Shown: positions 1 to 64,000 of the stretch, piece after piece
Numbering within the stretch: the first letter of the stretch is position 1
Layout of the letters: each line of letters opens with the position of its first letter
Source of the DNA: Elusimicrobia bacterium GWC2_64_44
GTDB lineage: Bacteria; Elusimicrobiota; Elusimicrobia; Elusimicrobiales; UBA9959
DNA length: 64,000 nucleotides
Assembly (NCBI GenBank): GCA_001799845.1
Contig: MGUG01000041.1
Span: 1-64,000 of the forward strand
Direction: 5' to 3'
Made by a program: the position numbers and the translations under genes
The notes under the pieces: generated by a model
What the model saw: only the letters and a program-made list of their open reading frames with translations
The model's database searches: none
What the model was told of the DNA's origin: nothing

Positions 1-1112
1 CTGAGCGCCTCGCCGGTGAGGGTCTTCACGATGCCCTCCACCTCGCCGTTGCCCAGCTTGGTCTTGGTCTGGCCCTCGAACTGCGGCTGCGGGATCTTGA
101 CGCTCACCACTACGGTGAGACCTTCGCGGACGTCGTCGCCGGTGACGTTATATTCCTTGTCCTTGAGCAGGTCGTACTTCTTTATGTAATCGTTGATGAC
201 GCGGGTCAGCGAAGAGCGGAAGCCGGTCACGTGCGTGCCGCCCTCTATGGTCTTGATGTTGTTGACGAACGAGAACATGGTCTCGCTGTAGTCGGTGTTG
301 TACTGGATGGCCAGGTCCAGCATCACGTCGCCTTCGGACTTGGTCACGAAGATCGGGTCCTCGTTGATGACCTGTTTGTTGGTGTTGAGGAACTTCACGA
401 ACTGCTTGATGCCGCCCTCGAAGAAGAAGGTGTGCTTCTTGCCTTCCTCGCGCTCGTCTATGATGTTGATGCGGCAGCCCGGGTTCAGGAACGCCAGCTC
501 GCGCAGGCGGTTGGAGATGGTATCGTAGGAGAAGACGCAGTCGCCGAAGATCTCCGGGTCGGGGTGGAACAGCACCGTGGTGCCGTGGCCGTCGGTGGTG
601 CCGACCGCCTTCACGTCGTACTGCGGCTTGCCGCGCTTGTATTCCTGCTTGTAGACCTTGCCGTCGCGGGAGTTGACGGTGACCTCGAGCAGGTCGGAGA
701 GGGCGTTGACGCAGCTGACGCCCACGCCGTGGAGGCCGCCGGACACCTTGTAGGCGCCCGCCTCGAACTTGCCGCCGGCGTGCAGCACGGTCATGACCAC
801 TTCCAGCGCGCTCTTGCCCTTGAGCTTCGGGTCCTTCACGTCCTTCATCGGGTCCACGGGGATGCCGCGGCCGTTGTCGCTGACGGAGCAGATATTGCCC
901 TCTTTAATGAGGACCTCTATCTTGTCGCAGCCGCCGGCGAGGATCTCGTCGATGGCATTGTCCACCACTTCGTAGACCAGGTGGTGCATGCCCTGTATGC
1001 CGGTGGAGCCGATGTACATGGCGGGGCGTTTGCGCACCGCCTCAAGGCCTTCCATTACCTGTATCTTAGAGGAATCGTAACCGCCCTCTTTGGGGCTCGC
1101 TGTCTTGGTCAT
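1..1112 (-). CDS. gyrB: DNA gyrase subunit B, N-terminal part (continues beyond left edge)
   Basis: Reverse-strand reading from the ATG at 1112 gives MTKTASPKEGGYDSSKIQVMEGLEAVRKRPAMYIGSTG..., the canonical GyrB N-terminus; frame stays open to the window edge. Confidence 0.95.
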   Translation of the reverse strand, partial: MTKTASPKEGGYDSSKIQVMEGLEAVRKRPAMYIGSTGIQGMHHLVYEVVDNAIDEILAGGCDKIEVLIKEGNICSVSDNGRGIPVDPMKDVKDPKLKGKSALEVVMTVLHAGGKFEAGAYKVSGGLHGVGVSCVNALSDLLEVTVNSRDGKVYKQEYKRGKPQYDVKAVGTTDGHGTTVLFHPDPEIFGDCVFSYDTISNRLRELAFLNPGCRINIIDEREEGKKHTFFFEGGIKQFVKFLNTNKQVINEDPIFVTKSEGDVMLDLAIQYNTDYSETMFSFVNNIKTIEGGTHVTGFRSSLTRVINDYIKKYDLLKDKEYNVTGDDVREGLTVVVSVKIPQPQFEGQTKTKLGNGEVEGIVKTLTGEAL

Positions 1113-1132
1113 GGCTGTCTAACTCCTGTTTT

Positions 1133-1438
1133 TTATATCTTCGTGGCGGGCCGGATGGCCGTGATCCACGGTCTTTTGAAATACTTGTTAAGTCCCTTCA
1201 CCAGCACCGAACTGCGCAGGGAAAGTTCGCTCGCGGCCACGGCGGAGGTCGGCTTCACCAGGATCACGTCCCGGTCCACGCCCAGCAGCACGCAGTGCTC
1301 GCCCAGGCGGCCCATCTCCTTCTTCCAGACCGCGTCCAGGATGGCCAGCCGGTCCAGGCCTGACACTCCCAGCGTTTTCCACGACGAGCAGATGTCTCCC
1401 GCCTTGTTCCAGTTGGAACTCTTGCGCTTGAGGAACAT
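1133..1438 (-). CDS. DUF721 / DciA-like protein
   Basis: 101-aa ORF between dnaN and gyrB with DUF721-like W-K-L...L..W...G..L..H pattern; position fits a replication-associated DciA-family gene. Confidence 0.6.
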   Translation of the reverse strand: MFLKRKSSNWNKAGDICSSWKTLGVSGLDRLAILDAVWKKEMGRLGEHCVLLGVDRDVILVKPTSAVAASELSLRSSVLVKGLNKYFKRPWITAIRPATKI

Positions 1439-2562
1439 TACTGGGTCCGCAGCGGCATCACTATATAGGTCTGCTCTTCGCGGCCCTTGAGCCGCAGCAG
1501 CGCCGGGGTGGCCGGCGAGGTGAACTCGGCGATGATCTCGCCCTCGCCCGCGGCCTTCAGGATGTCCATGATGAACTTCGGGTTGAAGCTGATCTGGAAG
1601 TCCTTGCCCTTATAATCGATCTCCACCTCGTCCTCGAAGTCCATGCTCTGGGAGGCGGAATTAACCACCAGCGCGTCCTTCTTGAAGGTGTACTTCACGG
1701 CGCCGGAGCGCTCGTTGGAGCAGATGGCGGCGCGCTTGGTGACGGCCATCAGCTTCTCCGCGTTGATCGGGATCTCCATCTCGTGGCTCTTGGGGATTAT
1801 CTGCTCGTAGGCGGGGAAGTTCCCCTCCACGAGGCGGGAGATGAACACGGTCTTGCCCAGCCGGAAGCCGATCTGGTTGGAGGACAGCCCCACGGTCACT
1901 TCGTCCGCGTCCTTGACGCCGGTGCCCTTGATGAAGCGGGCCAGCTCGCCGAGGATCTTCGAGGGCACTATGACCTTGAAATCTTTCTTCGCCTTGACCT
2001 TCTTGGTGGAGGCGATGGCGAGGCGGCGGCCGTCGGTGGCCACCAGCGAGAAGGCGTCCTTCTCGAACTTCCACAGCAGGCCGTTGAGGAAGTGCCTGTC
2101 GTCCTCGGTGGAGGCGGAGAAGATGGTGCTGGCTATCATCTCGGCCAGGAGCTTGGCGGGCACCTTGAAGGAGTTGCTCTCGTCGAGGTCCGGGATGACG
2201 GGGTAATCGTTCTTGGGGGCGCCGCCCAGTTTGAAGCGGGACTTGCCGCTCAGGATGGAGATGCGGTTGCTCTCGTCCACCGCGATGTTCACCGGGGAGT
2301 CCTCGCCCAGGTTCTGCACTATCTCCATGAATTTCTTTATCGGGACGGTGATGCTGCCTTCCCCTTTTATTTCCACGGGGATATAGTGCTTGATCGCCAT
2401 CTCCAGGTCCGTGAAGACGACCTTCACGCCCTTGTCCTCGGTCTCCATCAGGAAGTTCTGGAGTATCGGTATGGTGCCGGTCTTGGCGGAGACTCCGGCC
2501 TGTATGGTCTGGATGCCTTTGATCAGGATTTCACGGTTACTGTTTATTTTCATCACACTCAT
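1438..2562 (-). CDS. dnaN: DNA polymerase III beta subunit (sliding clamp)
   Basis: MKINSNREILIKGIQTIQAGVSAKTGTIPILQNFLMET...; DGRRLA and C-terminal YIVMPLR motifs; adjacent to dnaA. Confidence 0.96.
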   Translation of the reverse strand: MSVMKINSNREILIKGIQTIQAGVSAKTGTIPILQNFLMETEDKGVKVVFTDLEMAIKHYIPVEIKGEGSITVPIKKFMEIVQNLGEDSPVNIAVDESNRISILSGKSRFKLGGAPKNDYPVIPDLDESNSFKVPAKLLAEMIASTIFSASTEDDRHFLNGLLWKFEKDAFSLVATDGRRLAIASTKKVKAKKDFKVIVPSKILGELARFIKGTGVKDADEVTVGLSSNQIGFRLGKTVFISRLVEGNFPAYEQIIPKSHEMEIPINAEKLMAVTKRAAICSNERSGAVKYTFKKDALVVNSASQSMDFEDEVEIDYKGKDFQISFNPKFIMDILKAAGEGEIIAEFTSPATPALLRLKGREEQTYIVMPLRTQ

Positions 2563-2689
2563 CCTCTATATAAGACTGCTGTTGATAGTGTCGAAGCTGT
2601 TCAAATCATTGGGAAAAGTTATCAACAGTCCGTCCCGATTTACCGACAATGCCTACAAAAAAATAACTTCTCTACAACTTCCCGACTTT

Positions 2690-4048
2690 TTACGCCTGGT
2701 TATTAACAGCCTTTATCTTGGCTATTATCTGGTTCAGGGCCTCGTTAAAATAGGGGTCGGTTACCACCATGTGGCTGATCTTGCCCTTGGCGTGCAGCAC
2801 GGTGGCGTGCTCTTTGCCGAAGGCGCTGCCGATATCTTTCAGGACCATGTCCGTCATCTCGCAGGCCAGGTACATGGCCACCTGGCGCGGGAAGGCGATG
2901 TTGTCGGTGCGCTTCTTGGAGTTGAAGTCCCGCATCTCCACGTTGTATTTCTCGGCCACCACGCGCTTGATGAGCTCTATCGGGATCTTCTTTTCCTCGT
3001 GGTCCAGCGGGTTGGTGTAGTCCTTGATGATGTCCTTGACCGTGTCTATGGTCGGGGGCATCTTCATGGAGGAGCAGAAGTTGCCCACGGTGATGAGGCA
3101 GCCTTCCAGCTCGCGGATGTTCTTCTTGACGTTCTCGGCTATGTAGGTGATGACGTCGTCGGGGATGCCGTAGCTGTGCTGGTCGCGCTTCTGGCGCAGG
3201 ATGGCTACGCGCGTCTCGAAATCGGGCAGGGTGATCTCTACCCGCAGCCCGGCCAGGAAGCGGGAGATGATGCGGTCGTCCATGGCCAGCTCGCGCGGCG
3301 GCCGGTCGGAGGTCAGCACTATCTGCTTCTTGGACTGGAACAGCGAGTCGAAGGTGTAGAAGAATTCCTCCTGGCTGCGCTCCTTGTCGAGCAGGAACTG
3401 GATGTCGTCCAAGAGCAGGCAGTCGAGGTTCCGGTACTTCTTGCGGAAGGCGTCCGCGCCGTCGGCCTTGCCGCGCACCGCGTCGATGTACTCGTTGACG
3501 AAGTTCTCGCTGGCGGTGTAGAGAATGCGCGCGGCCGGGTTGGCCTTCAGGATGCCGTGGGCGATGGCGTGCAGCAGATGCGTCTTGCCCAGGCCGGGCG
3601 GGCTGTAGATGAAGAAAGGGTTGCTCTGCCCGGGAGCCTTGGCTACGTTCTCGGCCGAAGCTACCGCGAAGCGGTTGGAGGTGCCGGTGATGAAAGAATC
3701 GAAAGTGTAATTAGGGTTGAAGGAATAATAATTAGCGGGCAGGGCCGCGGAAGCGGGCGCCGCCTTGGACTGCGGCAGCGGCTCTACCGGGGAGACGGGC
3801 ATGGAGTAGCTTATCTTGAGCTGGCGCCCGGTGAATTCGGCCAGCAGCTGTACGATCTTGTCTTCGTAGCGCCGCTTGACGGTGTCGTAGTAAATGGCGT
3901 CCGGCACTTCCAGCTTAAGAGTGTCACCCTCGATCAAAATAGCCTTGACAGGGCGTATCCAGAGGTCTATATCGTTGCTGCCCACTTCAGTGGCCAGTTT
4001 TCGCAGTACTTCCTGCCAGATTTCCTTGATATCGGTTAAGTTATCCAC
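2690..4048 (-). CDS. dnaA: Chromosomal replication initiator DnaA
   Basis: NPNYTFDSFITGTSNRFA, Walker A GLGKTHLLHAI, LLLDDIQFL, C-terminal DnaA signature GKEHATVLHA; GTG start at 4048. Confidence 0.97.
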   Translation of the reverse strand: MDNLTDIKEIWQEVLRKLATEVGSNDIDLWIRPVKAILIEGDTLKLEVPDAIYYDTVKRRYEDKIVQLLAEFTGRQLKISYSMPVSPVEPLPQSKAAPASAALPANYYSFNPNYTFDSFITGTSNRFAVASAENVAKAPGQSNPFFIYSPPGLGKTHLLHAIAHGILKANPAARILYTASENFVNEYIDAVRGKADGADAFRKKYRNLDCLLLDDIQFLLDKERSQEEFFYTFDSLFQSKKQIVLTSDRPPRELAMDDRIISRFLAGLRVEITLPDFETRVAILRQKRDQHSYGIPDDVITYIAENVKKNIRELEGCLITVGNFCSSMKMPPTIDTVKDIIKDYTNPLDHEEKKIPIELIKRVVAEKYNVEMRDFNSKKRTDNIAFPRQVAMYLACEMTDMVLKDIGSAFGKEHATVLHAKGKISHMVVTDPYFNEALNQIIAKIKAVNNQA

Positions 4049-4300
4049 AAGTTATCCACAACTGTTAATAGATTTTTGTCGCACCCTAAAAACGCTTATT
4101 TTATATGCCTTTATTGTGTTAATAACTTTTCCAATAAGCGTCGGTCCGGGGTGTTTTACGGGAAAAAAGGTTTCAAAAAGATGAACAAAACGGGCCCAAA
4201 AACGTTCAGTATAGCGGCTTTTCTATAGGATATCTATATATTATATATTTTATAAAGCCAAGTCAAATAAAAAAAGCGCCACCCGGGGCGCTTTTTTCAT
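4041..4300. other. Putative replication origin region (oriC)
   Basis: Two perfect TTATCCACA boxes at 4041-4049 and 4052-4060, a 9-bp inverted repeat ACGCTTATT/AATAAGCGT (4092-4100/4133-4141), and an AT-rich tract (tatctatatattatatattttata, ~4230-4255) directly upstream of dnaA. Confidence 0.75.
4268..4298. terminator. Rho-independent (possibly bidirectional) terminator downstream of tldD-like gene
   Basis: AAAAAAGCGCC acccg GGGCGCTTTTTT hairpin with A/T tracts on both sides. Confidence 0.8.
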
Positions 4301-4313
4301 AGTGCGGCGGCGC

Positions 4314-5759
4314 TTAGCCGTGCACCCCTATCTTGACCTTGCGGAAGCGCGCGGGGCTGGAGCCGTGGCACATCATGGCCCGCTGCCCCGGCTGGCCCTT
4401 GCCGCAGTTGGCTACTCCCCACAGGCGCCACTCGGCTGGCCCCGCAATGGCGTCGCAGGAGCCCCAGAACTCGGGGGTAATGCCCTGGTAGGTGGGATTC
4501 TTTACCATGCGGCCCTTTTTGCCGTTCTTGATGAGCCAGCCTATCTCGCAGCCGAACTGGAAGTTCAGGCGCTTCTGGTCTATGCTCCAGGACACGTTGT
4601 TCTCCATCATCACGCCGTCCTTGATCCCCGCCACCAGCTCGGCCGTGGAGGAAGAGCCGGGCATCAGGCTCAGGTTGCAGATGCGGGTGATCGGGATATT
4701 GGAGTAACCGTCGGCGCGGCTGCAGCCCCAGCTGCGTTTCTGGCCGATGCGGCCGCAGAACTCGCGGTTGGTCATGTAGCCGGAGAGGACGCCCTCCTTC
4801 ACGATGTGCCAGCGCTGCGCCTTCACGCCGTCGTCGTCGTAGCCGGCGGTGGCCAGGCCGCCTGGCAGCGTGGCGTCGGCCACTATGTTGACGATAGGGG
4901 AGCCGTAGCGGAACTTGCCCAGCTTCTCGGTGGTGGCGAAGCTCGAGCCCGCGTAGGATTCCTCGTAGCCGAGCACGCGGTCGAGCTCGCTGGCGTGGCC
5001 CACGCTCTCGTGGATCTGCAGCGCCATCTGGTTGCCGGAAATGATCAGGTCCCTGGTGCCGGCCGGGCAGACGGGGGCGGAGAGCAGCGCTGCCGCCTCC
5101 TCGCCAACGCGCTGCGCGTGGTCCTCGAGGTTCATGGCCTCGATGATCTCCCAGCCGCCCGAGAGGGTCTGGCCGCCGTGCGAGCACGGGTAGCCGCGCA
5201 GCTGCGACTGGCCGTTCTCCACCGCGGTGGCGGTCATGCTGGCGCCGGAGTGCAGCAGCACCTGCTCAATGCGCGAGCCCTCGGTGGTCATGTGCCACTG
5301 GTGTTCGCGGAAGAAGTTCATCTCCGAAGAGGTCACGCGGACCTTCTTGCTCTTGCGCATCAGGGCGTCGGCGCGGGACAGGATGGCGAGCTTATCCTCG
5401 ACGGGGACCAGGAACGGGTCCTTCAGGAAGGGGGTCTGCCAGATGTCGGTATAGGCCGGCTCGGGGGCCAGGCGCACCGGCACGGCCATCAGCAGACGGC
5501 TGGCCTTGGCGATGGCTATGGCCTTCAGCGCCGTGTCCGCGACCCCGCGCTCGGTCATCACGCTGCCCGAGGCGAAGCCCCAGGCGCCCTTGTAGAGCAC
5601 GCGCACGCCGTAGCCCAGCGTGGTCTGGTCGTCGAGGCCGCCCAGTTCGCCGTTTTTCATGGCCACGGTCTGAGTGCGGGCTTCCACTATGCGGATATCG
5701 CCGAAGTCGGCGCCGTGCTTGCCGGCTATCTCTATGGCTTTCGAGGCTAGTTTGAACAT
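4314..5759 (-). CDS. TldD/PmbA family metallopeptidase (TldD-like)
   Basis: HESVGHASELDRVLGYEESYAGSSFAT is the HExxxH-type TldD motif; paired with a second TldD/PmbA gene. Confidence 0.9.
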   Translation of the reverse strand: MFKLASKAIEIAGKHGADFGDIRIVEARTQTVAMKNGELGGLDDQTTLGYGVRVLYKGAWGFASGSVMTERGVADTALKAIAIAKASRLLMAVPVRLAPEPAYTDIWQTPFLKDPFLVPVEDKLAILSRADALMRKSKKVRVTSSEMNFFREHQWHMTTEGSRIEQVLLHSGASMTATAVENGQSQLRGYPCSHGGQTLSGGWEIIEAMNLEDHAQRVGEEAAALLSAPVCPAGTRDLIISGNQMALQIHESVGHASELDRVLGYEESYAGSSFATTEKLGKFRYGSPIVNIVADATLPGGLATAGYDDDGVKAQRWHIVKEGVLSGYMTNREFCGRIGQKRSWGCSRADGYSNIPITRICNLSLMPGSSSTAELVAGIKDGVMMENNVSWSIDQKRLNFQFGCEIGWLIKNGKKGRMVKNPTYQGITPEFWGSCDAIAGPAEWRLWGVANCGKGQPGQRAMMCHGSSPARFRKVKIGVHG

Positions 5760-5771
5760 GGTCTTTTTCCT

Positions 5772-7100
5772 TTAGAACTTCGTCGACGAGGAGAAGTTGA
5801 AGTTGTCCAGCCGCATCGGGGGGCAGGACATCAGGCCCCAGCCGCCCACCGGCACGGCGTCGCCGCCCACGGCGGAGAGGTTTTTGAACGCCTCCACCAT
5901 GTTCTGCGTGAAGCGGAAATTCTTCACCGGGTGCGTTACCCGGCCGTTCTCTATCATGAAGGTGCCGTTGCGCGTCATGCCCGTCATCTCCACGGTCTGC
6001 GCCTTGAGCAGGTTGGTGTAGTGGAACTGCGTCACCAGCACGCCGCGCTCGGTGCCCTTTATAAGGTCCGCCAGGGTGCCGCGGCCGGGCTTTACGGAGA
6101 GGTTGAGGGGTATGGGGCCCATATAGCTGGGCTGGGGCAGCGCGTGGCCCGTGGAGGCGGTTTTACACTTCTTCGCGGTCTTGCGGTCGTGCACGGGGCT
6201 TTTCAGCACGCCTCCCTCTATCAGCGTCACGCGCGAGCGCGGCTGGCCCTCGAAGTCGAAGGGCAGGCCCGGGGCGCCGCCGTCGAGCGCGTTGTCCTCT
6301 ATGGTCAGCAGCGGGCTCAGCACCTGCTTGCCCAGTTTGCCGCAGGCGAAACTGCGCCCGTCGGCGTAGAGCTGTCCGCCGAAGCCGTAGACGCAGAGGT
6401 AGGCCAGCAGGTCGGAGGCGGCCTGCGGCTCCAGCACCACGGTGTAGCGGCCCGGCTTGGCTTCTTTGGGGTTGCGGCTGGCGGCGGCCTTCCGGCGCGC
6501 GGTCTCGTTGAGCTCGGCGAAAGGGATGTCGTCCGCGTCGAAGGCGGTGCGCTCGGCCCAGCCGAAACCGTCGCGGTCGCGCACGGTAACGCTGTAGGCG
6601 GCGCTGCTGTCGCGGTAGCGGGCCAGCAGCCCCAGGCTGTTGGCCACGATCAGTTCCGTCGAACCGTTCTCGACGGTGCCGCAGGCCACCTGGCCGGCCC
6701 TTTTGCAGGCCCGGGCCAGCTCGCCCGCGCGCTCGGCGCGCCAGGCCGGCTCCAGCGCGGCCGTTTCCTTGAAATAGAGGTTCTGCCCGGCCGGCAGCGG
6801 CCTGGTCTTGGGCAGCGGCAGCAGGGCCGGGTCCTTCTTCTGTTTTTTCAGGATCTCCAGGCCGGAGCACAGGGCCTTCTTCAGCGCCTCGTCCGAGTCC
6901 TGGTTGAAGCTGACCTTGGCCGAGCGGCCGTCGTCGAGCAGGCGCACCGAGTAGTTCACGGCGTTCGAAGCCACGTTCTGCGAGATCACGTTGTCGGCGA
7001 AGCGCGTCAGCGCCCAGTCTTTGTGGTCCACCAGGACCTCGCACTGCACCCGCCCCGCCAGTTTGAAGATCTTTTTAAGCACGGTCTCGATATTTTTCAT
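5772..7100 (-). CDS. TldD/PmbA family protein (TldE/PmbA-like)
   Basis: Start at MKNIETVLKKIFK (7100); partner paralogue lacking the metal motif; overlaps the stop of the upstream radical SAM gene. Confidence 0.85.
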   Translation of the reverse strand: MKNIETVLKKIFKLAGRVQCEVLVDHKDWALTRFADNVISQNVASNAVNYSVRLLDDGRSAKVSFNQDSDEALKKALCSGLEILKKQKKDPALLPLPKTRPLPAGQNLYFKETAALEPAWRAERAGELARACKRAGQVACGTVENGSTELIVANSLGLLARYRDSSAAYSVTVRDRDGFGWAERTAFDADDIPFAELNETARRKAAASRNPKEAKPGRYTVVLEPQAASDLLAYLCVYGFGGQLYADGRSFACGKLGKQVLSPLLTIEDNALDGGAPGLPFDFEGQPRSRVTLIEGGVLKSPVHDRKTAKKCKTASTGHALPQPSYMGPIPLNLSVKPGRGTLADLIKGTERGVLVTQFHYTNLLKAQTVEMTGMTRNGTFMIENGRVTHPVKNFRFTQNMVEAFKNLSAVGGDAVPVGGWGLMSCPPMRLDNFNFSSSTKF

Positions 7101-8527
7101 AAGTATTTTTCCATCGTCCTTCTCGCGGCGGCCTTGTCTCCCGGCCCGCCCGCGTGCCATCGTTTGAAAGCGCCGAAAAAGTCCAGCGCGCCGCTCCTGA
7201 ACGCGCCCGGCGAGAGCTCCGAGAATAACAGGAAGAGCGCCTCGCTGCCCGGCGGCGGCGCGGCCGGGTCGGCTGAAAATTCCCGCAGCAGCGCCTGCGT
7301 ATATTTAAGCATTTCTTCGGACGACATTGTCGCGTGGCGCCAGCCCTCCCCCGAGAGCTCCAGGCCGCCCTGCGCCAGCGCCGGGATGCCGGGGCTCCGC
7401 ACCTGGAACGGCGAGAAGTAGACCGTGTCGAACCCGGAGGTCTTCGCGAAGGCCAGCGTTTCGGCCAGCGTGGCGCGGGTCTCGCCGGGGTAGCCGGTCA
7501 CGAAGTTGCCGTGGACGCCCAGGCCGGCCGCGCGGGCGGCCGCTACGCCTTCGCGCAGCTCCGCCGTGGTGCAGCCTTTGTCCATTCTTCTCAGGATCTC
7601 GTCGGAGCCGGACTCCGCCCCGATGAACACCCACAGGCAGCCGGCGCGCCGCATGGCCTCCGCCAGGCCGGGGGTCAGCAGGCCGTCGGCGCGCGCGAAG
7701 CAGGTCCAAGAGAAGTCCCCGTCGGCGGCCAGGCCGCGGCAGAGCTCCAGCGCGCGGGCCGGGTCGCAGGTGAGATCGGAATCGGTAAAGCGGAAGCGGC
7801 GTATGCCCCAGCGGTCCCGGTTCGCGCGCAGCTCGGCCAGCACCGAGGCGGCGCTGCGGGCGGCGTAAGGGGCGCTGTAGGAGCAGAAACCGCAGCGGCG
7901 CCGGCAGCCGCGCGAGCCCTGCACCGCCACGCCGGACGGCGGCGCCGGGTACAGGCCCCAGTCGGGCCGCGGCTGCGCTTCCATGGGGGCGGCGGCGCGC
8001 GGCCTGCCCGGCGCGTCTGCGCCTGGCAGGATCACCCCCGGCACCAGCCCCGGGTCCGTGCCCGCTTTCAGCGCCGCCAGGAGTTCCGGCAGGGTCTCTT
8101 CTCCGGGACCGGCCACGGTATAGCAGCCGGGCGGCCGCAGCGCCGGGCGCCACTCGGCGCCGGGCCCTCCTACGACGAGGTGCGTTCCGGGGGAGAGCTT
8201 CTTTACCAGGTCCGTTATCTCCCGCGCGGTCTCCGGCCTGAAGGTATGGGTGGTGGAGATACCGGCGGCGAAGGGTTTATTCTCCAGCTCGGCGACCAGC
8301 CTGGCCTTTTCTTTTTCGGAGGAGAAAAAATTATACAGCGGCACGGCGCGCAGGCCGGCGGCGTTCGCGGCCGTGGCCAGCAGGGTCAGGCCCAGCGGCG
8401 GCGCGGCGGAGAACTTGCCCAGAGGCAGCGCCGGCGGCGCGAGCAGGGGCTCGAGGAAATAGGAATTTACGGGGGAATAGAATGGATGAGTTTCTTCCTG
8501 CGAGAGCAGGAGGAGGTCCGTCTTCAT
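7097..8527 (-). CDS. B12-binding-type radical SAM protein
   Basis: QGSRGCRRRCGFCSYS radical SAM CxxxCxxC motif; N-terminal PPLGLTLLATAANAAG ... HLVVGGPGA typical of cobalamin-binding radical SAM enzymes. Confidence 0.88.
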   Translation of the reverse strand: MKTDLLLLSQEETHPFYSPVNSYFLEPLLAPPALPLGKFSAAPPLGLTLLATAANAAGLRAVPLYNFFSSEKEKARLVAELENKPFAAGISTTHTFRPETAREITDLVKKLSPGTHLVVGGPGAEWRPALRPPGCYTVAGPGEETLPELLAALKAGTDPGLVPGVILPGADAPGRPRAAAPMEAQPRPDWGLYPAPPSGVAVQGSRGCRRRCGFCSYSAPYAARSAASVLAELRANRDRWGIRRFRFTDSDLTCDPARALELCRGLAADGDFSWTCFARADGLLTPGLAEAMRRAGCLWVFIGAESGSDEILRRMDKGCTTAELREGVAAARAAGLGVHGNFVTGYPGETRATLAETLAFAKTSGFDTVYFSPFQVRSPGIPALAQGGLELSGEGWRHATMSSEEMLKYTQALLREFSADPAAPPPGSEALFLLFSELSPGAFRSGALDFFGAFKRWHAGGPGDKAAARRTMEKYL

Positions 8528-8542
8528 GGTCGGGGGCCGCGG

Positions 8543-9283
8543 TTAAACGGCCGGGGTTTCAGGCGGCAGGGCCGGGTTTTCGTGGTGCCGGTCCCGGCGC
8601 CGCTGCTGCTTTTTCTGGTCTCCCGCAGGTGACGCCGCCTGAGGCGCGTGGAAAAGCGGCGGCAGGGTTTCTTTGGACTCCATCCACTTCAGCAGGGATT
8701 CCTCCCCGGTGACGGCGTAGGTCTCCGGAGTGGCGGTGACGGCCAGCTTGTGCTTCTTGGCGCGCTCGGCCAGGGCCTCGGCGCTCTTGCCGCGCGAGAA
8801 GCCGGGCGTGTCGAAGACGCGCAGGTTCTGCTGGGTGAGGCCTATCAGGTAGAATGAGCCGTCCTGGTTGGCGCCGAGCGCTACCGCCTTGTCGCTGACG
8901 GCCTCGAAGGCCTGGCCCAGCCAGTCCGTCTTCAGCTCGGGTGAGAGGTGGTTGATCAGCACGGCTTTCTTGGCGCCGGTGAAGAAGGCGAGGCGGAAGG
9001 CGTCCTGCAGCCGGTCTTCGTAGGCGTGGTTCTTTACTTCGAGGAAGCCCGGGTCCTCGGGGTCCAGCCAGGTCAGGTCGGGATGGCGGTTGGTCTTGGC
9101 GTAGGAAAGGATCAGGATGGCCTCGCCGAAATTCTTGGCCAGCTTGTAGGCGGCGGAGAGCAGGTCGCTGTTGACGTGCGCCGCCCTCTCGGGGCCGAAG
9201 GCGGTCTTCAGTTCCTGGTTTATCTTGTCTGCCTCGGGCGGGTCCACGAGGAGGATGATAGCGTTATCTCTTTTTTGTCCCAT
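8543..9283 (-). CDS. DUF2064-like (glycosyltransferase A-type) protein
   Basis: LQDAFRLAFFTGAKKAVLINHLSPELKTDWLGQAFEAVSDKAVALGANQDGSFYLIGL resembles the DUF2064 pattern. Confidence 0.6.
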   Translation of the reverse strand: MGQKRDNAIILLVDPPEADKINQELKTAFGPERAAHVNSDLLSAAYKLAKNFGEAILILSYAKTNRHPDLTWLDPEDPGFLEVKNHAYEDRLQDAFRLAFFTGAKKAVLINHLSPELKTDWLGQAFEAVSDKAVALGANQDGSFYLIGLTQQNLRVFDTPGFSRGKSAEALAERAKKHKLAVTATPETYAVTGEESLLKWMESKETLPPLFHAPQAASPAGDQKKQQRRRDRHHENPALPPETPAV

Positions 9284-9326
9284 AGTTGCGGCGCTTTGCT
9301 CGGATAATAGAAGTATATTATACTAA

Positions 9327-10481
9327 ATGTGGCATTTAGCTATGGCGCAAGAGAATAAACCTGTTATCATTTACGGCGGCAGTTTCGATCCGCCGCACCG
9401 CGGCCACGCGGCCCTGGCGGCCGCCGCCCTGCGCCAGCTGCGCCCCGCGGCCCTGTACCTGGTGCCCGGCTTCCGCACCCCTTTCAAGGATTACCGGCCC
9501 GTCCCCTTCGCCGACAGGGCGGCCATGCTGAAGGCGGCGCTCTCCGGCGCGGGGCTCGGCGGCAGGAGCGAAATAAAAATAAGTTCCTTCGAGGCCGGCC
9601 TGCGGCGGGTGGTCTACACCTGGGAGACGGTGGCCCATTTTCGCGCGCTGCATCCGGGCGCGCCGCTCTATTTCCTGATGGGCTCCGACTGCCTGGCCGG
9701 TTTTTCCGGCTGGCGCCGCCCCGGGTATATCCTCAAGAACGCCAGGCTGCTGGTGGGGCTGCGCCCCGGGTTCTCCATCGGCCGGGGCGGCGCTACCTTC
9801 ACGGCGCTGGCCGGCCGCTTCCCCGAGGCCGACTCCACCGCCCTGCGCGCCGAGCTTTTCCTGGGCCGGCGGCCCGCCCGCCTCCAGCCAGGAGTGCTGG
9901 AGGTCATCGGGAAACGGAAACTCTATCTGGCCCGAGAGAGGGCCCTGCTGCAGGGTGAGCTGACGCCGCGCCGTTACGCGCATTCGCTGAGCGTGGCCGC
10001 GCTGGCCCTGCGGCTGGCGCCCGCCGCCGGCGTGCCGCAGCAGAAGGCCGCGGCGGCCGCGCTGCTGCACGACTGCGCGCGCGACCTCCCCACGGCCGGG
10101 CAGCTGCGCCTGGCCCCGAAGCGGTTGGCCGCCTCCCTGCGCTCGGCGCCGGTGCTCCTGCACGCCTGGGCCGGGGCCGCACTGGCTAAAAAGAAATACG
10201 GCGTGACCGACCCGGAGATATTGGAGGCGATAGAGCTGCACATCACCGGCGCGCCCGGCATGGGGCCGCTGGCCCGGCTGGTCTACCTGGCCGACGTGGC
10301 TAACGAGGGGCGGAACTTCCCCGAGGCGGGGCTGATAAGGAAGCTGGCCAACGCCGATTTCCAGGCGGCCTTCAAGGCGGCCAATTATGTTAAACTTGTC
10401 TATGCGTTCGCCGGCGGGGGCTGGGTGCACCCGCTGAGCGTCGGATTATGGAACAGCCTACAGGAAAAAAAGCTCAGCTGA
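9327..10481 (+). CDS. nadD-yqeK: Fused nicotinate-nucleotide adenylyltransferase (NadD) and YqeK-like HD phosphohydrolase
   Basis: N-terminus IIYGGSFDPPHRGH (nucleotidyltransferase HxGH) and FLMGSDCL; C-terminus RYAHSLSVAALA...AALLHDCARDL ... LADVANEGR (YqeK HD motif), one uninterrupted frame. Confidence 0.9.
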   Translation: MWHLAMAQENKPVIIYGGSFDPPHRGHAALAAAALRQLRPAALYLVPGFRTPFKDYRPVPFADRAAMLKAALSGAGLGGRSEIKISSFEAGLRRVVYTWETVAHFRALHPGAPLYFLMGSDCLAGFSGWRRPGYILKNARLLVGLRPGFSIGRGGATFTALAGRFPEADSTALRAELFLGRRPARLQPGVLEVIGKRKLYLARERALLQGELTPRRYAHSLSVAALALRLAPAAGVPQQKAAAAALLHDCARDLPTAGQLRLAPKRLAASLRSAPVLLHAWAGAALAKKKYGVTDPEILEAIELHITGAPGMGPLARLVYLADVANEGRNFPEAGLIRKLANADFQAAFKAANYVKLVYAFAGGGWVHPLSVGLWNSLQEKKLS

Positions 10482-11293
10482 TCCTCGCCGCCTGCCTGGC
10501 GCTCGGCACGGCCGTCGCCGCCTGGCAGCATCTTTCCCCGGCCTCCGATCTCCTAGTACGCGGCCGCGACGTCTCGGTGGCCCTTTTGGGAGAGCGCTCT
10601 TCGGCGCTGCTGGTCTACCATCCTTTTTCGGGCACGGTCAACGCTTTCTCCCTTAACCATCCCAAGCCCCGCAAGGGCGTTTCGCTCTGGCAGCGCGCCT
10701 CGGACCTGGCGCTCGCTGCCGGCGGCGTGCAGCCCGGCGAGAGCGTCTTCTACATAGCCCTCTCTTCCGCGCCCGACCTCGAGGCGCTGTGGGCGCCGCT
10801 GGACGGCTGGCGCGCCGACCCGCGGCAGCTCTGGCACGCGGCGGCCTGGGCCCGCGCCCTGCGCCGGGACGGAACCACCAACCTCTCCGGCTTCGAGCTG
10901 TTCACGCTGTTCTCCGAACTCTCCGGGCTGGGCAAGAGCGATTTTATCCTGACCGAGGCGGCCCGCCGCGCCCCCGCGCAGGAGGAGGTAGAGGCGGCCC
11001 CGCCCGCCCCGCTGGTGGAGGTGTTCAACGCCTCCGGCCGGGCCGGCCTGGCCTCTCGGACGGCCAAGCGCCTGCGCGCGCTGGGCTTCGACGTGATCAC
11101 AGAGGGCACGCTGCCGCTGCAGCGGTCCACGCGCATACTGGGTTTTTCCAGGGATACCGCCGCGGCCCTGCGGCTGCGGGAGGCCCTGGGGCTGGAAGAA
11201 CTGGAGATCCGGGTGAAGCCCGCGCAGAAGAGCGTGGCCGGCGCCGCGGTGGTGCTGGGGCAGGATTTTGAGTCCGGGAAACCGGGCAAGTAA
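10448..11293 (+). CDS. LytR C-terminal domain-containing protein
   Basis: N-terminal membrane segment; LVEVFNASGRAGLASRTAKRLRALGFDVITEG matches the LytR_C pattern. Confidence 0.75.
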   Translation: MEQPTGKKAQLILAACLALGTAVAAWQHLSPASDLLVRGRDVSVALLGERSSALLVYHPFSGTVNAFSLNHPKPRKGVSLWQRASDLALAAGGVQPGESVFYIALSSAPDLEALWAPLDGWRADPRQLWHAAAWARALRRDGTTNLSGFELFTLFSELSGLGKSDFILTEAARRAPAQEEVEAAPPAPLVEVFNASGRAGLASRTAKRLRALGFDVITEGTLPLQRSTRILGFSRDTAAALRLREALGLEELEIRVKPAQKSVAGAAVVLGQDFESGKPGK

Positions 11294-11310
11294 ACAGATC
11301 GGGAGGCAAA

Positions 11311-12372
11311 ATGGATATTGTCAGCATTCTCAAGGCCGCTGTGGCCGCGGGCGCGAGCGACCTGCACATCTCCGTGGGCAAGCCGCCGCTGATGCGCAAG
11401 AGCGGCGAGGTCATCCCCGTGATAGACGGCCAGCCCCCGCTGAGCTCCGAGCAGACCAAGACGCTGATCTACTCCGCCCTTTCCGACGAGCAGCGCGCCA
11501 AGTTCGAGAAGGACTGGGAGCTGGACTGCTCCTTCGCCGTGACCGGCGTGTCCCGCTTCCGCCTGAACGTCCTGGCGGCCCGCAACGGCGTGGAAGCCGT
11601 CATGCGCGTCATCCCCTCCCTGATCCCCACGCCCGAGCAGCTGGGCCTGCCGCCGACCATCACGCAGTTCGCGGACCTGCCCAAGGGCATGGTGCTGGTC
11701 ACCGGCCCCACCGGCTCCGGCAAATCCACCACGCTCGCCGCGTTGATCAACCAGATCAACATCAAGAAGAAGAAGCACATCCTCACCGTAGAGGACCCTA
11801 TAGAGTTCACCTACGAGGCCCAGTCCTGCGTGGTGCGCCAGCGCGAGATAGGGCAGCACACCCGCTCCTTCAACAACGCCCTGCGCGGCGCCCTGCGCCA
11901 GGACCCGAACGTCATCCTGGTTGGTGAAATGCGCGACCTGGAGACCATCCAGCTGACCATCACCGCGGCCGAGACGGGCCACCTGACCTTCGCCACGCTG
12001 CACACGCAGGACGCGCCGTCCACCGTGGACCGCATCATCGACGTGTTCCCCCCGCACCAGCAGACGCAGGTGCGCGTGCAGCTGGCCGCCTCGCTGCAGG
12101 GCGTGGTGTCGCAGATCCTGCTGCCGCGCAAGGACGGCCATGGCCGCGTGGCCGCGCGCGAGATCATGGTGATGACTCCGGCCATCTCCAACCTGATCCG
12201 CGAGGGCAAGACGCACATGATCTACAGCGCTATCGAGACCGGCGCCAAGTTCGGCATGATGCCGATGGACCGCGCGATGGCGATGCTCGTGAAGCAGAAT
12301 ATCGTAGCTATGGAAGTGGCGCTCGCCAAGGCGCACGACCAGGAAGGCTTCAAGAAACTCGTAGCGGGTTGA
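11311..12372 (+). CDS. pilT: Type IV pilus twitching motility ATPase PilT
   Basis: ASDLHISVGKPPLMRKSGEV, Walker A GPTGSGKSTTLAAL, VGEMRDLETIQLTITAAETGHLTFATLHT. Confidence 0.95.
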   Translation: MDIVSILKAAVAAGASDLHISVGKPPLMRKSGEVIPVIDGQPPLSSEQTKTLIYSALSDEQRAKFEKDWELDCSFAVTGVSRFRLNVLAARNGVEAVMRVIPSLIPTPEQLGLPPTITQFADLPKGMVLVTGPTGSGKSTTLAALINQINIKKKKHILTVEDPIEFTYEAQSCVVRQREIGQHTRSFNNALRGALRQDPNVILVGEMRDLETIQLTITAAETGHLTFATLHTQDAPSTVDRIIDVFPPHQQTQVRVQLAASLQGVVSQILLPRKDGHGRVAAREIMVMTPAISNLIREGKTHMIYSAIETGAKFGMMPMDRAMAMLVKQNIVAMEVALAKAHDQEGFKKLVAG

Positions 12373-12383
12373 GGGAGGGCGCC

Positions 12384-13271
12384 ATGTCCGATATAGAAAA
12401 ACTCAAGGAAATACCGCTGTTCAAAGGGCTCTCCGACTCGATGCTGGAGGAGTTCTCCTCCTACTTCAAGCAGACCTCCTGCGCGGCGGGCGACGTGATC
12501 TTCAAGGAGAGGAGCGAAGGCGACTCCCTCTACATCATCGTCTCCGGCGAGGTGGTCATAGAGAAGGCCCTGGACGCCGAGGGCGCCGCCTTCAAGACGC
12601 TGGCCATCCTCGGCGGCGGCGAGTTCTTCGGCGAGATGGCCGTGATAGAAGGCCAGCCGCGCTTCGCCCAGGCCCGGGCGGCCAAGGACACGGCGGTCTA
12701 CGAAGTGAACCGCGCGCAGTTCTTCTCCTTCATCAAGGAGCACCCGGGGACGGGCATCAGCCTCTTCAGCCAGATCATGCGCGTCACGATGCGCCGCCTG
12801 CAGCACACCTCGAGCGAGCTGACCATGCTCTTCGACCTGAGCCGCATGCTCACGCAGCAGCACAAGTCCCCGGCCGACTTCTTTGCAGGTGCCATCAACG
12901 AGGCCCGCATCTACCTGGAAGGCAACTGGAACGTGAAGGCCTACGTCTGGAACATGTTCAACGAGGAGTACGAGGAGATCTACTCCTGGGACGCCTTCCC
13001 CCGGCAGGGCGAGCCGCGCCCGCTGCCCGCCCGGCCCGAGCCCGGCTGGCAGGGCGACAGCGCCTATACCATGCTCTGCGCCGCCGACGGCAAGCCCCGG
13101 GCCTGCGCCGTCTTCGAGACCGACAAGCCCCTGACGGCGGTGGAGAAGAACAGCATGGCTACCATATTTAATACAATATCCTCCATCGCCGGCTCCGCCA
13201 TGGTGAACATAGAGCACCAGGCCGAGGCCGCGATGATGGCGAGGATGAGGCAGAGCAAGAACACCATATGA
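12384..13271 (+). CDS. Cyclic nucleotide-binding (Crp-type) domain protein with non-HTH C-terminal region
   Basis: LKEIPLFKGLSDSMLEEFSSYF ... GDSLYIIVSGEVVIEK ... GEFFGEMAVIEGQPR; no recognisable Crp HTH at the C-terminus. Confidence 0.85.
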   Translation: MSDIEKLKEIPLFKGLSDSMLEEFSSYFKQTSCAAGDVIFKERSEGDSLYIIVSGEVVIEKALDAEGAAFKTLAILGGGEFFGEMAVIEGQPRFAQARAAKDTAVYEVNRAQFFSFIKEHPGTGISLFSQIMRVTMRRLQHTSSELTMLFDLSRMLTQQHKSPADFFAGAINEARIYLEGNWNVKAYVWNMFNEEYEEIYSWDAFPRQGEPRPLPARPEPGWQGDSAYTMLCAADGKPRACAVFETDKPLTAVEKNSMATIFNTISSIAGSAMVNIEHQAEAAMMARMRQSKNTI

Positions 13272-13885
13272 CCAACCCTAAAAGCAGCTTCAAGCAGATA
13301 GCGATAGCGGCCGCGCGCGCCGGCGACTCCAAGAAGGCGAGCCCCGTGACGGTCTTCGACCTGGCCGGGACCTCCCCGCTGGCCGACTACGCCGTGCTGA
13401 TGGTCGTGGAGTCCGCGCCCCAGCTCGACGCCGTCGAGGAAGAGGTGCTGGTGCGGCTAAAGCAGGACGGGGTCTACTGCCTGCACAAGGACGGCATGCG
13501 CTCCCGCAACTGGAAGGTGCTGGACTACGGCGGCACGCTGGTGCACGTCTACGACCAGAAGGCCTCGGAGTTCTACGCGATAGACAAGATCTACGACAAG
13601 TGCAAGCAGGTGCCGTGGGAGGACAAGCCCGCCGCCGCGCCGGCCCCGAAGGCCGCCGAGGCCGTGAAAGAGGCCCCGAAGCCCGCCGCCCAAAAGGCCG
13701 CGGTGAAAAAAGCTCCTGTGAAAAAAGTCGCGGTTAAAAAAGCCCCGGCGAAGAAGGCTCCGGCCAAAAAAGTCCCCGCGAAAAAAGCGAAGCCCGCCGC
13801 CAAAAAGGCGGCCGTGAAAAAGGCCAAGCCCGGCAAGAAAGCCGCGCCTAAGAAAGCCGCTAAAAAGACCGCTAAAAAGAAGTAG
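13268..13885 (+). CDS. rsfS: Ribosomal silencing factor RsfS with Lys/Ala-rich C-terminal extension
   Basis: DLAGTSPLADYAVLMV ... RNWKVLDYGGTLVHVYDQKASEFYAIDKIY is RsfS; tail ~60 aa of AKKAPAKKV-type repeats. Confidence 0.9.
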   Translation: MTNPKSSFKQIAIAAARAGDSKKASPVTVFDLAGTSPLADYAVLMVVESAPQLDAVEEEVLVRLKQDGVYCLHKDGMRSRNWKVLDYGGTLVHVYDQKASEFYAIDKIYDKCKQVPWEDKPAAAPAPKAAEAVKEAPKPAAQKAAVKKAPVKKVAVKKAPAKKAPAKKVPAKKAKPAAKKAAVKKAKPGKKAAPKKAAKKTAKKK

Positions 13886-13960
13886 TCCGCTCCAGCGCCG
13901 GCCCAGCCTTCAGGCGGGCCGGCGCTTTTATTTCCCCCTACCGGCAGACAGGTGGCACAA

Positions 13961-15562
13961 ATGAAGATCTCAACGCTGGAAACAGAACTCAAGGACCGCG
14001 CCAAGGCGGCCTTCTCCCTCGACGACGCCGGGATGGCCGGCTTCTCCCTGTCCGCCCCGCCGCCCCACGTCAAAGCCGACGCCTGCATAGCCTGGCCCAT
14101 CTCCAGCGCGAAGCTCCTGAAGAAGGCCCCGCTGCAGATCGCCGGGGAGCTGAAGGACGCGCTGGGTGAGGAGTTCGGCGCGCAGACAGTGCCGCCCGGC
14201 TTCGTGAACCTCAATTTTACCTCCGCTTTCCTTTTTGCCGCGCTTAAGGAGCTGGAAAAGCCCGGCTGCTACGCGCGGCCCGAATACGCCGGCGAAAAGA
14301 TAAACCTGGAGTTCGTCTCGGCCAACCCCACCGGCCCCATGCACCTGGCCAGCGGCCGCGGCGCCACGCTGGGCGACAGCCTGGCCCGCATCTGGAAAGA
14401 GCTGGGCGCCGAAGTGGCGACGGAATTTTATGTCAACAACGTCGGGCGCCAGGTGGAGAAGCTGGGTCTTTCCCTGAAGGCCCGCTTCGAGGGCAAGGAG
14501 CCCCCGGAAGGCGGCTATCAGGGCGACTACCTTAAAGACCTGTCGGCCGGCCTCCCCAAAGAAGCCGCGGGCTGGACCGACGCGCAGTTCTCGGACTACG
14601 CCGTGGCCGAGATGCTCAAGCTGCACAAAGCCGACATGGCGGCCTTCGGCGTGAAGTTCGACCGCTGGTTCCTGGAGAGCGAGCTGCACCAGGCCGGCGG
14701 CCCGGCCAAGGCCCTGGCCACGCTCAGGGAGCGCGGCATGGCCTACGACAAGGAAGGGGCGGTCTGGTTCGGCTCGTCCACGGAGCTGGAATCGGACGAC
14801 AAGGACCGCGTGCTGGTAAAGGCCGACGGGCGCAATACTTATTTCTTGAACGACATCGCCTACCACCTCAACAAGTTCTCCCGCGGCTTCAACCGCCTGG
14901 TGGACATCTGGGGCGCCGACCATCACGGTTATGTGCCGCGCATGGAGGCCGCTGTGAAGGCTCTGGGCTCGGGCGCTTTCAGGGTGATCATCCACCAGCA
15001 GGTGGCGCTGCTGCGCGGCAAGGAAGTGGTGAAGATGTCCAAGCGCGCCGGCGATTTTATTTCGCTGAAGGAGCTGGTGGACGATGTCGGCGTGGACGCC
15101 TGCCGCTTCTTCTTCGCCTCGCGCGGCCCCAACACGCATTTGACCTTCGACGTGGAACTGGCCAAGAAAAAGTCCAACGAGAACCCGGTCTACTACGTGC
15201 AGTACGTGCACGCGCGCATTACCTCCATCTTCGACAACGCCGCCGCCAAGGGCGTGGACCCGGCCGCCGGCTTCGACGAGGCGAAGGCAGTGATAAACAA
15301 GGAAGAGCGGGCGCTGATGCTCAAGCTCCTCTGGCTGGAGAAGACGCTGGCCGACTGTGCGCGCGACCAGTCCCCCCACCACCTGACCACCTACCTGACC
15401 GAGCTGGCGGCGAGCTTCCACTCCTTCTACGACCAGCACAAGGTGCTGGACCCGGAGAACAGGGAAGTCACCGCCTACAGGCTGTTCCTGCTGAAGTCGG
15501 TGAAGGGCGTCATCGCCAGGGGCCTGGCCCTGCTCGGCGTCTCGGCCCCCGACCGGATGTAG
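13961..15562 (+). CDS. argS: Arginyl-tRNA synthetase
   Basis: FVSANPTGPMHLASGRGATLGDSLARI, KMSKRAGDFISL; ATG at 13961 preferred over GTG at 13952. Confidence 0.95.
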   Translation: MKISTLETELKDRAKAAFSLDDAGMAGFSLSAPPPHVKADACIAWPISSAKLLKKAPLQIAGELKDALGEEFGAQTVPPGFVNLNFTSAFLFAALKELEKPGCYARPEYAGEKINLEFVSANPTGPMHLASGRGATLGDSLARIWKELGAEVATEFYVNNVGRQVEKLGLSLKARFEGKEPPEGGYQGDYLKDLSAGLPKEAAGWTDAQFSDYAVAEMLKLHKADMAAFGVKFDRWFLESELHQAGGPAKALATLRERGMAYDKEGAVWFGSSTELESDDKDRVLVKADGRNTYFLNDIAYHLNKFSRGFNRLVDIWGADHHGYVPRMEAAVKALGSGAFRVIIHQQVALLRGKEVVKMSKRAGDFISLKELVDDVGVDACRFFFASRGPNTHLTFDVELAKKKSNENPVYYVQYVHARITSIFDNAAAKGVDPAAGFDEAKAVINKEERALMLKLLWLEKTLADCARDQSPHHLTTYLTELAASFHSFYDQHKVLDPENREVTAYRLFLLKSVKGVIARGLALLGVSAPDRM

Positions 15563-15580
15563 CCTCCGCGCCAAAGAGAA

Positions 15581-15612
15581 AAGCCGTCCGCTGAAGCGGA
15601 CGGCTTTTTTTT
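15581..15612. terminator. Rho-independent terminator between convergent argS and pyk
   Basis: AAGCCGTCCGC tga GCGGACGGCTTTTTTTT. Confidence 0.9.
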
Positions 15613-15628
15613 GTCCCCGCGGCCCGGC

Positions 15629-17137
15629 TCAGGGCTCGTCGTGGAACGCCTTGTCCCCCACCACTTCGCAGCGTATGGTGTTGGTCGGCAGCCGCTTGCC
15701 CAGGGGGCTAGAAGCCATGTACACCAGGCGGTCGCCTTTGGAGACCAGCCCGGAGGCGAGCAGGTCGTCCATGGTCGTGCGGGCTACCTCGCTGAAGAGC
15801 TGGTCGTCCGGGTTGCCGATCAGGAACGGCACCACGCCCCAGTTCAGCGCCAGCTGGTGGCACAGCGCCTCGCGGTGCGTGAACGCGTAGATGGGCACGC
15901 CGGGGCGGAACTTGGACAGCGCCTGCGCGCCGATACCGCTGGCGGTGATGACCGCCACGGCCTTGGCGTTCCAGTCGTGCGCGGTCTCCACCACGCTGTA
16001 GGCCATGATGTTGGTGATATTGTCTCGGTCCACGTAGTCGTGCGTGACGCGCGCCATCGTGTGGTAATCTATGGACGACTCGGTCTTGTCGATGATGCGG
16101 GCCATCATGTTGACCACGCGCGCGGGATGCGCGCCATTGGCCGTCTCGCCGGACAGCATCACGGCCGAGGTAAGGTCCATCACGGCGTTGGCGGTATCTG
16201 TCACCTCGGCGCGCGTCGGGTAAGGCTTGTCGGTCATGCTCTCGAGCATCTGCGTGGCTACGATGACCGGCTTGCCGGCCAGGTAGCAGCGCTTGATGAT
16301 GTCCTTCTGCAGGCCGGGCAATTCCTCTATCGGCACCTCGATGCCCAGGTCGCCGCGGGCTATCATGACGCCGTCGGAGTCGCGGATGATGTCGTAGAGG
16401 TTGGCCAGGGCCTGCTTGTCCTCTATCTTGGCGATCAGGCGGATCGGGGAATCGGGCCGGACGGCGCGCACCAGCTCGCGCACGTCGGCTATGTCACGCG
16501 CCGTGCGCACGAAGGAGAGCGCTATGTACTCGAAGCGGTTCTCCACGGCGAAGGCGATGTCCTTGCGGTCCTTCTCGGACATGAAGGGGATGGGGTAGTC
16601 GGCGCCCGGGATGGCCAGGTGAGCCTTGTCCTTGAGGCGCCCGTCGTTGAGCACGCGCACGGTCACGGCGCCCTGGTGCAGTTCGGTCACCTCGGTCTCT
16701 ATGAAGCCGTCCTGCAGCAGCACGCGGGTGCCGATGCGGGCCAGCTTGTCGATGCGCGGCAGGTTTGTGTAGTAGTGGCGCTGCTCGGGCGGGAATTCGG
16801 GGGCCTCCTCGGGCGCGCCCTCGAAGCTCTCCACCAGCAGCCGCTCGCCGGCGGTCAGCGTCACGGGCTTGCTGTAGCCGAACATGCGCACCTCTGGGCC
16901 CTTGGTGTCGAGCATGATGGCCAGCGGCACGCGCAGCTCGGCGCGGGCCTCGCGCAGCATGTCCACGCGCTTCAGGGCCTCGTCGTACTTGCAGTGGGAG
17001 AAATTGATGCGGGCCACGTTCATGCCTTCGCGGATGAGCTCGCGGATGCAGTCCGGGTTCTCCGAGGCGGGGCCAATGGTGCAGATGATCTTGGTCCTGC
17101 GGAAGACCTGCTGTTTTACCGATGAAGAGACGGGCAT
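15629..17137 (-). CDS. pyk: Pyruvate kinase
   Basis: RRTKIICTIGPASENPDCIRELIREGMNVARINFSH; MIARGDLGIEVPIEELPGLQKDII; ATQMLESMTDKPYPTRAEVTDTANAV. Confidence 0.97.
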   Translation of the reverse strand: MPVSSSVKQQVFRRTKIICTIGPASENPDCIRELIREGMNVARINFSHCKYDEALKRVDMLREARAELRVPLAIMLDTKGPEVRMFGYSKPVTLTAGERLLVESFEGAPEEAPEFPPEQRHYYTNLPRIDKLARIGTRVLLQDGFIETEVTELHQGAVTVRVLNDGRLKDKAHLAIPGADYPIPFMSEKDRKDIAFAVENRFEYIALSFVRTARDIADVRELVRAVRPDSPIRLIAKIEDKQALANLYDIIRDSDGVMIARGDLGIEVPIEELPGLQKDIIKRCYLAGKPVIVATQMLESMTDKPYPTRAEVTDTANAVMDLTSAVMLSGETANGAHPARVVNMMARIIDKTESSIDYHTMARVTHDYVDRDNITNIMAYSVVETAHDWNAKAVAVITASGIGAQALSKFRPGVPIYAFTHREALCHQLALNWGVVPFLIGNPDDQLFSEVARTTMDDLLASGLVSKGDRLVYMASSPLGKRLPTNTIRCEVVGDKAFHDEP

Positions 17138-17265
17138 GGGCTGAGTTCCTTTCGGCCGGGGGTGCCCCGGCTGCTGATCGTATTTTGTCGGGAATTAAAA
17201 TTGAGGGGTCAGATGTATCACTTCTTTAGTCAATTATACCTTTTTAGGCGCCGGCCCCGTAAGCG

Positions 17266-17294
17266 TGAAACATTCCGGCACCGGCCGTGTCATA
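17266..17294 (+). promoter_or_regulatory. Putative ECF-type promoter P1 upstream of small ORF and sigma gene
   Basis: TGAAACATT (17266-17274) - 12 nt - GTGTCATA (17287-17294), same boxes and spacing as P2. Confidence 0.7.
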
Positions 17295-17329
17295 TCCTGT
17301 GAAGGGTGACGGCTTAAAAGGAAAAAAAC

Positions 17330-17452
17330 ATGAAGACGACCAAGGAACTGGCGGCGGTAGAGCGGGCGGCGGCTCCGAAAGATATAGAATACAAGTATAT
17401 TTACACGCCGCCGGTCGGCGGCGAAAGCGCGGGCGCGGTCTGCGTGGGCTGA
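17330..17452 (+). CDS. Small ORF (40 aa) ahead of ECF sigma factor
   Basis: ATG preceded by aaaaggaaaaaaac (Shine-Dalgarno-like AAGGA); MKTTKELAAVERAAAPKDIEYKYIYTPPVGGESAGAVCVG*; ends 9 nt before the sigma start. Confidence 0.5.
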   Translation: MKTTKELAAVERAAAPKDIEYKYIYTPPVGGESAGAVCVG

Positions 17453-17461
17453 AAACAATAG

Positions 17462-18013
17462 ATGGAAAATGAAGAGGGCCTCCTCAAAAGGATAGCCGAA
17501 GGAGAGAAAGAGATCTTCGGCGAACTGGTGCTCAGGCACCAGGACTTCATTTTCAACGTCGTATCCAAATATGTCCGGTTCGAGGAAGAGGCCCGCGACC
17601 TCACGCAGGAGGTCTTTCTGAAGGCCTACGAGAACATAGAGAAGTTCCGCGGCGAGTCCAAGGTGTCCTCCTGGCTCTACAGCATAGCCTACAATCTCAG
17701 CATGAACTGGTCCGAGCGCAGGGCCGGCCGCGAAACCCAGCTCGACGACGAGCTGGCGGAGAGCATAGCCGAGCCGGCGAGCCTGGCCGACGAGCTCTTC
17801 GACCGCGAAATACAGCTGGCGCGGATAGCCGAAGTCCTCGCGGAAATGCCGGAAAAGTACCGGGCCGTCATCGACCTTTATTATTTCAAGGACAGGTCCT
17901 ACGCTGAGATAGCGGATGCCCTCGGCCTGCCCATCAACACCGTTAAAGTGCATCTGCTGCGGGCCAAGGACCAGCTCCGTAAAAAATTAGGCGAAACAGG
18001 TGAAACATTTTAG
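17462..18013 (+). CDS. ECF-family RNA polymerase sigma factor
   Basis: LVLRHQDFIFNVVSKYVRFEEEARDLTQEVFLKAYENIEKFRGESKVSSWLYSIAYNLSMN (region 2) and LPINTVKVHLLRAKDQLRKKL (region 4). Confidence 0.93.
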   Translation: MENEEGLLKRIAEGEKEIFGELVLRHQDFIFNVVSKYVRFEEEARDLTQEVFLKAYENIEKFRGESKVSSWLYSIAYNLSMNWSERRAGRETQLDDELAESIAEPASLADELFDREIQLARIAEVLAEMPEKYRAVIDLYYFKDRSYAEIADALGLPINTVKVHLLRAKDQLRKKLGETGETF

Positions 18014-18029
18014 CGGCAGATGTGTCATA
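18001..18029 (+). promoter_or_regulatory. Putative ECF-type promoter P2 overlapping the 3' end of the sigma gene
   Basis: TGAAACATT (18001-18009) - 12 nt - GTGTCATA (18022-18029), identical boxes to P1. Confidence 0.7.
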
Positions 18030-18084
18030 GGTAGTGAGGGGACGGCGCGGCCGCCCCGGGTAGGAAGAATAGGAGAATAACAAT

Positions 18085-18996
18085 ATGCTCAAGTTCCTGT
18101 TGAAATTATCGCTGCTGACGGCCATGGTGATAGGGATAGTGCTGCTGATGCAGCATGTGGGCCCGCTGGGCCCCGACACCAAGGTCATGCTCAAGTGGAT
18201 AGGCCTCGGCGCCCTCGGCCTCGCGGCGCTGTCCATTGTGTCTATTACCCTGCTGGGCCTGGCCGGCATCATGGTGGCCATCTTCGCCATCAAGCGCGGC
18301 ACCGGCGCGGCCGAAAGCCTGGGCGGCGGGCTGAAGGGCCTCACCGGCCTAAAGGGGCTGAGCGCCCTCAGCGCGCTGGGCGGCCTGAGCGGCCTGGGGA
18401 ACCTGGGCAAGATGAACTCCCGCACCGTGGAGATCTCGGTGGACAAGTTCGAGGCTGGCTCCTTCAGGATCAAGACCCTGTCGGGCGACCTGACCCTGGC
18501 CGGCCATGCCGAAGCGGGCGCCAGGGCCACCGTGGAGATCCTGGAGCGGTCTGACGGCGACGCCGAGGCCTTCTTCGAGGGCGGCGAGATAAAGATCAAA
18601 ACCAAGAGCGGCGGCAAGGCCGTCATCGGCGACGCCTCGGTGTTCCTGCCGGCCCGGCTCTCCGCGCTCAGCGCCGAGAGCGTCAACGGCGACGTCGTGA
18701 TCAGCGGGTTTTCCACCGACGGCCAGGCCTCGTTCAAGGGCGTCAACGGGGATATCACCCTCGCCTCGCTGAAGAGCGCCGGGGAGGCGCTGGTGAAGAC
18801 GGTCAGCGGCGACGTGGAGATACGGGACTCGCAGTTCAGCGGCCTGACCGCGCAGAGCATCAGCGGCGACGTGGAGATAAAGGATTCTTCGGCTGAGAGC
18901 GCGGTGCTCAAGACCGTCAGCGGGGATATCGACTACGCCGGCTGCGACATAAAGAACCCGTCGGTGAAGACGGTAAGCGGTTCGGTCACGAAATAA
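18085..18996 (+). CDS. Membrane-anchored DUF4097-like beta-repeat protein
   Basis: N-terminal transmembrane segments; repeated VNGDVVISG / VNGDITLAS / VSGDVEIRD / ISGDVEIKD / VSGDIDYAG motifs. Confidence 0.75.
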   Translation: MLKFLLKLSLLTAMVIGIVLLMQHVGPLGPDTKVMLKWIGLGALGLAALSIVSITLLGLAGIMVAIFAIKRGTGAAESLGGGLKGLTGLKGLSALSALGGLSGLGNLGKMNSRTVEISVDKFEAGSFRIKTLSGDLTLAGHAEAGARATVEILERSDGDAEAFFEGGEIKIKTKSGGKAVIGDASVFLPARLSALSAESVNGDVVISGFSTDGQASFKGVNGDITLASLKSAGEALVKTVSGDVEIRDSQFSGLTAQSISGDVEIKDSSAESAVLKTVSGDIDYAGCDIKNPSVKTVSGSVTK

Positions 18997-19014
18997 CCCG
19001 GCCGTAGGAAAACA

Positions 19015-19047
19015 AAAGCCCCGGCGGAAAACCGGGGCTTTTTTTAT
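19015..19047 (+). terminator. Rho-independent terminator
   Basis: AAAGCCCCGG cggaaaa CCGGGGCTTTTTTTATT. Confidence 0.9.
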
Positions 19048-19057
19048 TTGGGGCCGT

Positions 19058-19480
19058 TCAATCTTTAAGGTCTTTCCAATAGCGCCGCACCATATATTTC
19101 TCGAATCCCATCGCCTCGTAGAAACCTTCGCGGCCGCAAGGAACAAGGACGCCCTTCGCCCCTTTCTTCCTGCTCCAGGCCTCCAGGGCTTCCAGCAGGG
19201 TCTTGGCTATCCCTTTTTTGCGGTGCTCGGGCAGTACCACCAGCTCCTCTATTATGCCGGCCCGGCATTCAAAATCCACTTCCAGGCGGCAGGAGCCAAG
19301 CAGGAAACCGGCGAAGGCCCCGGTAGCCGGGTCCACGGCGGCTATTTTGAAGTAGTTATCGTCCGCCAGGTACTCGGTCATGACTTGCCTGAGCCCTCCG
19401 TCTATGTGGCCTTCGTAGAGCAGCTCCAGCAGTTTGTAGATCTTTTCACCGTCGGGGGGGCCGGGGTTCGTGTATTCCAT
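19058..19480 (-). CDS. GNAT family N-acetyltransferase
   Basis: AGIIEELVVLPEHRKKGIAKTLLEALEAWSRKKGAKGVLVPCGREGFYEAMGFEKY. Confidence 0.88.
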   Translation of the reverse strand: MEYTNPGPPDGEKIYKLLELLYEGHIDGGLRQVMTEYLADDNYFKIAAVDPATGAFAGFLLGSCRLEVDFECRAGIIEELVVLPEHRKKGIAKTLLEALEAWSRKKGAKGVLVPCGREGFYEAMGFEKYMVRRYWKDLKD

Positions 19481-19491
19481 GTGCGGGCTTC

Positions 19492-19977
19492 CTATTTTTT
19501 AGCTGCTTTCAGCGCGGCGAGGAAGAGGTGGTCGGAAAGTCGGTTGAGGTATACGGCGGGCTCTTTGGCTTTCAGTTCCCAGGCGAGGATCTCGCAGATG
19601 CGGGTCCTGGCGCGGGCCAAATGGGCCAGGGCCTCGATTTCGCCGGCGCCGGGCAGGACGAAGCGCTTCGGGGGTTTCAGCGCGGCCGATCGCGCGGCTA
19701 TGAGAGCCTCCAGCGACGCTGTTTCCGGCTTCAGGTCTCCCTTCAGCCCGGCTATCAAGCCGGAGGCTTTGACGAGAGCCGCCTGGGTGGCGGTAAGTTC
19801 AGTTCTCAGCGCGCGGTCCCGCAGGCCGGTCTTGAGCAGGCCCAGCAGGGCGGAGAGCTCGTCGAGCAGGGCGTTCAGCTTTATGCGGGCGTGGGTTTTG
19901 GGCACGCGCCGGCCGCCGAGCAGGTCGGTGCGGCCGTCGTCGCCGGCGCCCAGCCGGGGTTTGAAATTATTCGGCAT
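19492..19977 (-). CDS. PduO-type ATP:cob(I)alamin adenosyltransferase
   Basis: GDDGRTDLLGGRRVPKTHARI ... RARTRICEILAWELK...AVYLNRLSDHLFLAAL. Confidence 0.85.
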   Translation of the reverse strand: MPNNFKPRLGAGDDGRTDLLGGRRVPKTHARIKLNALLDELSALLGLLKTGLRDRALRTELTATQAALVKASGLIAGLKGDLKPETASLEALIAARSAALKPPKRFVLPGAGEIEALAHLARARTRICEILAWELKAKEPAVYLNRLSDHLFLAALKAAKK

Positions 19978-20339
19978 CAGAGTTTGTAGGCCTTAACTTT
20001 TTCCAGCACGAACGCCGCTACCTCCCGGGGCAGGTCTCCGGAGGCGGCCTCCAGTTTCTTGCCTACGGGCCCGGTCTCGAACAGGCCGTCCTCCACCAGT
20101 ACCGGCGACGCTTTTGAGGCGCCCCAGCGCTCGCCGTTGTCTATGCCGGTATGCTTGTAGCCGTGCTTTTGGGTCCAGGTCAGCGCGCGGGGCTTGCGCT
20201 CCCGGTCGTAGCAGAGCTGGAAGCCGAAGATCTCGTCTCCAGGCTCGAACCAGACTATCAGGTCGAAATACTCGTCCTCGAACCAGCGCCGCCGCGGCTC
20301 GCCCTTGTGCTGCATCACTTGCTTTGCTTCTTTAAGCAT
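19977..20339 (-). CDS. Hypothetical protein
   Basis: 120-aa ORF, tightly packed with its neighbours (start/stop overlap with adenosyltransferase). Confidence 0.65.
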   Translation of the reverse strand: MLKEAKQVMQHKGEPRRRWFEDEYFDLIVWFEPGDEIFGFQLCYDRERKPRALTWTQKHGYKHTGIDNGERWGASKASPVLVEDGLFETGPVGKKLEAASGDLPREVAAFVLEKVKAYKL

Positions 20340-20346
20340 AGCCCGA

Positions 20347-21243
20347 TTATATCTTAGTTATGTCGAACGAGGCGAAGCTGCCGGGGGCGACGGAGAACTC
20401 TTCCGCGCGCAGCGCGCCCTTCTCCGTATATTTCTTCACAGCGTATTTGGGGATAGAGGCGTTGGGGTTCATCAGCCCGGCCACTTCCAGCGAGATGCGC
20501 CGGGCGGCGGGCAGCACCTGGTTTAGCAGGTTGACGGGATTGTTGGTGCAGCTGTTGGAGAAGAGGTTGTAGGTTTCTTTGTTGCGGTTGGTCTCGTCTA
20601 TGCGCGCCAGCAGCAGGCCGAACAGGCGCAGCGTCTCCTCCCGGCCTATGCTGATGTTCCGGAAGAATATCTCCTTCTGCTTGAAGTTCACGGTATAGTC
20701 GGCGTAACTCTCGAAGGTGGTGACCAGCCAGATCAGCGGGTACTTGCCGGCTAGCGCGTGCGTGATATTGTAGCCCTTGGGCTCGCGGCTCCAGCCCTCG
20801 GCGCCGAAGGTCAGCGCGGGGATATTCACTCCGCGGGAATCCACCGCGCCGCCGGGCTTGAAGGTGAAGACCAGGAAGGTGTGGCCGGTGCCGAAGGTCT
20901 TGTAGGCGTAGAGGGCCTTGTCTATCAGCGCCGCGTTCACCGTGACCGTCTCCCAGGCGTAGCTCTTGTGGTCGGCCGGCGTGCGGCCGGTGCGCACGGT
21001 CCTTATGACGGCCAGGCCGTCTTTGCCGGGAACTATCTCGGCGGGGCGCTGCGCGTAGGAGAGCGGCGCGGACTCGTCCCAGCCCAGGGTGTAGTCCACC
21101 GCGCCGCCGCGGTCGGGCAGCGGCGCCTGCGGCACTTCAATGGCCGACGGCTCGCCAATCAGCTGGGCCAGGGCCGGGTCCTGGGCGTCGGAGAAGACGG
21201 GGAAGACGGAAAGGGTCAGGGCTGCGAGGAAGATCTTTCTCAT
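20347..21243 (-). CDS. Secreted DUF4105-like protein
   Basis: Signal peptide MRKIFLAALTLSVFPVFSDA; YNLFSNSCTNNPVNLLNQVLP resembles DUF4105 (N-C-T) motif. Confidence 0.6.
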   Translation of the reverse strand: MRKIFLAALTLSVFPVFSDAQDPALAQLIGEPSAIEVPQAPLPDRGGAVDYTLGWDESAPLSYAQRPAEIVPGKDGLAVIRTVRTGRTPADHKSYAWETVTVNAALIDKALYAYKTFGTGHTFLVFTFKPGGAVDSRGVNIPALTFGAEGWSREPKGYNITHALAGKYPLIWLVTTFESYADYTVNFKQKEIFFRNISIGREETLRLFGLLLARIDETNRNKETYNLFSNSCTNNPVNLLNQVLPAARRISLEVAGLMNPNASIPKYAVKKYTEKGALRAEEFSVAPGSFASFDITKI

Positions 21244-21475
21244 TAATTATATTATAGCGGCTTGCGGCGCGGCGGGGCAGGTGCGCAGGGCCTAGCCCGG
21301 CCCCGTTTTTTGGGCCCCCCGGCGGCTGGGCCCTGCGGGCAGGGCCCGGGTTGTCGCCCGTCAATGACAAAAAATGCTATTTTCATTAAACTAGTCTTGC
21401 AGGCCTGGTCCTCGAACCGCCTGACTGCTCTTTTCAGCCGTTCTTTTTACAGACGAAACTGCGCCACACATTTAA

Positions 21476-23725
<2,250 letters not shown>

Positions 23726-23737
23726 CCGGCCGCGCAG

Positions 23738-23772
23738 GGAAAAGTGCCCCGGCTTCGGCCGGGGCCTTTTTA
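23738..23772 (+). terminator. Rho-independent terminator after icd
   Basis: GCCCCGGC ttcg GCCGGGGC CTTTTT hairpin. Confidence 0.85.
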
Positions 23773-23809
23773 CAGTCCCGAATGGTATAATTTACGCAGA
23801 GGTATCACT

Positions 23810-24034
23810 ATGAAAGACAAAGTTGCCAAAGTTATAGAGAAGATAAAGCCCATGCTTGCGGCCGACGGCGGCTCCGTGGAGCTGGTCAGCGTGGACGAAG
23901 CTAAGGGTATAGTCACCGTGCGCCTTACCGGCGCCTGCGGCTGCTGCCCGCACGCCACCATGACGCTCAAGAACGTCGTCGAGCGCATGATCAAGGAAGA
24001 AGTTCCCGAAGTAAAAGAGATCGCGGTAGGCTGA
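23810..24034 (+). CDS. NifU C-terminal-domain Fe-S scaffold-like protein
   Basis: IKPMLAADGGSVELVSVDEAKGIVTVRLTGACGCCPHATMTLKNVVERMIKEEVPEV. Confidence 0.9.
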   Translation: MKDKVAKVIEKIKPMLAADGGSVELVSVDEAKGIVTVRLTGACGCCPHATMTLKNVVERMIKEEVPEVKEIAVG

Positions 24035-24104
24035 GCCTTTCCGCGGCCGAGCAGGCCGGCTGACGCGCCCCCGCGGCGCCGATCTGGCCGGCCTGCGCGT
24101 TTTT

Positions 24105-24914
24105 ATGGCGCTGATAAACCTGCACACCCATTCCACCTATTCCGACGGCACGCTGGCCCCCGCCGAGCTGGCCCGCGCCGCCGTGAAGGCCGGCGTGAAG
24201 TACTTCTCCCTGACAGACCATGACGGTACCGGCGGCTGGGGCGAGATGGAGCCGGCGCTGAAAGAGGCCGGCCTGACCTACTGCTATGGCGTGGAGCTCA
24301 GCACCGGCCTGCACGAGAACCTGCATATCCTCGGCTACGGCGTGAATCCCGCCGACCCGGCGCTGAACGCCCGGCTGGCGGAATTCCGCGGCCGCAGGGT
24401 GGTCAGGATAAAGAAGATACTGGAGCTGCTGCGCGGCCTGGGCATAGAGATCGCCTTCGAAGACCTGCCGGTCCCGGGCAACCGCACGGTGGGCCGGCCG
24501 CAGGTGGCCGACGTGCTGCGCGCCCGCAAGGTGGTTTCCAACCGCAGCCAGGCTTTCAAACGCTATCTCGGCCCGGGTGCCGCGGCTTACGTCGCCCCCA
24601 ACGGCCCTCCCGTGGAAGAAGCCATCCGCGCCGTCACCGACGCCGGGGGCAAGGCCGTGCTGGCCCACCCGGGCGCGGTCGGCAAGGTCATCGACCTCGG
24701 CGCGTGGAAGGACATGGGCCTCGCCGGCATCGAGGCTTTCTATCCCGCGCATACCGGCGCCGCCACCAGGGAATTCGTGGCGCTGGCCGCGCGCCACGGC
24801 CTATTCGTTACCGCGGGCACTGATTTTCACGGGCCCGGCACGGAGCGCGGCGACATGGGCGGTTTCGAGTACCAGGAAGAATATTTCTCGGAGATAAGAA
24901 AACTTTTTATATGA
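24105..24914 (+). CDS. PHP-domain phosphoesterase
   Basis: INLHTHSTYSDGTLAPAELARAAVKAGVKYFSLTDHDGTGG; DFHGPG. Confidence 0.9.
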   Translation: MALINLHTHSTYSDGTLAPAELARAAVKAGVKYFSLTDHDGTGGWGEMEPALKEAGLTYCYGVELSTGLHENLHILGYGVNPADPALNARLAEFRGRRVVRIKKILELLRGLGIEIAFEDLPVPGNRTVGRPQVADVLRARKVVSNRSQAFKRYLGPGAAAYVAPNGPPVEEAIRAVTDAGGKAVLAHPGAVGKVIDLGAWKDMGLAGIEAFYPAHTGAATREFVALAARHGLFVTAGTDFHGPGTERGDMGGFEYQEEYFSEIRKLFI

Positions 24915-25648
24915 AAATAATCTCTCACCGCGGCGCCTCCGCCTACGCGCCCGAAAACACGCTGAAGGCCTTCAAGCTGGCCGTGGAGATGGGCTCCAGG
25001 GACTTCGAGTTCGACGTGCACCTGACGAAGGACGGCGAGCTGGTCGTGCACCATGACTACACCCTCGAGCATACCGCCGGCAAGCACGTGAAGATAGTTG
25101 ACTGCACCTATGAGGAATTGAAGAAGTTCAACGTGGCCTGGCATTACCGGGCCGACCGCCGCCCCCAGCACGTCCCGCTGCTCGCCGACGTAATCGATAT
25201 CATCGCCCCGCACGCCGACGGCCTCAACTTCGAGGTGAAGAACGACGGCAACCTCTACCCCGGCATCGAGAAAAAGTTGCTCGATTTCATCAAGCACCGC
25301 GCCGGGCTGCTGGAGAAATCCCTGATCTCCAGCTTCGACCACGGCACGCTGAAGCGCCTGCGGGCGCTGTCCCACACCGTAAAACTGGCCTACCTGGGCC
25401 ACGGCCTCAGCACCATGCTGCTGCTGCCCGCCCTCCGCAAGGCGCGCTCCGTCGGTGCCGTCAACTTCCACCTCGCGCTGCGCATCGCTTTCAAGCTTAA
25501 CATCTCGCGCATCAAGAAGGCCGGCTTCAACGCGTGTGTCTACACGGTCAACACCCAAAAAGACGCGAAGCGCATGCAGGCCATAGGCGTGGACGGCATC
25601 TTTACCAACCACCCCGACATCCTGGGCAAGTGGACCCTGAAGGGCTGA
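24911..25648 (+). CDS. Glycerophosphodiester phosphodiesterase
   Basis: IISHRGASAYAPENTLKAFKLAVEMGSRDFEFDVHLTKDGELVVHHD. Confidence 0.93.
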   Translation: MKIISHRGASAYAPENTLKAFKLAVEMGSRDFEFDVHLTKDGELVVHHDYTLEHTAGKHVKIVDCTYEELKKFNVAWHYRADRRPQHVPLLADVIDIIAPHADGLNFEVKNDGNLYPGIEKKLLDFIKHRAGLLEKSLISSFDHGTLKRLRALSHTVKLAYLGHGLSTMLLLPALRKARSVGAVNFHLALRIAFKLNISRIKKAGFNACVYTVNTQKDAKRMQAIGVDGIFTNHPDILGKWTLKG

Positions 25649-25649
25649 T

Positions 25650-26657
<1,008 letters not shown>

Positions 26658-26668
26658 ATCTGATAGCG

Positions 26669-26856
26669 GAAGGAAGGCTGGCCGCTCGCTCATAAGCGGC
26701 CGTGGGGGAAGAGGGCCTGCGGTCCTCCGCCGGCAAAGAACTCGCTCGGCACACAGTGCCTCGCTCAAACATTCTTTGCCGCCGCCCTAATGATAGGCGG
26801 TCCGCTACGGACCTTGGCCCTACGGCCTAAAATCGCTCCCGGCCAGCCTTCCTTCC
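26669..26856. repeat. Nested inverted-repeat / structured intergenic element
   Basis: Outer 17-bp perfect inverted repeat GGAAGGAAGGCTGGCCG (26669-26685) / CGGCCAGCCTTCCTTCC (26840-26856); inner 10-bp CGGCAAAGAA (26731-26740) / TTCTTTGCCG (26772-26781); innermost GGCAC aca GTGCC flanked by CTCGCTC direct repeats. Confidence 0.75.
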
Positions 26857-26872
26857 TCGGCGCAAAATAAAG

Positions 26873-26906
26873 AACCCCGGGCCGTCCCGGGGCTCTTCGC
26901 TTTTAA
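26873..26906. terminator. Rho-independent terminator between convergent genes
   Basis: GAACCCCGGG ccgt CCCGGGGCTCTTCGCTTTT hairpin. Confidence 0.7.
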
Positions 26907-26913
26907 GGCGGCG

Positions 26914-27579
26914 TCAGAACTTGGCGCCGCACTCGCCGCAGAACCGCGCGCCCTGCTGGCTGGGCTTGCCGCAGGCGGGGCATTTGGGCAGCTCAAGAGA
27001 GGCGCCGCAGTTATTGCAGAACTTCCCCTCGCCCGAAGGCTTGCCGCATTTGGCGCAGATGGTCTGCTTGCTTTCGATCTTGCCGGTGAAGACCGGCGTC
27101 GCGGCGGCGGCCTCCCCTATGTCCTTCACCATTTTCTGCGCCTTCGCGGCGGCTATCTCCACGTTCGCCCTCGGCGCGTCCTGGATGCAGAGGCCTTCCT
27201 GCTCGTTCCAGCAGCTGTCGCAGGCCCACTTATTGCACTTCGGGCAGCGCTTGAAATGTCCCTTGGCGTCGTTCTGCGCCAGCTCGAAGGCAGCCTCGTG
27301 CTCCTTGTGCCACTCCGGGGACATCCCGGTGAACTTGGCGCTGATGGCGTTCGTGCCGCGCTCCAGAGTGGAGCCCAGTCCGCTCTGGCCGGCGATGCTC
27401 GCCACCGCGCTGATCACGTCGCCCAGGCCCTTGAAGAACTTCTTCTTCTTGTAGGTGCTGGATTCGGTGAAGCGGGTCTTGTACCCCTCGCGGCAGGTGT
27501 CGCAGAAGAAGGTGAACTGGAAGCCTGCCTCGGTGCTGTTGTCAGCGAAGTTGCTTGTGAAGCCTATCAGGTTGGACAT
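26914..27579 (-). CDS. Zinc-ribbon domain protein
   Basis: Multiple CxxC pairs: CDTC, CPKCNKWACDSCW, CAKCGKPSGEGKFCNNCG, CPACGKPSQQGARFCGECG. Confidence 0.85.
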   Translation of the reverse strand: MSNLIGFTSNFADNSTEAGFQFTFFCDTCREGYKTRFTESSTYKKKKFFKGLGDVISAVASIAGQSGLGSTLERGTNAISAKFTGMSPEWHKEHEAAFELAQNDAKGHFKRCPKCNKWACDSCWNEQEGLCIQDAPRANVEIAAAKAQKMVKDIGEAAAATPVFTGKIESKQTICAKCGKPSGEGKFCNNCGASLELPKCPACGKPSQQGARFCGECGAKF

Positions 27580-27580
27580 G

Positions 27581-27832
27581 TTATTTCTCTCCTAGCCGCG
27601 CCCCGCAGGCGCAGTAATCCCCGAAGAAAACGGTTTTGCCGCACTTAGGGCAGACTATTTCCAGTTTGAGCCCGCACCCCGCGCAGGCCTTCCAGGTTTC
27701 TTTCACGGGGGCGCGGCATTTATGGCAGCGCAGGTCCCCGCAAGGGTTGACCTTGCCGCAGGCCGGGCAGGCGGCGGCGTCCGGCGGGGCGAGTTCGCCG
27801 CAATAGCGGCACGGGTGCTGGTATCCTGGCAT
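27581..27832 (-). CDS. Small multi-zinc-ribbon protein
   Basis: MPGYQHPCRYCGELAPPDAAACPACGKVNPCGDLRCHKCRAPVKETWKACAGCGLKLEIVCPKCGKTVFFGDYCACG; start set at internal Met after the 5' UTR-like segment. Confidence 0.75.
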   Translation of the reverse strand: MPGYQHPCRYCGELAPPDAAACPACGKVNPCGDLRCHKCRAPVKETWKACAGCGLKLEIVCPKCGKTVFFGDYCACGARLGEK

Positions 27833-27892
27833 AGGGCTCCTTAGCTTAACGGAAAAAAGTATACAAATTTTACCGAAGGGCGGCCTCCGCGG

Positions 27893-27930
27893 CAAAAAAA
27901 GAGCCCCGGGGCGGCCCGGGGCTCTTCTCT
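27893..27930. terminator. Rho-independent terminator after ATP-citrate lyase operon
   Basis: AGAGCCCCGGG gcgg CCCGGGGCTCT hairpin with an A-tract on the + strand (U-tract for minus-strand transcripts). Confidence 0.75.
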
Positions 27931-27944
27931 GTCCTGGCGGACGC

Positions 27945-29774
27945 TTACAGGTCCGTCATGTAGGCTATCTCGTCGTATGGGGTGCGGTACAGCGGCTGCT
28001 TCAGGCGCTTCTGGTCGAAGATATGCCCGAAGATGCCGATGGAGCGCCCCACCACGAACAAGGCGTTGAGGCAGCCCATGTTGACGATATTGTCGCTCTC
28101 GTCCTTGGTGAACTGCCCGCTGCTCGACAGCATGTCCACGAAGGCGATGCCGATGCAGCCGTCGACGTTGAGGATCAGGTTGCCCTTCTTCTTCGTCGTC
28201 AGCTGCTCCACGGCCAGCGCGTAGTCCAGCAGGTCGGTCTTCTTGAAGTTCTTCTTGCAGAAGGCCTTCAGCTGTGTGACGCGCATGTCGGGATTGGTCA
28301 GGCTTTTCACCTTGTGGCCGATGCCGGGGATGTTGGCGCCCTTGCCCTTCATGTCGCGGATGAACTGCTCGGGCGTGAGGCCGGCGTCGAAGGCGCGCTT
28401 GAACTGCTGCGCCGCGCCGTCGATGGCGCCGCCGAAGCGCGGGCCGATGGTAAGCAGGCCGGAAGCCAGCGAGGAGATGATGTCCTTGCCGGCGCGGGCC
28501 GCCACTATGGCGTTATGCGCGCCGCTCACGGCGGGGCCGTGGTCGGCGGTCAGCATCAGCGCGGTCTCCAGGAACTTGTTGCCGTAGTCCGGCAGCCGCC
28601 GCTTGAACCAGAGCAGCCCTATCACGCCGCCTATCCCCATCTGGCTCTCGAGCACCTTGGAGATCGGGATGTTCAGGTATTCCAGCTCTTCCTTCTTCTC
28701 GTTGGAGATGGTGTTGATGAAGGTGGTGGCCTTGCGGATCTTGCCCTCTTTCAGCGCCTGGGCGAAGTCCATCGGCAGGACCGGGGCGGCCACGTCGGCC
28801 GCGGGCTTGATCGAGCCCTTCTTCACCAGTCTCTCATAGGTTTCGTTGATCTTCACGCCGTAGTCGTCGAAGGAAGTCGGCACTACCGCGCCGGCGGCCT
28901 TCAGCGCCGCGTTCTTGGCGTCTGCGGTCTCCAGGTCCGAGCCCGCCTTCGCGCCCGCGTGTCCGAACTGCACGCCCGCCGGGAACATCTTGGAGCAGGT
29001 GCCGGTCACCCAGATGACGAGCGGCTTGGTGATCTTTTTGGCCTTGAGGGCTTCGACTATGCGCAGCTCCTCGGTGCCGCCTATCTCGCCCAGCGCCACG
29101 ATCATTTTTACGGCCGGGATGGCCTCATAGCGCAGTATGTGCTCCAGCAGCGTGGAGCCGGGGTAGGCGTCGCCGCCTATGGCTATGCCCTCGTAGAGGC
29201 CGTCGGTATTGCGGGCTATGATGTTATAGCACTCGTTCGACAGGCCGCCCGACTTGGAGACGAAGCCGACCGAGCCGGGCCTGTGGAGCTTCGACTCGAC
29301 GATGTTCTCGTAGGTGCCGGCGGTGTTGGCGATCTTGAAGCAGCCGGCCTTGATGCCGCCCACGGTGGCGGGGCCGATGACCATCTTGTCGAGCTTGGCG
29401 GCGGTGGCGGCGAGTATCCTGGCGCGGCGCTCCGGCACGCCCTCGGCGATCACGCACACGGTGCGGATATTCGGGTGGTTCAGGGCTTCCATGGAGCTGT
29501 CGAAGGCGGAGCGGTAGGAAGCGAAGTTCACCACCACGTCGGCCTTGGGGTGCTTCGCCGCCGCGGCCGCGAAGTTCTTGTACATCGGCAGCAGCACTTC
29601 GCCCTTGCCGAAGAAGACCTTGTGCACGCCTTCGCTGCCGGGGTTCACGATGGCCGCTACCGACGGGACCTTGCGCCCGCAGGCGTAGTCGAAGTCCAGC
29701 ATGCGCTGTATGGCGTTGACGTGGTAGCCGTAAACTATCGCCGTGGTGTCTTTGGTGAAAAGTTCGGGTTTCAT
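27945..29774 (-). CDS. aclA: ATP-citrate lyase large subunit (CoA ligase plus citrate synthase-like domains)
   Basis: VGPATVGGIKAGCFKIANTAGTYENI ... GHAGAKAGSDLETADAKNAAL ... ADHGPAVSGAHNAIVAARAGKDIISSLASGLLTIGPRFGGAIDGAAQQF ... GIGHKVKSLTNPD. Confidence 0.93.
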   Translation of the reverse strand: MKPELFTKDTTAIVYGYHVNAIQRMLDFDYACGRKVPSVAAIVNPGSEGVHKVFFGKGEVLLPMYKNFAAAAAKHPKADVVVNFASYRSAFDSSMEALNHPNIRTVCVIAEGVPERRARILAATAAKLDKMVIGPATVGGIKAGCFKIANTAGTYENIVESKLHRPGSVGFVSKSGGLSNECYNIIARNTDGLYEGIAIGGDAYPGSTLLEHILRYEAIPAVKMIVALGEIGGTEELRIVEALKAKKITKPLVIWVTGTCSKMFPAGVQFGHAGAKAGSDLETADAKNAALKAAGAVVPTSFDDYGVKINETYERLVKKGSIKPAADVAAPVLPMDFAQALKEGKIRKATTFINTISNEKKEELEYLNIPISKVLESQMGIGGVIGLLWFKRRLPDYGNKFLETALMLTADHGPAVSGAHNAIVAARAGKDIISSLASGLLTIGPRFGGAIDGAAQQFKRAFDAGLTPEQFIRDMKGKGANIPGIGHKVKSLTNPDMRVTQLKAFCKKNFKKTDLLDYALAVEQLTTKKKGNLILNVDGCIGIAFVDMLSSSGQFTKDESDNIVNMGCLNALFVVGRSIGIFGHIFDQKRLKQPLYRTPYDEIAYMTDL

Positions 29775-31084
29775 TACTTCTTACCTCCCGCTTTGGCAGG
29801 CTTACAGGCCGGGGCGGCGGGCGCCGGGTTCAGCGCCATGGAGACCACGGCGGTCATGTGCGTCTCGGGGCCGTACACTTCTATCGGCAGGCCCAGCGTC
29901 TCGCCCAGCTTGCGCATGTTGGCGAGGCCTTCCTTGTAGTTGGGGCCGCCGCGGCGCACGTAGATCTTCACCTTGCCGTCCACCAGTTTGGCCTTGTACT
30001 CGGTCAGGGCCTTGATGATGCCCTTGAAGGTCTTGGCCACGTCGGTGAAGTTGGCTATGCCGCCGCCGATGATGAGCACCTTGCCGCGCGGGTCCTTCTT
30101 GCGCGTCATCAGGTCCAGGATGGTTTTGGCGTACTGGTAGGTGTCCTCGGCCGACGGGTCGCCGGAGTACTCGCCGTAGTTGGCGAGGTCCTTGGAGAAG
30201 CCCAGGTCGCAGACGGTGTCCGCGTAGATCACGGATGCGCCGCCGCCGGCCACCATGTTCCACACACGGCCTTCCGGATTCAGCATGGTCAGCTTGAGGC
30301 TCGCGCCGGTGCCTTCGTCTATCTTGCGGATGAATTCCTCCTCCTTGGTGTGCTTCTGGCCGAAGGAGGACGGGAATTCCAGGTCGCCCCAGATCTTGGT
30401 GCATTCAAAAGCGGCCGTGTCGTCCACGCGGGCCACCAGGTCCAGCGGCACTATCTCGTCGCCGCTGAAGGTGAAGGGATTGATCTCCAGGTAGGTGAAG
30501 TGGCCCTCGGCGTAGACCTTGTAGAGGGCGCGCACGAATTCCTCTATCTGGTCTTTCCGACGGCCGAACTCGGGCATATTGAGCTTCACCTCGTCGATGG
30601 AGGAGAGGACGGGGATCCGGGTCTCCTTCACCTTGTCCCAGTTCTCCTCGACGTAGATGCCGCCCTTGTTGGAAAGATATACCGTGTCGTAGTCGCGGTA
30701 GGCGCGGATGGCCACGTAGCACTCTTCGGCGTCCTCGGAGTGCGGGGTGAACGGCTCTATCATGAAGACGTTAAGTTCGCCCGTGGTCTTGCCCACCGTG
30801 ACGGTCTTGTTCATGCGCTCGGCGATCCACGCCCAGGCGGCTTTAAAGTCCTTGTTCAGGCACAGCAGGCCGTGTTTGCCGCGCTTGCCGAACAGCTGGT
30901 CGGGCTTGGCTACCAGCTTTTCCTTAAGCAGCCACGGGTGGTCTTTCACCAGCTTCTTGGGGTCGGTGGCGGGCGTAACGAGCGCCAGCTTCTCCGACTT
31001 GCCCTTGAAGGACGGTATGGTCTTGGCCAGCCCGTCGAACAGTATCTTCTTGCCTTCGTATTCTCTTATTCCTCTTTGTGCCAT
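29774..31084 (-). CDS. aclB: ATP-citrate lyase small (ATP-grasp) subunit
   Basis: MAQRGIREYEGKKILFDGLAK ... LVAKPDQLFGKRGKHGLLCLNKDF ... LEINPFTF ... IWGDLEFPSSFGQ; start at ATG 31084, not the upstream in-frame artefact. Confidence 0.92.
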   Translation of the reverse strand: MAQRGIREYEGKKILFDGLAKTIPSFKGKSEKLALVTPATDPKKLVKDHPWLLKEKLVAKPDQLFGKRGKHGLLCLNKDFKAAWAWIAERMNKTVTVGKTTGELNVFMIEPFTPHSEDAEECYVAIRAYRDYDTVYLSNKGGIYVEENWDKVKETRIPVLSSIDEVKLNMPEFGRRKDQIEEFVRALYKVYAEGHFTYLEINPFTFSGDEIVPLDLVARVDDTAAFECTKIWGDLEFPSSFGQKHTKEEEFIRKIDEGTGASLKLTMLNPEGRVWNMVAGGGASVIYADTVCDLGFSKDLANYGEYSGDPSAEDTYQYAKTILDLMTRKKDPRGKVLIIGGGIANFTDVAKTFKGIIKALTEYKAKLVDGKVKIYVRRGGPNYKEGLANMRKLGETLGLPIEVYGPETHMTAVVSMALNPAPAAPACKPAKAGGKK

Positions 31085-31092
31085 GGTGTCCT

Positions 31093-33018
31093 TTATTTGC
31101 CGGTAGTATGGTTCAGCAGGCCGCCGGAGGCCAGTATGCCGCGCTGCCGCTCCGAGAGGGCGCAGACGCAGTCTATCTCCGCGCCGGTGCGCTCGTTGCG
31201 CAGCACCACGGGCAGCCCCTTGGCGAAAGCGTCGTGCCAGACCGCGCAGGTCAGCTTGTCGCCCTTCTGCACCTGGTCGTAGTCCGCCGGGTTGCTGAAC
31301 GTCAGCGGGGCGATGCCGAAGTTGATGAGGTTGGCCGCGTGGATGCGCTCGAAAGACTTGGCCAGCACGGCCTTTACGCCCAGGAACATCGGGCACATGG
31401 CCGCGTGCTCGCGGCTCGAGCCCTGCCCGTAGGACTCGCCGGCCACTATGATGTTATGCGACTTGCTCTTGAGGCAGCGGTCCGGGAAGGTCTTGTCCAC
31501 GTTCTCGAAGACGAACTGCGCGTACTTCGGGACATTGGAGCGGTACTTCAGCCGCGCGCCGGCGGGCATGATGTGGTCGGTGGTGACCTTGTCGCCGACG
31601 TGTATCATTACCTCGCCGTTGAGGGACTCCGGCATGCGGTCGTTCTTGGGCGGCTCGCCGATATTGGGGCCGCGGAACACCTCGGTCTTCCTCAGGGCCG
31701 CCGTGGGCTTGATGAACATAGAATCGTCGGCCAGGAACTCGTGCGGCTCGTGGACCTCCGGGAATTTCACGTGCGACTTGCGCGGGTCGGTGAACTTGCC
31801 GGTGAGGGCCGCCAGCGCGGCCACCTCGGGGCTAACAAGGTACACCTGCGCGTCGGCGGTGCCGCTGCGGGCCTCGAAGTTGCGGTTGGAGGTGCGCAGG
31901 CTGACGCCGCCGCTCTTGGGCGAGAAGTGGTTGCCGATACAGAAGCCGCAGGCGCTCTCCAGGATGCGGGCGCCGGCGCCTATCATGTCGGCCAGCGCGC
32001 CGTTCTTGGCGAGCATCTGCAGCACCTGGCGGGAGCCTGGGGCGATGCCCAGCGTAAGGCCGGGCGTCACGGTGTGGCCCTTAAGGATCGCGGCCACGGT
32101 CATCATGTCGCGGTAGGAGGAATTGGTGCAGGAGCCGATGCAGACCTGGTCCACGGCGGTGCCGGCGAGGTCGGCTATCTTCTTGACGTTGCCGGGGCTG
32201 TGGGGCGCGGCGGCCAGCGGCTCGATCTCGCAGAGGTCCAGCTCTATGACGCGGTCGTAGGCGGCGCCTTCGTCGGCCTTCAGCTCGGTCCAGTCGTCCT
32301 CGCGGCTCTGGGCCTTCATGAATTTCTTCGTCACGGAATCGGAGGGGAACACCGAGCAGGTCACGCCCATCTCGGCGCCCATGTTGGCGATGGTGGCGCG
32401 CTGCGGCACGGACAGGGTCTTCACGCCGGGGCCGCCGTATTCCAGCATCACGCCCACGTTGCCCTTGGTGGTCAGGAGCTCGAGCATCTTGAGGACCACG
32501 TCTTTGGCGGTCACCCACGGCTTGAGCTCGCCGGTGAGGTGCACCAGGTAAACTTTCGGGGCCGCCGTGTAGAACAGCCCGCCGCCCATGGCCACGGCCA
32601 CGTCGAGGCCGCCCGCGCCTATGGCCACCTGGCCTATGCCGCCGCCCGTAGGGGTGTGGGAATCCGAGCCCAGCAGCGTGGTGCCCGGCTTGCCGAAGCG
32701 CTCCAGGTGCACCTGGTGGCAGATGCCGTTGCCCGGGCGGGAGAACACCACGCCATAGCGGGCGGCCACGGTGCGCAGGTAGCGGTGGTCGTCGGCGTTC
32801 TCGAAGCCGACCTGCACCGTGTTGTGGTCGACGTAGGAGACCGAGAGGTCCGTTTTGATATCTTTGAGGCCCATGGCCTCGAACTGCAGGTAGGCCATGG
32901 TCCCGGTCGCGTCCTGCGTCAGGGTCTGGTCGATGCGGATGCCGATCTCGCGGCCTTTGACGTACTCGCCTTCTTTGAGATGGGAAACCAGGATCTTTTC
33001 GACGATGTTCTGTTTCAT
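31093..33018 (-). CDS. Aconitate hydratase
   Basis: GSDSHTPTGGGIGQVAIGAGGLDVA ... QVCIGSCTNSSYRDM ... GESYGQGSSREHAA. Confidence 0.95.
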   Translation of the reverse strand: MKQNIVEKILVSHLKEGEYVKGREIGIRIDQTLTQDATGTMAYLQFEAMGLKDIKTDLSVSYVDHNTVQVGFENADDHRYLRTVAARYGVVFSRPGNGICHQVHLERFGKPGTTLLGSDSHTPTGGGIGQVAIGAGGLDVAVAMGGGLFYTAAPKVYLVHLTGELKPWVTAKDVVLKMLELLTTKGNVGVMLEYGGPGVKTLSVPQRATIANMGAEMGVTCSVFPSDSVTKKFMKAQSREDDWTELKADEGAAYDRVIELDLCEIEPLAAAPHSPGNVKKIADLAGTAVDQVCIGSCTNSSYRDMMTVAAILKGHTVTPGLTLGIAPGSRQVLQMLAKNGALADMIGAGARILESACGFCIGNHFSPKSGGVSLRTSNRNFEARSGTADAQVYLVSPEVAALAALTGKFTDPRKSHVKFPEVHEPHEFLADDSMFIKPTAALRKTEVFRGPNIGEPPKNDRMPESLNGEVMIHVGDKVTTDHIMPAGARLKYRSNVPKYAQFVFENVDKTFPDRCLKSKSHNIIVAGESYGQGSSREHAAMCPMFLGVKAVLAKSFERIHAANLINFGIAPLTFSNPADYDQVQKGDKLTCAVWHDAFAKGLPVVLRNERTGAEIDCVCALSERQRGILASGGLLNHTTGK

Positions 33019-33156
33019 GGAGTGCTCCTTAAGAAGAACTTTGAACCTGCGCCGGGCCGGAAGCCAGGGGCTTAAACGCCGTGAGTATATTCTCTCATAA
33101 TAAAAGGGATTTTGCCATTGACGAAAGGCAACCCCGCTTTTTAATAGAATAGAGGG

Positions 33157-34179
33157 ATGACTACGCCCGCCCTGCCCGACCTGCGCGGCCTGACCCGCCT
33201 CGAGCTGGCCGCCGCCCTGTCGGCCCTGGGCGAGAAGCCCTCACACGCCGAGGCCGTCTTCCTGGCGGTGCACCGCGGCAAGACCGCGCCCGGCGGCGCG
33301 CTCTGGAACGTCCCGCCGCGGGTCTGCGCCGCGCTGGACAAAGCTTTCTCCCTGTCTCCGCTGCCGGTGCCCGAGCGCCGTCAGGTCTCGAAGGACGGCA
33401 CCAAAAAACTGCTTTTTCGCTTCACGGGAGGCACGCCGGCCGAATGCGTGGTGCTGCCCGCCAAGGACCGGCTGGTGGCCTGCCTCTCTTCGCAGTCCGG
33501 CTGCTCCTGCGGCTGCACCTTCTGCGCCACCGGCGCCCTCGGGCTGAAGCGCTCTCTCACCGCGGTAGAGATCCTCGCCCAGTTCGAGGCCTGTCTGAAG
33601 GAGGCGGGAACGCTGAACAGCCTGGTCTTCATGGGCATGGGGGAGCCGTTCCTGAACTGGGAGAACGTGAAGCGGGCGATATTGATCCTATCCGACAGCC
33701 GGGGCCGCCATTTCCCGCAGGCCAAGATGACGGTTTCCACCGTGGGCGTGATCCCGGTGATAGAGGAGCTAACGGCCTCCGACCTGCGGGTGCGGCTGGC
33801 CGTCTCCGTGGTGGCGGCCGACGAGGAGCAGCGCGCCCGCCTGGCCCCGATGGAGAAACTTTACCCGCTGCGCCGGGTGCTGGAGGCGGTGCGCGCCTAT
33901 TGCGCCGCGCGCAAAGCCCTGGTGATGTTCGAATATATCCTGTTCCCAGGCGTCAACGACCGCCCGGCCGATTCGGCGCTGCTGGCCCGGCTGGTAGGCG
34001 ACATCCCCGGCCGCGTGAACCTCATTCCCTACAACCCCCCCGGCGGGCCCGGCGGCGAGACGCCGCGCGTCAAGGAATTCCAGCTGGAGCTCATCCGCGC
34101 CGGGGTGCGCACCTACCTGCGCCCGGAGAAAGGCGCAGACATAGCCGCCGCCTGCGGGCAGCTGGCGGCCGGCGCCTGA
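33157..34179 (+). CDS. rlmN: 23S rRNA (adenine-2503-C2)-methyltransferase RlmN-like radical SAM enzyme
   Basis: CLSSQSGCSCGCTFCATGALGLKRSLTAVEI ... LVFMGMGEPFLNWENV. Confidence 0.9.
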   Translation: MTTPALPDLRGLTRLELAAALSALGEKPSHAEAVFLAVHRGKTAPGGALWNVPPRVCAALDKAFSLSPLPVPERRQVSKDGTKKLLFRFTGGTPAECVVLPAKDRLVACLSSQSGCSCGCTFCATGALGLKRSLTAVEILAQFEACLKEAGTLNSLVFMGMGEPFLNWENVKRAILILSDSRGRHFPQAKMTVSTVGVIPVIEELTASDLRVRLAVSVVAADEEQRARLAPMEKLYPLRRVLEAVRAYCAARKALVMFEYILFPGVNDRPADSALLARLVGDIPGRVNLIPYNPPGGPGGETPRVKEFQLELIRAGVRTYLRPEKGADIAAACGQLAAGA

Positions 34180-34354
34180 CCGATCGCGCCGGCTCCGCCG
34201 CGTTCCTAAAGGGCCCAGCCGGGCCTGGGTCATAATACTTCGGTCGGCTGGGCCTCCCGCCTCTATTTGTCTCCTGCCGCTATTGGATAAAATTATCGAA
34301 AGCAACCCAGGGTAAGTCCTTTTAACCGGAAGCATTTCGCAAGGAGACAATTCA

Positions 34355-35476
34355 ATGAAGAAGGAAATCGCAGTGGTTTTCGCGGCGCTGATGACGGTAT
34401 CGGCCGCGGCGCGCGCCGCGGAGGTTAATTTCGACGGCGCCAAGTCCGGCGGCCTGGACACTTTCCTGGACGTAGCCGCCATAGTGGCCGACCTGGCCGG
34501 CGACCGGCCCCAGCCTGGCCATCCCGGGAGCCATCCGCCCCCGCCCCAGCACCCCGGCGGCAACCCCGGCGGTCATCCCGGCGGCCATCAGCCCCCTCCG
34601 CCTCCTCCCCCGCAGCCCTGGAATCCCGGGCATACGCAGCCCGGTCATCCCGGCGGCCACCAGCCGCCCCCGCCTTACAACCCCGGCCACCCGGTGCCGC
34701 CCCCGTATAATCCCGGCTGGAACCATAACCCGCCGCCCCCGCCCCCTTCGCAGTATCACTTCGGCGGCTACCGCGACAGCTGCCGCACCATGGAGTTCAA
34801 CGCGCAGAGCCCGCTCAGCCAGACGCTGGACCTGCTCCTCGAGGAATACGGCGAAGAGTGCCAGGCGTCCCACTACGGCGGCTACCAGCACTGCCGGCCC
34901 TCTTCCAACTACCACAAGCGCAAGGTGACCGTGAACGTGGGTCCGCGCCACCTGGAGGCCTGGGAGACGGAGCGCCTCGAAGTCTGCATGAAGGGCCCCA
35001 AGTACGTGACGGTGGACACCGCCGGCATGGTCTATGAGTACGCCGTGACCGAGCGCAGAGACGACGGGCTGTTCCGCCGCGCCACCATCTTCACGCTGAC
35101 CCCCGGCGCCAAGAAGCCGGCCCAGCCCTCCTCGAAGGAGCTGTCGATGGAGTTCGCGGGCGTGACCGCCTCCGGCGACGTGCGCCTGATCCTCAAGGAT
35201 AACCGCGCCGACTACTTCCGCGGCGAGAGGATCACCATCACCGCCGACGGCATGAATATCCCCGAGATAAACCAGAACATGCCCGTAGATCAGCTGCTGG
35301 GTTCCTTCGTGAAGTTCAACGTCACGAAGGCTTTCGACACGGCCGCCGCTTACGAGCTGAAGCTGCTGGACGCGCCGAAGCCCGGCAAGTACGTGGTCAC
35401 GCTGAAGTTCTTCCGCTCCGGCCCGCTGTCCTCCGGCGCCGAAGCCAGCACGATGGAATACTTCGAGATCCGCTGA
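34355..35476 (+). CDS. Secreted protein with Pro/Gly/His-rich N-terminal region
   Basis: Signal peptide MKKEIAVVFAALMTVSAAARA; low-complexity PGHPGSHPPPPQHPGGNPGGHPGGHQPPPPPPP; SD aaggaga before ATG. Confidence 0.85.
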   Translation: MKKEIAVVFAALMTVSAAARAAEVNFDGAKSGGLDTFLDVAAIVADLAGDRPQPGHPGSHPPPPQHPGGNPGGHPGGHQPPPPPPPQPWNPGHTQPGHPGGHQPPPPYNPGHPVPPPYNPGWNHNPPPPPPSQYHFGGYRDSCRTMEFNAQSPLSQTLDLLLEEYGEECQASHYGGYQHCRPSSNYHKRKVTVNVGPRHLEAWETERLEVCMKGPKYVTVDTAGMVYEYAVTERRDDGLFRRATIFTLTPGAKKPAQPSSKELSMEFAGVTASGDVRLILKDNRADYFRGERITITADGMNIPEINQNMPVDQLLGSFVKFNVTKAFDTAAAYELKLLDAPKPGKYVVTLKFFRSGPLSSGAEASTMEYFEIR

Positions 35477-35493
35477 TCCGGAGGCAAAAGACG

Positions 35494-35525
35494 AACCCCG
35501 CGCCCTCGGCGCGGGGTTTTTCTTT
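35494..35525 (+). terminator. Rho-independent terminator
   Basis: AACCCCGCGCC ctc GGCGCGGGGTTTTTCTTTT. Confidence 0.9.
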
Positions 35526-35543
35526 TCCGCGCCGGGGGGCGCG

Positions 35544-36137
35544 CTATTCTTTGATGTAGACCCTGATAGGAAGGCCGCCGCAGCCGCAGGTGCGGCTCTC
35601 TTTCCAGTTGGGGAATTTGTAGACGAGGGAGATCACCCTTGCGCCGGGCTTCAGTTCCTTTTGAAGCTTCGCCTCCAGGGTCGCCAGTACCTCGCCGCTG
35701 AGGTAGCAGAAGACGGCGTCCGCGCCGGACAGGTCATGCCAGCGGAAATCCCCCAGTTTTATCTCGGCGCCGGAGCGCCACAGCAGGCCGCGGACGCGCG
35801 CCAGCAGGTAGACCAGCGGCGACAGCTCCACCCCGACGCCTTTCACCCCGTAGTCACGGACGGCCAGGTAGACCACGCGCCCGTCGCCGCAGCCTATGTC
35901 GTAGACGGTCTCGCCGGGCTTCAGGCCGGCCGCCTCGGTCATGGCTCGGGCGGCCTCCATGGAAGCCGGCACGAAGGGCGCTCCGAAGATGAAGGCGGCC
36001 AGGCTGGGCGCGGCCAGCACCACCAGGGCCCAGAACAGCCAGCCCTCGCGGCGGAATTTATAGGCGAGGACCAGCAGCGCCGCCATTACGGCGAACACCA
36101 GCAGGATCAGCAGGAAATCTTTTAGCCGTGTCTTCAT
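35544..36137 (-). CDS. Membrane-anchored class I SAM-dependent methyltransferase
   Basis: N-terminal hydrophobic segments; GETVYDIGCGDGRVVYLAV motif I. Confidence 0.85.
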   Translation of the reverse strand: MKTRLKDFLLILLVFAVMAALLVLAYKFRREGWLFWALVVLAAPSLAAFIFGAPFVPASMEAARAMTEAAGLKPGETVYDIGCGDGRVVYLAVRDYGVKGVGVELSPLVYLLARVRGLLWRSGAEIKLGDFRWHDLSGADAVFCYLSGEVLATLEAKLQKELKPGARVISLVYKFPNWKESRTCGCGGLPIRVYIKE

Positions 36138-36138
36138 G

Positions 36139-36885
36139 TCAGGCTTTTTGCGCCAGGCAGATCAGGCGCACGCTGCCGCTCTTGAGCGGCTCGCCGCGGA
36201 AGCCCCCCCAGAACCTGAGCGGCCTGAGCCCGGCCGCTTTCAGCGCGGCGCTCAGCCGCGGCCTGTCGTAGAGCCGGGTAAAGAAAGTGCGGCTCACGGC
36301 CCGCCCGCCCCGCTTGGGCAGCCGGGTCCAGGTGTTGTGCGTGCCGTCCGCGGTCAGCTCCACGGCCTCCAGCAGGAAATGATCCTCCATCTCCCACCAT
36401 TCGCGCGACCTGAAGCTCTTGCGCACATAGGCGCCGTTGATCACGTCCAGCAGGAAAAGTCCGCCGGGCTTCAGCGCGCGGGCGACGCCTTTGAGCGTCC
36501 TGAGGTCGTCGTTGAAGTTCAGGAAGTAGCCGAAGCTGGTGAATAAATTCACCACTGCGTCGAACTCGCCCAGGAACTCCAGCCGCCGCATGTCGCCGCG
36601 CAGCAGGCGCAGCGATATTCTGCGTTTTTTCGCCAGCGCCGCCGCTTCCTTTAGGTACTCGGCCGAGAGATCATAACCGGTTACCGCCAGCCCGCGCCGC
36701 GCGAATTCCGCGGCGTGTCTTCCCGGCCCGCAGCACAGGTCCAGCAGGGCTGAGCCCTTTTTTAGTTTAAGCTGTTTGAGGATGAAGGCCGCCTCGGCGG
36801 GGGCGTGGGCCAGGGCCGCCGGGGAGGCGGGGTTGTAGAAGGAGTTCTTGAAAAAATCCCCGTGCCAGTCGCGGCGCGCTCTCAT
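36139..36885 (-). CDS. Class I SAM-dependent methyltransferase
   Basis: GSALLDLCCGPGRHAAEFARRGLAVTGYDLS motif I. Confidence 0.9.
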   Translation of the reverse strand: MRARRDWHGDFFKNSFYNPASPAALAHAPAEAAFILKQLKLKKGSALLDLCCGPGRHAAEFARRGLAVTGYDLSAEYLKEAAALAKKRRISLRLLRGDMRRLEFLGEFDAVVNLFTSFGYFLNFNDDLRTLKGVARALKPGGLFLLDVINGAYVRKSFRSREWWEMEDHFLLEAVELTADGTHNTWTRLPKRGGRAVSRTFFTRLYDRPRLSAALKAAGLRPLRFWGGFRGEPLKSGSVRLICLAQKA

Positions 36886-36957
36886 GGTCGCGCGCGCTAG
36901 CGGGGGCCTGTTTTGACGAGGTTCTTGCAGACGCCGGGCCCGGGCAGGTCCGCCATG

Positions 36958-37320
36958 TCAGTTCACGTCAGGCGCGGCGCCGGAGGCGTCCCCGCCCACG
37001 CCGACGCTGTCGGGGGCCTTCTTGGGCGCGGCTTTCTTGGGCGCGGCCTTTTTCTTGGCCGGCTTCAGTATCGGGTTGGCCTTCCTGTCGAACTTGTAGG
37101 TCTCCGTCTTGTCGACGGAGTTGAACTTATATTCGGAGACGGGCGCGGGCTTCTTCTTCTTTTTTGCCTTCTTCTTGGGCGCGGGCTTCTTCGCGGCAGG
37201 CTTGGGCGCGTCCTCGGCGGCGGTCTCGCCCGCGGGCGCGGCCGCGTCCTCGGCGAAGGCCGGCAGGCACAGGGCGGCCGGCAGCAGCAGGGCTAGCAGC
37301 AGGATGAGTTTTTTCTTCAT
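36958..37320 (-). CDS. Small secreted Lys/Ala/Pro-rich protein
   Basis: MKKKLILLLALLLPAALCLPAFAE signal peptide; AKKPAPKKKAKKKKKPAP and PAKKKAAPKKAAPKKAP tracts; start overlaps the folD stop (ATGA). Confidence 0.7.
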   Translation of the reverse strand: MKKKLILLLALLLPAALCLPAFAEDAAAPAGETAAEDAPKPAAKKPAPKKKAKKKKKPAPVSEYKFNSVDKTETYKFDRKANPILKPAKKKAAPKKAAPKKAPDSVGVGGDASGAAPDVN

Positions 37321-38213
37321 GTGAGTATTATTCCTTTCTCTTTTTTCGGGGCCAGCTCCGCGGCCCGCACCGTGGCCTCGAGCAGGCAGGCCAGGGTCAC
37401 GGGGCCCACGCCTCCGGGCACCGGCGTCGCGGCCGCGGCGTGCCCTTCCAGGGCCGCGTAGTCCGCGTCCCCGCACATCTTGCCGAAGTCGTCGAAATTG
37501 GTGCCCACGTCTATCACGGTGGCCCCGGCGGGCAGCATGTCCCGCTTGAGCCACTTGGCCTTGCCGGCCGCGGTGATGACGAGGTCGGCGCGGCCGAAGA
37601 TCTCGGCTATGTTCTTCGTGCGCGTATGGCAGATGGTCACGGTGGCGTCGAGCGTGACCAGCATCTGCGCCAGCGGTTTGCCCACCACCGAGGAGCGCCC
37701 GGCCAGCGCTACGTTCATGCCGGCGGGGTCTATCCCGTGGAATTTAAGCAGGCGGATGACGGCCAGGGCGGTGCAGGGCGAGAAGAACCCTCCCTCCTCC
37801 ACTTCCTGGAATTTCCTGGCGATGAACAGCCGGCCCATGTTCAGCGTGGACAGGCCGTCCACGTCCTTGGCCGCTGGCACGGCGTCCCAGGTCTCGCGGG
37901 TCTCGAAGCCGTCGGGCAGGGGGCGCTCTATCATGATGGCGTCGTAAGCGGGGTCCGCGCCCAGGCGGGCCAGCAGTTCCTTGAAGGCCGGGTAGCCCTC
38001 TTCCGCCCGCGGGGCGAACAGCTTCACCGCGATGCCGAGCTTTTCGCAGGCCGCTATCTTGCGCTTCACATAGACGGCCGACGGAGAGTCGGCGAAGTAG
38101 TTGATGATGGCCAGCGACGGCGGGCGGCCCAGCCGGGCCTTCACCGCGCCGACGCGGGCGGGCAGCGCGCCGAGTATTTCGGCCGAGAGGGTTTTGCCTT
38201 CGAGTATTTTCAT
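37317..38213 (-). CDS. folD: Methylenetetrahydrofolate dehydrogenase/cyclohydrolase
   Basis: PCTALAVIRLLKFHGIDPAGMNVALAGRSSVVGKPLAQMLVTLDATVTICHTRT; PVPGGVGPVTLACLLEAT. Confidence 0.93.
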   Translation of the reverse strand: MKILEGKTLSAEILGALPARVGAVKARLGRPPSLAIINYFADSPSAVYVKRKIAACEKLGIAVKLFAPRAEEGYPAFKELLARLGADPAYDAIMIERPLPDGFETRETWDAVPAAKDVDGLSTLNMGRLFIARKFQEVEEGGFFSPCTALAVIRLLKFHGIDPAGMNVALAGRSSVVGKPLAQMLVTLDATVTICHTRTKNIAEIFGRADLVITAAGKAKWLKRDMLPAGATVIDVGTNFDDFGKMCGDADYAALEGHAAAATPVPGGVGPVTLACLLEATVRAAELAPKKEKGIILT

Positions 38214-38219
38214 GTTGTG

Positions 38220-38250
38220 AAAAGGGCGGCCTCCTGGCCGCCCTTAGCGC
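38220..38250. terminator. Hairpin terminator
   Basis: AAGGGCGGCC tcct GGCCGCCCTT. Confidence 0.6.
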
Positions 38251-38264
38251 TTAAGCCGGCCGGC

Positions 38265-38792
38265 TTATTCCTCGTCCTCGACGTAGATGGAGCCGTTGAG
38301 GTAGCCGGAGCCGCTGAGGGTGAAGTAGCTGGAGGACGGCCAGCCCGAGACGGAGATGCTGCCGTTCATGCTGGTGGAGCCCACCATCTTGCCGTTGCGG
38401 TAGAAGGTGACGTAGAGGTTGGGCCAGACGCTCTGGAAGACGTGCTGGTTGGGGCGCACCCACAGCGAGACCGAGGTGTTGACGTAGGTGTTGTTGCTGG
38501 TGACCTTGCCGGAGGAGTCGCGGAAGGTGGCCCAGCCGGTCAGGTTCACGCTGGTGAAGCCGCCGTCGTTGCCGGGCATCCAGCCGTTGCCGTTGAGGTT
38601 CACGTAGCCGGAGACCTGCACGTACTGGCCGGTCTTCGCCACGCGGGCCGGCTTCGGGGCGGCGGGCAGCTCCACTTTGGGGGCGGCGACGGACACCTGG
38701 TCGAGGGCGTCGGCGGCGTTGAGCTTGAAGTCCGAGGCGTGCAGGCTGCCCGCGAGGAAAGCGCAGGCGGCGGTCAAAATAAGTTTTTTCAT
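38265..38792 (-). CDS. Secreted hypothetical protein
   Basis: MKKLILTAACAFLAGSLHAS signal peptide; Gly/Ser/Asn-rich beta-type region. Confidence 0.75.
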   Translation of the reverse strand: MKKLILTAACAFLAGSLHASDFKLNAADALDQVSVAAPKVELPAAPKPARVAKTGQYVQVSGYVNLNGNGWMPGNDGGFTSVNLTGWATFRDSSGKVTSNNTYVNTSVSLWVRPNQHVFQSVWPNLYVTFYRNGKMVGSTSMNGSISVSGWPSSSYFTLSGSGYLNGSIYVEDEE

Positions 38793-38829
38793 GTTACCCT
38801 CCATCTAAACCTGCCCTAATTATACCAAA

Positions 38830-41403
38830 CTATCTGGCTGAGCCCGCGCGGGCCGCGGCCGCCTGCGCCGCCAGCCGGGCAGCCGCTTCGGGGGCCGCCG
38901 CGGCGGCCCGGTCGTAGGCGTCAGCGGCGCGGGCCTTCTCGCCTGCCGCCTCGAGCTCGGCGGCGTAGTTCATCAGCGCCGAAAAACTGGTCCCTCCCGC
39001 CGCGGCCGCCTCGAAGTCGGCCCGGGCCGCGGCCGCGTCGCCTGAAAGTTTCTTCAGCATGCCGCGCGCGTTGAGCAGCTCGGGCGCGCCGGGATGCTCA
39101 CGCAGGGCCCGGGCGGCGAAACCGAGGCCGTCTTGGTAAGCCCCGCAGATCTGCGCCGCCAGCAGCGCGCGCTGCCAGCCGGCCTCACCGAGGTTGCCCA
39201 GCCGGGCGGCCTCAGAGGCCAGCGCCAGCGCCGCCTCTTTTTCTCCGCGCCCGGCGTAAAGCGCCGCGCCTGCGGCCAGCGGGTAAGGCTGCCGCCGCAG
39301 GTCCTCTGCGGCGGTCTTGAGCGCCGCGGGGCTGAAGCCTTCGGTCTTCAGCAGTACCAGGGCGTAGGCGAAATTGCCGGGGGCCGCCGCGGCCAGGCGG
39401 CGCGCCGGGGCGGCGTCGCCAGGAGCCGCCAGAAAAGCTTCGGCCGCCGCCCGCAGCGCGGCGCCGTCGGCGGGGCTGCCGGTGCCGAAAGTTTCCAGGA
39501 GCTCCTCCGGACCCAGGCGCAGGTCCAGCAACAGCCCGAGCGCCCCGTCGGCGCTTCCCTCGCCGCCGCGCCGCAGCAGCGCCAGGGTCAGTTCCCGCAG
39601 GTTCAGGCCCCACTCGAATTCCGAGGCCTGCAGCTCCGGCCCGAGCCGCCGCTCCAGCGCGGCAAGTTCGGCTTTTTTCACAGTAGTGAGGCGCGGCCGG
39701 CCGGCCAGCATGACGGCCCGCAGCTTGGGCGTGAGCGGGGTCAGGCGCTCCAGTTTTTCAATAAGCTTGCTGCGCGCGGCCGGCTCCCAGTACAGCAGCG
39801 CCCCGTACAGGTCCATGTCCCACAGGGTCTTGTTCGTTTCCAGTATCTTTTCCAGGTGCTTGCGGTCCGACTCGTAGGGCATGGCCTTGATGCCGTTGCG
39901 TTCCTCCAGCCAGTGGGTCCGAGTGAGCGCGAAAGTTTTTTCGGCCTCGGCGTAATTCCCCAGCTCCAGCTCGCGCAGTGTCTTCACCAGCAGCAGCTCG
40001 TAGAGGCTTTCGCTGCCCGGGCACAGCTGCGGGGCCGCGCTCTCCAGGGCCGCCGTCAGGCAGCACAGGTCCGCGCCGCCGCCGGCAGCGCAGGCTTCGC
40101 GCAGTGCTGCGCGGCCGGCCTCGGCCAGGTCGAAGGAAAGCAGCAGCTCGCCTTTCTTTTTATGCAGCCAGGGATCGGCCGGGTGGTCTTTCAAGGCTTC
40201 TTCCACCGCTATCAGCGCGGGTTTGGCCGCGCCGGGATAACGCCACACTATGGCCAGCGCCCCGGCGGCGGGCAGCAGCAGCGCGGCGAGCAGCGGCAGG
40301 GTCACCCTGTCGCACCAGGCGGTCGCGGCGGCGGGCAGGCGCTTCTTCAGCAGTTCCCAGGCGCCGCCGGCGGCCAGCAGGGCCAGCGGGAATTTAAGCG
40401 GGTAGAAATAGCGCTCCTCTATCGAGAGCAGGCAGTGCAGTAGGACGAAATAGCCGCAGAAGAAGGCCAGGAAGCGCGCCTCCGCGCCGCGCCAGAAAAA
40501 GAAGCCAGCGGCGGACAGCAGGAAAAGCGGCCACAGCAGCAGGAAGGTCTGCACCAGCCGCTTCACTACAGCCTCGGCGTAATTCAGGGGCGATGAAAGG
40601 ATCTTCCGGAAGGCCCAGGGATACGGGCTTTCCGTGCGCGACAGCCCGGCGAAAGCCCGCGCGTCTCCCTCTATCGTGTAGATGACGCCGCTGGCGCCGG
40701 TGATGATATTGCAGGTGGAGCGCTCCTCCTCGAACAGGATCAGCCGCCCGAAGAGGGAGTGGTTGAGGCGCACCCACGGCAGCAGCAGCACCAGCGAGCA
40801 GGCCAGGAACAGCGCCGTGGCCGGCAGCCAGCGCTTCAGGCCTGGCTTGAGCGAGAAAAACTGGAAGCCAGCGGCCAGCACCGGGAAAGCGAACAGCGGC
40901 GAGCGCACCAGCAGCGTCAGCCCGGCGGCCAGGCCCGAGGCGGCCGCGAGGGCCGTTCCGCCGGAGGCCTGGCGCTGCAGCTCGAGCGAAAGGAAGACCA
41001 TCACGGAAAGGGAATAGATCACCTGCTCGGCCTCGATGGTGCCGCCGCCCAGGCCGGCCGCGAGCGCCGCCAGCGCGAACAGTGCGCCCCTGGCCCGCCC
41101 TCCGCCCCGCGCGCCGATGGCGAAGGCCGGCAGCGCTATCAGCGCGCCCGCGGCCTTGGCCAGCAGCCCCGGCTCCAGCCCCAGATGGTAGCGGGCCGCG
41201 GAGACCAGCAGGCTCAGCAGCGGCATGCTGTAGCTGACCGCCTTGCTGCGCACGGCGTGGAACAGCGACTCGCCGCGGTCGGCGTAAAACTCGAAATTCT
41301 GCACGGAATAGGCGCGCTGGCCGAAGACCAGCCAGGCGGCCGCCCCGGCGGCCAGCGCCGCCAGCGCCCAGAAGAGGAATGGCTCCCCGCGGGTTTTTTT
41401 CAT
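38830..41403 (-). CDS. Polytopic membrane protein (GT39/ArnT-like) with C-terminal TPR-like region
   Basis: MKKTRGEPFLFWALAALAAGAAAWLVFG ... multiple TM helices, then alpha-helical repeats; start at ATG 41403. Confidence 0.75.
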   Translation of the reverse strand: MKKTRGEPFLFWALAALAAGAAAWLVFGQRAYSVQNFEFYADRGESLFHAVRSKAVSYSMPLLSLLVSAARYHLGLEPGLLAKAAGALIALPAFAIGARGGGRARGALFALAALAAGLGGGTIEAEQVIYSLSVMVFLSLELQRQASGGTALAAASGLAAGLTLLVRSPLFAFPVLAAGFQFFSLKPGLKRWLPATALFLACSLVLLLPWVRLNHSLFGRLILFEEERSTCNIITGASGVIYTIEGDARAFAGLSRTESPYPWAFRKILSSPLNYAEAVVKRLVQTFLLLWPLFLLSAAGFFFWRGAEARFLAFFCGYFVLLHCLLSIEERYFYPLKFPLALLAAGGAWELLKKRLPAAATAWCDRVTLPLLAALLLPAAGALAIVWRYPGAAKPALIAVEEALKDHPADPWLHKKKGELLLSFDLAEAGRAALREACAAGGGADLCCLTAALESAAPQLCPGSESLYELLLVKTLRELELGNYAEAEKTFALTRTHWLEERNGIKAMPYESDRKHLEKILETNKTLWDMDLYGALLYWEPAARSKLIEKLERLTPLTPKLRAVMLAGRPRLTTVKKAELAALERRLGPELQASEFEWGLNLRELTLALLRRGGEGSADGALGLLLDLRLGPEELLETFGTGSPADGAALRAAAEAFLAAPGDAAPARRLAAAAPGNFAYALVLLKTEGFSPAALKTAAEDLRRQPYPLAAGAALYAGRGEKEAALALASEAARLGNLGEAGWQRALLAAQICGAYQDGLGFAARALREHPGAPELLNARGMLKKLSGDAAAARADFEAAAAGGTSFSALMNYAAELEAAGEKARAADAYDRAAAAAPEAAARLAAQAAAARAGSAR

Positions 41404-41457
41404 ATCGCGCTTTTTATTATAGTATATGGAGGCAAGACTCAGGCACGAGAGGGTTAA

Positions 41458-43554
41458 ATGGAAAGAATCACCGAACATCCAGTGCTGCAGCCGGAAGAGC
41501 GGCGGGCCATAAAATTCACTTTCGACGGCAAAACCTGCGAGGCGCTCGAGGGAGAGATGATCTCCAGCGCGCTCTACGCCAACGGCGTCAAGATCTTCAG
41601 CCGCCACCACAAGGACTCGGCGCCCCAGGGCATCTTCTGCGCCAACGGCCAGTGCGCGCAGTGCTCGGTCATAGCCGACGGGCTGACAGTGAAATCCTGC
41701 GTGACCGCGGCGCGCGAAGGCATGCGCGTGGAGACGCTGCGCGGCGAAGCCCGGCTGCCGCGCGTGGCCTGCGTGCAGGAATTCGGCCGCGTCGAGGAGC
41801 TGGATTTCGACGCGCTCATCATCGGCGCGGGCCCTTCGGGCCTGGCGGCCGCGGCCGAGCTGGGCAAGCTCGGAGTGAAGACCCTCATCATAGACGACAA
41901 GGACCGTTTCGGCGGCAAGCTGGTGCTGCAGACCCATAAATTCTTCGGCTCGGTGGAGGACTGCTACGCCGGCACGCGCGGCGTGGATATAGCCTCCAAG
42001 CTGGAGGAGCAGCTGAAGGAATACCCGTCGGTGCAGGCCTGGAAGAACGCGGTCTGCCTGGCCGTCTTCTCCGACAAAAAGGTGGGCGTGCTCCGCGGCG
42101 ACAAGTATTACCTGATCCGCCCCAAGGCCGTCATCAGCGCCACCGGCGCGCGCGAGAAATCCCTCGCTTTCCCCGGCAACACCCTGCCCGGAGTCTACGG
42201 CGCCGGCGCCTTCCAGACGCTGGTCAACCGCGACCTGGTGCGGCCGGCGAAGCGGCTCTTCATCGTCGGCGGCGGCAACGTGGGCCTGATAGCCGGCTAC
42301 CACGCGCTGCAGGCCGGCATACAGGTGGTGGGCCTGATAGAGGCCCAGGCCCGCTGCGGCGGCTACAAGGTGCACGAGGACAAGCTCAAGCGCCTCGGCG
42401 TGCCGGTCTACACCCGGCACACCATATTGCGCGCCGACGGCAAAGAAGGGCTCGAGAGCGTGACCATCGCCGCCGTGGACGAGAAGTTCTGCCCGGTGCC
42501 CGGCACCGAGAAAAAATTCGAGGCCGACACGCTGCTCATCGCCGTGGGCCTCTCCTCCGTCGACGAATTCCACGCGCAGGCCAAAGAGGCCGGCATGGAG
42601 GCCTTCGTCTGCGGCGACGCCGAGGAGATAGCCGAGGCCTCGGCCGCGATGTTCAGCGGCAAGATCACGGCGCACAAGGTGCTCAAGTCGCTCGGCGTGA
42701 TGGCCGCGCCGGTGCCGCCGTTCTGGTTCGACCGGCTGGAGGTGCTCAAGTCCCGCCCCGGCGTGACCAAGGAGCCCGCGACGAAGGACCACGACCGGAA
42801 GGTCTACCCGGTGCTGCACTGCCGGCAGGAGATCCCCTGCAACCCGTGCGTGACCGTCTGCCCGAAAAAGTCCATCAAGCTGTCGGGCGAGAGCATCATG
42901 AACACGCCGCAGTTTACCGGCGACTGCATAGGCTGCTACAAATGCCTGGTCATCTGCCCCGGCCTGGCCGTCACCATAGTGGACTACCGCAAGGACCCGG
43001 CCAACCCGTCGGTGGCGATACCCTTCGAGATAGGCCGCGGCCTGGTGAAGAAAGGCGATAAGGTCCGCCTGACGGGCTGGGAAGGCGCGGACCTCGGCGA
43101 GGCCGAGGTGCTGGACGTCAAGGACTTCAAGGCCGAGAACACCATGATAGTCATAGTGAAGGGTAACCCCGGGGTCGTGGACCGGGCCGTCTCGCTGAAG
43201 CTCTACGCCGGCGAGGCCGGTGTGAAGGCCGCGGCCGAGCTGGCCAGCTCCGAGGACGACACCATTATCTGCCGCTGCGAGCGGGTGAGCCTGGGCGAGG
43301 TGCGCCGCGCCATCCGGAGCGGCATGCGCGACCTGAACCAGCTGAAGGCCGTTACGCGCGCCGGCATGGGCGCCTGCGGCTCCAAGACCTGCTCGTCGCT
43401 GCTGCTCAACGTCTTCCGCAGCGAGGGCGTGGACCTCAAAGAGGTGACCGGCTTCACTCGCCGGCCGCTGTTCGTGGAGGCGCCGCTGGGCGTCTTCTCC
43501 GGCGTGAAATGCCAGACCGAGGCCGACGAGAAAGCCAGCTGGAGCGGATTCTAA
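41458..43554 (+). CDS. Multidomain FAD-dependent oxidoreductase alpha-type subunit (2Fe-2S, FAD/NAD, 4Fe-4S, BFD-like)
   Basis: FCANGQCAQCSVIADG; DALIIGAGPSGLAAAAELGKLGVKTLIIDD; CNPCVTVCPKKSI and CIGCYKCLVICPG; IICRCERVSLGEVRRAI...GMGACGSKTC. Confidence 0.88.
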   Translation: MERITEHPVLQPEERRAIKFTFDGKTCEALEGEMISSALYANGVKIFSRHHKDSAPQGIFCANGQCAQCSVIADGLTVKSCVTAAREGMRVETLRGEARLPRVACVQEFGRVEELDFDALIIGAGPSGLAAAAELGKLGVKTLIIDDKDRFGGKLVLQTHKFFGSVEDCYAGTRGVDIASKLEEQLKEYPSVQAWKNAVCLAVFSDKKVGVLRGDKYYLIRPKAVISATGAREKSLAFPGNTLPGVYGAGAFQTLVNRDLVRPAKRLFIVGGGNVGLIAGYHALQAGIQVVGLIEAQARCGGYKVHEDKLKRLGVPVYTRHTILRADGKEGLESVTIAAVDEKFCPVPGTEKKFEADTLLIAVGLSSVDEFHAQAKEAGMEAFVCGDAEEIAEASAAMFSGKITAHKVLKSLGVMAAPVPPFWFDRLEVLKSRPGVTKEPATKDHDRKVYPVLHCRQEIPCNPCVTVCPKKSIKLSGESIMNTPQFTGDCIGCYKCLVICPGLAVTIVDYRKDPANPSVAIPFEIGRGLVKKGDKVRLTGWEGADLGEAEVLDVKDFKAENTMIVIVKGNPGVVDRAVSLKLYAGEAGVKAAAELASSEDDTIICRCERVSLGEVRRAIRSGMRDLNQLKAVTRAGMGACGSKTCSSLLLNVFRSEGVDLKEVTGFTRRPLFVEAPLGVFSGVKCQTEADEKASWSGF

Positions 43555-43563
43555 AGAGGACAT

Positions 43564-44721
43564 ATGGCTGAAACCAAATACGACGTCATAATAATCGGGG
43601 CGGGCAGCATAGGCGTGCCGCTGGCGATGGCGCTGGCCAAGGCCGAACTGAAAACGCTGGTGCTGGACGCCGCGCCCTCTCCGGGCCAGGGCCAGAACAA
43701 GTGCGCCATCGGCGGGCTGCGCGCCACGCATTCCGACGGCTCCAAGATCAAGACCTGCCTGCGCAGCCTCGAGATCTTCTCCACCTGGAAGGAGAAGCAC
43801 GGCGACGACATAGGCTGGATAAAGGGCGGCTACCTGTTCCCCGTCTATACCGAGCGCGACGAGGCCGTGCTGCGCGACCTGCTGAAGGTGCAGAAGGGCT
43901 TCGGCCTCGACATAGACTGGATCCCCGCCGAGAAGGTGCGCGCGCTGGTGCCCGGTATCGCCGACAAGGACCTGCGCGGCGGCACCTGGTCCCCCGGCGA
44001 CGGCTCGGCCTCGCCGCTGCTGTCCATAAACGCTTTTTACCGCCGGGCCGTAAAGCTGGGCGCAGAGTTCCGCTTCAACGAGCCTGTCACCGAGATATTG
44101 AAAGAGGGCGGCGAGGTGAAGGGCGTGCGCACGGCCCGCGGCCGCTACGAGGCCAAATGGGTGGTGAACGCCGCCGGCGCCCAGGCCGCAGCGGTCTCGG
44201 ACCTGGCCGGCGTCAAGGTGCCGGTGCGCCCGGACTGCCACGAGGCCGGCATCACCGAGCCCGCCGGGCGCTTCTTCGACCCGATGGTAGTGGACATCCG
44301 CCCCGGCGACAAGTCCAAGAACTACTACTTCTACCAGAACTGGGAAGGCCAGATCGTGTTCTGCTTGACGCCGCAGCCGCCCATCTGGGGCGACGACCGG
44401 CGCTCCACCTCGGAGTTCCTGCCGGAGATCTCGCGCCGCATGGTCTCGCTGATGCCGAACCTGGCCACCCTGCGCGTGCGCCGCACCTGGCGCGGGCTGT
44501 ACCCCATGACGCCCGACGGCTTCCCGGTTGTGGATTTCCCGGCCGCGCTCAAGGGCTACGTGCTGGCCGTGGGCATGTGCGGCCAGGGCTTCATGCTCGG
44601 GCCCGGCCTGGGCGAGGCGCTGGCGGCCCACCTTGGCGGCAAGCCCTCGGCGGCCGACCGCGAGATGCTGGCCGGCTTCAAGCTGGAGCGCAGTTTCGCC
44701 GGCCAGGAGAAGCTGAAGTAA
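43564..44721 (+). CDS. DAO-family FAD-dependent amino acid oxidoreductase (beta-type subunit)
   Basis: YDVIIIGAGSIGVPLAMALAKAELKTLVLD ... WRGLYPMTPDGFPVVDF ... GMCGQGFMLGPGLGEALA. Confidence 0.88.
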   Translation: MAETKYDVIIIGAGSIGVPLAMALAKAELKTLVLDAAPSPGQGQNKCAIGGLRATHSDGSKIKTCLRSLEIFSTWKEKHGDDIGWIKGGYLFPVYTERDEAVLRDLLKVQKGFGLDIDWIPAEKVRALVPGIADKDLRGGTWSPGDGSASPLLSINAFYRRAVKLGAEFRFNEPVTEILKEGGEVKGVRTARGRYEAKWVVNAAGAQAAAVSDLAGVKVPVRPDCHEAGITEPAGRFFDPMVVDIRPGDKSKNYYFYQNWEGQIVFCLTPQPPIWGDDRRSTSEFLPEISRRMVSLMPNLATLRVRRTWRGLYPMTPDGFPVVDFPAALKGYVLAVGMCGQGFMLGPGLGEALAAHLGGKPSAADREMLAGFKLERSFAGQEKLK

Positions 44722-44736
44722 CAGGTCCGCCGGACC

Positions 44737-44770
44737 GTGGCGGCCCTCCCCCGCGGGAGGGCCGTTTTCA
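44737..44770 (+). terminator. Rho-independent terminator
   Basis: GGCCCTCCC ccgc GGGAGGGCC GTTTTC. Confidence 0.75.
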
Positions 44771-44815
44771 TTGACGGGGCCGGCGGCAAGCGGTATAATT
44801 ATCTACCGAGCGGTA
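44771..44815 (+). promoter_or_regulatory. Sigma70-type promoter with overlapping palindromic operator
   Basis: TTGACG (44771-44776) - 17 nt - TATAAT (44794-44799); palindrome TACCGAGCGGTA (44804-44815) at the expected start site. Confidence 0.7.
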
Positions 44816-44875
44816 AAATAATTGCAATAAAACGGCCGCCCCTCGCGTTATGCTTTAGAAGCGGTCTATAAAACT

Positions 44876-46135
44876 ATGGATATCTATAAAAAAATCCTCT
44901 TACTCGCGGCCCTGGCGCTGCCGGCCGTCCCGGCCGCGGCCGAGACCGGGCTCACCTGGGACGAGGCGCGCAAGCTGGCCATGCAGCATAACCCCGCGGT
45001 AAAGGCGGCCCGGGCCTCCATGGAGCAGGCGGGCGCCTCCTATCTGGCCAGCCTCAACTCCTATTTCCCCTCGGTCAGCGTGTCCCACGGCGTCAGCCGC
45101 AGCGGCGGCGACGGCCGGGACGCGTCCAACAGCTGGAGCGCCTCCATCTCGGCTTCCGAGGACCTGCTGAACTTCCGCACCGTTTCCAGCGTTAAGAGCA
45201 GCCGCATCTCCAAGGAGAAAGCCGAGGCCGACTACCTGGCCGCCTCCGCCTCCGCGCGGCAGACCCTGTCCGGGGCCTTCACGGACCTGCTGTTCGCGCA
45301 GCGCCGCGTGGACGTGCAGAAGAAGATCCTCAACATCCGCGTAGAGAACGCAAAATTGATACAGCTCAAGTACGAGAGCGGCATGGAGTCCAAGGGCAAC
45401 GCCCTCTACACGCAGGCCCTGGCCGACAACGCCGCGGTCTCCGTGAAAAGGGCCGAGCGCCAGCTCTCTTCCGCGCAGCGCGGCCTCCTGCAGGCCATCG
45501 GCCTGGAGGACGGCCGGGCCGTGCGGGCCGCCGGCGACATCGGCGTGCCGGTCTTCGAGCTGGACGAGCCCGCAGTGGCCGGCGCGCTGGACAAGTCCCC
45601 CCGCATTACCGCCGCCAGGAAGACGCTGGAGTCCGCCAAAGAGCGGACCGCCTCCGCCCGCTACTACTCCTACCCGTCGCTGCGCGCGAGCGGCTCCTAC
45701 GGCTGGAGCGGCGACCACGAATTTCCGGATTCCAAGGGCTGGTCCATGGGCCTGAGCCTGAGCCTCCCGCTCTTCTCCGGCGGGCCCACCTACTATTTCA
45801 ACAACCTTTCCGCCTTCAAGAAGGCGCAGATAGCCGCCGAGGAGAACTTCAGGGCCGAAAAGATCTCGCTGGCGGCCTCGCTGCGCTCCGGCTACGAGGA
45901 CTTCCAGAGCGCCGCCGAGACCGCCCAGGCCAACTCCGGGCTGCTGCGCGCCAACGAGGAGCGCTACAAAGAGGCCCAGATCAAGTACATGGCCGGCAAG
46001 ATCAGCTTCATCGACCTGATCAACGTAGAGCAGAATTTCGTGGATTCCGACCTGAACCAGCTGGACCTGGCCCGCACGGCCCACGGCCGCAAGGCGTCGC
46101 TGGAGCAGCTGTTGGGCGTAGGCATGGAGCGGTAA
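44876..46135 (+). CDS. TolC family outer membrane efflux protein
   Basis: Signal peptide; LTWDEARKLAMQHNPAVKAARA; coiled-coil OEP repeats; upstream of macA/macB-like genes. Confidence 0.9.
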   Translation: MDIYKKILLLAALALPAVPAAAETGLTWDEARKLAMQHNPAVKAARASMEQAGASYLASLNSYFPSVSVSHGVSRSGGDGRDASNSWSASISASEDLLNFRTVSSVKSSRISKEKAEADYLAASASARQTLSGAFTDLLFAQRRVDVQKKILNIRVENAKLIQLKYESGMESKGNALYTQALADNAAVSVKRAERQLSSAQRGLLQAIGLEDGRAVRAAGDIGVPVFELDEPAVAGALDKSPRITAARKTLESAKERTASARYYSYPSLRASGSYGWSGDHEFPDSKGWSMGLSLSLPLFSGGPTYYFNNLSAFKKAQIAAEENFRAEKISLAASLRSGYEDFQSAAETAQANSGLLRANEERYKEAQIKYMAGKISFIDLINVEQNFVDSDLNQLDLARTAHGRKASLEQLLGVGMER

Positions 46136-46145
46136 GAGGATAAAT

Positions 46146-47126
46146 ATGAAAAAACTCATCATCGTGCTCGTGATCGCGGCGCTGGCCGGCGGCGGCTGGT
46201 ACGCTTTCAAGAAGAAGGGCTCCAATAACAAGCCGCGCTACCGCCAGGCCCAGGCCGAGCTGCGCGACCTCTCGGAAGTGGTGGACACCACCGGCGTAGT
46301 GGAGCCCGAGAACCGGGTGGAGATCCAGCCCTCCTCCTCGGGGCGCATAGAGGAGATCCTAGTTGAGGAAGGCGAGAGGATAAAGGCCGGCGAGGTGCTG
46401 GCGCTGATGAGCTCCTCCGACCGCGTGGCCATCCTCGACGCCGCGCGCGCCTCGGGCGAGGACCAGTACGCGCAGTGGAAGGAGACCTACAAGCCCATCA
46501 AGGTCATCTCCCCGATAGACGGCACGCTGATCCTCAAGAACGTGGTGCAGGGCCAGACCGTCGGCGCGAGCACCGTGCTGTTCGCCATCTCCGACAAGCT
46601 CATAGTTTCCGCCAGCCTCGACGAGTCGGACATCGGCCGCGTGAAGAAAGGCCAGGCCGCCACTATAGTGCTGGACTCCTACCCGGACAAGAAGGTGCGC
46701 GGCGCCATCTTCAAGATACTGGACGAGGGCACCACCAAGAACAACGTGGTCACCTATACCGTCAAGATACGCCCGGACCGCGTGCCGGAGTTCTTCCGGT
46801 CCCAGATGACCGCCAATATCAAGATCAAGATCTCCGAGCGCAAGGACGTGCTGCTCATTCCCGCCGCCGCCGTGGTGACTGACCCGCAGGGGCAGACCGC
46901 CGTCATCAAAGAAGTGAAGGACGGCGCTCCTGTCTACGCCCGCGTGGAAACGGGCCAGAACGAGGGCGACGAGGTGGAGATAACCTCCGGCCTCGAAGCG
47001 GGCGAGACGGTGTTCTACCGGGCGGGCGGCTACGCTCCGCAGGTGGACTCCGCCGGCAAGAACCCGCTGATGCCGACGCGGCCCGGCATGAACCGGCAGC
47101 AGCAGCGCGCCGTGCGCGGGCGCTAG
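46146..47126 (+). CDS. MacA/HlyD-type periplasmic adaptor subunit
   Basis: VVDTTGVVEPENRVEIQPSSSGRIEEILVEEGERIKAGEVLA ... SPIDGTLILKNVVQGQTV. Confidence 0.9.
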   Translation: MKKLIIVLVIAALAGGGWYAFKKKGSNNKPRYRQAQAELRDLSEVVDTTGVVEPENRVEIQPSSSGRIEEILVEEGERIKAGEVLALMSSSDRVAILDAARASGEDQYAQWKETYKPIKVISPIDGTLILKNVVQGQTVGASTVLFAISDKLIVSASLDESDIGRVKKGQAATIVLDSYPDKKVRGAIFKILDEGTTKNNVVTYTVKIRPDRVPEFFRSQMTANIKIKISERKDVLLIPAAAVVTDPQGQTAVIKEVKDGAPVYARVETGQNEGDEVEITSGLEAGETVFYRAGGYAPQVDSAGKNPLMPTRPGMNRQQQRAVRGR

Positions 47127-47172
47127 ATCCGGAGGCGATTTCCCCGCGGCCGCCGCGAGGGGTGTGACAATT

Positions 47173-49122
<1,950 letters not shown>

Positions 49123-49195
49123 CGCTTAATTTGATATATTATGTGGACCGCGGGCGAGGGCCCGCGTTCTTATCACAGGTTTGCTGGAGGCACAC

Positions 49196-49597
49196 ATGGT
49201 CAGCGTTCAAGTTAAATGTCCCCATTGCGGGAAGTCCCTGATGAATTCCGCCAAGAAACTCGAAGGCGCCCCTTCGATAGAGGTCAACCTGACCTACGCG
49301 GGCAAGCACGCCCCCCTTTACCTCAGCTCCCTTTACGGCAGCTACAAGGTCGAGACAGAGCTCAACATGCCCGTCGGCAAAGTGGCCGGTTTCCGCTGCC
49401 CCCACTGCAAGGCCGACCTGAAGAGCACCCGCAAGTGCGACGCCTGCTCCTCCCAGATGATAGCTTTCGAGCTGAAGGCCGGCGGCCAGGTGCAGATCTG
49501 CTCGCGCCGCGGCTGCAAGAAGCATGTGCTGGAGTTCCAGGACCCCGCCGGCGAGCTGCAGGCTTTCTACAAGTCCTACCTGAAAGCGCTTAAGTAA
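49196..49597 (+). CDS. Small zinc-ribbon hypothetical protein
   Basis: CPHCGKSLMNSAKKLEG, CPHCKADLKSTRKCDACS; ATG preceded by gctggaggcacac. Confidence 0.8.
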   Translation: MVSVQVKCPHCGKSLMNSAKKLEGAPSIEVNLTYAGKHAPLYLSSLYGSYKVETELNMPVGKVAGFRCPHCKADLKSTRKCDACSSQMIAFELKAGGQVQICSRRGCKKHVLEFQDPAGELQAFYKSYLKALK

Positions 49598-49612
49598 GCG
49601 CGGGCTGGCTGG

Positions 49613-49652
49613 CGCGAAACGCGGGGAGGACGGCTCGCCGCGTTTCGCGTTT
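49613..49652 (+). terminator. Rho-independent terminator
   Basis: GCGAAACGCG ... CGCGTTTCGC GTTTT. Confidence 0.75.
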
Positions 49653-49658
49653 TAACTT

Positions 49659-50447
49659 ATGCCGGACATCGAACATAAAAGTTTTTTCAGTACGCACAAG
49701 GTATTGGCCTTCGTGCCCCTGCTGCTTATGGGCGCCGGCGTCTGGTACTACATCCAGGGCCGGATGCCGGACCACAAGCAGGAAGCTCCCGTGCCGGCCG
49801 ACGCGCCCATCTTCGGCGCTGCGCAGTCCAAGCCCGCCGCCGTCGCCGCCGCCGCCGTTAAGCCCGACGACATTTCCACCCTGGGCGCCGCCGCCGCCCG
49901 CCTGCCCGATGTTTACGACCCGAAGGCCGGCCTCGACATACAGGGGCCGCCCGAGTTCAAGAGCCAGGTCACCCACGCGCTGAAGCTGGTCTGGCAGGCC
50001 GACCGCCCCACCTTCCTGTTCATCCGCACCAATCTCGCCGTGATCCGCAACGAGATGCTGACCGGCTTCTACCTCGAGAACGGCCGCAGCGTGGCCGCCC
50101 TATCCAAGGACCACGCCTTCCGCTCGCTGACCTGGTGCGCCGGCGTCATCGCCCACCAGGCCTGGCACGCGGCCTACACCCAGGGCAAGAAGCGGCGCAA
50201 AGCCGCCGGCACCGCCCCGCCGCCCCCGCCCGGCGAGAAGAGCGAGCGGCCGGTGGAAGCCAACCCTATGGTTTTCGACTACAGCGGCATGGCCGCCATA
50301 CTCTACGTGGAGGACAAGGCCTCCGCCTTCCAGCTCGACGTGCTGAAGAAGGTCGGCGCCCCGGCCCGGGAAACCGGCCCGCTGTTCCGCCGCGCCCCGC
50401 GCGACTTCCACCTGTCGCACGACGGCAACTACGCCATAAACCCGTGA
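49659..50447 (+). CDS. Membrane-anchored hypothetical protein
   Basis: Single N-terminal TM (VLAFVPLLLMGAGVWYYI), 262 aa, overlaps the downstream dus start (GTGA). Confidence 0.75.
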   Translation: MPDIEHKSFFSTHKVLAFVPLLLMGAGVWYYIQGRMPDHKQEAPVPADAPIFGAAQSKPAAVAAAAVKPDDISTLGAAAARLPDVYDPKAGLDIQGPPEFKSQVTHALKLVWQADRPTFLFIRTNLAVIRNEMLTGFYLENGRSVAALSKDHAFRSLTWCAGVIAHQAWHAAYTQGKKRRKAAGTAPPPPPGEKSERPVEANPMVFDYSGMAAILYVEDKASAFQLDVLKKVGAPARETGPLFRRAPRDFHLSHDGNYAINP

Positions 50448-51415
50448 CCTCTCTGCTGCGACCTCTCGCCGTCGGGCGGGTAGAACTCAAGAACAACCTG
50501 GCGCTGGCCCCCATGGCCGGCATCACCAACGCGGCCTTCCGCGTGCTGGCCGCGGGCGGCGGGGCCGGGCTGGTGGTCACCGAGATGGTCTCGGCCGACA
50601 GCCTCAAGTACGGCAATAAGAAATCTTTCCGCATGCTCGGCCTGCGGCCCGAAGAGGGCCCGGTGGCCATACAGGTCTTCGGCGCGGACCCGTCCTCGAT
50701 GGCCCTGGCGGCGCGGGACGCCGAGAGCGCCGGCGCCGCCATCGTGGACATCAACGCCGGCTGCCCGGTGAAAAAGGTGCGCCGCTCCGGCGCGGGCGCA
50801 GAGCTGATGAAGGCGCCGCTGCTGCTGGCCGACATCATCTCGCGCATGGTCAGGAGCGTAAAGATCCCGGTGACCGTGAAGTTTCGCGTCGGGCTGGAGG
50901 CGGGCGAGAACCTGGGGCCCCTGCTCGCCCGCGCGGCGGAGCAGGCCGGCGCCGCGGCCATCACCCTGCACGGCCGGCCGGCCTCGCAGTTCCATACCGG
51001 CCCTGTCAATCTCGAATATATGGCCGAAACCGCGGCGGCGGTGCGCATTCCCGTCTTCGGCAACGGCGGCGTGGAGAACGCCGCCGGCGCAAGCGCCCTC
51101 CTGGAGGCCGGCTGCGCCGGGGTGGCCATAGGCCGCGCGGCGGTCTTCAACCCGGCCGTTTTCAGCGAGATCGCAGCGGGGCTCTCCGGCGGGGATGTGC
51201 CGCCGCCCTCCGGCGCCGACCGCATGCGCCTGTTCCTGCGCTTCCTCGAGCTCAACGCCGAACTCTACGGCGAAGAGCACGGCCTGGCGCGCGCCCGCAA
51301 GCTGGTGGGCTACTGGCTCAAGGGCCTGCCCGGCGCCGCCGGCGCCCGCAGCGCCTTCATGCGCCTCAAGACCCTTAAAGAGGCCGAAGAGCTTTTGATA
51401 CAATATACGAAGTAA
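50444..51415 (+). CDS. tRNA-dihydrouridine synthase
   Basis: LALAPMAGITNAAFRVLA ... VDINAGCPVKKVRRSGAGAELMK ... ITLHGRPASQF ... VFGNGGVENA; GTG start at 50444. Confidence 0.92.
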   Translation: MTSLLRPLAVGRVELKNNLALAPMAGITNAAFRVLAAGGGAGLVVTEMVSADSLKYGNKKSFRMLGLRPEEGPVAIQVFGADPSSMALAARDAESAGAAIVDINAGCPVKKVRRSGAGAELMKAPLLLADIISRMVRSVKIPVTVKFRVGLEAGENLGPLLARAAEQAGAAAITLHGRPASQFHTGPVNLEYMAETAAAVRIPVFGNGGVENAAGASALLEAGCAGVAIGRAAVFNPAVFSEIAAGLSGGDVPPPSGADRMRLFLRFLELNAELYGEEHGLARARKLVGYWLKGLPGAAGARSAFMRLKTLKEAEELLIQYTK

Positions 51416-51435
51416 AACCGCCTAAAGGCCCCATT

Positions 51436-54012
51436 ATGACCCAGGTTGAAACCCCAGAGACGCCCCTGATGCAGCAGTACCAGGCGCTGAAGAACGCCTA
51501 TCCCCACGCCCTGCTCTTCTTCCGGCTGGGCGACTTCTACGAGATGTTCTTCGACGACGCCAAAACCGCCAGCGCCGAGCTGGGGCTGACGCTGACCGCG
51601 CGCCAGAGCGTGCCGATGTGCGGCGTGCCGCATCATTCCGCCACCACCTACATCTCCCGCCTGCTGGCCGCGGGCTACAAGGTGGCCATCTGCGAGCAGG
51701 TCGCCCCGTCCGGCGACGCGAAGAAGACCAAGCTTTTCCGGCGCGAAGTAGTGCGCCTGATCACCCCCGGCACCGTGGTAGAGGACGAGCTGCTGCAGCC
51801 GCGCGCGAGCCGCTACCTGGTGGCCCTCGAGCTCGACATCGTGGGCTGGGGCCTGGCTTCTTTCGACGCCTCCACCGGCGATTTCCTGGCCACGCAGAAC
51901 CTCAACGACCCGGACCTCTACCAGCTGCTGTCCTTCATCTCCAAGACCGGCCCGGCCGAGATCCTGGCCGACTCCCGCACGGTGAAAGAGATCAAAAAGC
52001 GCGGCCTGGATTTCACGCCGCTGCAGGTGACCGAGTACACCCGCGCCGACGCCCACCAGCCCGCCTGGGCCGCGCAGCCGGTCTGGCAGAACCACCGGCT
52101 GGCCATGAAGACCGCGCTGAAGGTCACCTCCTACGTGCGCCAGACCCAGCCCGGCCTGAAAGAAGTCTTTGCCCCCTCTTACTACGAGCCCGCCAACCGC
52201 CTGCAGCTCGACGAATCCGCCATCAAGACGCTGGAGCTGGTCTCCAGCCCCGACGGCGACGATTCCAAGACGCTGTGGGGCGTGCTGGACCAGTGCCGCA
52301 CCTCCATGGGCTCGCGCCTGCTGCGCCGCTGGCTGCTGGAGCCCCTGACCGACCTGCGCGAGATCCAGTCCCGGCAGGCCTTCACGGCCTTCCTGGCCGA
52401 GGGCCGCGAGGCCCGCGAGCAGCTGGGCGATATCCTGGCCCAGGTGCCGGACATCGAGCGGCTGCTCGGCCGCGTGATAAATCTGACCGCCTCGCCCCGC
52501 GACGTGGCCGCCGTGCGCAAGGCGCTGACGCAGCTGCCGCGCCTGAAGCTGCTGCTGAGCTCGGCGGGCTTCTTCGAGTGCGCGCCCGAGCTGGCCTCGC
52601 GCCTGGACGCCACCTCGCACGCCCTCAACGCGCTGCGCACCGACCTGGAGCGCGCGCTGTCCGACGCCCCGCCCGCCCGCCTCTCCGACGGCGGCGTGAT
52701 CCGGGAGGGCTACAGCCCGGAGCTCGACGAGCTGCGCCTGGTGCGCCGCGACAGCCAGAAGCTCCTAAACGACATCGAGCTGGCCGAGAAGGAAAAGACG
52801 GGCATTCCCACGCTGAAGGTGGGCTTCAACAGCGTGTTCGGCTATTTCATCGAGGTCTCCAAGGCGCAGGCGCCGAAGGTGCCCCATTATTTCGTCCGCA
52901 AGCAGACGCTGGTCAACGCCGAGCGCTACATCACCGAGGAGCTGAAGGTCCTGGAGAACAAGATCCTCGGCGCCGAAGAGAAGATGGCCAAGCTGGAGGC
53001 CCACCTGTTCGGCGAGCTGCGCGAGCGGGTCAAGACCGCCATAGGCGAGATCAAGGCCTTCGCTACCGGCGCGGCCGAGCTGGACGTCTTCTTCGCGCTG
53101 GCCGAGTGCGCGGTGCGCTACGAGTTCTCCCGCCCCCGGGTCAATTCCGGCGACGCTCTGAAGGTCGAGGAAGGCCGCCACCCGGCGGTGGAACGCTTCC
53201 TGCCCGCCGGCGCTTTCGTTCCGAACGATCTCGAGCTCGGCAACTCCGACGCCCGCGTCGTCATCCTCACCGGCCCCAACATGAGCGGCAAGAGCGTCTA
53301 TCTGCGCCAGGCCGCCGTCGTGGTCATCCTCGCCCAGATCGGCTCTTTCGTGCCCGCGCGCGCGGCCGAGGTGGGCGTGGTGGACCGCATCATGACGCGC
53401 ATCGGCGCGCAGGACCGCATGGCCCGCGGCGAATCCACCTTCATGGTGGAGATGCGCGAGACCTCGGCCATCATGCGCCTGGCCACCCCGAAGAGCCTGA
53501 TCCTGCTCGACGAGGTGGGCCGCGGCACCTCCACCTTCGACGGCATCTCCATAGCCTGGGCCGTGGTGGAGCACCTCTACAAGCCCGAGGGCGGCCCCAA
53601 GGTGCTGTTCGCCACGCATTACTTCGAGCTGACCGAGCTGGCCGAGAAGTTCGCCGGGATCAAGAACTGCAATATCGCCGTGAAGGAATGGACCAACGCC
53701 CTCGGCAAGACCGAGGTGGTGTTCCTGCACAAGATAGCCAGCGGCCCCGCCGACAAGTCCTACGGCATCCACGTGGCCCAGCTGGCCGGCCTGCCCGAGA
53801 GCGCGCTGGCCCGCGCCCGCGAGATCCTGCACGTCCTTGAGACCAAGGGCGACATCCACGTGGAGTCCGGAGACGAGAACCAGACCCCCATGCTGCCCAT
53901 CTTCTCCGGCCACCCGGTGCTTGACGAGCTGAAGATGTGCGACGCCGACAACATGACGCCGATGCAGGCGCTATCGGCCATAACCGACTGGAAGAAGCGG
54001 CTGAAGGATTAG
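51436..54012 (+). CDS. mutS: DNA mismatch repair protein MutS
   Basis: TPLMQQYQALKNAYPHALLFFRLGDFYEMFFDDA; LTGPNMSGKSVYLRQAAVVVILAQIGSFVPA; DEVGRGTSTFDGISIAWAVVEHL. Confidence 0.98.
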   Translation: MTQVETPETPLMQQYQALKNAYPHALLFFRLGDFYEMFFDDAKTASAELGLTLTARQSVPMCGVPHHSATTYISRLLAAGYKVAICEQVAPSGDAKKTKLFRREVVRLITPGTVVEDELLQPRASRYLVALELDIVGWGLASFDASTGDFLATQNLNDPDLYQLLSFISKTGPAEILADSRTVKEIKKRGLDFTPLQVTEYTRADAHQPAWAAQPVWQNHRLAMKTALKVTSYVRQTQPGLKEVFAPSYYEPANRLQLDESAIKTLELVSSPDGDDSKTLWGVLDQCRTSMGSRLLRRWLLEPLTDLREIQSRQAFTAFLAEGREAREQLGDILAQVPDIERLLGRVINLTASPRDVAAVRKALTQLPRLKLLLSSAGFFECAPELASRLDATSHALNALRTDLERALSDAPPARLSDGGVIREGYSPELDELRLVRRDSQKLLNDIELAEKEKTGIPTLKVGFNSVFGYFIEVSKAQAPKVPHYFVRKQTLVNAERYITEELKVLENKILGAEEKMAKLEAHLFGELRERVKTAIGEIKAFATGAAELDVFFALAECAVRYEFSRPRVNSGDALKVEEGRHPAVERFLPAGAFVPNDLELGNSDARVVILTGPNMSGKSVYLRQAAVVVILAQIGSFVPARAAEVGVVDRIMTRIGAQDRMARGESTFMVEMRETSAIMRLATPKSLILLDEVGRGTSTFDGISIAWAVVEHLYKPEGGPKVLFATHYFELTELAEKFAGIKNCNIAVKEWTNALGKTEVVFLHKIASGPADKSYGIHVAQLAGLPESALARAREILHVLETKGDIHVESGDENQTPMLPIFSGHPVLDELKMCDADNMTPMQALSAITDWKKRLKD

Positions 54013-54140
54013 CCTCAACGCTCCGGACGAAGCGGCCGCCCCTCACCGGGCGGCCGTTCTCTTTTGGCCCAGAAGATAAGGGGCCCTTGGACCCATACAG
54101 ATAATGCGCGCAGTTACTATAATTTAATACGGGGAAACTA

Positions 54141-55574
54141 ATGACCAAATCGCTGCTGCTAACCATGTTCTCGGTGCTGTCCTTCTGCGCTCCTTCTTTT
54201 GCCCGGCCCTTCAGCCTGGACTCCGTCCGGGCCGGGGAAGTCGCCTCGGCGGAACTCCCGGTTATGCCCCAGGCCGCGGTCCCGGCGCAGGCCGAGCCCA
54301 AGGAATGGACCATAATCTATTACTCTACCACCAAGGATTTCAAGCTGCGCCCGTCCTTCCTGATCCAGATGCTGGACCTCAAACTGGCCGGCTCCAGCGG
54401 CAAGGTTAACGTGGTGGTCGAAGGCTCCGTGGTGGCGCAGGCGGAGGACGGTTCCATTTCCACGCCGACGCTGCGCATGGCCATAGGCGGCGAGCCGTGG
54501 AGCCTGGAGAAGGCCGTGACGGTTTTCAATGAAGGTATGGACCTGAAGACCAGATTCGTGAAAGAGAGCGCCCTCCGGGAGTTCTCGGGCGATATCGTTA
54601 GCCGCGAGACCGGAGTGGACACCGGCGACTGGCGCCACGTGGCGGAATTCGCCCGTTGGGCCAAGGCTAACTACCCCGCCAAACGCTACGCCTTCCTTAT
54701 CTTCGGCCACGGCAACGGCATAGTTGACGCCAAAAAGACGGCGGAGAAAGGCACGCTGGCGGATGAGGACACCAAGAACTACGTGACCATTCCCGAGATG
54801 CGCCTGATGATGGCGGAGATCGGCAAGGTGGACGTTTTCCTGATGCAGTCCTGCCTGATGCAGATGGCCGAGGTGGTCTGGCAGGTCAAGGATTATACCG
54901 ACGTGGTGGTGGGCTCCAGCGAGTTCCTCTGGTCCAACGGTTTTTTCACGCCCGCGCTGCTCAAGGCCCTCAACGAAAACCCGCAGTTCCCTTCTCTCGC
55001 CGTCGGCGATCTCATGGCGGAGTCCTACGTGGCCACCTTACCGCAGGACAAGACCGGGCACGTGTCGGTGATCCCCACCGCGGCCCTGCCCCGCTTCGCG
55101 GAGAAACTGGACGCCTGGGCCGACGCCGTAATGAAGGCCGACGGCCGCGACGCCGCGATGAAGGCCCGGCATAAAACGGTGCGATTCGACTCTTTCGGCC
55201 TCGTAACCCTTTCTACGGCCCAGTCCGTCAACTATTCCATCTCCGGCGACCTGTACGATTTCGTCAGGCTGACCACCGAGAATATACCGCGGGAGACGGA
55301 AGAACAACTGAAGGCAGCTGAAGCCGGCCGTGCCCTGATGGAAGATATTGAGAAAAGCCTGGTCTACAAGTATTACTACAAGGGCGCCACGGTTACCGGT
55401 TTCGATTATTCCGTCCCGCGCGGCATAGCCATACACGTGCCGCCCAGGAAGATCCTGACCGGGTCCGTGGACGGGATGTACTCGCAGATAATGCAGACCA
55501 ACTACTGGGACCTGCCTTTCGCCAGGGAGACGCGCTGGGGCGCTTTCCTGAACTGGATCTACCGCGGTAAATAA
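54141..55574 (+). CDS. Secreted clostripain-like (C11) cysteine peptidase
   Basis: Signal peptide; KEWTIIYYSTTKD ... FLIFGHGNGI (catalytic His) ... DVFLMQSCLMQMAEVVWQV (catalytic Cys). Confidence 0.88.
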   Translation: MTKSLLLTMFSVLSFCAPSFARPFSLDSVRAGEVASAELPVMPQAAVPAQAEPKEWTIIYYSTTKDFKLRPSFLIQMLDLKLAGSSGKVNVVVEGSVVAQAEDGSISTPTLRMAIGGEPWSLEKAVTVFNEGMDLKTRFVKESALREFSGDIVSRETGVDTGDWRHVAEFARWAKANYPAKRYAFLIFGHGNGIVDAKKTAEKGTLADEDTKNYVTIPEMRLMMAEIGKVDVFLMQSCLMQMAEVVWQVKDYTDVVVGSSEFLWSNGFFTPALLKALNENPQFPSLAVGDLMAESYVATLPQDKTGHVSVIPTAALPRFAEKLDAWADAVMKADGRDAAMKARHKTVRFDSFGLVTLSTAQSVNYSISGDLYDFVRLTTENIPRETEEQLKAAEAGRALMEDIEKSLVYKYYYKGATVTGFDYSVPRGIAIHVPPRKILTGSVDGMYSQIMQTNYWDLPFARETRWGAFLNWIYRGK

Positions 55575-55589
55575 GCCGGAGGAACAACG

Positions 55590-56762
55590 ATGCTGAAGAG
55601 AACTTCTTTCCTGTCCCTGCTGTACGCGCTGGCGCTGTCGGCGCAGACGCTGCCCGCGGCCGAGCTGGCCGATATCGCGGCTGACGATATCCGCAAGGCT
55701 CCCGTCGCCGCTCCTTCCTTTCCGTCGGCGGTAACGCCGCCCGGGGTGACGATAGCCAGTTACACCACCGACGAAGAATTCACCTTCGAGAGCGAAGCGG
55801 TACCCGCCATGAACGCGCGCATCAACGCCCTGAAAGCCGCCGGCGTCACCACGCTGGGCGGCCGCGTGGTTGAGCTCGGCAACGATTATTCCTTCGTCAT
55901 CGACTATCTGTCGACCGTGAAGGGCAACGCCGCCCTGCCGCCCGCCGTGCTGCTGGAAACCTATAAGAACGGCGCCGCCTATTGGCTGGAGCGCGAGGCC
56001 GAGGAGGCCATGAAGGCCTGCGCGGCCAATTTCCGCGCGGCCAAGCTGCCGGTGCTGGGCTCCTACCTTTACGAGGCCGGCAACGACAACGCTTTCGCCG
56101 TGGATTACCTGGTTAAGAACCTGCTGCGCCCCGCGCAGGAATACGACGTGAAGTTCCAGTCCTATACCGGCGGGAAGTTCACCTTCGAGAGCGAGGCCGA
56201 AAAGGCCGTGCCCTCGTACCTCGCGCTCTTCAAACAGGCCGGCGTGCCGGCCATACGCGGCAAAGCCGTAGCCAGCGGCCGCGACTATGCCGTGCAGGTG
56301 GAATACGTGGTCAAGACCGGGAAGTCAGCGCCGCGCCCGCAGTACTCGGTCGCCCGCTACGCCGCCCGCGAGACCTTCACCTTCGACAAGGAAGCCCTGG
56401 CCGCCTCCAAAACTGCGCTGCCTAAGTTCGCCTCCGCCGGCGTGCCGCCGCTGTCGGCCGTGCTGCGCCCCGAGGGCCGCGACTATTCTTACAGCGTGGA
56501 TTATCTCGTCGGCAATATCTACCAGCAGGGCGGCGTGATACCTTCCGTGGCCATAGAGACCTACCAGGCCCCCGAGACCTATACCTTCGACAGCGAGGCC
56601 AAGAAGGCCCTGGCCGAAAAGGTGGCGGCCTTCAACGCCGGGGGACTGCCGGTGGTCGGCTCCGCGCTGAGCGGCGAGCTGGGCTCCTACACCTACGCGA
56701 TAGACTACATAGCCAAGGCCGGCGCCCAGGGCCCGGTCTTCCCCCCGCCGCCGCAGTATTGA
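55590..56762 (+). CDS. Secreted protein with five ~66-aa tandem repeats
   Basis: Signal peptide; five units with FTFESEA ... AGVP.L.G ... G.DYS..VDY; spacing of the VDY/IDY motif ~66-68 aa. Confidence 0.85.
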   Translation: MLKRTSFLSLLYALALSAQTLPAAELADIAADDIRKAPVAAPSFPSAVTPPGVTIASYTTDEEFTFESEAVPAMNARINALKAAGVTTLGGRVVELGNDYSFVIDYLSTVKGNAALPPAVLLETYKNGAAYWLEREAEEAMKACAANFRAAKLPVLGSYLYEAGNDNAFAVDYLVKNLLRPAQEYDVKFQSYTGGKFTFESEAEKAVPSYLALFKQAGVPAIRGKAVASGRDYAVQVEYVVKTGKSAPRPQYSVARYAARETFTFDKEALAASKTALPKFASAGVPPLSAVLRPEGRDYSYSVDYLVGNIYQQGGVIPSVAIETYQAPETYTFDSEAKKALAEKVAAFNAGGLPVVGSALSGELGSYTYAIDYIAKAGAQGPVFPPPPQY

Positions 56763-56810
56763 GCCGGCGGTTTTGCAACGGACCCGGGCCGCGCGCCCGG
56801 GTTCTTATTT

Positions 56811-57545
56811 ATGGAACCTAAGAACCCTTTCGAGGGAATTCAGACTTACGGCAATTTCGGTCTCCTCTGGCTGTTCGCGGTCGTTATCCTCGCTATCCAG
56901 GTGGCGTCGCTGCTGCTGATGGAGATACCCGCCCGCGCCCTGGGGGTCAAGTTCGACACCTACGAGGCGTCCATCCCCGGGTTTATCCTTACGGCGCTCG
57001 CTTCCTGGTCGCTGCTGGCGGACCTCGGGGTTTCCTGGCGCCAGGCCTGGAGCGACTGGCAGGCCAATGCCCTGGCCGACCTGCGCAAGGCGCTGCGCTA
57101 TCTGCCGGGCTACGCCGGGGTGCTGCTGGGCATGGGGCTGGTGCTCGCCGCCGCCTATTATATCTGGGACGATTCTTTCGCGGCGCTGATGAAGCACGTC
57201 TCGGCCTCCGGCGCGGACCAGGAGGCCAGCGTGAAGGCGATGGCCTTTTCCGCTCCGCGCTTCGCCCTGCTGCTGCTGCTCGCCTGCGTGGCCGCGCCGC
57301 TGGCTGAAGAGCTTTTCTTCCGCCGCATAGTCTTCGCCTCGCTCAGGGCCAGGAAGGGCTTCTGGTTCAGCGCCCTGTGCTCAAGCCTCCTGTTCGCGCT
57401 ATTCCACGGCGGCGGCGCCCCGGTAACGCTGCTGCCGGGGGTCTATTTCTGCTGGGTTTATGAAAAAGAGCGCCGGCTGCCGGCGAACGTCATGCTGCAC
57501 GGCCTGGTCAACTTTTTCGCTGTGCTCTTTAGAACGTTCAGTTGA
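56811..57545 (+). CDS. CPBP family intramembrane glutamic endopeptidase
   Basis: APLAEELFFRRIVFASLRARKGFWFSALCSSLLFALFHGG (EExxxR...FxxxH). Confidence 0.88.
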   Translation: MEPKNPFEGIQTYGNFGLLWLFAVVILAIQVASLLLMEIPARALGVKFDTYEASIPGFILTALASWSLLADLGVSWRQAWSDWQANALADLRKALRYLPGYAGVLLGMGLVLAAAYYIWDDSFAALMKHVSASGADQEASVKAMAFSAPRFALLLLLACVAAPLAEELFFRRIVFASLRARKGFWFSALCSSLLFALFHGGGAPVTLLPGVYFCWVYEKERRLPANVMLHGLVNFFAVLFRTFS

Positions 57546-57564
57546 AGTATTGTAAAATCAACTT

Positions 57565-59328
57565 ATGCCGGAAATAAAAGTCCTTCCCGAAGAAGTCGTC
57601 TCCAAGATAGCCGCTGGCGAGGTCATAGAGCGCCCCGCCTCCGTGCTCAAGGAACTCATAGAGAATTCCCTGGACGCCGGCGCCTCGAAGGTAGAGATAG
57701 AGATAAGGAAGGCCGGCCGCGGCCTGATACGCGTGCACGACGACGGGCGCGGCATGGCCCGCGAGGACCTGCGGCTCTCACTCGGCCGCCACGCCACCAG
57801 CAAGCTCAACGTCTTCGAAGATATTTATTCGCTCGCCACCTTCGGCTTCCGCGGCGAGGCGCTGTATTCCGTCTTCGCGGTTTCCCGGCTGAAGATCACC
57901 TCTTTCAAAGCGGGCGCCGATTCCGGCTACACCCTCGAGGGCGAGGGCGGCCGCGTGATAGCCGAACTGCCCGCGCCGCCGGTGAAGGGCACCACCATAG
58001 AGGCCGCAGATCTGTTCTTCAACACGCCGGCGCGCGCCAAGTTCATGAAGAGCGACAATGCCGAGCGCTCCCACCTGATAAAGACCGTGGAAGAGGCCGC
58101 CCTGGCCAACCTCGGCGTCGCTTTCCGGCTGGTCATAGACGGCTCTGAAATTCTCAACCTGCCCGCCCTGCCCGGCGGCCTCTGGGAGAACCTCAAGAAC
58201 CGCGCCGCGGCTATCTTCGGGCGTAGCGTTTACGGCGGGCTCGCCCGCGTTGAGGGCAAAACTCCCGGCATGGCCGTCTACGGGCTGTTCTCGCGGCCCG
58301 ACGCCCTCGCCGCCACGCGCGTCAACCAGCATTTCTTCGTCAATCGCCGGCCCGTCGGCTCGGCGCTGCTGCGGCAGGCGCTGTACCGCGGCTACGGCCA
58401 CATGCTGACCGGCCGCCACCCGGCCTGCGCGCTGTTCCTGGAGCTGGACCCCGGTGCCTTCGACTGCAACATCCACCCGCAGAAGCGCGACGTAAAGTTC
58501 TCATCGGAGAACGAGATCTTCAAGACCATCTCCAACACTATTTATGAGGAGCTGCTCAGCAAGCAGACGGCCGCGGTGACGATGACCGCGCCGGAGGCGG
58601 GCAGGCAGTTCACGCCCCCCGACGTGCCGGCCTACCGCGAGGCCGCCGCCCCGCCGGCCCCGGCCGCGGAGACCGGCAGCCTGTTCGGCCCGGGGCCCGC
58701 TCCCGAGGCCCTCACCCCGCAGGCCCACCCGGACTGGCGCGGCAAGGACCTCTCTTACATAGGCCAGCTGGCCAAGAGCTACCTGCTCTTCGGGTCCGGC
58801 GACGGGCTGCTGGTGGTGGACCAGCACGCAGCGCAGGAGCGGGTGCTGTTCGAGAAATACCTGGGCGAATTTTCCAAAGGCGCGGTCAAGGTGCAGCCGC
58901 TGCTGGTGCCGCTCGAGGCGGAGCTGCCGCGCTCGCAGATGGAGACGGTTTTGAAATGGCGCGACTGGATGAAGTCGGCCGGGTTCGAGATAGACCAGCG
59001 CGGCCCGGAGACGGCGCTGCTGCGCGCGGCCCCGGCGCTGTTCTACTTCACGCAGGCCGCCTTCGGCGAATTTCTGGGGTATCTGTCCGAAGTGCTCGGC
59101 GAGCCGGAGAAGGCCGCCGAGGACCTCAAGCGCAATATCATAGCCACGATGGCCTGCAAGAAGTCCATCAAGGCGCACGATTTTGTGAAGCCGCAGGAGG
59201 CCCTGCGGCTGATGGACGACCTGAAGGGCACCAAGGACAGCTACCACTGCCCGCACGGGCGCCCGACGCTGTTCTTCCTCTCCGGCGGCGACATCGCCCG
59301 CCGTTTCCAGCGTTCTGGCGTGCTGTAG
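57565..59328 (+). CDS. mutL: DNA mismatch repair protein MutL
   Basis: IKVLPEEVVSKIAAGEVIERPASVLKELIENSLDAGASKVEIEI; FGFRGEALYSV; C-terminal CPHGRPT. Confidence 0.97.
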   Translation: MPEIKVLPEEVVSKIAAGEVIERPASVLKELIENSLDAGASKVEIEIRKAGRGLIRVHDDGRGMAREDLRLSLGRHATSKLNVFEDIYSLATFGFRGEALYSVFAVSRLKITSFKAGADSGYTLEGEGGRVIAELPAPPVKGTTIEAADLFFNTPARAKFMKSDNAERSHLIKTVEEAALANLGVAFRLVIDGSEILNLPALPGGLWENLKNRAAAIFGRSVYGGLARVEGKTPGMAVYGLFSRPDALAATRVNQHFFVNRRPVGSALLRQALYRGYGHMLTGRHPACALFLELDPGAFDCNIHPQKRDVKFSSENEIFKTISNTIYEELLSKQTAAVTMTAPEAGRQFTPPDVPAYREAAAPPAPAAETGSLFGPGPAPEALTPQAHPDWRGKDLSYIGQLAKSYLLFGSGDGLLVVDQHAAQERVLFEKYLGEFSKGAVKVQPLLVPLEAELPRSQMETVLKWRDWMKSAGFEIDQRGPETALLRAAPALFYFTQAAFGEFLGYLSEVLGEPEKAAEDLKRNIIATMACKKSIKAHDFVKPQEALRLMDDLKGTKDSYHCPHGRPTLFFLSGGDIARRFQRSGVL

Positions 59329-59334
59329 CCCGCC

Positions 59335-60090
59335 TCAGCGCTTTTTCAGCTTTTCCTGCTGGCGTTTTTCCAGGTCGGCCACGGCCTTCTGCCGGCGGTT
59401 CACAAAATCGTCTATAAAATCCTCGCGCGCCGCGAGCCGGGCGCGCAGGTCGTCCACGCGCTTCTTAACGCGCCGGTAGCGGCGCTCCTCGGCGCTCATC
59501 AGCCTGGAGAGCCTGTCGCTGGCTTCCAGCTTGTCGGGCGCGGCCAGGCCCTCCTGGCCGGGCAGCAGGACCTTTTCCCCGGCGGCTCCGGAGAGGGCCA
59601 CCTCGCCCTCGAACAGCCCCACCGCGGTCTCTCCGGAAGTGGAGACCAGCAGCGAGAAGGCGGTGCCGCGCACGGCGCAGACGGCAGACGGTGTGCGCAC
59701 CGAGAAGGCGGAGTTTATTTTTTTACCCAGCTTCATGGCCATCCAGAGGGCCTTGCCCTTCAGGAAGGAGAAGGAAAATTCCCGTTTTTCGGCGGCGGCC
59801 AGCAGGGTCTCGGCCGTCATTTCGGAGTTCTCTTCCAGCTTAATGAAGGAGCCTTCCTTCAAAAGGATCTCGCACCAGGCGCCGGGCGCGGTCCTGATGG
59901 AGTCGCCCTGGGCTATGGCCCGGCCCTTCGGGGAAACCAGCCAGTCGGTCCGGCCGGCCTGGCGCAGCTCCACTTTGCCCGACGCGGCGTAGACGCAGCC
60001 CAGCCTGCCGGTTTGCGGCTTGGCGTCCTGAGCCTGGACCGTACCGGCCGCGGCTAACAGGGCGGATAACAGAATGAACGGGATCTTCAT
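59335..60090 (-). CDS. FecR domain-containing secreted protein
   Basis: Signal peptide MKIPFILLSALLAAAGTVQA; GKVELRQAGRTDWLVSPKGRAIAQGDSIRTAPGAWCEILLKEGSFIKLEENSEM; RTPSAVCAVRGTAFSL. Confidence 0.88.
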   Translation of the reverse strand: MKIPFILLSALLAAAGTVQAQDAKPQTGRLGCVYAASGKVELRQAGRTDWLVSPKGRAIAQGDSIRTAPGAWCEILLKEGSFIKLEENSEMTAETLLAAAEKREFSFSFLKGKALWMAMKLGKKINSAFSVRTPSAVCAVRGTAFSLLVSTSGETAVGLFEGEVALSGAAGEKVLLPGQEGLAAPDKLEASDRLSRLMSAEERRYRRVKKRVDDLRARLAAREDFIDDFVNRRQKAVADLEKRQQEKLKKR

Positions 60091-60181
60091 CTTTCCTCCA
60101 GCGCCGGGAATTATCCGGCCTCGTTTCTTGAATTTGGGAACCCCCGCTACCATTATAGACAAAAATACGCGCCCGCGGCCT

Positions 60182-60520
60182 CTAGCCTTTTCTCACGAAG
60201 TGCGGCATCTCCGCCGGGATCTCGAAGGACAGCTCCACCAGCCCGGCCGGCTTGCCGTCTTTCAGCCACGGCGCCTGGTAGATCAGCTTCTTAACGCCGT
60301 TCTTCTCTATAGTGTAGGCGTTGGTGAAGGGCTCCGCCAGCATTTTCTTCAGCTTGGACCTGGAGGGTTCCGGGTGGCAGTCGAGCAGGCTCTTGCCTAT
60401 CAGCGAGCCCCCGCCGCTCTTGGCGAAGGTGGCAGAAGACTTGGCGTTCATCTCAAGGATCCTGCCTTCCGCGTCGCAGACCGTGATGGCGAAATTCACG
60501 CCGTCTTTCCAGTTTTCCAT
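60182..60520 (-). CDS. PAS domain protein
   Basis: FAITVCDAEGRILEMNAKSSATFAKSGGGSLIGKSLLDCHP. Confidence 0.8.
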   Translation of the reverse strand: MENWKDGVNFAITVCDAEGRILEMNAKSSATFAKSGGGSLIGKSLLDCHPEPSRSKLKKMLAEPFTNAYTIEKNGVKKLIYQAPWLKDGKPAGLVELSFEIPAEMPHFVRKG

Positions 60521-60555
60521 ACTCCTCCTAAATCTCGTTCCCTATATTATAAAAT

Positions 60556-61110
60556 ATGGCTATGCCCGTTTCGCGCTTCCTGGAGCTGGCGGCCGCCCGC
60601 CGCAGCATCCGCAAATACAAGCCGGATCCCGTAGAGAGGGAGAAGCTGGACCTCTGCCTCGAGGCGGCCCGCCTGGCGCCGTCGGCCTGCAACGCGCAGC
60701 CTTGCCGCTTCGTCGTGCTCGATGACCCGGCGGTGAAGGAGAAGTTCTGCTCGGCCGTATTCGGCGGCGTCTACTCTGCCTGCAAGTTCGCCGCGGCCGC
60801 CCCCGTCATGGTCGCCGTGGTCTCGGACACCGGCAAGCTGACCGCCTGGCTGGGCAACCAGATGCAGGATACCAATTTCCGCCTGGTGGACATCGGCATC
60901 GCCGCCGAGCATTTCGTGCTGGCCGCCGCCGAGCAGGGCCTGGGCACCTGCTGGCTGGGCTGGTTCGACGCCAAGGCTGCGGCCCGCGCCCTCGGGCTGG
61001 GCCGGGGCACTAAAGTGGAAGTCCTCATCCCGGTGGGCTACTCGGCTGAAAGCCCGGCGCCGCGCCCGCGCAAAGCCAAAGAAGACTATTGCTCCTATAA
61101 CAAGCCATGA
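60556..61110 (+). CDS. Nitroreductase family protein
   Basis: AARRSIRKYKPDPVEREKLDLCLEAARLAPSACNAQPCRFVVL; GLGTCWLGWFD. Confidence 0.92.
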   Translation: MAMPVSRFLELAAARRSIRKYKPDPVEREKLDLCLEAARLAPSACNAQPCRFVVLDDPAVKEKFCSAVFGGVYSACKFAAAAPVMVAVVSDTGKLTAWLGNQMQDTNFRLVDIGIAAEHFVLAAAEQGLGTCWLGWFDAKAAARALGLGRGTKVEVLIPVGYSAESPAPRPRKAKEDYCSYNKP

Positions 61111-61475
61111 AAAACTTTTTGCTCCCGCTCGCCCTCCTGCTGACGCCCTGCGCGGCCCCCGCCGCCGACGACTGCGCCAAGAGCACCGACGCCTGCTCTG
61201 CCGGCGCCAAACAGCTTTCGCCTTTCGCCGCGGCTTCGCTCGCCAAGGACGAAGCGCCGCGCTCCCGCGTACCGGTCTTAAAGCAGGCGCCCGCTCCCAG
61301 TGAGAGCGCTCCGCAGGCGCCGGCGGCGGTCTCTACCGCCCCCGCTCCCGCCGCCCCGGCGGCCGCGTCACGCCAGGCCCTGTCCAGCCCGGCGTGGCTT
61401 GTCTTCGTGGCCGGCGCGCTGGCCGGTCTCTATTTTTACCTCAGGAGCGGCTCTAAAAGGGGCAGGAGAAAATGA
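61107..61475 (+). CDS. Secreted/membrane hypothetical protein (Ala/Pro-rich)
   Basis: Signal peptide MKNFLLPLALLLTPCAAPAA, C-terminal TM helix; ATGA overlaps on both sides. Confidence 0.7.
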   Translation: MKNFLLPLALLLTPCAAPAADDCAKSTDACSAGAKQLSPFAAASLAKDEAPRSRVPVLKQAPAPSESAPQAPAAVSTAPAPAAPAAASRQALSSPAWLVFVAGALAGLYFYLRSGSKRGRRK

Positions 61476-62158
61476 CCATAGATTACGCGGACTTCACCAA
61501 AGCGTCAAATATCATCCATTCCATCCAGGGCGGCGCGCTGCTGCTGCTCGGCGCCGCCGAGGCCTACGCGCTGGACAACAAGGGCCGCCGCTTCGTGCTG
61601 GCCGCCGCCGCCGCGCTGGCGCTGTCGGGCGTAGCCATGTTCTTAGCCGTGCTGGCGCTGCCCGGCGGCTGGAGCCTGGAGCAGCTTGGCGCCGCGCTGA
61701 GTTTCCGCCGCGGCTTCTACCTCTTCATCGCGTTCGCCTGCCTCTTCAGCGCCGCCGGCATGAGCCGGCTGACCCAGGCCGCGCTGGACCGGCAGGGCGG
61801 CGGCTGGCAGGCCATGTTCCTTGCGCTGCTGGCTCTGGCCGGGGTGCTGTATTTCATGCTGGCCTCCCGGGTGAACGAGGAGGCCTGGCGGCAGGTGCTG
61901 GTGTGGCACTCCGCCGTGGGCGCCACGCTGCTGCTGGCCGTGGCCGCCAAGACCGCCGATATTTTCAAGCCCCGCCGCGCGCTGCACTTCGCCTGGGCGG
62001 CGCTGCTGCTGGTCACCGCCCTGCAGCTGCTGACCTACCGCGAAGCCCAGGGCACCTTCGCCCCGCGGCTGGTCACCATGGAAACCCCGACCGAAGTGCA
62101 GCCGGCCAAAGTTCCGGCTAAAAATGCCCCTGCTGATAAAAAACGGCCTGCTCGTTGA
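61472..62158 (+). CDS. Polytopic membrane hypothetical protein
   Basis: Several hydrophobic helices; overlaps the 3' end of the preceding ORF and the 5' end of pyrC. Confidence 0.7.
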   Translation: MTIDYADFTKASNIIHSIQGGALLLLGAAEAYALDNKGRRFVLAAAAALALSGVAMFLAVLALPGGWSLEQLGAALSFRRGFYLFIAFACLFSAAGMSRLTQAALDRQGGGWQAMFLALLALAGVLYFMLASRVNEEAWRQVLVWHSAVGATLLLAVAAKTADIFKPRRALHFAWAALLLVTALQLLTYREAQGTFAPRLVTMETPTEVQPAKVPAKNAPADKKRPAR

Positions 62159-63398
62159 CCCTGTTTCCGGGGAAAGCCGCCGCGACCTGCTGGTCTCGGG
62201 CGGGCGCCTCGCCTTCCCTTCCCGAAATTCACCCCACCCGCCCGGCTGCGAAGTGTTCGACGCCGCCGGGCTGTGGGTATTCCCCGGCTTTATAGACGCC
62301 CACGTACACGCGCGCGAGCCCGGCGCCGAGGCGGCGGAGACGCTCGCCAGCGCGGCCGCCGCCGCCGCCGCCGGCGGCGTCACCTCCGCGCTGCTGATGC
62401 CCAACACTTCCCCGGCCATGGCCACGCCCGCGCTGCTTAAAAAATACGTCCGCCGCGCCGCCGGGCTCCCCTCGAACCTGTATTTCTCAGCCGCAGCTAC
62501 CGCCGGCCGCCGCGGTCTGAAGCTTTCCGGCCTGGCCGCCCTTAAAAAAGCCGGGGCGCGCGCCTTTACCGACGACGGCTCCTGCCTGCCCCGCGGCCTG
62601 CTGGCCGGGCTGCTGAAGCGGGCCGCCGCGCTGGGCCTGCCGCTCCTGGACCACCCCGAAGATTTTCGCCGCACCGGAGGCGGCGTCGTTAACGCCGGCC
62701 CCGCCGCGCGCCGCCTGGGACTGCCAGGCATACCCGCCGAGGCGGAATACCTGGCCGTGCTGGGGGATATCCTGGCCGCCGCCTCGTCGGGGCCCGTGCA
62801 TCTGCAGCATTTGAGCCTGGCCGCCTCCGTGGCCGCCCTGCGCGCTGCCAAGGCCGCCGGCTGGCCGGTGACCGGGGAGACCTGCCCCCATTATTTCGCT
62901 CTCACCGACGCCGACATAAAGAGCGACGACGCCAATTTCAAGATGAAGCCGCCGCTGCGCTCGTCCGCCGACCGCGCGGCCGTGCTGGCGGGCCTGGCCG
63001 ACGGCACCATAGACCTGGTGGCTAGCGACCACGCCCCGCACGAGGCGCGGCTGAAGGCGCGCGGTTTCCGGAGCGCACCGTTCGGCATCACCGGGCTGGA
63101 GACGCTGGCCCCGCTCTGCGTGTCGGAGCTGGTGCTGAAAAAAGTGGTCTCTAAAGCCCGCCTCGCGCGGCTGCTGTGCCTGAACCCGGCCCGCCTGCTC
63201 GGCCTGAAGAAAAAAGGCCGCCTTGCCCCCGGGTTCGACGCCGACGTTACGGTGCTGGACCCGCGGCGCGCCGCGGCCGTGCCGGAGCGCTTTGTCTCGA
63301 AGTCGGCCAATACCCCCTTTACCGGGCGCGCCCTGCGGGGCTGGCCCGTCCTGACCATCGTCGGCGGCCGCGCGGTCTACCGGGCGCCGGTGCGCTGA
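62124..63398 (+). CDS. pyrC: Dihydroorotase
   Basis: VFPGFIDAHVHAREPG; ALLMPNTSPA; LVASDHAPH. Confidence 0.92.
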   Translation: MPLLIKNGLLVDPVSGESRRDLLVSGGRLAFPSRNSPHPPGCEVFDAAGLWVFPGFIDAHVHAREPGAEAAETLASAAAAAAAGGVTSALLMPNTSPAMATPALLKKYVRRAAGLPSNLYFSAAATAGRRGLKLSGLAALKKAGARAFTDDGSCLPRGLLAGLLKRAAALGLPLLDHPEDFRRTGGGVVNAGPAARRLGLPGIPAEAEYLAVLGDILAAASSGPVHLQHLSLAASVAALRAAKAAGWPVTGETCPHYFALTDADIKSDDANFKMKPPLRSSADRAAVLAGLADGTIDLVASDHAPHEARLKARGFRSAPFGITGLETLAPLCVSELVLKKVVSKARLARLLCLNPARLLGLKKKGRLAPGFDADVTVLDPRRAAAVPERFVSKSANTPFTGRALRGWPVLTIVGGRAVYRAPVR

Positions 63399-63410
63399 CG
63401 GCGGGCGCAA

Positions 63411-63442
63411 AAAAAGCCCTCCCCCGTGCGCGCGGGGCTTTT
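63411..63442 (+). terminator. Possible Rho-independent terminator between pyrC and pyrD
   Basis: AAAAGCCC ... GGGGCTTTT hairpin. Confidence 0.55.
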
Positions 63443-63461
63443 GCTAGAATTAAGAAACAAC

Positions 63462-64000
63462 ATGGGCTTCTTATACCGCAAACTGATCCGCAGGCTGCTT
63501 TTCAACCTCAATCCCGAGCTTGTCCACGACGCCGTCATCAAGAGCGCCGGCGCGGCACAGCGCGTAGAAATACTCAACGCGCTGGTGCGCGCCCTGGCCC
63601 GGGCCAAGGATTTTCCGGTGACGGTGGCGGGGATCAAGTTCCGCAACCCGATCGGGCTCGCGGCCGGCTTCGACAAGAACTGCGAGGCGGCCCGCTTCCT
63701 GGCAGGCCTCGGCTTCGGCTTCCTGGAGCTGGGTACGGTGACGCTGCGGCCGCAGCCGGGCAATCCCCGGCCGCGCCTGTTCCGCCTGCGCGAGGACAAG
63801 GCCATCATCAACCGCATGGGCTTCAACAACGCCGGGGCCTGGGAGGCCGCGCGCTCGCTGGAGAAGCTTTTGCCGCTGCCGGTGCCGGTGGGCATCAGCG
63901 TGGGCAAAAACGCCGACTGCTCCCTCGAGGAGGCGCCGAAGAATTACCTCGAGGCGCTGAAGGTCATGTACGAGTTCGGCGACTACTTCGCCGTCAACAT
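63462..64000 (+). CDS. pyrD: Dihydroorotate dehydrogenase (class 2-like), truncated at right edge
   Basis: MGFLYRKLIRRLLFNLNPELVHDAVIKSAG ... NPIGLAAGFDKNCEAARFLAGLGFGFLELGTVTLRPQPGNPRPRLFRL ... INRMGFNNAG. Confidence 0.93.
   Translation, partial: MGFLYRKLIRRLLFNLNPELVHDAVIKSAGAAQRVEILNALVRALARAKDFPVTVAGIKFRNPIGLAAGFDKNCEAARFLAGLGFGFLELGTVTLRPQPGNPRPRLFRLREDKAIINRMGFNNAGAWEAARSLEKLLPLPVPVGISVGKNADCSLEEAPKNYLEALKVMYEFGDYFAVN

Follow-up and report, generated by a model that had tools for sequence, protein, structure and literature searches.

What does an ECF sigma factor control when the same promoter-like element stands both before its own gene and before the next one? This question is raised by a locus in the genome of Elusimicrobia bacterium GWC2_64_44 (3.09 Mb, 60 contigs, 90% complete), which was analyzed within a window of 64,000 nucleotides (contig MGUG01000041.1, positions 1 to 64,000). 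On the plus strand the locus comprises, in order, the element P1, a small open reading frame (ORF) of 40 aa, the ECF sigma gene, the element P2, a DUF4097 gene and an intrinsic terminator (Table 1), and it lies between a pyruvate kinase gene that diverges from it and a GNAT gene that converges on it. The named relatives of the sigma factor are Elusimicrobia/Elusimicrobiales MAGs. A preliminary description of this DNA had proposed an autoregulated two-promoter regulon. The comparative evidence supports this prediction: the motif and the sigma and DUF4097 genes occur together, and the motif follows the DUF4097 gene through changes in gene order, with the qualification that P1 is not universal. 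Judged from sequence, P1 and P2 are very probably promoters that together make up a private circuit serving one ECF (group 4) sigma factor of an Elusimicrobiales bacterium; this degree of confidence does not extend to the brake on the circuit that is considered below.

Table 1. Features of the locus, with their positions in the window, strand and supporting evidence.
Feature	Position	Strand	Evidence
P1, predicted ECF promoter TGAAACATT-N12-GTGTCATA before the small ORF and sigma gene	17266..17294	+	Exact match; kept before sigma in 14/21 assessable relatives
GTGAAGGG box, 4 nt past the -10 box of P1; transcription probably starts in this region	17299..17306	+	Column conservation, 14 P1 copies
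Small ORF, 40 aa, peptide family ...KeIqYrYIfxPPxxGxGFxAVCvG	17330..17452	+	In 12/59 family genomes, always at this locus; length differences are whole codons; pN/pS <1
ECF sigma factor, 183 aa, sigma2 and sigma4 domains only	17462..18013	+	Pfam Sigma70_r2 and r4_2; NCBIfam sigma70-ECF; nearest solved relatives SigH/RpoE/SigW
P2, predicted ECF promoter TGAAACATT-N12-GTGTCATA before the DUF4097 gene; -35 box overlaps the sigma ORF end	18001..18029	+	Exact match; before DUF4097 in 22/22 genomes with readable upstream DNA
GTGAGGGG box, 4 nt past the -10 box of P2; transcription probably starts in this region	18034..18041	+	Column conservation, 23 P2 copies
Predicted hairpin GGGG-A-CGGC-GCG-GCCG-CCCC, 5' end of the DUF4097 leader	18038..18057	+	Covariation
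Protein of 303 aa with two TM helices and a Toastrack (DUF4097) beta-helix at its C terminus	18085..18996	+	Pfam DUF4097; AlphaFold2 pLDDT 81; Foldseek hits including 4QRK and 4OPW
Intrinsic terminator closing the operon; bidirectional by sequence	19014..19042	.	Stem of 11-12 pairs, then a T run on both strands

Both copies of the motif are exact at the positions given in Table 1, and their spacers, each of 12 nt, differ in sequence, as the preliminary description had stated. The resemblance of its -35-like TGAAAC to ECF promoters was likewise borne out, both elements having the canonical ECF form TGAAAC-N16-TGTC (AAC in the -35 box and a GTC-like -10 box, about 16 bp apart); AAC and CGT are the usual ECF boxes, and the -35 box of SigW is ATTGAAACCTTT (PMC8103513). 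One detail needed correction: the -35 box of P2 (18001-18009) does consist of the last sense codons of the sigma gene (GAA ACA TTT), but the TAG stop (18011-18013), which had been placed within the box, falls in the spacer. Upstream of P1, an AT-rich stretch (TTGAGGGGTCAGATGTATCACTTCTTTAGTCAATTATACC, window 17201-17240) resembles what is left of a mobile repeat; probes of 11-16 nt gave no second copy of it within the window.

A search of the whole 3.09 Mb genome, fixed beforehand as the check for a random spread of the motif, returned exactly two TGAAACATT-N12-GTGTCATA sites at ≤3 mismatches, 735 bp apart, and the reversed control pattern had 0 matches in the genome at ≤3 mismatches. No exact motif appeared in 100 shuffles of the window, and about 2e-5 exact matches are expected per whole genome from the base composition. 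A looser core, TGAAAC-N15-GTGTCA with ≤2 mismatches, gave 59 matches in the genome against 45 for its reversed control, which is no clear excess (4 of the 59 are P1 and P2 themselves, each read on both strands), and a wider regulon of weaker sites was rejected on this ground. The predicted regulon is probably confined to the sigma factor's own locus, that is, to the small protein, the sigma factor itself and the two-TM Toastrack protein.

Among 342 Elusimicrobiota genomes, all 24 exact motif matches sit at this locus, as do 30 of the 35 matches with ≤1 mismatch, the assignment to the locus being made from the positions of the sigma gene, the DUF4097 gene and the motif in the family genomes. 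Within the family (59 genomes), the sigma gene is present in 22 and the DUF4097 gene in 23, and motif matches track both. With ≤1 mismatch allowed, the motif was found in 20 of the 22 genomes with the sigma gene and in 1 of the 37 without it (Fisher p=1.7e-12), and the presence of motif and sigma gene agrees in 56/59 genomes. The 20 include G015, whose ≤1-mismatch matches are off-locus and whose site at the locus has 2 mismatches; G033, the one exception among the 37, was counted as a disagreement, its DUF4097 gene and motif lying on separate contigs, near contig ends, as expected of an assembly break. This conservation argues strongly that both promoter copies are functional, and since both sites are restricted to the locus and conserved in relatives, the sigma factor would almost certainly switch on only itself and a single neighbor. 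An off-locus motif site in G006 (C4:63819) is surrounded only by short, unremarkable ORFs.

P2 precedes the DUF4097 gene in every genome in which the upstream DNA is readable. It stays with DUF4097 in G005, although 23 kb of the same contig separate that gene from the sigma gene, and in G007 and G009, although sigma and DUF4097 are divergent there. Relative to the sigma ORF, P2 is found in varying frame, from an overlap with the final codons to a position 7-8 nt past the stop. Since the frame differs between species, a coding constraint is excluded as the reason why P2 is kept, and the box is conserved for its own sake and not as codons. The idea that the boxes arose by chance or are kept as coding sequence, to which the overlap of P2 with the final sigma codons in the source genome might point, is extremely unlikely given the rarity expected of exact matches, the intergenic position of P1, and the relatives, many in number, in which P2 lies entirely past the stop. 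The predicted DUF4097 promoter is the evolutionary core of the module, with the control of DUF4097 as its constant.

P1 is the variable part. It was found before sigma in two thirds of the assessable genomes (Table 1; G050 was left out, as its contig ends there), with a spacer one base longer in G054, and it is absent in G026, G038 and the five most distant relatives. The predicted autoregulation is thus widespread, yet not indispensable to the module. In the sigma tree, near relatives are resolved and distant ones sit on long branches, and both a single gain and repeated loss of P1 and the small ORF are compatible with it. Directly upstream of sigma in G026 (L130, C54), the expected P1 position is occupied by an inverted repeat or palindrome, GGGGACGTTCTTAACTATCGG...CCGATAGTTAAGAACGTCCCC, which is MITE- or REP-like and may have removed autoregulation in that species. 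Where P1 is present, a promoter of the sigma factor's own type stands before its own gene, and at the sequence level the sigma factor is most likely positively autoregulated via P1; a review puts the share of autoregulated ECFs at about 55% (PMC8103513).

We infer that P1 and P2 are read by the sigma factor of this locus. The protein carries Pfam r2 at residues 22-86 and r4_2 at 121-172 of 183 aa, scores above the TIGR02937 cut-off and has the ECF (group 4) architecture, with sigma2 and sigma4 only, a short linker and a length of about 180 aa; its closest solved structures are SigH/RpoE/SigW. Neither the small ORF nor the DUF4097 protein showed an anti-sigma domain in Pfam or NCBIfam, so that no class I anti-sigma partner was recognized; a co-encoded class I anti-sigma factor is no longer treated as ECF-defining in a 2021 review (PMC8103513). 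The genome contains 11 other regions that match sigma-70 region 2, and in G005 the sigma gene is both remote from DUF4097 and devoid of P1. One of these other factors might read P1 and P2 as ECF promoters, the neighboring ECF gene being merely a target; this is improbable, because the sites accompany this sigma gene and are nearly absent without it, though the genomes that lack it carry other sigma-like candidates.

The form of the sites raises a second alternative, an operator for a dimeric DNA-binding regulator. TGAAAC and GTGTCA can be read as an imperfect inverted repeat (TGAAAC / TGACAC) whose half-sites are separated by 21 bp, or about two turns of the helix, and nearly all copies of the pattern match their own reverse complement with 2 mismatches. 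The halves nevertheless stay unlike everywhere, the left being always TGAAAC (TGTAAC once) and the right always GTGTC, with no symmetrized copy, and the flanks ATTT and ATA are likewise asymmetric. Moreover, boxes and spacing match ECF promoters, the sites track an ECF gene, and the locus has no conserved gene for another regulator. We therefore consider an operator very improbable and retain the reading of P1 and P2 as promoters of this sigma factor.

In the alignment of all copies, both boxes are near invariant, whereas the spacer and upstream columns are unconserved. The aligned P1 and P2 copies also show that the constrained element is longer than first described: it runs through TGAAACATTT(Y), the unconserved spacer, GTGTCATA, about N4 and GTGA(A/G/C)GGG, the last box lying at a fixed distance past both -10 elements. 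By analogy with other ECF promoters, transcription probably starts near GTGA. The predicted leader hairpin is mostly confined to P2 leaders and is absent in G001, G005, G015 and G050. Its covariation amounts to 19 cells with both sides changed, against 7.0 in shuffles (0/500 shuffles as high), in an alignment restricted to those genomes in which a hairpin is plausible, a choice that favors this result; the score falls when the partner strand is slid. GTGAnGGG as a mere part of this hairpin was rejected, since P1 copies carry the box, mostly without a hairpin. The 5'-terminal hairpin may stabilize the DUF4097 mRNA.

The small ORF occurs only where P1 exists and is missing in about half of the genomes. 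It was found only at this locus, bar one weak partial match, and its peptide has a near-invariant Y.Y...G....A.C pattern in 12 genomes and no Pfam or NCBIfam match. The pN/pS ratio, 0.36-0.77 in the pairs shown and 0.67 pooled, suggests weak to moderate purifying selection; the ORF is probably translated, yet inessential to the module.

The DUF4097 protein consists of two N-terminal TM helices and a C-terminal beta-helix in the AlphaFold2 model (pLDDT 81). Its Pfam DUF4097 score (6e-15) and the match of the model to 4QRK and 4OPW at E <1e-3 (Foldseek) identify it as a Toastrack protein, these being the structures named for the Toastrack domain in PMC11237479. The same paper proposes that the domain is intracellular and scaffolds sub-membrane signaling, and it already mentions operonic links of Toastrack genes with sigma factors (PMC11237479). 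A second, unlinked DUF4097 protein is encoded in the same genome (G000:C15:7012-7698, L148), without the promoter motif.

The proposed circuit would operate as follows. In the RNA polymerase holoenzyme, the sigma factor would recognize TGAAACATT-N12-GTGTCATA; P1 would drive the genes of the 40-aa protein and of sigma, giving positive feedback, and its transcripts would probably run on into DUF4097. From its position at the end of the sigma gene, P2 would add mRNA for the membrane-anchored Toastrack protein, so that more of this protein would be made than of sigma, as one would expect for a brake. The transcription unit would stop at the terminator (19014-19042).

A role of the Toastrack protein as membrane sensor and negative regulator of sigma is a guess, held more weakly than the reading of the promoters. 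It is made because an unchecked positive loop needs a brake and because the locus encodes no alternative anti-sigma candidate that all genomes share. The protein is not a class I anti-sigma factor, as it starts directly with a TM helix (residues 2-24) that only a few residues precede; if it is a brake at all, it would therefore be a new kind of brake. Toastrack could then represent a new class of ECF regulator, in which a two-TM protein with a cytoplasmic beta-helix, lacking the classical anti-sigma domain, restrains sigma and frees it on envelope stress, while P2 ensures its excess and the 40-aa protein acts as an accessory modulator; we put this forward tentatively. It is nearly an even question whether the Toastrack protein is instead purely an output for envelope protection, with some other input, for instance the transcription of sigma or the small protein, setting the activity of sigma. 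The missing anti-sigma domain fits such a role, as does the single neighboring target of ECF41, which plays no part in signaling (PMC3426412). On the other hand, the sigma factor, at 183 aa, has no C-terminal regulatory extension of the kind that stands in for an anti-sigma factor in ECF41, and the small protein is often absent, whereas the Toastrack gene is always present alongside the sigma gene in the family genomes. The choice between regulator and output concerns the feedback step alone, not the promoters.

In the open-access literature searched for ECF with DUF4097 or for ECF in Elusimicrobia, this circuit was not found described, and a direct Toastrack-ECF sigma pairing through shared promoters was not found in the available text of PMC11237479. 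Its components, however, resemble several known systems. Autoregulated ECFs of the SigW/SigM/RpoE type share the sigma2-sigma4 structure, a TGAAAC-type -35 box, N16, a GTC-containing -10 box and an own promoter upstream; in contrast to them, the locus has no recognizable adjacent class I anti-sigma gene, and two promoters in the genome take the place of a broad regulon. In ECF41, as here, the private regulon is the neighboring gene and sometimes sigma itself, and the promoter follows the target gene through differing gene orders (PMC3426412). The present sigma factor does not belong to ECF41, which combines a TGTCACA -35 box and a COE enzyme as target with a large regulatory extension at the C terminus of sigma (PMC3426412); here the -35 box reads TGAAACATT, the extension is lacking, and a membrane Toastrack protein takes the place of the enzyme.

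Among Toastrack (DUF4097/LiaG/LiaX-like) membrane stress modules, a TM segment is likewise followed by a C-terminal, probably intracellular beta-helix and a transcription regulator is linked, but the PspA, PspC, LiaI-LiaF or two-component partners of those modules are missing here (PMC11237479). A parallel for the gene arrangement is Tt-RpoE1 of Thermoanaerobacter tengcongensis, whose cognate anti-sigma factor is reported to be the product of the gene immediately downstream of the ECF gene, despite its different annotation; that partner was annotated as TolB and is not a Toastrack protein (PMC3397946). Overall, the type of circuit is common and ordinary for its class, whereas the specific pairing of an ECF sigma factor with a Toastrack partner is new and unusual. 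The comparison provides a precise candidate for the sequence that an ECF sigma factor recognizes in Elusimicrobiota, a poorly studied phylum, and suggests that Toastrack proteins may act as partners of such sigma factors.
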